Of a DNA stretch of 23,186 bases, positions 1 through 23,186 are shown one piece after another. Made by a program: the position numbers and the translations under genes. This stretch comes from a virus, in IMG/VR virus record IMGVR_UViG_3300015360_000207, positions 1-23,186 of that record; one strand, written 5' to 3'. Under the pieces are notes generated by a model. That model made no database searches, had not been told where the DNA came from, and saw only the letters and a program-made list of their open reading frames with translations. Positions within the stretch are counted from its first letter, which is position 1, and each line of letters starts with the position of its first letter.

Positions 1-11
1 GGAGGAATAAT
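1..11 (+). promoter_or_regulatory. Shine-Dalgarno site of the first gene
   Basis: GGAGGA at 1-6 lies five bases before the ATG at 12, ideal spacing for a ribosome binding site. It fixes the start of the first gene and contrasts with the next two genes, which have none. Confidence 0.7.
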
Positions 12-320
12 ATGAAAAAACTAACTAAATACTATTTCCATATCCACCACGAAGTACTGGTGGAGGCATTAACTGAACCTTTAAAAAATAGGATTAGATA
101 CATTAAGGGGAATAAACCAAAGGATGAGATTGAGTTAAGGTTAAGGCTTATCAAACCTGTCAAGGGTAAGTTACCTAGTGAGTTTATTAAAGCAGACCAA
201 GCAGTGGATAAAGCACTAGAAGATAACATACCAGCTTTTGAGAAGTTACATAAAAAAGAGTGTGGATGTGGGTGGAACGGAAAAACTATCTTTACTAAAG
301 AGAATGGGTTGGAGAAATAA
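12..320 (+). CDS. Small protein of unknown function
   Basis: A 102-residue protein that I do not recognise. It is basic and rich in charged residues, with His-Ile-His-His near residues 10-13 and a Cys-Gly-Cys-Gly cluster near residues 84-87 that could bind metal, although four well-placed ligands are not obvious. I see no signal peptide or membrane segment. The start is well supported by GGAGGA five bases upstream. It sits just upstream of two other small genes and the terminase, a place where phages often carry small packaging-associated or late regulatory proteins, but nothing in the sequence ties it to such a role. Confidence 0.65.
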   Translation: MKKLTKYYFHIHHEVLVEALTEPLKNRIRYIKGNKPKDEIELRLRLIKPVKGKLPSEFIKADQAVDKALEDNIPAFEKLHKKECGCGWNGKTIFTKENGLEK

Positions 321-336
321 CCTTTACTTATATGAA
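319..336 (+). repeat. Start-site motif, copy 1
   Basis: This 18-nt block spans the end of the upstream stop codon, CCTTTACTTAT and ATGAA. It is repeated exactly at 496-513. It covers the start codon of the 332 gene and contains no Shine-Dalgarno sequence. Confidence 0.6.
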
Positions 337-496
337 AAAACTAAAAGAAGAAATATGTCAACATATATGGTTAGATTCTTTATTTGGGGAAGTATATTGC
401 AGGGATTGTGGGGATTATAGGGAATTGAGACCAAGAGAAATACTTTACAGAAGAATTATGACTCGTGAAGGATATGCCTACGAGCCAGTTAATTAA
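332..496 (+). CDS. Very small Cys-containing protein of unknown function
   Basis: A 54-residue reading frame, short enough to be overlooked. The translation starts MKKLKEEICQHIW and contains VYCRDCGDY near residues 21-29, a Cys-x-x-Cys pair, with one further Cys at residue 9. This could be half of a zinc site, or the site of a dimer. The start is supported by the 18-nt block shared with the next gene's start and by its position 11 bases after the previous stop. It ends 12 bases before the next start, so the spacing is that of a compact operon. Function is unknown. Confidence 0.6.
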   Translation: MKKLKEEICQHIWLDSLFGEVYCRDCGDYRELRPREILYRRIMTREGYAYEPVN

Positions 497-513
497 ACCT
501 TTACTTATATGAA
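496..513 (+). repeat. Start-site motif, copy 2
   Basis: Exact second copy of the 18-nt block at 319-336, again overlapping an upstream stop codon (494-496) and covering the ATG at 509. Two exact copies at two successive gene starts suggest a shared translation or transcription signal, or duplication of a start region. Confidence 0.6.
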
Positions 514-934
514 CAACAAATATATTACGAAAAGATTAGAGGAGTTTGAGAAGAATGTTGATTTAATAGAAGACTTAATTAAAGTCGTTTCTGACACTGA
601 TGTCTTAGATACAGAAGATGTCGAAAACTATTACAGAGATGCAGATAGAATTATAAATGGTTCTGCCATAGACAATGCGTGGGAAGCATTGAGATTAAAA
701 GGAAAATTAAAGGAACTTTTCGCCGACTCAATCCAACAAGCAGTAGCAGAAGATAGGGAAGATACAGAACAAAGGGTAATTGAGGAGATACACAAAGCAT
801 TTATTGAAAATTATAGAGGAGCAGGTGAAGTGTGGATTCCTTATGTATCAGATGATGAATGCACTGAAAAAGAAGAGCTAGAAGCTGTTGAGGCTGAATG
901 GCAAGGAGTATTAGCCAACATCACTAAGAAATAG
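509..934 (+). CDS. Acidic helical protein of unknown function
   Basis: A 141-residue, strongly acidic protein, rich in Glu, Asp and Lys with few aromatic residues, which reads as mostly alpha-helical. It contains one Cys and no recognisable enzyme motif. It ends two bases before the small terminase start, so it is probably co-expressed with the packaging genes. The ATG at 509 is preceded by the repeated CCTTTACTTAT block rather than a Shine-Dalgarno sequence. I cannot assign a function. Confidence 0.65.
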   Translation: MNNKYITKRLEEFEKNVDLIEDLIKVVSDTDVLDTEDVENYYRDADRIINGSAIDNAWEALRLKGKLKELFADSIQQAVAEDREDTEQRVIEEIHKAFIENYRGAGEVWIPYVSDDECTEKEELEAVEAEWQGVLANITKK

Positions 935-936
935 AT

Positions 937-1296
937 ATGGGAAAAGCATTACAACAAATACAACAACTTAAAAAGGACAAGTTTGTTGAGGCATATAAAA
1001 CCACTAATGGAAATATTACTGATAGTGCACAAATAGCAGTAATTGATAGAACGACTTACTATCGCTGGTTAGAAGATGACAAATCATTTGCTATGCAAAT
1101 ACTTGATAGTGAAGCTGATTTGAATGACTCAATAAGACAGGTGCTAATTAGCAAAGCAGCAGAGGGGGACATGACAGCAGTAATATTTTACTTAAAGAAT
1201 AGACACCCTGACTTCAAGCAACAACCCACTACCCTTATTCAAAATAACTTTGGGGAGCATGCAAAGCAACAGATAGACAAATATACCAATGAGTAA
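937..1296 (+). CDS. terS: Probable small terminase subunit
   Basis: A 119-residue protein whose first 60 residues look like a helix-turn-helix domain: an aromatic helix (DKFVEAYKTTNG), then ITDSAQIAVIDRTTYYRWLE. This 'do not complete, act on next unit' domain is typical of phage small terminases, which recognise the packaging site and bring the large subunit to the DNA. The middle (SIRQVLISKAAEGDMTAVIFYLK) also matches what I know of this family, where an 'A-x-x-G-x-x-x-A-x-x-x-x-L-K' helix follows the HTH. Its position fits: the next gene is the large terminase and overlaps it by 8 bases, so the two are likely translationally coupled. The family call rests on pattern and context, not a search. 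Confidence 0.8.
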   Translation: MGKALQQIQQLKKDKFVEAYKTTNGNITDSAQIAVIDRTTYYRWLEDDKSFAMQILDSEADLNDSIRQVLISKAAEGDMTAVIFYLKNRHPDFKQQPTTLIQNNFGEHAKQQIDKYTNE

Positions 1297-3560
1297 GTTC
1301 AATTACGAGTTATTTATTAAAGATAACTTTAAAATTATTAACAAAGAGCAAAACGAAGTGCCTTTTGTTCTTAACACTATCCAGCACCAGTATTTATTCA
1401 ATGATATGAGTGGTCATGATGTAATACTTAAAGCACGTCAACAAGGGTTTTCATCAGTTATTCTTGCAATATTTACAGCTGACTTTATCTTAAAACAAAA
1501 CTCAGTTAATTATGTGGTTGCAGACATTGATGATAATGCAACGGACTTGTTGCAAAGAGTTAAGTATTTCATTAAAGCATACGAACAGGTCACAGGTGTT
1601 AAAGTGCCTTTGAAATATAATTCAAAGTCAGAGCTTGTTAATGAGGCAATGAATAGCACCTACAAGATTGGAACAGCTAAGAATGCAGAGTTTGGTAGGT
1701 CAAAGACTATAACAAATCTACATCTATCAGAATTTGCATTCTACCCTAATCCCAAGAATATTATAGCTGGAGCTGGACAAGCAGTAGTTGAGAATGGAAG
1801 GCTTATTATCGAAACAACTGCAAATGGATTCAATGAATTTAAAACTTATTGGGATGATTCGGTTATGGGTGAATCAACATCTAAGCCTTTATTTTATAAG
1901 GCATCTGACTTTTACTCTCAAGAGTTTTTAGAGCGAAAGAAAAAAGAACTTAAAGAGAGATTTCCCCAAGAGTATCCTGAGACAGCTGAGGAAGCATTCT
2001 TAACTTCAGGGGATTTGTATTTTGATGCAATAGCACTAAAGCATTACAACGATAACAGTATGGAATTTATGAGGGAGGGCCAAATCTATCTTTAGACAAT
2101 ATCGTAAAATTGAGAAGGGTGAGTTCTTTGTTATCTTTGCAGATACCTCAGCTGGAATGGGGGATTATTGTGCAGTACAATTTCTATCTAAGACTAGAAT
2201 TGATGTACCCCTCGTATACCATTCAAAAGGAATTGCAACAATAATGACAAATGATATATTTCCAGTAATTGAGAAGATACACGACATTACGGGAGTAAAA
2301 CCAGTAGTGGCCTATGAGCGCAATAATGGGGGCGTATTTGAGTTGGAGAGGTTATCTGCTATGAATAGACTCTCAAAGTATAAAATCTTTGAAATGCGTA
2401 ACTCAGGGCGCACAGAGAACCCTGAACCAACGAAGATCGGGTATGATACTAATACCGCAACTAGACCCAAGATGTTAACTGATCTTAAAGACGCAATAGA
2501 TAATAAACTCCTAGGGGTATATGACAAGATAACAATTACCGAGTTGTATTCTTTTGTTCTAGTACAAACCACATCAACCATTAAGGCACAAGCGGAGAAA
2601 GGTGCACATGACGATTTGTGTTTTGTAGCAGGAACTAAAGTATTAACAGATAAAGGTCAAATCCCCATTGAAAAGATTAAAATTGGAGATTTAGTAATGA
2701 CTAGAAAAGGATATCAACCAGTCATGGCAACAGGGAAGAGAAGCGCAAAAGTAATTTACAATAAATATCTAAATTTAATAGGAACTTCTAACCATCCGGT
2801 TATAACTATGAAGGGCAATATTCCATTGCAATCAGTCAAGGTCAATGATAACATATACATATGGAACGAGAAACTATCAACTATAGAGGAAAGAACTATC
2901 ATAGATACCCCCAGTCTAATAGACGACAACTGCGTGTCTACTTCTGGCGACACGATAAGTGGAAAGAGCCACCATTTTCCTTACATAGGCAGATCTTTAT
3001 TGATAACTTTGGAGAGATACCTGAGGGATATGTTATTCACCACAAAGACGAGAATCCACTTAATAATGAGCCCGAAAATTTGGAGACTATATCTAGACAA
3101 ATCCATATGCGGAATCACCTGCTTACTCCAAAGAGGAGGGCTATTTCTATTGCAAACGGTAATAGGCAAGCAGGCAGATTGGTTAAGCAACTTGCAGATT
3201 GGAGACAAAATAATCCTGAATTGGCAAGGAGTATCTATCAAGAGAATGGAAGAAATCAAAAAGATAAAGCAACTAAAGTGCTTGCAGATTGGAGACAAAA
3301 TAATCCTGAGAAAGCAAGACTTATGCAACAGGAGAATGGAAGAAGGAACGCGTCTAAGTATAGGTCAAAGCAAACGGGTCGTTTTCAATCTCAAAGTAGC
3401 TAATACCCCTGAATACTTTGCAAATAATATTCTTGTTCACAACTGTATGTCTTTGGCTGGCGCATGGCAGCTGTATCAATTATGCTCGCAACCATCACAA
3501 CCCGTACATAGCTCTGACTTGCCACAATTTAAAGCCCGTGATAGTGTAATTGGCATATGA
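1289..3560 (+). CDS. terL: Large terminase subunit, in two frames and split by an intein
   Basis: This is the motor and nuclease that packages phage DNA into the prohead. The first frame (1289-2095) holds the ATPase domain: a Walker A-like RQQGFSS near residues 50-56, a Walker B-like LHLSEF near 145, and ETTANG near 175-180. It ends at a TAG at 2093-2095. The second frame, entered at 2094, carries the RNase H-like nuclease: ADTSAGMGDY (first catalytic Asp near residue 285), AYERNNGG (Glu near 343), and HDDL near 440. Joining the frames by a +1 step gives the natural sequence GQIYL-RQYRKIEKGE. An ATG at 2157 lies inside the first nuclease motif and would lose its catalytic Asp, so it is not a real start. 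Removing the intein (2619-3443) leaves about 481 residues, a normal length. The frame change could be programmed, an error or a mutation. Confidence 0.9.
2071..2096 (+). other. Candidate +1 ribosomal frameshift site in the terminase
   Basis: The upstream frame reads TAT CTT TAG A at 2087-2096. A +1 slip of the Leu tRNA from CTT (2090-2092) to TTT (2091-2093) lets translation continue at AGA (2094). The release factor 2 gene is known to use TAT CTT TGA C for the same slip. GGAGG at 2074-2078 could act as an internal Shine-Dalgarno stimulator, but it is 11 bases from CTT, whereas the RF2 gene uses a spacing of 3. The downstream frame is closed by TGA at 2070-2072, so the shift must occur between 2073 and 2095. 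Confidence 0.6.
2861..3403 (+). CDS. HNH homing endonuclease nested out of frame in the intein
   Basis: A 180-residue protein read in the frame two bases on from the intein frame, wholly inside the intein. Residues 52-86 have the HNH layout: EIPEGYVIHHKDENPLNN, then PENLE and a closing His pair at 82 and 86. Residues 1-50 (NYHRYPQSNRR, SLHRQIFIDNFG) also fit phage HNH enzymes. Residues 111-130 and 141-160 form a 30-residue direct repeat beginning LADWRQNNPE, perhaps a DNA-binding module like the NUMOD-type repeats of such enzymes. A TAA at 2849-2851 closes this frame upstream, so ATG 2861 is the only normal start; no Shine-Dalgarno sequence precedes it. Such enzymes nick or cut intein-free alleles so that the element spreads by repair. 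Both frames stay open over 540 bases, which suggests selection on both. Confidence 0.82.
   Translation: MERETINYRGKNYHRYPQSNRRQLRVYFWRHDKWKEPPFSLHRQIFIDNFGEIPEGYVIHHKDENPLNNEPENLETISRQIHMRNHLLTPKRRAISIANGNRQAGRLVKQLADWRQNNPELARSIYQENGRNQKDKATKVLADWRQNNPEKARLMQQENGRRNASKYRSKQTGRFQSQSS
3191..3340 (+). repeat. 90-bp direct repeat inside the nested HNH gene
   Basis: Two units at about 3191-3250 and 3281-3340, offset by exactly 90 bases; their first 29 bases are identical and the rest is similar. In the HNH frame each gives LADWRQNNPE...ENGR; in the intein frame each gives LQIGDKII. The unit length is a multiple of three, so duplication kept both frames open. Confidence 0.8.
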
Positions 3561-3781
3561 GTCTAAAACTAACACCCGAAATGGAATCACAGATTGCCCT
3601 CGCTATGAAAGCTAATAAACCGTATTTGCTTGAGATAGAGGATTGGGTACAAGAAGTAAAGGATGGATACATTGAGTTCAAGATTGATGTAAGGTCTGGT
3701 AGGGTTGAGAAGATGACAAGCTTTAAAAGCAAATACTGGATACGGGAGAAAGAGCAAGAAGTTACTCGTAACCCTCTTTGA
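3557..3781 (+). CDS. Small protein of unknown function after the terminase
   Basis: A 74-residue protein whose ATG overlaps the terminase stop codon by four bases (ATGA), so translation is probably coupled to it. It begins MSLKLTPEMESQIALAMK and has a mixed charged, probably alpha/beta composition. There are no Cys clusters, membrane segments or motifs that I know. The first of the repeated promoter modules begins three bases after its stop, so it closes the packaging operon. Function is unknown; by position it may assist packaging. Confidence 0.65.
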   Translation: MSLKLTPEMESQIALAMKANKPYLLEIEDWVQEVKDGYIEFKIDVRSGRVEKMTSFKSKYWIREKEQEVTRNPL

Positions 3782-3783
3782 AT

Positions 3784-3813
3784 TTGACATAAACTCATAG
3801 TTAGCATAATAAT
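3784..3813 (+). promoter_or_regulatory. Late promoter module 1
   Basis: TTGACA at 3784-3789 in the shared block ATTTGACATAAA, with an AT-rich -10 box (TAATAA or AATAAT) near 3807-3813. It is the weakest -10 of the five copies. It faces the portal gene. Confidence 0.7.
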
Positions 3814-3826
3814 TACCTCGCATATT

Positions 3827-3872
3827 CCAGTTACACACTGGCACAGCACGTCAAACTTTGGCGTGTTTTTTT
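3827..3872 (+). terminator. Two-hairpin leader with terminator-like end before the portal gene
   Basis: Hairpin 1 is CCAGT-TACAC-ACTGG (3827-3841). Hairpin 2 (3847-3865) has an 8-bp stem, CACGTCAA with TTTGGCGTG, one G-T pair and a small loop. Seven T residues at 3866-3872 touch the portal ATG at 3873. It has the form of an intrinsic terminator, yet it lies between the promoter and its gene. Confidence 0.75.
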
Positions 3873-5891
3873 ATGGCCAAGTACACCAAAAACCAAGACG
3901 AAGCAAAAATAGCAAAAGAAATTGATGAGCAATTCATCTTTGCTAAACGTTATCTTGATCCTATTCACCAGAAAATGAACCAACAGGAAGAACTGTACCG
4001 TTCATTCATTGATCAGAATAACTATCCCCATGGAGCAAGAGTCTTTGACCCACGTATATTTAGAATCATTGAAACCATAACTCCACGAATGGTAGCAACT
4101 GAGCCTATGGGATCATTCTATCCGGTTGAGGATGGGGATGAGATGACAACTCACATACTTAATGCACTTATCAAGTACGACTGGAGAAGAGCTGATATGT
4201 TCCAGAAGCAAGTAATGTTTATAAAGTCCATGCTTATATTTGGTACTGCATTTGGACGTATTCATTGGGACTTTAGAGAGAAGGAAAAGACACAGATGGT
4301 AGCAAAGAAAATCAATGGGAGATTGGTGTGGTCTCCTGAAAGCAAGAAAAAGATAAACGTAACAGAGTTTGATGGACCTAACTTTGAGGTACTAAATATT
4401 TATGATTGTTTTCCAGATCCAAATGCAACAAACATGGATAACATGAGGTGGTTCATCTACCGAATGTTCAAGACCATTGACGAGTTAAAAGAAGAAAACG
4501 ATGCAAGAGGAGCTGAGTACTGGAAGAACTTAGATGTACTTGAGCAGGCTATAAATGAAAAGAATAAAGATGATAGTCCTGGCAAGCAAGGGGGCAAACC
4601 AAATAATATTCAATACAGGGAACATAGAAGGATAATGTTGGGTACTGAGGATTTAGTAAAACAGGACAACTCAAATCCTGAAATAACAATCTTTGCTAGA
4701 TTTACTCGTGAAGGCTGGTGCTTCTACGCACCTGAGTATGCAGGTCTAGGTACATTCTCAGGCATTATAAGAGAAGTAGAGAATCCATACTTTCATGGTG
4801 AATTACCAATAGTTCATGCAGTTGATTATCCATATCCAGGAGAGTTATACGGTATGGGTGAGATTGAGCCAATTGACCGCATACAACGAGCTATAAACGC
4901 AGTACTTAATCAAAGACTAGATAATGTTCAGCTAACACTTAACACCATGTGGAAGGTTAAAAAAGACGCAGGCGTTGATCTTCATACACTAATATCTGCT
5001 CCAGGTAACATCATTACAACTGACAACATGGATGCTATTGAGGCAGTCCAGACCCCAGATGTAACGGGTGGTACATTCGTACAGACAATGAACTATCTAA
5101 CAAGCGCTATGCAGAATGGGTCGGGTATTACAGACTACACACAAGGAATTAAAGAGGATTCAAATGTTACTAACAACACAGCTACAGGCATAAGGCTTAT
5201 ACAAAATGAGGCTAATGCACAATTCAAACTCAAGATACAGCTCTACTCACATATGGTTGTAATGAGAATTGCAAACCAATGGAAGGACTTGAGGATTCAA
5301 TACACAACTGAAGCACAGAGGTTAAGAATTATGGGAGGGGATCAGGTCAACTACTTACGGGATAACACAAAGTTATCACAAACAGATATGGAGGGCAATC
5401 AAATTGTTCCAGGGGATATGGAAGCACAATCAAAGCTAGAGATTAAATCAGACTCTTTTGCATTCCTAAACTTACTACCAGAAGACCTACAGCCCTCAAT
5501 TGTCGGGGACTACGACTTTGTGCCGATTCTATCAAGCGAACAGCTTAACGATCCTATTATGATGCAGCAAAACTTTATGACAGTGCTTAATCAAATTAAT
5601 ACACCACCATTCAGTCAAGGACTAGCACAACAGCAAAAGATGCTCAACTTTGAGCAGATTGCAAAGGACGCAATAGAAAAGCTTGATATGGGATTAGAGG
5701 CAAAAACATATGTTATTGATATACCTCAAATGCCTCAAATGGGACAACCTGAACAGATGAATGAGGATAACGTAACCGCAACACTAGGAAACGCACAAGA
5801 GCAATTCGGTCAGACTCAAGATCAAATGATGCAACAGCTACAACCTGAACAGATGCAGGAAGGGGGGGAAGTTGGACAACAAGCTTACTAA
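3873..5891 (+). CDS. Portal protein
   Basis: A 672-residue protein with the look of a podovirus/siphovirus portal, the ring at one head vertex through which DNA enters and leaves. Supporting stretches are the N-terminal helical region (KMNQQEELYRSFIDQ), PRIFRIIETITPRMVATEP, the helix RADMFQKQVMFIKSMLIFGTAF and the hallmark VLNIYDCFPDPNATNMD near residues 170-190. A stem-like region (GELYGMGEIEPIDRIQRAIN) follows. The last 70 residues are rich in Gln and Met. ATG 3873 follows a T-run and gives MAKYTKNQDE; a TTG 15 bases earlier lies inside the terminator hairpin and is unlikely. Its place after the terminase and before scaffold and capsid agrees. The family identity is firm; the exact subfamily is not. 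Confidence 0.92.
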   Translation: MAKYTKNQDEAKIAKEIDEQFIFAKRYLDPIHQKMNQQEELYRSFIDQNNYPHGARVFDPRIFRIIETITPRMVATEPMGSFYPVEDGDEMTTHILNALIKYDWRRADMFQKQVMFIKSMLIFGTAFGRIHWDFREKEKTQMVAKKINGRLVWSPESKKKINVTEFDGPNFEVLNIYDCFPDPNATNMDNMRWFIYRMFKTIDELKEENDARGAEYWKNLDVLEQAINEKNKDDSPGKQGGKPNNIQYREHRRIMLGTEDLVKQDNSNPEITIFARFTREGWCFYAPEYAGLGTFSGIIREVENPYFHGELPIVHAVDYPYPGELYGMGEIEPIDRIQRAINAVLNQRLDNVQLTLNTMWKVKKDAGVDLHTLISAPGNIITTDNMDAIEAVQTPDVTGGTFVQTMNYLTSAMQNGSGITDYTQGIKEDSNVTNNTATGIRLIQNEANAQFKLKIQLYSHMVVMRIANQWKDLRIQYTTEAQRLRIMGGDQVNYLRDNTKLSQTDMEGNQIVPGDMEAQSKLEIKSDSFAFLNLLPEDLQPSIVGDYDFVPILSSEQLNDPIMMQQNFMTVLNQINTPPFSQGLAQQQKMLNFEQIAKDAIEKLDMGLEAKTYVIDIPQMPQMGQPEQMNEDNVTATLGNAQEQFGQTQDQMMQQLQPEQMQEGGEVGQQAY

Positions 5892-6153
5892 AGAACAACA
5901 AGATTATCTTAACAAACAACTTACTCTTGGGAGTGAGTATGAGTTGATGGTTAAGACTAAAGGATGGGAGTTTGCAAAGTTATGGTATCAGTCAATGCTA
6001 GGGGATTTTATCAATCAAATTATGAATCAGGATACACGTCCTATATCTGACTTTGAATCACCAAGACAACAACTAATAGGATTTAAAAAGTTTATGGCAC
6101 ATATAGATGGTGCGCTTAAAACACTTGAAGATGAGAGAGCCAAAGAAAATTGA
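5872..6153 (+). CDS. Small protein of unknown function, TTG start
   Basis: A 93-residue protein whose TTG start lies 20 bases inside the portal gene, after a G-rich ribosome binding site (AGGAAGGGGGGGAAG, 5857-5871). That site decides the start; the next ATG is 75 bases on and would remove MDNKLTKEQQDYLNKQ. It is probably helical (KGWEFAKLWYQSMLGDFINQ, then a C-terminal helix rich in Lys and Glu). Small proteins of this kind often sit between portal and scaffold in podovirus-like genomes. I do not know its job. Confidence 0.7.
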   Translation: MDNKLTKEQQDYLNKQLTLGSEYELMVKTKGWEFAKLWYQSMLGDFINQIMNQDTRPISDFESPRQQLIGFKKFMAHIDGALKTLEDERAKEN

Positions 6154-6388
6154 CGAATTACCAAAGTCTGATGATCCTTTTTGGGATGGGGAAAAGATAC
6201 GTCACACACCACAGCAAATAAGTTTGTGTGAGACACATCATCCTAATAGGGTATTTGAACATTCAGGGTACATCAATAGACACGATGGAACTGTTATGTG
6301 TAAGTACTGTCCATGGGGGGCATTACTACCTGGACACTTACGTGTTGAGAATGGAAGGTTAATAGATTTGAACAAAATTGTTAGTTGA
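6131..6388 (+). CDS. Small zinc-ribbon-like protein
   Basis: An 85-residue protein starting MREPKKIDELPKSDD. The pattern SLCETHHPN near residues 32-41, then MCKYCPWGALLPGHLRV near 58-75, gives Cys/His and Cys-x-x-Cys pairs about 25 residues apart, consistent with one zinc site. I recall similar small hypothetical proteins with CPWG and LPG motifs beside portal genes in other phages, but no function. The chosen ATG overlaps the previous gene by 23 bases; an earlier ATG at 6107 in the same frame is possible but would extend the overlap. It ends just before the structured leader of the scaffold gene. Confidence 0.65.
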   Translation: MREPKKIDELPKSDDPFWDGEKIRHTPQQISLCETHHPNRVFEHSGYINRHDGTVMCKYCPWGALLPGHLRVENGRLIDLNKIVS

Positions 6389-6512
6389 GAGTTGGGTATA
6401 TCGGAAAGTATCCAACTCCCAGCAAATACTGGCGTTCTAGGTCCGTAAACCTTGCAATTTGAACAGGGAGTTTCTGGGTATCTTAAAACCCTGCAGAAAG
6501 GAGGTGAATGAC
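6389..6512 (+). promoter_or_regulatory. Structured leader of the scaffold and capsid genes
   Basis: This 124-bp gap has three possible hairpins. The first is a 10-bp stem, GAGTTGGGTA (6389-6398) with TATCCAACTC (6409-6418). The second is CCAG-loop-CTGG (6419-6432). The third pairs CAGGG near 6464 with CCCTG near 6489. None is followed by a T-run, so none is a standard terminator. A strong ribosome site, AAAGGAGGTGA at 6498-6508, precedes the ATG at 6513. I find no good sigma-70 promoter here. It may be an RNA processing or stability element before the most highly expressed virion genes. Confidence 0.45.
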
Positions 6513-7244
6513 ATGGATCAAACACTTGAAGAGCAGAACAGCTCGGATTTAGCCGCAGCCCTCAACGGTCACTATATAACTGACCAAGAGGGACAAATAG
6601 CAGAAGAAACTGCTGATCAGGAATCGGCAATTGATGAAACAAACACTGAAGAAGAAGCTGCACCGGCAGAGAAGCCGATTGAAGAGGAGGAAGCATCTAC
6701 CCAAGATGTAGACGAATCTGATGAAACAAACATCGCAGTAGACGATTCAGGGAAAAAGTATATTCCTGAGAAAAGGTTTAAGAAAACGTACGCAGAGCTA
6801 AAACAAAAAGAGCGTGATATTGAAGCTTTAAAACAGCTCATTACTCAAACTCAGCCCGTTGGGCAAGACGTAAAGCCTACGAATACTAAAGCCTCATCAG
6901 TTTCAGACATAGAACGTCTGGAGTTAAAGATGGTTTTGAAGGAATATCCTCAATTTGACCCAAAGTCTGAGGAATACTCGCAGGACTTAGATGTTTTGGC
7001 TGGCAATCTTAGAAAGGCTAATGACCTGACTATCATAGAAGCAGCTGAAGAAGCTATTAACACCGCGAAACGATTTACATCGGATCAGATAAAGGTTGCA
7101 AGAGAGGCGCGTACTGTAAAAGCCCAACAGTCAGACCAGGGTATCACAAGCCGTGTTGTATCAAGGGAAGTTCAATCGGACAACTTTGAAACAATGACTT
7201 TAGAACAAAAGGAGCAGTATCTAAAGAAAAAAGGAATGTGGTAA
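6513..7244 (+). CDS. Probable scaffolding protein
   Basis: A 243-residue protein with a very acidic, low-complexity first 85 residues (runs such as TNTEEEAAPAEKP and IEEEEAS), followed by YIPEKRFKKTYAELKQKERDIEALKQ, a helical and probably coiled-coil stretch, and a charged C-terminus ending LKKKGMW. Position directly before the major capsid gene, length, acidity and helical content all fit the internal scaffold that guides prohead assembly and then leaves the shell. There is no sequence motif that proves it. The ATG at 6513 is fixed by a near-perfect AAAGGAGGTGA five bases upstream; an upstream in-frame ATG at 6459 would sit inside the leader hairpins and is rejected. Confidence 0.8.
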   Translation: MDQTLEEQNSSDLAAALNGHYITDQEGQIAEETADQESAIDETNTEEEAAPAEKPIEEEEASTQDVDESDETNIAVDDSGKKYIPEKRFKKTYAELKQKERDIEALKQLITQTQPVGQDVKPTNTKASSVSDIERLELKMVLKEYPQFDPKSEEYSQDLDVLAGNLRKANDLTIIEAAEEAINTAKRFTSDQIKVAREARTVKAQQSDQGITSRVVSREVQSDNFETMTLEQKEQYLKKKGMW

Positions 7245-7277
7245 AAAGCTTCTAATGATTGGAGGTGAATATATAAC

Positions 7278-8270
7278 ATGGCCTTAGATACAGCAAAAAC
7301 AATAACAAGCGGAACAGCTAATGCTGCTATTAAGAATCGTTATTATGACGAGCTATTTCTTAAAAGAACAGAAGCAATGCTTGTTCACAAACAACTTGGA
7401 CAAAAGAACGTCAAAGTCCCTAGTGGAGCTGGTGGATACGGTACTGGTGTTGTCTACTGGACACGCTGGACAAATCTACCTTTAGTTACAGCAGGACAAG
7501 GAGAAGGTGTTCCAACGACTGCAGTACAACTTACTGCAACAAACGTTACCGGAACAACTGCTCAATTTGACGCAGCCGTTTCAATCTCTGACCTTATGGC
7601 TTACACGTCATTTGGAGATGTGATGAAAAACGCAATGGAACTTCTTGCATACAATGCAGGACTTTCTATTGACACTGTAGTTGCTACTGAAGTTTCTACT
7701 TCAGGAACAATGCAGGCAGCAACTGGACTTGGTTCTAACTGGACAGCTATTCCTGCAACAGGAATACTATCCATTTCTGAAATCAAAAGAGCAGTAAGAA
7801 CGCTTAACAGAAACAACGCTTTTAAACAAAGTGATGGTTTCTACACAGCAACTGTTCATCCAGATGCTTTGTTTGACTTGATGACCGACACTACAACTGG
7901 AGGTTGGATTGACGCTAACAAATACGACTCTGCTACTTCTGACAAACTCTTAAACGGGGAAGTTGGACGTTTGCATGGTGTACGTTTCTTAGATTCTACC
8001 AACACTTACATAAAGGGTTCATCTTGTGCAGCAAACTCAGCGGTTCTTGCATCTTCTACCATTTACGTTACTAACGTATTTGGACGAGAAGCATTCGGAG
8101 TTACTGACCTACAGAACCTTCAAACATTCGTAAAAGAATTGGGTTCTGGCGGAACAGGAGATCCTACGAATAAGATCGCAACAGCAGGTTGGAAAACAAC
8201 CTTCGGAGTATCCGAGCTTAACAGCGCATTCAACATTAATATCAGACATACAGTTTCTACAACTGCTTGA
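7278..8270 (+). CDS. Major capsid protein, N4-gp56-like family
   Basis: A 330-residue protein that should form the icosahedral shell. It matches what I know of the N4-gp56 capsid family: AMLVHKQLGQKNVKVPSGAG near the N-terminus, YWTRWTNLPLVTAGQGEGVP, the conserved VSISDLMAYTSFGDVMKNAM, a long central helix (NAGLSIDTVVATEV), TVHPDALFDLMTD, and the family-like end GWKTTFGVSELNSAFNINIR near residues 300-320. A strong ribosome site (GGAGGTGA at 7261-7268) precedes the ATG. It is separated from the scaffold gene by 33 bases and followed by a normal terminator. The family has the HK97 fold; that is general knowledge, not visible here. Confidence 0.9.
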   Translation: MALDTAKTITSGTANAAIKNRYYDELFLKRTEAMLVHKQLGQKNVKVPSGAGGYGTGVVYWTRWTNLPLVTAGQGEGVPTTAVQLTATNVTGTTAQFDAAVSISDLMAYTSFGDVMKNAMELLAYNAGLSIDTVVATEVSTSGTMQAATGLGSNWTAIPATGILSISEIKRAVRTLNRNNAFKQSDGFYTATVHPDALFDLMTDTTTGGWIDANKYDSATSDKLLNGEVGRLHGVRFLDSTNTYIKGSSCAANSAVLASSTIYVTNVFGREAFGVTDLQNLQTFVKELGSGGTGDPTNKIATAGWKTTFGVSELNSAFNINIRHTVSTTA

Positions 8271-8292
8271 TGATGTTTTGTTAAAACAATTT

Positions 8293-8332
8293 AGAGGGAT
8301 AGGACTGAGAACAGACCGACTCCCTCTTTTTT
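8293..8332 (+). terminator. Intrinsic terminator after the capsid gene
   Basis: AGAGGGA (8293-8299) pairs with TCCCTCT (8321-8327), with an inner GG-A-CTG / CAG-A-CC stem closed by AGAA. Six T residues end at 8332. It lies 22 bases after the capsid stop, so it ends the head operon before promoter module 2 begins. Confidence 0.8.
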
Positions 8333-8343
8333 GTGCCTAGATA

Positions 8344-8371
8344 TTGACATTATTATAGCTAGTGGTATAAT
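8344..8371 (+). promoter_or_regulatory. Late promoter module 2
   Basis: TTGACA (8344-8349), a 16-base spacer and a perfect TATAAT (8366-8371) with an upstream TGG extended -10. It is the best consensus match of the five copies and drives the operon from 8435 to 13354. Confidence 0.88.
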
Positions 8372-8383
8372 TATGAGGTTGAT

Positions 8384-8434
8384 CCCCCCAAAAGGGGCAG
8401 ACGGTAAACCTTAATTGGTGATCCGTCTTTTTTT
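8384..8434 (+). terminator. Two-hairpin leader with terminator-like end before the co-chaperonin gene
   Basis: Hairpin 1 is a C-run, AAAA, GGGG (8384-8397). Hairpin 2 pairs AGACGG (8399-8404) with CCGTCT (8423-8428), with a small inner ACC/GGT pairing. Seven T residues (8428-8434) touch the ATG at 8435. A separate terminator already closes the upstream operon, so this one is not needed for that. Confidence 0.78.
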
Positions 8435-9037
8435 ATGGCTTCATCATATAAACCAACCTGGGCTAGATACGAGAAGGATGCAAATGACCCAAATGATGCT
8501 AACAAAGCATTAAAAGCTTCAGATATGTATCTCACAGAACGAAAGAAGGAGCTAAAGACTTCAGCAAAGGCTCGCAACTGGGAGAAGGATCGCAAAGAGT
8601 CAATCTACAAACAAAAACCTCAATATACAAAAGAAAGAATTAAAGAACAGCAGGATAAAATTACAAAGCCCCTCAAAAGCATTAAAGACCTTGGCTCATT
8701 TGATAAGAGTCTAAAGCCAATGCCAGGATTTATCATTGTTGAGGTAGAGACACCTGAAGTTACAACAGAGTCGGGTATTATCCTAGCTGAAACAACAAAA
8801 GAGCCAAATACGGGCACTGTAGTTGAGATTTCGACCCCTCTAACATTTGTTTCAAAAGATTCTATCCAAACTATCCCATGTCCAGTAGAAATTGGGGACA
8901 GGATACTTTTCAAACGCATGGCAGGACAAATGGGAAGTCCTGGAGCAGAGTTATCAATTAATGGAAATGACTACCGCCTTATGAGATGGAACATTAGTCC
9001 GATAGAGTCAGATATTTTAGCTGTCTTCTATGAATGA
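8435..9037 (+). CDS. GroES-like co-chaperonin with a charged N-terminal extension
   Basis: A 200-residue protein. Residues 94-200 match the GroES/Cpn10 layout: LKPMPGFIIVEVETPE (strand like the GroES N-terminus), TTESGIILAETTKEPNTGTVVEI (mobile loop region followed by the conserved G-x-V), VEIGDRILFKRMAG (like 'VGDxVxF') and the end IESDILAVFYE (like 'ESDILAIVE'). Phage co-chaperonins such as T4 gp31 cap the host GroEL so that it can fold the capsid protein; this gene is the first after the capsid gene, which fits. Residues 1-93 are rich in Lys, Arg, Asp and Glu, probably helical, and not part of any GroES I know; they may bind the capsid protein or another partner. The gene starts an operon of overlapping genes. 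The domain call is strong; the role is inference. Confidence 0.82.
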   Translation: MASSYKPTWARYEKDANDPNDANKALKASDMYLTERKKELKTSAKARNWEKDRKESIYKQKPQYTKERIKEQQDKITKPLKSIKDLGSFDKSLKPMPGFIIVEVETPEVTTESGIILAETTKEPNTGTVVEISTPLTFVSKDSIQTIPCPVEIGDRILFKRMAGQMGSPGAELSINGNDYRLMRWNISPIESDILAVFYE

Positions 9038-9284
9038 GGTTATTTTATTTAAGGGTTTGTTTGATAACGATTTGAACTCACCCTTATTTGATGACCTACC
9101 CTGTAAGAGATGCGGAATTGTACCTGAAACAAAACAATATATGGCAAAAACAATTAAGGGAGTATTTGTAAAGAGAACCGATAGATTATCACGAATTGAC
9201 TGTGATGCGTCAGTGGGTACAGAACCACCAATGTATGAAACTTACCACAATCAATGCTGGTATGAGGAGGTATTAAATGATTAG
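9030..9284 (+). CDS. Small Cys-rich protein of unknown function
   Basis: An 84-residue protein overlapping the co-chaperonin gene by eight bases and the glycosyltransferase gene by eight bases. DLPCKRCGIVPET near residues 23-35 gives a Cys-x-x-Cys knuckle; further Cys residues are in RIDCDAS and NQCWYEE, so a four-Cys zinc site is possible. The last 15 residues are acidic and aromatic. I do not recognise a family. The coupling means it is made together with the glycan genes. Confidence 0.65.
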   Translation: MNEVILFKGLFDNDLNSPLFDDLPCKRCGIVPETKQYMAKTIKGVFVKRTDRLSRIDCDASVGTEPPMYETYHNQCWYEEVLND

Positions 9285-10686
9285 TGTAATTACATCTACA
9301 TATAACAGACCAGAGAGGCTAAAGAAGGCAATTGAGAGTGTACTGGCTCAAACCTATCAGGACTTTGAACTAATTGTTGTTGATGATCATTCAGATTTTG
9401 ACACAGAACTTTTTGAGGATTCAAGAATCACATACATATATCGTGATAAAAACCATGGGGATGACACTAAACCTAAAAATGAAGGCATATTAGCCTCAAA
9501 AGGAGAGTACATTGCTTTTCTTGATGATGATTGTGAATTTAGACCAGACCATCTTCAAGCATTACATAATGCTATAAAAGACGACACTAAGCTTGACATG
9601 GTGTATGGAGACAGATGGATCATTGATGAGAATAAGAACATACAGGATCAGATAGGTGTTTATTACGACTATAACCCTTCACTGCTTCTTCAAAAAAATT
9701 ACATTGATACTTCAGATGTTCTGATAAGGCGTGAGGCTTTATTTAGAGTTGGAGGATTTGATGAGAGATATAAGAAGTACGTTGACTGGAATCTATTCTT
9801 GAGAATGAGTAAGGCTGGTATGGTATTCAGACGTGTACCACTAATACTTACTGACTATCACCTACATAGTGATATGAAATCAGTAAGGGTAAAAACTAAG
9901 AAGGACAGTAACACTGCATTTGTACCAGAATGGGATCCATATGATTGTGAGATAGAGCTACCGTATCTAGGAGAAAAGGAAGAGCCAGCTGTTGCAATAT
10001 ATAGCATGACCTACAACAGACTTACCTACACGAAGCAGTCATTTGTATCACTATGGGAGAAAGCAGACTATCCATTCGAACACTTCATATTTGACCAGGG
10101 GTCTACAGATGGTACACCAGAGTGGTTAAGGGAGTATGAAGCACTACACAAGGGCAAGGTGCACATCATCTATTCAGAAGACAATAAGGGTATTTCAATA
10201 GCTTCAAATAGACTTGTTGATGAGATTGTAAAAGACAACAAATTTAGAATCATTATGAAGTCAGACAATGATGCACTTTATACCAGTAAGGGGTTCTTAA
10301 AAAAGATGGTAGAAATTTGGAAAGTGAATCATTGTCTTGCCCTCTCCTGTTATGTTAATGGCCTACGGGATAATCCAGGGGGCGCACAAAGAATTGGGTA
10401 CGGAAAGATTAAAGGACAATTAATAGGAATGACAAAACACTTAGGCGGTATCTGTCATTTCGTTGATGCCCTTGCATATAAGTACTTCAGATGGGATACA
10501 GAGGACTTTTTACATTCAAAACAAGATGTTGAACTTTCACAGTATTTAATTATGAACAATTTACAAATGGGATACCTTGAGAACTTCTACTTAGACCACA
10601 TTAATGGGACATCGGGGCAAGAAAAAGACTATCCTGAGTATTTTGAATTGAGAAAGAAAGAAAAGACCATATCATATGAATCCTAA
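9277..10686 (+). CDS. Double-domain family 2 glycosyltransferase
   Basis: A 469-residue protein built from two GT-A type glycosyltransferase domains, which transfer a sugar from a nucleotide-sugar to an acceptor. Domain 1 (about 1-200) has VITSTYNRPERLKKAIESVL, LIVVDDHSD and LDDDCEF with the Asp triad that binds metal and donor (residues 83-85), plus GGFDERY. Domain 2 (about 236-440) has IYSMTYNRLTYTKQS, FDQGSTDGTPEWL, DNKGISIASNRLVD and KSDND (DxD-like, residues 329-332). No membrane segment is visible, so it is probably cytoplasmic. AGGAGG at 9264-9269 supports the start. It is the first glycan gene in the cassette. Substrate is unknown. Confidence 0.88.
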   Translation: MISVITSTYNRPERLKKAIESVLAQTYQDFELIVVDDHSDFDTELFEDSRITYIYRDKNHGDDTKPKNEGILASKGEYIAFLDDDCEFRPDHLQALHNAIKDDTKLDMVYGDRWIIDENKNIQDQIGVYYDYNPSLLLQKNYIDTSDVLIRREALFRVGGFDERYKKYVDWNLFLRMSKAGMVFRRVPLILTDYHLHSDMKSVRVKTKKDSNTAFVPEWDPYDCEIELPYLGEKEEPAVAIYSMTYNRLTYTKQSFVSLWEKADYPFEHFIFDQGSTDGTPEWLREYEALHKGKVHIIYSEDNKGISIASNRLVDEIVKDNKFRIIMKSDNDALYTSKGFLKKMVEIWKVNHCLALSCYVNGLRDNPGGAQRIGYGKIKGQLIGMTKHLGGICHFVDALAYKYFRWDTEDFLHSKQDVELSQYLIMNNLQMGYLENFYLDHINGTSGQEKDYPEYFELRKKEKTISYES

Positions 10687-11113
10687 GATTTTGCATATAG
10701 GCTGTGGGCCTTTTAAATATCCTGAATACATCAACACTGATTTGGAGATGGATGTAACAAAACACTGGGATTATGAGGATAGCACCATTGATGCTGTGGT
10801 TTCACAACACGTATTTCAGGAGATGTATTGGAAAGAGTTAATTTATGCCTTTCAAGAAGCGTATAGGGTACTAAAAAAAGGTGGATATATGAGATTTGGT
10901 GTACCAACAGTAAAGCAAAATATGTCACTACAAAGAATGTTGTCATGGGGCAATAAAAACCTACTCACTTTTGACATATTAAGCACTGTTCTTTTAACAG
11001 TTGGATTTAAAACCTGTGAGCAGGTTGACTATCAATTAACTAAGTCAGGCATGAGATTAACGCTTATAGATAATCGACCAGGTGAAACAACATTTATCGA
11101 AGTACAAAAATGA
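10676..11113 (+). CDS. Short SAM-dependent methyltransferase-like protein
   Basis: A 145-residue protein, short for a class I methyltransferase. PKILHIGCGPFKYPEYINTD gives a motif I-like Gly-Cys-Gly and the acidic strand end that usually contacts the ribose of SAM; AVVSQHVFQEM and EAYRVLKKGGYMRFGVPT match motifs IV-V of the 'Methyltransf_11' type. This small form with HIGCG and GG-x-x-R-x-x-x-P is common beside sugar-processing genes. It overlaps the glycosyltransferase by 11 bases. It may methylate a sugar or act only as a fold with lost activity. Enzyme class fairly sure, substrate unknown. Confidence 0.75.
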   Translation: MNPKILHIGCGPFKYPEYINTDLEMDVTKHWDYEDSTIDAVVSQHVFQEMYWKELIYAFQEAYRVLKKGGYMRFGVPTVKQNMSLQRMLSWGNKNLLTFDILSTVLLTVGFKTCEQVDYQLTKSGMRLTLIDNRPGETTFIEVQK

Positions 11114-11760
11114 AAGCAACAGGTAATACAAATATAAACTCTAAACGCTACTGGAATACTATTTATGGTGACAAAGCCTCTCGCGCTACCTATGCAGCTC
11201 AGGGAACTGACAAAGGACATATAGAAGTAAAAGAGCATCAACACGCCTGCACAGTTGAGACAGCTAGATTTACCACAGCACTAACATATATTAAGGAAAA
11301 TGATAAGGTTCTTGATATTGGCTGTGGTGTAGGAGTATTTACAAATCTTGTAAAGACTACATTTCCTGATTCAGATGTATCAGGCGTTGACATATCCAAT
11401 ACAGCAATTGAAGCTAATAAGGAGGAGAATGACACAATCTTTTACCAACAAGGATATATTGGAAGGCTTGATTTTTTACCAGAGAATAGCTATGACGTTA
11501 TATTTTGTGGTGAAACGATAGAACACCTAGACGAGCCGGTTGAGTTATTCAAAGAAGCCTACAAATTGTTGAAGAAAGGCGGAAAGCTAATCATCACAAC
11601 ACCCAAAGAAGAAAACATTAAATCAGAAGAGCACCTGTGGTATTTCAAACAAGAAGATGTAGAAGAATTATTCATGAGAGCTGAATATAAGGAGATAAAA
11701 TTTGAGTATCTAAAGGACATGGAACACTTACTCATTATATTTGCAGTTGGTATAAAATGA
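11110..11760 (+). CDS. SAM-dependent methyltransferase
   Basis: A 216-residue class I methyltransferase. KVLDIGCGVGVFTNLVK near 67-82 is motif I (SAM binding), SGVDISNTAIEAN near 91-103 is motif II, and DVIFCGETIEHLDEPVELF with AYKLLKKGGKLIITTPKEE cover motifs IV-VI. The N-terminal 'YWNTIYGDKAS' opening is typical of methyltransferases in surface-sugar clusters. ATGA overlap with both neighbouring genes, so coupled translation. It probably O-methylates the sugar made by the neighbouring transferases, which is inference from the context. Confidence 0.85.
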   Translation: MKATGNTNINSKRYWNTIYGDKASRATYAAQGTDKGHIEVKEHQHACTVETARFTTALTYIKENDKVLDIGCGVGVFTNLVKTTFPDSDVSGVDISNTAIEANKEENDTIFYQQGYIGRLDFLPENSYDVIFCGETIEHLDEPVELFKEAYKLLKKGGKLIITTPKEENIKSEEHLWYFKQEDVEELFMRAEYKEIKFEYLKDMEHLLIIFAVGIK

Positions 11761-12377
11761 AAAAAGTTGCCCTAAGTTTAGATGATTTCAGCGTACTTAA
11801 TAATCGCATGGATTTATTGCTAGATATTAAAGAGCATTATCCTGATTTTAAAGTTTCACTTTTTACAATTCCATTTGATGCTAAGTTTGAATCAAAACCA
11901 GAAGCAAGGTTATTTCGTGATAAATCATTAGCTCTTATAAAAGAAAATCTTGACTGGATGCAGATAATCCCTCATGGACTCTCACATATGCCAAAAGAGA
12001 TGGAGAATTGTGACTACTATACATTCCGAGATTTAGTTATGCCCTCAATTGATGAAGCTTTTATAAAGGACGGGCTTCCATATGAAAAAGGATTCAAAGC
12101 TCCTTACTGGCTATGGAATAAGAAAGTAATTAGAGCATTGGATGAATCAGGATGGTGGGGAGCTACTGACAGGAATCAACCGGACATGCTAAAGACAAAG
12201 AAGAACTACACATACACCCATTCACTTGAAGAACCGTTCTGGGAGTCAACTGAGGATACAATCCTACTTCATGGTCACATTGATGGAGTTAGTAAGAATG
12301 ATTTGGAACTTAATTTCTTAAATATATTTAAATTACGCAATGTAGAGTTTCACTTTATAACAGACTATATCAAATGA
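11757..12377 (+). CDS. NodB-like polysaccharide deacetylase
   Basis: A 206-residue protein with the motifs of carbohydrate esterase family 4: LSLDDFS near residues 7-12 (catalytic Asp and metal Asp), HGLSH at 73-77 (metal-binding His-x-x-x-His), GFKAPYWLWNKKVI near 112-124, and ILLHGHID near 169-176 (the catalytic His region). These enzymes remove N-acetyl groups from amino-sugars, using a metal ion. No signal peptide is visible, so it acts inside the cell on a nucleotide-sugar, lipid or assembling glycan rather than on the wall. ATGA overlaps on both sides tie it to the methyltransferase and the next transferase. All key residues appear present. Confidence 0.82.
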   Translation: MKKVALSLDDFSVLNNRMDLLLDIKEHYPDFKVSLFTIPFDAKFESKPEARLFRDKSLALIKENLDWMQIIPHGLSHMPKEMENCDYYTFRDLVMPSIDEAFIKDGLPYEKGFKAPYWLWNKKVIRALDESGWWGATDRNQPDMLKTKKNYTYTHSLEEPFWESTEDTILLHGHIDGVSKNDLELNFLNIFKLRNVEFHFITDYIK

Positions 12378-13354
12378 ATATTGTTGCATATGGTAATCAG
12401 ACAGGATCAAAGTCATGGAGGCTTGAGCATCCCTTCAAATATTTAAGAAAGAAAGGAATTGATGCATGGGTATCTGATGAGGGGATAACAGATAAGGCTA
12501 TGGAATGGGCTGATATTATTGTCATGAACTCCGTTATCCACAAAGAGGGACTTGCTAAGGTATATGAATATCAACAGACAAAGGGTAAAAAGATTGTAAT
12601 TGATGTTGATGACTGGTTTGATCTTAACCCTGACTCTCCATTTATCAAGGAACATGAATTAAGCGATGCAAAATCTACAATCCTTCGCATGATAGAAGTA
12701 GCAGACCTCGTTACTTGTTCAACTACTTACCTTGAAAAGCTATTGTTAAAAGTTAATCCAAAAGTAAAGGTACTCAAAAACTATATGGATATGGAGTTCT
12801 GGGATACCGAAAAAGAAGTTAATACCTCAGACAAAATTCGCATTGGATGGGCGGGGTCACTTACCCACCTTGATGACCTAAAGATGGTCATAAGTCCCCT
12901 CAAAAGGATCATGGATGAGTACCCTGCTGAGGTTGTATTCATTGGTGATACGCGTATACAAGATGAATTTAAAGGATATCCTGTAACTACTATGTTAGGT
13001 GTCCCATTTGATGCATGGCCCTTGCGCCTTTCCGGCATGAGGCTTGATATTGGAATTGCGCCTCTTAAAGACACACCATTTAACAGAGCAAAATCTAACA
13101 TTAAATGGCAGGAGTATTCTGTTGCAAAAATTCCAGGGATATATTCTCCAACCGTATACTTTCACCAAGATTTTGAGCCTAAGTATGGGATTATAGCAGT
13201 TGACGAAGATCACTGGTATAGAGCCTTAAAGCACATGATTGACTTTCCTCAAAGGCGGGAGGAGATAAGAATTAACTCATATAACTATGTTACCAAGTAC
13301 TATTCACTTGAAAAGCATATAAAAGAGTGGATGGAAGCGTATCAGTCAATTTGA
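12374..13354 (+). CDS. GT-B type glycosyltransferase (GT4-like)
   Basis: A 326-residue glycosyltransferase, somewhat short for GT4 enzymes. The N-terminal half (VAYGNQTGSKSWRLEHPFKYL, IVIDVDDWFDLNP, ADLVTCSTTYLEKLLL) fits the acceptor half; the second half starts at KIRIGWAGSLTHLDDLKM, like the 'R-x-G-x-x-G' donor-half strand, and continues with VVFIGDT, DIGIAPLKDTPFNRAKSNIKWQEYSVAKIP, the region near the catalytic Glu (here in KWQEYS). No membrane segment. It ends the operon, and its TGA is inside the TTGACA of promoter module 3. Together with the double GT2 protein it gives at least three transferase domains for one glycan. Confidence 0.85.
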   Translation: MNIVAYGNQTGSKSWRLEHPFKYLRKKGIDAWVSDEGITDKAMEWADIIVMNSVIHKEGLAKVYEYQQTKGKKIVIDVDDWFDLNPDSPFIKEHELSDAKSTILRMIEVADLVTCSTTYLEKLLLKVNPKVKVLKNYMDMEFWDTEKEVNTSDKIRIGWAGSLTHLDDLKMVISPLKRIMDEYPAEVVFIGDTRIQDEFKGYPVTTMLGVPFDAWPLRLSGMRLDIGIAPLKDTPFNRAKSNIKWQEYSVAKIPGIYSPTVYFHQDFEPKYGIIAVDEDHWYRALKHMIDFPQRREEIRINSYNYVTKYYSLEKHIKEWMEAYQSI

Positions 13355-13380
13355 CATAAAGTTCAATTACGAGTTATAAG
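13351..13380 (+). promoter_or_regulatory. Late promoter module 3
   Basis: TTGACA (13351-13356) in the shared ATTTGACATAAA block, an 18-base spacer and TATAAG (13375-13380). The stop codon of the glycosyltransferase is the TGA inside TTGACA. The spacer holds a 19-base exact match to the start of the terminase gene at 1295-1313. Confidence 0.8.
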
Positions 13381-13387
13381 AATGTAT

Positions 13388-13427
13388 CCTGACAAACAGG
13401 CGGCACACCTAATTGGTGTGTTTTTTT
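13388..13427 (+). terminator. Two-hairpin leader with terminator-like end before the connector gene
   Basis: Hairpin 1 is CCTG-acaaa-CAGG (13388-13400). Hairpin 2 is CACACC-TAATT-GGTGTG (13404-13420), followed by seven T residues (13421-13427) that touch the ATG at 13428. Confidence 0.75.
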
Positions 13428-14108
13428 ATGGCTACGCTAACAACATACTTAGTATCCGACATTTTACAAATCATTTCAGATTTACGAGGTGAGTCATCGG
13501 TTAATACTAACTCTGACCGTATACGTGCCATTTCACGTGCAGAACAGGATGTTGCACGTAGACAATTCTTCAGAAAGCATTTAGTAAAGGATCAATCACT
13601 AGCTTCTGGTGATGGCACTACCTCTACATTCACTATTGGTTCTGCAACGTATCCAATGAGGGACAAGGGACTTACCGACTTATTTGTAGGTGGTACAACA
13701 GAGGATAAGAGAAGATCTGTTGTTGACTATGAACAATTCAGAAACCTCTATAACACTAATAACGCAGAACGCATTGCATATGAATACTACGATCAGGCCA
13801 ATGATTTATGGAAAGTAAAAATCAATCCAATTCCAGCAAGCGGGGATGCAATAACTGCTTCATGGTACTACATTCCTCCAACAAGAACTTTGACAACTGA
13901 TGCTGTTGTTTGTGGTGACCCTTACTTAATTGCGTATCTTGCAGTTGCAGATGTTTATCATGGTGAGGATGAAATAGACTTCGAGGATAGTGCACGTCAG
14001 GAAGCTGAAAATAGATATGGCGAGATGGTGGGACGTGAGAACACTCCAGCAGTAAATCAATCATACACAATGGCAAAACAAGTTAATAAAGGTTACGGCT
14101 CGTATTAA
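13428..14108 (+). CDS. Probable head-tail connector (adaptor) protein
   Basis: A 226-residue protein starting MATLTTYLVSDILQIISDLRG, with a helical opening (SDRIRAISRAEQDVARR), a central beta-rich region (WKVKINPIPASGDAITASWYYIPP) and a C-terminal helix with acidic residues (HGEDEIDFEDSARQEAENRYGEM). This order is typical of adaptors that bind under the portal. It lies directly before the nozzle-like protein, which is where adaptors usually lie. A GTG/TTG start 15 bases upstream would lie in the terminator hairpin, so ATG 13428 is chosen. Identity rests mainly on context and composition. Confidence 0.7.
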   Translation: MATLTTYLVSDILQIISDLRGESSVNTNSDRIRAISRAEQDVARRQFFRKHLVKDQSLASGDGTTSTFTIGSATYPMRDKGLTDLFVGGTTEDKRRSVVDYEQFRNLYNTNNAERIAYEYYDQANDLWKVKINPIPASGDAITASWYYIPPTRTLTTDAVVCGDPYLIAYLAVADVYHGEDEIDFEDSARQEAENRYGEMVGRENTPAVNQSYTMAKQVNKGYGSY

Positions 14109-14111
14109 TGA

Positions 14112-16058
14112 ATGAGAAATTACCAACGAAGAAGAACACAAAAACCAACTCTAGTATCTAAGTCCGAATCATGGATAAGAGGGCTTAATGAACTCGTTTC
14201 ATCAACTCAGATAAAACCCAACGAACTCTCAGAAGCTTCAGACATACAGCTTGTGGAGGATGGCAAGATCAAATGCCCTCGTGATGGTCAATCCTACTAT
14301 GGAGCAACTCTTGATTCACGAGTAAGGGGACTATTTTCCTACTACAAGTCAGATGGTACTACCGCATTACTCAGGTCATCAGGTACTGCACTTAGTAAAT
14401 ACACAGATGCTACTACATGGACTGCAGTTACAGGATACTCATATACCTCAAACAAAAATACCAATGGAGTAATGGCAAATGACAGACTGTATTTAGTAAA
14501 TGGAAGTGACCCATTAACATATTACGATGGGTCAGTTATACAAACCTTCACATCACGTTCTGCACCTACTATATCAGGTGTTGTAAGAACTGGTGGGTCA
14601 GCAGGCACTCATACATACTCCTATAAGGTTAAAGCTATTACTGCAGTTGGTTCAACATCACCCTCTGCTGCTGTTTCAGCAACAGCTGACTGGACAGAGC
14701 CAACGGTAACAAAGTACATGACAATAACATGGGGAGCTGTAACAGGTGCAACAGGGTACGAGATATATGGTAGACGTGATCAGTTCTGGTATTTTTTAGC
14801 ATCAGTTGAGGGGAATGGAACAGTAACATATGTTGATGATGCAACTGACACACCAAATGAGGCTTTTGCAGCAATAGATGTTAATACAACAGCAGGGCCT
14901 ACTGGATCTTATATAAGCGTATATAAGGACTCACTATTTATAGCAGGAGATCCAACGTACCCTTCAAGACTTTACTACTCAGGAGGAGGAGATCAGATAA
15001 ATAATTTCTCAATTGATGGGGGTGGGGGTCTAATTGACGTTGCAGTTAACGATGGTCAATCAATTACCGGACTAATTGTATTTAAAGATGCTCTTATAAT
15101 CTTTAAGACTGACTCAATCTATCAATTTTCATTCTCCTCAACTGGACTTCCTTCACTTACACAGGTCACGGGTTCATTGGGGGCTATTGCACCACGTTCT
15201 ATAATAGCCGTTGAAAATGATGTGTTTTTCCTCTCAAGACGTGGAGTATTTAGCATAGGAAATGAACAAGGATTTGCATTTGATGTATTGCGTACTAATG
15301 AACTATCAGCAAGAACTAGACCGACAATTCAAACAATTGACCCTGCATACATTCAAAATGCTTCAGCAACATATGTTACAAGCTCTGACTTTAATCTATA
15401 CATCCTCTCCTATACTCCAGCAGGTTCAACAACTAACTCAAATGCTGTAGTGTATGACAGGGAAAGGTTAGGGTGGTACAAGTGGACTAATATTAAGGCT
15501 AATTGTTGGAATAAATACGTTGATTCAACGGGTGTAACACATTATTTGTATGGTGATGATGCTTCAGGATACGTTAAGGAAATATTCTCAGGTAGCAATG
15601 ATTTTGGTGTTGGAATACATGGATATTGTTATCTTAATAGTGAATCATTTAAGACAGGAGTTGACCACTACAAAACACTAAAAGATTTGGACGTTGTACT
15701 ACGTACTCCTTTTGGGTCAATATCACTTTCAATAGTACGAGACGGGGTGGAAACGGTATTCACTGCCCCTATAGGCACTGTCAACCCCTCAATTAACTAC
15801 GGGCATTATTTATTCACTAAATTTCTATTTGGTGACTCATTCGGTGTAGGAGTATCAAGTGCTGATGAGCTACTGCTAAGATCAATTAAAAATATAAATC
15901 TTAGAAACGGCAAGACGTACCAGATGAGGTTTGATAATAACTCCTCAGCATCTTTTGTACTACTTTCATCACGTATGACAGCACGACCTAGAGGAGACAG
16001 ATACCGCCTAAGTACAGATTTGGTTGATTCATCAGGTGGAACACTTGTATCAAGCTAA
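14112..16058 (+). CDS. Tail nozzle-like beta-propeller protein with an Fn3-like domain
   Basis: A 648-residue, all-beta protein. Residues 1-150 and 250-500 have repeated beta stretches with YxG/LYLVNGSDPLTYYDG, ISVYKDSLFIAGDPTYPSRL, ITGLIVFKDALIIFKTDSIYQ and RSIIAVENDVFFLSRRGVFS; such blades are typical of the tail nozzle or tubular protein B-like proteins of podoviruses. An immunoglobulin/Fn3-like insertion lies near 150-250 (GTHTYSYKVKAITAVG ... GYEIYGR). The C-terminal 130 residues look like a separate beta domain. It starts 3 bases after the connector stop. The call as a tail tube/nozzle protein is by pattern; other large tail hub proteins cannot be excluded. Confidence 0.72.
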   Translation: MRNYQRRRTQKPTLVSKSESWIRGLNELVSSTQIKPNELSEASDIQLVEDGKIKCPRDGQSYYGATLDSRVRGLFSYYKSDGTTALLRSSGTALSKYTDATTWTAVTGYSYTSNKNTNGVMANDRLYLVNGSDPLTYYDGSVIQTFTSRSAPTISGVVRTGGSAGTHTYSYKVKAITAVGSTSPSAAVSATADWTEPTVTKYMTITWGAVTGATGYEIYGRRDQFWYFLASVEGNGTVTYVDDATDTPNEAFAAIDVNTTAGPTGSYISVYKDSLFIAGDPTYPSRLYYSGGGDQINNFSIDGGGGLIDVAVNDGQSITGLIVFKDALIIFKTDSIYQFSFSSTGLPSLTQVTGSLGAIAPRSIIAVENDVFFLSRRGVFSIGNEQGFAFDVLRTNELSARTRPTIQTIDPAYIQNASATYVTSSDFNLYILSYTPAGSTTNSNAVVYDRERLGWYKWTNIKANCWNKYVDSTGVTHYLYGDDASGYVKEIFSGSNDFGVGIHGYCYLNSESFKTGVDHYKTLKDLDVVLRTPFGSISLSIVRDGVETVFTAPIGTVNPSINYGHYLFTKFLFGDSFGVGVSSADELLLRSIKNINLRNGKTYQMRFDNNSSASFVLLSSRMTARPRGDRYRLSTDLVDSSGGTLVSS

Positions 16059-16087
16059 ACATAAGGGGATGGTAATATAATATTATT

Positions 16088-16585
16088 ATGACCGACACAA
16101 TTGTAAAAAGCATATCAACTGAACAACCAGCACAGCCTTTACCCGTTGAAGGCGGAGATAATACTGTTGGCAATTACGAAGGATTAAGTTCTGAGCCAAT
16201 AGAAAAGGGTGATGGAACGCTTGTAAAGCTATTGGATGCAGGTATAGACCTCAACTCACTTCCAGAGGCAGAAAAGGGCAATATAAGCGAGATAGAAGGG
16301 TATATACACGACCTATTGGCAAAAAAAGGTGTAACACCTACTGAAAAGTCACTGAGTAAGGAACTTGTAAATTTAAAGAATGATATGGGGCTTGATCCTG
16401 ACGCTTCACCTGAAATGGTTATGGATAGAATTGGTGGGGTAGTAAAAGCATGGAAGGGTCTGTCATTTGTAAAGGATTCAGGTGAGAAAAAGCAGATATT
16501 CTTTAAGCTTGCAAACGCTACATCGAGTAAGGCTATGAATGAAATAGTATTTAAAGCAATGGAAAATCATAACGTATGGCTATAA
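16088..16585 (+). CDS. Hypothetical helical virion-region protein
   Basis: A 165-residue protein, with an unstructured, Pro- and Gly-containing first 40 residues and a helical rest (LPEAEKGNISEIEGYIHDLLAKKG, SLSKELVNLKNDMG, ASPEMVMDRIGGVV). There is no known motif. AAGGGGATGG (16062-16071) is a possible ribosome site, though 16 bases from the ATG, which is long. It overlaps the next gene by ten bases. By place it could be an internal or tail-associated virion protein. Confidence 0.6.
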   Translation: MTDTIVKSISTEQPAQPLPVEGGDNTVGNYEGLSSEPIEKGDGTLVKLLDAGIDLNSLPEAEKGNISEIEGYIHDLLAKKGVTPTEKSLSKELVNLKNDMGLDPDASPEMVMDRIGGVVKAWKGLSFVKDSGEKKQIFFKLANATSSKAMNEIVFKAMENHNVWL

Positions 16586-16932
16586 ATTCAAGAAATGGTG
16601 CGGATCTTAAGCCCTATTCATTAGAACACATTTTTAATCAGTCATTTGATCAGGTATATCAGCAACTGATGATTGAACTTCTGGGAAGTGATGGTGCTAA
16701 TCTTCAGAGACTAAATGCTGACAACTTAACGACTCTTCTTGATTATGATGGTGGCACAAACCCAGTTTATATTGGTCTTGCAACTCCCGGTTCTGCAACT
16801 TCATCTGATGTTTGGTTGATTAAAAAACTTACCTTTGATGGAAGTAATAATCCAACTACTATAAAACTTGCTAGTGGTTTACCAAACTTTGGACAAATTT
16901 GGGATAACAGGGCTTCACTTTCATACTCATAG
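16576..16932 (+). CDS. Small structural protein of a common phage family
   Basis: A 118-residue protein. VYIGLATPGSATSSDVWLIKKLTFDG and IWDNRASLSYS near the C-terminus match a phrase that I recall in many short phage structural proteins ('YIG-x-A-x-PG-x-x-x-x-x-x-W-x-I-x-K' and 'WDNRA-x-L-x-Y-S'). The first 50 residues are helical. It lies between the nozzle gene and the fibre genes, and so is probably a tail or fibre base protein. It starts inside the previous gene by 10 bases. Exact role unknown. Confidence 0.68.
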   Translation: MAINSRNGADLKPYSLEHIFNQSFDQVYQQLMIELLGSDGANLQRLNADNLTTLLDYDGGTNPVYIGLATPGSATSSDVWLIKKLTFDGSNNPTTIKLASGLPNFGQIWDNRASLSYS

Positions 16933-16940
16933 TGTACGAT

Positions 16941-16970
16941 TTGACATAAAGTAATATTTGGTTATATAAC
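16941..16970 (+). promoter_or_regulatory. Late promoter module 4
   Basis: TTGACA (16941-16946) in ATTTGACATAAAGT, an 18-base spacer and TATAAC (16965-16970). The stretch TTGGTTATATAA is shared with module 5. It lies 8 bases after the previous stop. Confidence 0.82.
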
Positions 16971-16983
16971 TAACAATGTTAAT

Positions 16984-17031
16984 CCCCTTACAGGGGCAGA
17001 CACCAACCAGCAGTGGAAGGTGTCTTTTTTT
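16984..17031 (+). terminator. Two-hairpin leader with terminator-like end before the 17042 gene
   Basis: Hairpin 1 is CCCC-ttaca-GGGG (16984-16996). Hairpin 2 pairs AGACACC (16998-17004) with GGTGTCT (17019-17025). Seven T residues reach 17031, then ATACAAAAAT and ATG at 17042. GGGGCAGAC joins the two hairpins, as in module 2. Confidence 0.8.
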
Positions 17032-17041
17032 ATACAAAAAT

Positions 17042-17590
17042 ATGGCAGCAACATTTACATTCGAACGAGACTCAGGAAACGCAGCAGGTTCACCTGCAAA
17101 GGGTACTGTTCGCACGACTCCTGTTACTGATGCGAACTGGAAAGCAGTAACAACTGAAGGAACACTCTATTCTGCATCCCCAATTACTGATGGTGCTAAT
17201 TCTGTTGAGAATTGGCTATATGGAAAATTCTCAGGAACATTCAATCAAATCAGCGCAGGACTATTTGCCCACACTGCAACAGCATTTGGCACAGGATTAA
17301 CTCTAAAAGGCCCTACAGCTATGACTGTTGATGGCGACAACGAAACATACACAACTCCTTCTGCAACAACCAACGCTAATCTATCAGTTAATATGACCTC
17401 CGTTATTGCTATCGCTTCAGGTTCAGCAATTTGGTTTGGAGCAACAGGGCCAGAAGCTGCAAGTAAAGCAGCAAGTATGACCACCAATCCTTGCTACACA
17501 AACTGGTTAGCTACCCAACTTCAAACATCAGGTGCTTCAGCAGGAGATACGGCAACAGTAACTCTAACTTTACAATACAACGAGAATTAA
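17042..17590 (+). CDS. Probable virion structural protein
   Basis: A 182-residue, Thr-, Ser-, Ala- and Gly-rich protein (MAATFTFERDSGNAAGSPAKG; LTLKGPTAMTVDG; CYTNWLATQLQTSG; TATVTLTLQYNEN) with the alternating pattern of a beta-sandwich. The C-terminal strand set resembles small phage decoration or tail proteins. An in-frame ATG at 16976 lies in the two-hairpin leader and is rejected; ATG 17042 gives a normal N-terminus. Family not recognised with certainty. It opens the fibre operon. Confidence 0.65.
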   Translation: MAATFTFERDSGNAAGSPAKGTVRTTPVTDANWKAVTTEGTLYSASPITDGANSVENWLYGKFSGTFNQISAGLFAHTATAFGTGLTLKGPTAMTVDGDNETYTTPSATTNANLSVNMTSVIAIASGSAIWFGATGPEAASKAASMTTNPCYTNWLATQLQTSGASAGDTATVTLTLQYNEN

Positions 17591-17591
17591 T

Positions 17592-17831
17592 ATGAAAAAA
17601 ATACTAACATTTAACGCTATAACACAAAAAGACGAGGAAGCAGTAGTTACTATTGATGTAAATGGTGAGTATCTCTTGAAATTTGAGGATGGATCATTCT
17701 TCAAACTACCTGGAGACCTTACGAAAAAACAGATTCAAGATGCATTAGAAGCAAATAAAAAAAATAATGAAGGTCAAATATCACAAGCAAAAATAGAAAA
17801 AGCTAATGAAGAAAAGTTAAAGAATATCTAA
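17592..17831 (+). CDS. Small charged protein of unknown function
   Basis: A 79-residue protein starting one base after the previous stop. The first 45 residues are a short beta-like unit (VVTIDVNGEYLLKFEDGSFFKLPG), the last 35 a Lys/Glu/Asn-rich helix (QIQDALEANKKNNEG). I know of similar small proteins between structural genes, without a role. Confidence 0.6.
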   Translation: MKKILTFNAITQKDEEAVVTIDVNGEYLLKFEDGSFFKLPGDLTKKQIQDALEANKKNNEGQISQAKIEKANEEKLKNI

Positions 17832-17841
17832 ACGCAATACA

Positions 17842-18276
17842 ATGCTGAAGTACCTTTTTAAAACAGAGTACGTAGACGGAACAACTTTTAAGCAGACAAA
17901 AGAGGATACATCCTTAGTTGACCCTAAAAGAAACGCCTTCTATGACGTTTTGAATAACCCCACAAGGGTCAAAACATTCACTTTAGAAAGATACTTAGAG
18001 CGATATAGCATAAATTTAATAACTGGTAACTTTAAGATAAACGGAGTTGAAATTGTACCTGAACCAATAGTTGATAAGCAGGGTAATGCACAGGTTGTAC
18101 TAAACAGAAAGTTGATTTGGTACATGAGCGTTAAAAGAATTTTAGACGCAACTTATTCAACTATCAATGGATCAATAATGAAAATAAAAGAAGTACCAGA
18201 AGATAGAACTTACTATTTCGGTTGGGAGACAACTATTAAAGGAAAAAATTATAAGAGAGTAATAGGAATCAAATAA
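17842..18276 (+). CDS. Hypothetical protein in the fibre operon
   Basis: A 144-residue protein, basic and beta-rich, with KYLFKTEYVDGTTFKQTKED, FTLERYLERYSINLITG and FGWETTIKGKNYKRVIG. No known motif and no membrane segment. It is between small structural genes and probably a virion protein, an inference from position only. No ribosome site is evident before ATG 17842. Confidence 0.6.
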   Translation: MLKYLFKTEYVDGTTFKQTKEDTSLVDPKRNAFYDVLNNPTRVKTFTLERYLERYSINLITGNFKINGVEIVPEPIVDKQGNAQVVLNRKLIWYMSVKRILDATYSTINGSIMKIKEVPEDRTYYFGWETTIKGKNYKRVIGIK

Positions 18277-18277
18277 T

Positions 18278-18781
18278 ATGGCACTATATCTAATCGCAAA
18301 CGGACCAATGCCTACAACTGCAGCTCAAGCTGTAGTTACTACTGGTACAGCAATCAAAACAATGCTTCAGGTAAAAGGAGTTGCATCTACACAATTTAAA
18401 GTAAAAGAGTGGGGTATCTCATTTGATGGAAGTGCAGCAGCAACACCCATAAAGTGTGAACTTTTAGAAACTGGTACAGTATTCGCAACAGTTACAGCAT
18501 CAGCAGCAGCAGATATTACTAAGTTTGAAAATCCAAACAATCCAACTTCGACAATTCACTTTTCCGTAGGAACTTCAGCAACGGGCTATACATCAACCGC
18601 AGAAGGCACAATAGTAGCAGTAAGAATGTTTGATGCCCAACTTATTGCTCCTACTAATCAATATGTAAAACAATTCCCACTAGGACTAGAGCCCATGGTA
18701 AATGCTGATTCATCTCTTAGAATTAGGGTAACAGCAGCAGTAGCAGTAAACGCATATTGTTACATTTTATGCGAAGTGTAG
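18278..18781 (+). CDS. Small beta-rich virion protein
   Basis: A 167-residue protein rich in Ala, Thr and Val. FKVKEWGISFDGSAA, CELLETGTVFATVTASA and the end LRIRVTAAVAVNAYCYILCEV suggest a beta-sandwich or jelly-roll. The end resembles those of the next two proteins (…LSVRV…IKILYQ), so it may be a distant member of the same set. It starts one base after the previous stop. Possibly a minor tail, fibre or decoration protein; function unproven. Confidence 0.6.
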   Translation: MALYLIANGPMPTTAAQAVVTTGTAIKTMLQVKGVASTQFKVKEWGISFDGSAAATPIKCELLETGTVFATVTASAAADITKFENPNNPTSTIHFSVGTSATGYTSTAEGTIVAVRMFDAQLIAPTNQYVKQFPLGLEPMVNADSSLRIRVTAAVAVNAYCYILCEV

Positions 18782-18797
18782 GTATAGAGGTTTAACT

Positions 18798-19229
18798 ATG
18801 GCTAGCACAACAAACCGTTATTTATCATATCCAGCAGCAGCAGCAGGTATATCCAGAGCTTCATCAGGTGGTGCAGCTTGGTCTTATAGTGCGTATACGG
18901 AAGTCGTACCTGTTAGCACGATTACAAGTACGTTTTACTTAGCAGGAATAACTTGGGCTTGGCACACACCAGTAGCAGCAGCCGATACAACGTATGAATG
19001 GATAATTGAAATTGCAACAGGAGCAGCAGCTTCTGAAGTTTTAATTGCACAAATTCCTTGTAGTGTTCGTGGGGATACGTTAGTTGGATATGTTCCATCT
19101 AATATGGTCATTCTTCCTGAACCAAAATTGGTTGCGGCTAATACAAGGCTTTCTGTCAGAGTAGCGTATTCACTTTTGACAACCAGCAACACGCTAACTG
19201 GAATCAAGATTTTGTACCAGATGGCGTAG
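18798..19229 (+). CDS. Beta-sandwich structural protein, paralogue of the next N-terminal domain
   Basis: A 143-residue protein that corresponds closely to residues 1-135 of the next gene: both have a 'T-W-x-Y' opening (SGGAAWSYSAY; SATAWNYGTA), an EI...G core, GY/GF followed by P-S, VILPEPK/VFLPEPY, and finish V-x-V...IKILYQ/VKILYQ. So the pair arose by duplication. It is all-beta, Ala- and Ser-rich, with no enzymatic motif. AGAGG 9-13 bases before the ATG is a weak ribosome site. A virion surface or fibre-base role is likely from context. Confidence 0.68.
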   Translation: MASTTNRYLSYPAAAAGISRASSGGAAWSYSAYTEVVPVSTITSTFYLAGITWAWHTPVAAADTTYEWIIEIATGAAASEVLIAQIPCSVRGDTLVGYVPSNMVILPEPKLVAANTRLSVRVAYSLLTTSNTLTGIKILYQMA

Positions 19230-19239
19230 TTAAAATACT

Positions 19240-20769
19240 ATGGCAGCAGGACAAATACTCAGTTTACCGCAAGCAGCAACGGGACTCGCACCAGTCTCAT
19301 CGGCTACTGCGTGGAATTATGGCACAGCAGTTACCGCCTCCGCCTCTCTTGCTGTTGGTATAAAAATTATTGGATTACAATTCCAGGTAACTAATATTCC
19401 CACAGTAGATGCTACTCAGGAAATACTTTTTGATATTACTGTTGGTGGTACTACAAAAGTTCAAATTCCATACACTCAAAGGTCAGATACAGCAGTTGGT
19501 TTCTATCCCTCAGTACCGTACTCAGGAGGCACGGTATTTCTTCCTGAACCTTACAGTGTTCCTGGTGGCTCCGCAGTGGCTGTACAAGTAACAGATAGTC
19601 TTGCCTCAGCCAAAACCTATAACGGTGTCAAGATTTTATATCAGGAAAATACACCTCCTACAGTAGCCCTAAACACCCCAAATGATGTAGCTACAGGTGT
19701 AAGCACTACCCCAGACCTACTTTTTACGGGAACAGACGCTGATAGTGATGAGATTGAATATAACGTACAGGTAGATACGGTTAATACTTTTGATAGTCAA
19801 GTTGGTGCAGGTAATGTTTATGTTATGACATGGGGTGCTGGTGGCGGTGCTCAAGGTAGTAATAATAGTACCCTGACTCAGGGTCGTGGAGGCGGCGGCG
19901 GTGCGTTTGCTGGCAAGACTGTTTCTGCTAGTAATGCAACTGGTTATTCTATTGCTGTTGGTGCTGGTGGTGCTGGTGGTGCTGCTGGAGACCCTCCAGG
20001 TGGAGGGGTTAATGGAGGCGACTCTACATTTGCCACAACTACCGTAGTTGCAAAAGGCGGAAATTCTGGAGGGAACTCAGGGACAGGTGGTTTGGCTTCG
20101 GCTTCAACAGGAGATGATAAGTATAATGGAGGAACGGGTGCGGATGGTAGTAGTATCCAATCTGGTGGGGGTGGAGGAGGAAGTGGAGGATCTACGGCTG
20201 CAGGGTCTAATGGCTCAGGTGCGACTGGTGGTGCAGGTGGTACTCCTGATGGGGGTGCTGGTGGTAATTCTTCTGGTGCTACTGGTCAAGTTGGTACTGT
20301 CCCAGGAGGTGGTGGCGGTGCTGGAGATTGGACACACTCAGGTAGTGCAGGGGCTGACGGAAAAGTTGTCATACGAGCATTATTGGGAGTTGTTAAAAGT
20401 GCAACAGGAGGAACTAAGACCTCAGATGGTACTTATGATTATTGGACCTTTACTGCTGGTGGCACATGGACTCCTACAATTGGGACCCCGTTACTCTCCA
20501 AACTCTCCGTTACACCAGACGCTACTTTTACAGGTACGGGCGACCCTCATCCCTGGCCATCAGGAAATCAGGTAACGTATACAGTCCAAGCAGGGAATAT
20601 TCTTACCGCTTCTACAGTTTATTACTGGAGAGTAAGAGGAACAGACCCCTTAGGAAGTAATATTTATGGAGCGTGGGCAACAACGAGGAGTTTTACGACA
20701 GGAGCTGGAGTTATTCCTAATAAAATCTATAAATATCTACAGGCAATAAATAGAAGTAATACTTATTAA
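19240..20769 (+). CDS. Tail-fibre-like protein with a glycine-rich insertion
   Basis: A 509-residue protein in three parts. Residues 1-135 are a paralogue of the previous protein. Residues 137-186 (TPPTVALNTPNDVATGVSTT, DGD-like TDADSD, YNVQVDTVNTFDS) and about 416-490 (TPLLSKLSV, YTVQAGNILTASTVYYWRVRG) look like the two halves of one Fn3/cadherin-like domain. Between them, about residues 187-415, lies a glycine-rich region (runs such as GRGGGGGAFAG and PGGGGGAGDWTH) that starts VYVMTWGAGGGAQG, like glycine-rich domains of phage fibres. So the glycine-rich part seems inserted in an older domain. Such regions often bind receptors or vary between phages. Very low Leu and Lys and high Gly change the local base composition. 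Confidence 0.75.
   Translation: MAAGQILSLPQAATGLAPVSSATAWNYGTAVTASASLAVGIKIIGLQFQVTNIPTVDATQEILFDITVGGTTKVQIPYTQRSDTAVGFYPSVPYSGGTVFLPEPYSVPGGSAVAVQVTDSLASAKTYNGVKILYQENTPPTVALNTPNDVATGVSTTPDLLFTGTDADSDEIEYNVQVDTVNTFDSQVGAGNVYVMTWGAGGGAQGSNNSTLTQGRGGGGGAFAGKTVSASNATGYSIAVGAGGAGGAAGDPPGGGVNGGDSTFATTTVVAKGGNSGGNSGTGGLASASTGDDKYNGGTGADGSSIQSGGGGGGSGGSTAAGSNGSGATGGAGGTPDGGAGGNSSGATGQVGTVPGGGGGAGDWTHSGSAGADGKVVIRALLGVVKSATGGTKTSDGTYDYWTFTAGGTWTPTIGTPLLSKLSVTPDATFTGTGDPHPWPSGNQVTYTVQAGNILTASTVYYWRVRGTDPLGSNIYGAWATTRSFTTGAGVIPNKIYKYLQAINRSNTY
19798..20484 (+). repeat. Low-complexity glycine-rich coding segment
   Basis: GGT/GGA-rich stretch coding residues 187-415 of the fibre-like protein. Its G+C is visibly higher than its surroundings, and its lack of T-starting codons leaves a second + frame open at 20048-20575 by composition alone. 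Confidence 0.7.
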
Positions 20770-20772
20770 AAT

Positions 20773-22071
20773 ATGAGACTAGGAAGATCGCAACCATTTA
20801 AACCCCTTATTCGGTTATTCCGTAATGTTTCTGGCAATACAATCACCACACAAACAATTACAGGGCTTGCACGTATTGCAAAGGATACACTGCAAACTAT
20901 TACGGGTAAGGCAAGAATACAAACTTCTGTTACTCAAACAATCACAGGCTTATCACGCATAACAAAAACAGTTGTTCAGACTATAACTGGACTGGCAAGA
21001 ATAACAGCTATAACCACTAGAACTATAACAGGTAAGGGTGCAATCCTGCTTACTGTTACACGCACTGTACAGGGTGTAGCGAGGATTACAAAAACAGCAA
21101 CTCAAACCATACAAGGACTTTCACGCATAACAAAGACTGTACCACAGACAATTACTGGACTATCACGCATAACAGCAACGGCTCTACAAACCATAACAGG
21201 TAAAGCTCGCATAACGGCTACCACTCTTCAAACAATAACTGGTAAAGCTGCAATAGTTAATACAATACTTCAAACTATTACTGGTAAGGCTAGGATCACT
21301 GCTATAACTCTTCAAACTATCACAGGTAAGGCTAGGATAACTGCTATAACTTTACGAACAATTCAGGGGCTTGCTAGGGTTACTAAAACTGCAACACAGA
21401 CTGTTCAGGGATTAGCACGTATTACAGCAATAACTCTGCAAACCATAACTGGTAAAGCTAGGATAACAGTTACAACACTTCAGACCATTACTGGTAAGGG
21501 TAGAATAACCAAAACTGTAATCCAAATCATCCAAGGGTTAGCAAGAATAGGATTAGTAACTCTTCAAACTATAACTGGTAAGGCAAGAATTACAGCATCA
21601 ACGCTACAAACAATTACAGGGTTAGCAAGGATAACTAAGACTGTTACCCAGACAATCCAGGGGCTATCACGCATAACTAAGACTGTAACTCAAACCATAA
21701 CAGGGTTAGCAAGGATTACTAAAACTGTTACCCAGACTATTCAAGGACTTGGTAGGATAACGGCTAGTACTACAAAAACCATCACGGGTGTAGCTAGATT
21801 AACTGTCATTACCGTTCAAACTATAGCCGGACTTTCAAGAATACAGATTGTGACTACTAAAACTATAACAGGGTTAGCAAAAATTGTATCGGCAGCAGAT
21901 ACAGCGACCCAAACTATACTGGGACTTGCTAAAATTGCCACCACCACAAGTAGAACAATTCAGGGAAAAGCCATGATTCTCTCAACCATTTCAAGGCCAT
22001 TTCCAAAAATTATTATTGCTGATGGAAAGACGTATCTACAGCTTAGTGGAATACTTTATACAAAGATATAA
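20773..22071 (+). CDS. Repeat protein with 27 copies of a 14-residue unit
   Basis: A 432-residue protein. Residues 27-407 are 27 tandem units, all 14 residues except one of 17, with consensus Q-T-I-[TQ]-G-[LK]-[AS]-R-I-T-x-T-x-x. The N-terminal 26 residues (MRLGRSQPFKPLIRLFRNVS) are basic; the last 25 (RPFPKIIIADGKTYLQLSG) look like a small beta cap. Each unit has one or two Lys/Arg and alternates Ile/Val with Thr, the form of a beta-solenoid or a repeated beta-hairpin. No family is certain to me, though similar repeats occur in metagenomic phage fibre genes. It comes after the glycine-rich fibre protein, so it is probably a fibre shaft or adhesin. Copies differ at the DNA level, so this is old expansion with some recent duplication (units 11 and 12 are identical as protein). 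Confidence 0.78.
   Translation: MRLGRSQPFKPLIRLFRNVSGNTITTQTITGLARIAKDTLQTITGKARIQTSVTQTITGLSRITKTVVQTITGLARITAITTRTITGKGAILLTVTRTVQGVARITKTATQTIQGLSRITKTVPQTITGLSRITATALQTITGKARITATTLQTITGKAAIVNTILQTITGKARITAITLQTITGKARITAITLRTIQGLARVTKTATQTVQGLARITAITLQTITGKARITVTTLQTITGKGRITKTVIQIIQGLARIGLVTLQTITGKARITASTLQTITGLARITKTVTQTIQGLSRITKTVTQTITGLARITKTVTQTIQGLGRITASTTKTITGVARLTVITVQTIAGLSRIQIVTTKTITGLAKIVSAADTATQTILGLAKIATTTSRTIQGKAMILSTISRPFPKIIIADGKTYLQLSGILYTKI
20851..21993 (+). repeat. 42-bp tandem coding repeat (27 units)
   Basis: In-frame 42-base units coding the 14-residue repeat. Two unit types seem to alternate in places, QTITGK-ARI and QTI[TQ]G-L[AS]RITKT. One unit near the end is 9 bases longer. 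Confidence 0.85.
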
Positions 22072-22076
22072 CTGAT

Positions 22077-22106
22077 TTGACATAAACTCTTAATTGGTTA
22101 TATAAG
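22077..22106 (+). promoter_or_regulatory. Late promoter module 5
   Basis: TTGACA (22077-22082) in ATTTGACATAAACT, an 18-base spacer and TATAAG (22101-22106). It lies 5 bases after the stop of the repeat protein. Confidence 0.82.
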
Positions 22107-22118
22107 TAACTTGTTAAT

Positions 22119-22163
22119 CCATCATGTGATGGCAGACCACTCCCAAAAGGGGTGGTTTTTTTT
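22119..22163 (+). terminator. Two-hairpin leader with terminator-like end before the last gene
   Basis: Hairpin 1 is CCATC-atgt-GATGG (22119-22132). Hairpin 2 (22137-22155) pairs CCACTCC with GGGGTGG, with one T-G pair, and is followed by eight T residues (22156-22163). The ATG is nine bases on, at 22173. GGCAGAC joins the hairpins. Confidence 0.8.
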
Positions 22164-22172
22164 GATTAAATT

Positions 22173-23186
22173 ATGGGATTAAATTATTCACCAGCAAAGT
22201 CAGGGCCAGGGTATGGATACCATGGAGCAAAAGATGCAGCCCCAAACTATAGCAATGCAACAGGCGGAACTGGATTTGCATCGGGTGTGTCTCCTGTTGG
22301 TATTCCGGCTTCAGGAATGACCTCCCAATTTCAAAGTAATCCATCAAATTATGCTCCCGCTTCGTCTTCAGGGGGTGGATATTCTGCACCTAAACAACTC
22401 TCCTCTCTCACAGATGAAGCTGCACGAGGTGAATTTGGAATGTCCCTTTCTGACCTTTTAAAATCAAATACCTCAGCTGCAGAACAGGCTCGACAAGCTC
22501 AACTTGGACAGGCTAATTCTCAATATGACTACAATGCAGAACAATTAAAAAATCAACTCTCAGGATTAGATTCACAAAAACAATCAGGATTCAATGAAAT
22601 TGATACTGGTTTACAGGGATTACTCAGTCAAGCTGGTACTTCTCGCGAAAGCGCACAAACAAATGCTGATCAGCAAGTCAGACAAGCTGGTGGAATTGCA
22701 AAGTCAACACAACAGCAAAACAGAAATGTACTTCGCTCTCTAGGAATTATCAACTCCTCTGCAGCAGGTGAGCTTTTAACAAAACCTATGAATGAATTTG
22801 GCCAGCAAAGGGCACAGGTTCAACAGCAATTAGGTCAAAGATTTAAAGAGCTTGATAATTATATGGATCAGGCAACAAAAGAAGCTCAAAACAAGAAAGA
22901 CTCACTTCTTGCCAACTACACACAGGTATTTAACAACATACAAAGTGATTTAAGGTTCAACGATAGACAAAGACTTGATGCAGTTAATCAAGTAAATGCT
23001 GCAGCTTCACAGCATCTAGCAGATATTCAGACACAAATGCTCAACTTCCAAAATCAAGTAACACTTCAAAAGCAACAGTTTGCTATGAGTATGGCTCAAA
23101 TGGGGCAATATCAGAATCCAACTATATCAAGTGATTATAATGCCCAAAACCTTTTAACTAATGCAGGCACAGGAACAAAGACTGCA
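22173..23186 (+). CDS. Gln-rich, probable coiled-coil virion protein (cut by the window end)
   Basis: A reading frame of 338 codons that is still open at the last base. It begins MGLNYSPAKSGPGYGYHG. The first 80 residues are Gly-, Ser- and Pro-rich and look disordered; from about residue 85 it becomes a long Gln-, Ala- and Asn-rich helix (AEQARQAQLGQANSQYDYNA; QQQNRNVLRSLG; QRAQVQQQLGQRFKELDNYM; QLNFQNQVTLQKQQ-like end). This form is typical of internal virion or tail proteins that are ejected with the DNA, or of fibre proteins. No enzymatic motif appears in the part seen. It is driven by promoter module 5. The C-terminus, and so the family, lies beyond the window. Confidence 0.72.
   Translation, partial: MGLNYSPAKSGPGYGYHGAKDAAPNYSNATGGTGFASGVSPVGIPASGMTSQFQSNPSNYAPASSSGGGYSAPKQLSSLTDEAARGEFGMSLSDLLKSNTSAAEQARQAQLGQANSQYDYNAEQLKNQLSGLDSQKQSGFNEIDTGLQGLLSQAGTSRESAQTNADQQVRQAGGIAKSTQQQNRNVLRSLGIINSSAAGELLTKPMNEFGQQRAQVQQQLGQRFKELDNYMDQATKEAQNKKDSLLANYTQVFNNIQSDLRFNDRQRLDAVNQVNAAASQHLADIQTQMLNFQNQVTLQKQQFAMSMAQMGQYQNPTISSDYNAQNLLTNAGTGTKTA

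Follow-up and report, generated by a model that had tools for sequence, protein, structure and literature searches.

The 23 kb virus record analysed here (23,186 nucleotides, hereafter the window) carries what is likely to be a mobile intein made of two genes, that is, a complete intein in the frame of a terminase nuclease gene and, over its centre and in another frame, a full HNH endonuclease gene; protein splicing, DNA cleavage and leaderless expression of the nuclease are inferred. As a rule, an intein endonuclease forms a domain of the spliced-out protein, which ties together the dose, the fate and the evolution of splicing and homing. An out-of-frame homing endonuclease inside a contiguous cis-splicing intein is an arrangement apparently undescribed so far, and the comparisons presented below make it likely that it is both widespread and mobile. 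The features of the window on which the argument is built are collected in Table 1.

Table 1. Features of the nested intein and of its surroundings in the window (positions refer to the whole window).
Feature	Positions	Strand	Remarks
Host gene, terminase nuclease subunit	2088-3560	+	ATC at 2088 as the probable start codon, preceded at 8 nt by GGGAGGG
Left flank, putative co-conversion tract	2612-2618	+	3 differences from the intein-free contig L201 in 7 nt, all synonymous
Complete intein, 275 aa, host frame	2619-3443	+	Cys1 to His274-Asn275; Pfam Hint_2; AlphaFold2 model; empty allele in L201
Block B motif, T56-S-N-H59	2784-2795	+	T and H invariant in 39 inteins
-35-like hexamer, TTGCAA	2826-2831	+	Conserved in position across the family, weak in the window; 17 bp upstream of the -10
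Extended -10-like element, TGATAACAT	2846-2854	+	TG at 2846-2847, hexamer TAACAT at 2849-2854, 6 nt before the ATG
HNH_3 endonuclease gene (180 codons and a TAA stop)	2861-3403	+	-1 frame relative to the intein; Pfam HNH_3; more than 100 relatives in frame and phase
HNH catalytic core, residues 41-84	2981-3112	+	All invariant residues present
Duplication with a 90-nt period, C-terminal helical region of the HNH	3191-3309	+	Identical 29-mers at 3191-3219 and 3281-3309
C-terminal splice blocks F and G, VVFNLKVANTPEYFANNILVHN	3378-3443	+	HNH stop (3401-3403) inside block F
Right flank, putative co-conversion tract	3444-3461	+	18 nt with 7 differences, of which only Val to Cys at +1 is nonsynonymous

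The terminase of the window is encoded by two genes, one for the ATPase (1289-2095) and one for the nuclease, whose frame is open from before 2157 through 3560; the intein is inserted in the latter, directly after GAHDDL. The same division of the terminase into an ATPase and a nuclease gene is seen in L201, L202, L004 and L135. In relatives, the nuclease gene begins with ATG; at the corresponding position of the window and of L201 there is an ATC (2088-2090), and a rare ATC start, preceded by the motif given in Table 1, is the probable reading for both. A +1 programmed frameshift (CTT TAG A) was also considered for the split terminase of the window and was dropped, as relatives have a separate ATG-started nuclease gene at that place.

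The splicing side of the element is complete. In the host frame, Pfam recognizes Hint_2 (E 2e-10), and the insert extends from a Cys1 codon at 2619 to a terminal His-Asn at 3438-3443, with Cys+1 following at 3444-3446. Cys1, T56xxH59, block F and the terminal Asn are conserved in an alignment of 39 full inteins, all of which match the Pfam family Intein_splicing with an E-value of 0.01 or better, and the +1 residue among 81 relatives is Cys in 75 cases, Ser in 5 and Thr in 1. The AlphaFold2 model of the window intein reaches a pLDDT of about 95 at residues 1-80 and 251-275 and is of poor confidence only over the overlap with the HNH gene; taken together, its confident ends match mini-inteins, namely Mtu RecA (Z 17.3 over 122 residues, 2.1 A) and gp41-1 (Z 17.1). 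The sequence and fold features expected of an intein are all present: Cys1, the block B TxxH motif, blocks F and G with His-Asn followed by Cys+1, and the HINT fold, the last as predicted by the model. The predicted splicing fold is a direct result of the modelling; the identification of the insert as an intein with a complete splicing domain rests on sequence and predicted fold, and self-splicing itself is inferred.

The nested frame is equally well preserved. It matches HNH_3 in Pfam (E 1.6e-14), and every residue invariant among relatives is present in the window (H60, H61, D63, N68, N69, N73, H82 and H86). The structural model of the HNH protein has a pLDDT of 92.5, and I-HmuI (PDB 1u3e) is the best solved relative of this model and of the family profile alike, being the best sequence match in the PDB (E 3.5e-4) and the best fold match, a weak one (Foldseek E 0.02, probability 0.99). 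The nested gene has the profile and the intact motif of an HNH_3 homing endonuclease; site-specific cleavage of an empty allele is only an inference. When the HNH protein of the window is recoded with random synonymous codons, about 8.7 stops are expected in the intein frame, against none observed, well outside what chance would produce. Moreover, the 90-nt duplication in its C-terminal region keeps both frames, because 90 is a multiple of 3. Start and stop of the HNH genes are often written in intein codons: an intein Trp or Cys codon commonly comes right after the ATG, and the V-Y/F-N/D of block F is where the stop is placed in 33 of 81 loci. In the window, too, the TAA lies within block F, which starts near 3378.

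The first-pass annotation, made on the window without database searches, had placed an intact intein and, in another frame, an HNH gene with intact HNH residues. These claims held and their coordinates are exact, as judged by the frames, by Pfam searches of both translations (Hint_2 in the host frame, HNH_3 in the nested one), by the boundaries that L201 provides and by the presence of all residues invariant among relatives. Its description of the HNH gene as reaching the edge of the C-terminal splice block held only in part, as the gene runs into block F and ends inside it.

The strongest support for two genuine genes comes from the family as a whole. HNH relatives were gathered by HNH protein similarity alone, with the other frame ignored, and 166 distinct HNH genes were tested. 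In 107 of these, the +1 frame, corresponding to host and intein, contains no stop over about 195 codons, where random synonymous codons would give 6.3, and the +2 frame of the same genes has 19 stops on average; the remaining 59 relatives show 7.9 stops, with 8.2 expected. A reciprocal search with the intein-frame alignment returned, as its best IMG/VR hits, 80 loci (75 distinct), all 80 with an HNH gene in the same phase; the query, an alignment of nested inteins, favours nested ones. The dual open frames and their conservation are thus shown, and the initial proposal of two overlapping proteins, with the endonuclease outside the splicing frame, is supported by this comparative evidence. L001, the nearest intein relative in IMG/VR, shares only 42% identity with the window in the intein frame and resides in a different terminase, encoded by one intact ORF; its nested HNH gene is 58% identical to that of the window and keeps the same relative phase. 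Pairwise comparison of the overlap reveals that most change falls on the third HNH codon position, which is the second position of the intein codons. As the second intein position changes most, it is the HNH frame that carries the sequence constraint, the intein frame being mainly kept open; in other words, the overlap evolves freely in the intein frame, with openness and not sequence being maintained there. Congruence between HNH and intein distances is positive and weak (Spearman 0.32, a value not reached in any of 300 Mantel permutations), its weakness being due to saturated distances.

Nested inteins are hosted by several terminase families, by DegT aminotransferases and by DNA methylase-like genes, and cultured phages are included. 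Specifically, the nested layout is seen in terL of Tetrasphaera phage TJE1 and of Acinetobacter phage Highwayman and, by the frame test, in Rhodobacteraceae phage LS06-2018-MD07, and in all three phages the nested region is annotated as terminase only; an annotation allowing one gene per stretch would miss such HNH genes. Conventional inteins with an in-frame HNH were recovered among distant relatives, in the DNA polymerase-like genes L035 and L043, and therefore the search tools would have shown such inteins. A search of a plasmid collection for relatives found none.

Some further loci are worth recording in their own right. A DegT-type aminotransferase gene (L190, 4001-6353) holds two inteins, one of the nested type with an out-of-frame HNH and, slightly farther downstream, one with an in-frame LAGLIDADG domain, so that both layouts occur in one gene. 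In two other loci (L038, 2431-4470; L040, 2662-4377), HNH ORFs lie over a DNA methyltransferase-like gene in +2 phase and without intein blocks, and their long overlapping frames might be a product of chance in GC-rich DNA. Finally, L011 (3297-3985) is nearly identical to L012, with single-base losses that break its intein frame, for which sequencing error or decay may be responsible.

Evidence of mobility is provided by L201, an intein-free contig that is 99.5-99.6% identical to the window over about 5 kb and confirms both intein boundaries: at the junction L201 reads GAHDDL-VMSLAG, the window GAHDDL-intein-CMSLAG. Ten differences are concentrated in 25 nt at this junction, compared with a background of 0.35% (P about 1e-18), and all are synonymous but the change of V to C at +1, a position occupied by V or I in all 14 intein-free relatives checked. 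The precise empty allele and the changes clustered at the junction, both of them shown, meet a feature of mobile elements. The clustered flank changes are, in the more probable interpretation, what co-conversion during homing would leave, and the element would arrive together with the Cys+1 that splicing needs; they fit co-conversion without proving that the HNH of the window made the break, and homing by this HNH is the preferred reading of both the empty allele and these changes, short of a demonstration. In addition, HNH and intein are more than 50% identical between hosts whose exteins are less than 30% identical. The two parts can also separate: in L018 (198 nt gone with respect to L012) and in L266 the HNH core is deleted, with the intein frame and the splice blocks intact.

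How the HNH protein could be made is a question that the first-pass annotation had raised, having noted that no Shine-Dalgarno sequence precedes ATG 2861 in the window, an observation that held. A promoter-like element lies upstream of this ATG (Table 1), and its expected +1 is the A of the start codon; in the window itself the element is weak (TTGCAA plus TAACAT, single-sequence combined p 0.09). Across the family, 44 of 101 nested loci score for a sigma70-like pattern (consensus TTGACA, 16-17 bp, TATAAT) whose end lies 6 nt ahead of the HNH start, and transcripts would then open directly with the start codon. Strong Shine-Dalgarno sequences occur in 5% of the promoter-bearing loci as against 56% of the others. 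Since the intein amino acids alone could create a promoter-like pattern, codon choice was tested. Asp is encoded by GAT in 38 of 39 cases at the -10 and by GAC in 9 of 11 at the -35 (Fisher p 2e-7); for Leu at the -35, the codon is CTT in 8 of 10 cases before Asp (1.5 expected) and TTG in 20 of 33 otherwise (6 expected); the T of the extended -10 (position -15) is found in 33 of 38 loci (16 expected), while no departure from expectation is seen at the two adjacent wobble positions upstream. The p-values of these contrasts treat related sequences as independent. In a general test for excess over synonymous recoding, the -10-like excess was not position-specific in an offset scan, since AT-rich wobble positions in this region give it at other gaps too, and it is on the codon contrasts that the promoter case therefore depends. 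What is shown is a promoter signal at the codon level across the family; that about half of the family carries a promoter with selected codons inside the intein is a likely reading of it, drawn from the sequences alone, which suggests a leaderless HNH mRNA, with expression remaining an inference. The puzzle of translation is accordingly answered in part, as the HNH ATG is closely preceded by a promoter-like element in many relatives and by a Shine-Dalgarno sequence in most others. As for the proposal that splicing and homing are uncoupled, it holds for the protein product and probably for transcription, homing of the intein by the HNH staying inferred.

The explanation that we favour is a mobile intein consisting of two genes on one DNA stretch. 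In the host frame, the HINT domain would splice itself out of the terminase nuclease, whose active-site motif would thereby be restored; the DNA separating the splice halves amounts in this frame to no more than an open and probably floppy linker. One base back, the same DNA would encode an HNH_3 endonuclease as a separate protein. It would have a start of its own, for which a promoter lying in intein codons probably yields an mRNA opening with the HNH ATG; in other members, a Shine-Dalgarno sequence would serve this start. The HNH protein would then cut intein-free alleles at the conserved GAHDD-coding site, and repair would copy the whole cassette together with a few flanking exon bases, including the Cys+1 needed for splicing. 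A bolder reading can be advanced, for which the evidence tips the balance only slightly: a widespread lineage of cis-splicing inteins would carry a promoter and a complete out-of-frame homing endonuclease gene with a leaderless mRNA, HNH expression would be independent of translation and splicing of the host gene, and loss of the shared frame would be a direct route to the split inteins of fractured genes.

Among the alternatives, the one that survives best, though unlikely, is that the HNH gene is a passenger, that is, a nuclease of the free-standing type that has settled in a mini-intein and acts elsewhere, for instance in the exclusion of other phages, with the intein moving by ordinary recombination. 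In its favour, phage HNH genes are often free-standing nucleases, and an HNH relative in Acinetobacter phage BP10 adjoins the terminase genes without any intein. Against it, intein and HNH accompany each other, whether at the same terminase sites or in unrelated genes, and the empty allele reveals a very short conversion tract centred on the insertion. A second alternative, for which little room is left, is that the HNH is not made from its own start but as an intein-HNH fusion through -1 ribosomal frameshifting. The HNH frame is indeed the -1 frame of the intein; however, a stop 9-12 nt before the ATG closes the HNH frame in most close relatives, no slippery heptamer was seen near the HNH start in the window sequence, and the ATG with an upstream promoter-like element or Shine-Dalgarno sequence is conserved.

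A third possibility, put forward at the outset by the first-pass annotation, is that an intein with an in-frame HNH has recently undergone a pair of compensating frameshifts, or that assembly errors at both edges mimic them. In-frame HNH inteins do exist, as L035 and L043 and the dCTP deaminase intein (PMC6293099) demonstrate. Nevertheless, the same phase is found in more than 100 diverged sequences from independent assemblies and in cultured phage genomes, and in most close relatives the HNH frame does not stay open for more than 9-12 nt ahead of the HNH start. This alternative has consequently failed: it is practically excluded for the window and refuted as a general account, and close homologues with an in-frame endonuclease, named beforehand as the finding that would overturn the nested reading, are contradicted by the same conservation of phase. 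Finally, a group I intron with an HNH gene that is open in frame by chance can be virtually dismissed, since phage introns commonly carry HNH genes but no Rfam intron family matches the window or seven relatives, and the insert has all intein blocks, the HINT fold and a C/S/T residue at +1.

With the two-gene intein as the preferred reading, two functions reside in two genes on the same DNA and can be separately regulated, inherited and lost, deletion alleles keeping the splicing frame without the nuclease. A number of questions become testable in this system: how an intein can accommodate a selfish gene without being fused to it in frame, how the promoter, the start and the stop of another gene can be written in intein codons, how the +1 Cys arrives with an invading intein, and how the split inteins of fractured genes could originate.

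With conventional homing inteins, such as PI-SceI and the dCTP deaminase intein of cyanophage CL131, in which an in-frame HNH_3 is present and which self-excises (PMC6293099), the element of the window shares the HINT domain, the splice blocks, an endonuclease between the splice halves, a conserved active-site motif as insertion site and a patchy distribution with empty alleles. In those inteins, however, the endonuclease is part of the intein protein, whereas the window encodes it in a gene apart, out of frame and independently started, which in the family often has a promoter-like element of its own; the in-frame endonuclease, which is the defining feature of conventional endonuclease inteins, is met neither in the window nor in any of the 80 loci of the reciprocal search. 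I-HmuI, which is intron-encoded, represents a type of HNH protein (PDB 1u3e) that shares the HNH_3 core, and the HNH of the window differs from it in its helical C-terminal repeats. The literature on inteins with an out-of-frame endonuclease yielded only the work on the ShiLan domain (Arsenault et al. 2025, PMC11855218), an insertion in phage DNA methylases with a 'hidden' HNH that is out of frame; the arrangement may have been described elsewhere, subscription papers being mostly outside the search. The authors of that work rejected an intein and proposed leaderless initiation for the hidden HNH (PMC11855218). ShiLan and the window have in common an HNH in another frame, an insertion that is open in the host frame and the absence of a Shine-Dalgarno sequence, but ShiLan lacks a splicing domain, which in the window is complete. 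An insertion resembling ShiLan is also seen in L034 (2919-4718) and L033, where a DNA methylase has an out-of-frame HNH in +1 relation and no intein blocks.

Fractured genes are reported to combine split inteins with an intervening endonuclease gene (Dassa et al. 2009, PMID 19264795; in the reference list of PMC3229294), and thus share with the element of the window splicing halves with a separate endonuclease gene between them. In fractured genes the endonuclease parts two genes, while in the window the intein is contiguous, is overlapped by the endonuclease and should splice in cis. In Vibrio phage 1.238.A (NC_055735.1, L200; 3065-6793), three ORFs encode, respectively, terL with the N-terminal intein half, an HNH, and the C-terminal intein half with the end of terL; the HNH has the phase of the nested family and the intein frame is closed in the middle, which makes this locus a fractured gene with a split intein and, in a likely reading, a link between nested and split inteins.

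Follow-up and report, generated by a model that had tools for sequence, protein, structure and literature searches.

A glycan-building cassette retained behind the capsid gene of an uncultured phage lineage: a putative virion-protein glycosylation locus

The window analysed here, a 23,186-nucleotide stretch of viral DNA (IMG/VR record IMGVR_UViG_3300015360_000207, positions 1 to 23,186), carries a cassette of overlapping glycan-building genes within its virion-gene block. We read this cassette, with a probability of roughly 0.57, as a virion-protein glycosylation locus that is fixed in this phage lineage, its acceptor being as yet unproven. Glycosylation of phage virions is already known; what is newly seen is a multi-step cassette fixed behind the capsid gene. 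Phage sugar genes are usually classed as auxiliary metabolism or host-surface modification, and a multi-step glycan pathway as stable in the virion block as the portal turns virion glycosylation into a lineage trait that can be tested.

Five genes in overlapping frames (overlaps of 11, 4, 4 and 4 bases) were found at 9277-13354, as the first-pass annotation had claimed; these and the other features of the window located below are on the plus strand. They encode a double GT-A (GT2) glycosyltransferase (GT2x2; 9277..10686; PF00535 7e-43, in two stretches), a short SAM methyltransferase of 145 aa (10676..11113; PF08241, Methyltransf_11, 1e-8), a 216-aa SAM methyltransferase (11110..11760; PF13847, Methyltransf_31, 4e-20), a putative de-N-acetylase of CE4/NodB fold (11757..12377; AlphaFold2 and structure search), and a glycosyltransferase of GT-B fold and GT4 type (12374..13354; phrog_7162 4e-38, AlphaFold2 and structure search). 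The flanking genes agreed with the earlier placement of the cassette between capsid/co-chaperonin and connector genes. Upstream are the major capsid protein gene (7278..8270; phrog_1357 E 1e-42, Phage_capsid_4 8e-7), which is the cassette's constant neighbour on that side, and a gene for a GroES-like (Cpn10) protein (8435..9037; PF00166 2e-11 at residues 93-197) with an N-terminal extension of about 90 residues; downstream is an SU10-type head-tail adaptor gene (13428..14108; PF24175 4e-9).

The unit begins further upstream than the position 9277 originally given, with the GroES-like gene followed by an 84-aa ORF (9030..9284) that overlaps each of its neighbours by 8 bases and has no family match in Pfam, NCBIfam or PHROGs. 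Ahead of the GroES-like gene is a sigma-70-like promoter, TTGACA-16-TATAAT with TG (8344..8371), the sole 12/12 sigma-70 match when the whole window was scanned, and then a hairpin and T7 that abut its ATG (8400..8434). The downstream border of the unit (13351..13427) has a promoter-like TTGACA-18-TATAAG (13351-13380), picked out by eye, and a hairpin (13402-13420) with a T7 abutting the ATG of the adaptor gene (together 13402-13427). The cassette and the GroES-like gene form a single putative transcription unit, 8344-13427, and the proposal that they share one promoter agrees with these signals only at the level of a consensus match. A search of Rfam gave no match. The arrangement of the cassette is not due to chance, since it is conserved in many contigs.

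GT2x2 reached 146.9 bits for Glycos_transf_2 against a cut-off of 23.3 in the profile search, again in two stretches, and its closest solved structure was a two-domain chondroitin synthase (6e-36). The acidic metal/nucleotide motif is present in both halves, and D83/D85 and D330/D332 were invariant among 17 homologues. The model of the GT-B protein (AlphaFold2, pLDDT 91.5) has two Rossmann-like domains and gave GT4-type matches to GlgM, MshA, BshA and PimA (E 8e-14 to 3e-11). No cassette protein has a segment over the 19-residue hydropathy threshold, which bears out the earlier statement that none has a membrane segment; with the families and folds, this supports a glycan-building cassette that acts in the cytoplasm. 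Comparison of GT2x2 with deposited phage genomes by tblastn found partial matches only, at less than 35%, and the window DNA had no match among deposited phages by blastn.

The CE4 protein matched no family in Pfam or NCBIfam and none significantly among the PHROGs, and a structure model was required for its assignment. Its AlphaFold2 model (pLDDT 94) has the CE4/NodB fold (ArnD, E 3e-8) and matched chitin deacetylase over 174 residues (Z 15.0, 2.9 A), with many CE4 entries at Z >12. D10, H73, H77 and H174 were invariant among 16 homologues; their correspondence to the Asp-His-His metal site and the motif-5 His was set by motif order, not by superposition. The first Asp of motif 1, the catalytic base, is D9 in the window's protein. 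The activity of this protein is uncertain because the same position is His in several homologues. A tblastn search of 50,697 deposited phage genomes found no relative of it. As for the methyltransferases, the 216-aa protein is the commonest middle gene, present in 16 of 26 distinct loci, and is replaceable, and the 145-aa protein was found at this position only in this phage and a near-identical copy (L002). The methylated, deacetylated amino sugar first suggested as the product is plausible, though unproven: the methyltransferase is missing in some relatives, and the substitution of the first CE4 Asp bears on the deacetylation step.

Whether the cassette always travels with the same capsid genes had been raised as a check; it was run, and within the clade the answer is yes. 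Recruitment by the capsid alone yielded 24 contigs, a set unbiased by cassette genes. In this set, GT2x2 came next in all 17 contigs reaching at least 1.3 kb past the capsid, and GT2x2, NodB and GT-B were all found in the 9 contigs (about 7 of them distinct) that reach at least 5.5 kb past it. A larger set, partly recruited by NodB, had the full trio in 24/26 distinct loci; the two others both have remote capsids, and one of them has its own annotated NodB-like and glycosyltransferase genes at the same place. The three genes have remained intact among the contigs, at mean identities of about 46-55% and with invariant catalytic residues, and their divergence follows that of the capsid (r 0.69-0.75, compared with 0.61 for the portal and 0.83 for the scaffold). 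GT2x2, NodB and GT-B are thus the fixed genes, and the cassette is not a stray moron. Counting against a virion role, related capsids in Pagevirus, and two in Patescibacteria described below, lack the cassette.

Between these constant ends, the middle of the cassette is swapped among relatives, with genes for methyltransferase, aminotransferase, isomerase, kinase and mutase-like proteins, or epimerase. Constant ends with an exchangeable middle suggest serotype-like variation of virus particles. Several relatives also carry a second glycan cassette among their tail genes.

Of the three targets first proposed, namely the phage's own virion, a host surface glycan and the phage DNA, the virion is the best supported. 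Virion modification is favoured because the cassette is a fixed, co-diverging companion of the capsid and because six near-complete relatives have no flippase or polymerase; at the level of genes, soluble phage-encoded glycosyltransferases are linked to virion genes. In such a pathway, the glycosyltransferases would work in the cytoplasm and assemble a short glycan directly on a co-produced virion protein; candidates are the capsid and products of neighbouring genes, such as the adaptor or the GroES-like protein. Sugars would be supplied as host nucleotide sugars and, in some relatives, also by the products of the variable middle genes. The CE4 protein would strip the N-acyl group off an amino sugar, and the methyltransferases would cap the glycan. 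The second cassette in the tail region may play an equivalent role for tail or fibre proteins, and the glycan coat would probably shield the particle or tune adsorption. The linkage to the capsid is circumstantial evidence, and adjacency could reflect expression timing only. The C-terminal Ser/Thr tail of the capsid, SSTA-like in most members, was considered as a diagnostic acceptor and rejected: the C-terminus is different in two members that have the cassette, and Ser/Thr-containing tails are also seen on capsids that lack it.

Alteration of a host surface glycan, for superinfection exclusion or adhesion, is a common reading of phage sugar genes and has been proposed for groundwater Patescibacteriota phages that carry genes for O-antigen nucleotide sugars (PMC12911398). 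There is a family likeness to TuaG, WcaA and EpsD, and an integrase-like gene, identified by eye in one relative, makes lysogeny possible. However, the six near-complete relatives encode no membrane protein with at least 4 segments and therefore no Wzx/Wzy, and no membrane-anchored glycosyltransferase or GtrA-like protein was found in them, although borrowed host flippases are conceivable. The cassette also keeps an invariant position in the late virion block rather than in a lysogeny region, is strictly retained and diverges in step with the capsid. These features speak against a host-surface role, which we regard as unlikely. Glycosylation of phage DNA to give hypermodified bases is more doubtful still. 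DNA-glycosylating phage glycosyltransferases are well known (discussed in PMC12619734), and a wholly cytoplasmic set of proteins would suit such a role. Against it, no thymidylate synthase or dCMP hydroxymethylase homologue was found in the records of 12 relatives, which may be fragments, while control genomes were positive; other routes to modified bases exist. The presence of several glycosyltransferases alongside a CE4 enzyme, together with aminotransferases and exchangeable nucleotide-sugar genes, points instead to an oligosaccharide, and the location is the virion block.

We give similarly little credence to a soluble product, free or particle-bound (an osmoprotectant, capsid cement or decoy, for example), in place of covalent modification of a virion protein. 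The small-molecule transferases BshA and MshA are among the top structural relatives of the GT-B protein, but the chondroitin-synthase-like GT-A pair and the constant capsid linkage better suit a polymer or protein glycan. That the linkage is a relic, an inherited enzyme block with little present virion function, would fit the variable CE4 motif 1 and the gain and loss of middle genes; we consider it very improbable, as the three fixed genes have stayed intact at such divergence, catalytic residues included, with no exception in the clade.

Related capsids and cassettes occur in genomes of Patescibacteria, which are the probable hosts. A capsid profile search of 379 sampled Patescibacteria genomes gave two matches, a Neomarinimicrobiota control gave a weak match only, and a collection of genome contigs gave none. 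The cassette was found beside a remote capsid in one Patescibacteria bin. Two remote Patescibacteria capsids in prophage-like regions (L143 and L144) have no cassette nearby, and no tRNA attachment site was found for a Yanofskybacteria element. If the host is indeed from Patescibacteria, the particle coat would give a first tangible clue to the way in which phages attach to these episymbionts, which are poorly cultured. More tentatively, and with the odds against it, the whole, probably Patescibacteria-infecting lineage might carry an obligate, modular capsid glycan locus of O-antigen-like build, with fixed transferase ends and an exchangeable sugar-chemistry core, a further copy that serves the tail, serotype-like glycan diversification and a CE4 enzyme that yields a cationic amino-sugar coat.

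Among known systems, Mycobacterium phages have capsid and tail-tube subunits that are glycosylated at the C-terminus, as reported in PMC12619734, which cites Freeman 2023. They share with the present cassette phage-encoded cytoplasmic glycosyltransferases and a capsid or tail protein target, which is here proposed. The pathway here is longer: it includes a CE4 enzyme, a methyltransferase and exchangeable genes for sugar nucleotides, is known from its genes, and has a fixed place behind the capsid gene in a whole uncultured lineage. O-antigen and capsule biosynthesis loci likewise have fixed ends, exchangeable central sugar genes and several glycosyltransferases, whereas here no flippase, polymerase or lipid-carrier initiating transferase was seen and the location is a virion operon. 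Gtr-type seroconversion cassettes differ in encoding a membrane flippase or a membrane glycosyltransferase; the window's cassette encodes neither. The combination of GT2, CE4 de-N-acetylase and SAM methyltransferase is also that of NodB/NodC/NodS in Nod-factor synthesis; the similarity is at superfamily level only (NodC 3e-4; NodS PF05401 4e-7), and here an acyltransferase is absent and a GT-B enzyme added. The same order of capsid, hairpin-T7-ATG leader, cassette block and tail genes is found in Podoviridae sp. ctQWt234 (MW202801, from the Manatee Spring metagenome), where the block is annotated as glycosyltransferase, methyltransferase, nodB-like and glycosyltransferase and is left uninterpreted in the deposited annotation. 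Its proteins differ in being remote (capsid 29% and GT-B 25% identity), and it has radical-SAM-type and PhyH genes.

Genes for terminase, portal, scaffold-like, capsid, co-chaperonin-like, adaptor and tail proteins were found on one strand of the window, a linear virus record of 23,186 bases. The capsid gene (7278-8270) is the upstream neighbour of the glycan block and the adaptor gene (13428-14108) its downstream neighbour. Between them lie a Cpn10-domain protein (8435-9037), an 84-aa ORF (9030-9284), a double GT2 protein (GT2x2, 9277-10686), methyltransferases of 145 aa (10676-11113; Methyltransf_11, 1e-8) and 216 aa (11110-11760; Methyltransf_31/23, 4e-20), a CE4/NodB-fold protein (NodB, 11757-12377) and a GT-B transferase (12374-13354). 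Consecutive genes from the Cpn10-domain gene through GT-B overlap by 8, 8, 11, 4, 4 and 4 bases. In the related contig L004, the protein encoded between capsid and cassette (7527-7961) corresponds, by eye, to the N-terminal extension of the GroES-like protein alone and lacks the Cpn10 domain, for which tblastn gave no match; the extension may therefore be a separate virion-related module.

Linkage to the capsid gene was assessed in an unbiased set of contigs recruited with the capsid protein alone. GT2x2 followed next after the capsid in all 17 contigs with at least 1.3 kb downstream, and GT2x2, NodB and GT-B were all present in 9/9 contigs (about 7 distinct) with at least 5.5 kb downstream, none lacking them. 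In a wider set, biased because it was partly recruited with NodB, 24 of 26 distinct loci had the three genes; of the two exceptions, MW202801 (Podoviridae sp. ctQWt234) carries a distant form of the block and Bacillus phage Pascal carries none. Pairwise divergence correlated with that of the capsid for GT2x2 (r 0.69), NodB (0.75) and GT-B (0.70), as for the comparison genes portal (0.61) and scaffold (0.83), values that are inflated by kinship of the contigs and indicate only no sign of independent exchange. Judged from these sequences, the cassette is apparently inherited vertically with the virion block, and is not moron-like traffic.

The middle of the cassette is swapped among relatives: a second GT2, a SIS-domain isomerase, a GHMP kinase and an RGP-type protein in L018, a DegT aminotransferase in L026 and L032 with a very similar gene in L033, and an NAD-dependent epimerase in L138. 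O-antigen loci are alike in having a swapped middle, but the cassette differs from them in having no flippase or polymerase, and none of six near-complete relatives encodes any protein with at least four membrane segments. Several relatives have a further glycan cassette among their tail genes; a UDP-sugar dehydrogenase occurs there and, in L019, a second NodB (53% identical to that of the window). In the window, a Gly-rich tail protein (19240-20769) adjoins a 432-aa protein (20773-22071) consisting almost entirely of a 14-residue repeat (xxQTITGLARITK-like; DNA period 42).

GT2x2 matched Pfam in two stretches (7e-43) and chondroitin synthase (6e-36), and the acidic motifs in each half were invariant in 17 homologues. 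The last gene encodes a GT-B enzyme near GT4 (phrog_7162, 4e-38), whose model (pLDDT 91.5) matched GlgM/MshA/BshA at E about 1e-13. Family searches gave no match for the CE4 protein; its AlphaFold2 model (pLDDT 94) matched CE4 deacetylases in structure search (ArnD, E 3e-8; Z up to 15.0), and residues D10, H73, H77 and H174 were invariant among homologues. The modelled protein is likely but not certain to be enzymatically active, since several homologues have His in place of the first Asp of motif 1. The NodB model also matched the capsid turret protein of Haloferax tailed virus 1 (PDB 8qpg) at Z 13.0 and 9% identity; the turret is CE4-like in fold, so that a CE4 fold can itself be part of a virion. 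No membrane segment above the hydropathy threshold was found in the cassette proteins.

Glycosylation of a virion protein is the most likely function, because the enzymes are soluble, export machinery is absent, the association with the capsid gene is constant and there is a precedent in mycobacteriophages, whose capsid and tail tube bear C-terminal glycans according to work cited in PMC12619734. The glycan would be built on its acceptor in the cytoplasm, at the time of late expression. Modification of phage DNA is less likely, as no relative of thymidylate synthase/hydroxymethylase was found in the records of 12 relatives, the control genomes being positive. The cassette could possibly modify the host surface with the help of host export machinery, which is how sugar genes of Patescibacteriota phages have been read (PMC12911398). 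Viral-metagenome deacetylases have been interpreted as polysaccharide degradation genes (PMC6460857); the gene arrangement here argues for synthesis, not degradation. One candidate acceptor, a Ser/Thr tail of the capsid, was examined by sequence comparison and failed. Among 50,697 deposited phage records, neither the whole cassette (blastn) nor the CE4 protein (tblastn) had a match, and a literature search found no description of such an arrangement, which does not prove its absence. We read the cassette as a probable variant of the already known phage virion glycosylation.

The nearest bacterial relative of the CE4 protein (52% identical) comes from Candidatus Yanofskybacteria, where it sits in a glycan cassette that follows housekeeping genes and closes a 71.8-kb chromosomal contig (L129, MGKO01000007.1). 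The final 14 kb of this contig, up to its end at 71768, is a run of glycosyltransferase, methyltransferase and sugar genes, among them a fibre-like gene and a relative of NodB, and is probably part of an integrated phage. A capsid profile search of 379 sampled genomes of its phylum, the Patescibacteria, found two contigs; a Neomarinimicrobiota control gave one weak match only. The first has the order of the window (capsid, GT2x2, methyltransferase, epimerase, NodB, GT-B, adaptor-like and tail-like genes), and in the second the capsid gene is followed by two ORFs, the first of them short, and by GT2x2, where the contig ends. Both are short phage-only pieces of bins and may have been mis-binned; the capsids that they encode are only remotely related to that of the window. 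We consider the odds slightly better than even that Patescibacteria are the host group.

A perfect sigma-70-like promoter with TG (8344-8371), the sole 12/12 match in the window, and a hairpin with T7 (13402-13427) delimit the putative transcription unit, both being consensus matches that say nothing of use; promoter-like sites in the window overall were not above the count in shuffled sequence. Terminator-like hairpins with T6-9 were found immediately before the start codon (ATG) in genes that open an operon (portal, GroES-like, the post-cassette gene and some tail genes), in the window at 3845-3873, 8400-8435 and 13402-13428 (3 observed versus 0.04 expected) and also in relatives such as L009, L016, L019, L030, L072 and L006. 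Across the clade, 29 of 30 distinct T6+-ATG starts (ORFs >60 aa) had the hairpin, all on the coding strand. Such starts leave no space for a Shine-Dalgarno site, and are possibly antitermination-controlled or U-tract translation leaders.

The terminase large subunit gene (1289-3560) contains an intein-like insert of about 0.83 kb (Hint_2, 2e-10; about 2620-3448), within which an HNH endonuclease ORF (2861-3403; HNH_3, 1.6e-14) lies in a different frame; L007, an otherwise 99.5% identical contig, has an empty site. The terminase frame also changes at about 2090 (region about 2060-2100), where ORF 1289-2095 gives way to the frame used by 2157-3560. L007, a separate assembly, has the identical sequence here, so the gene may be split or undergo a programmed frameshift.
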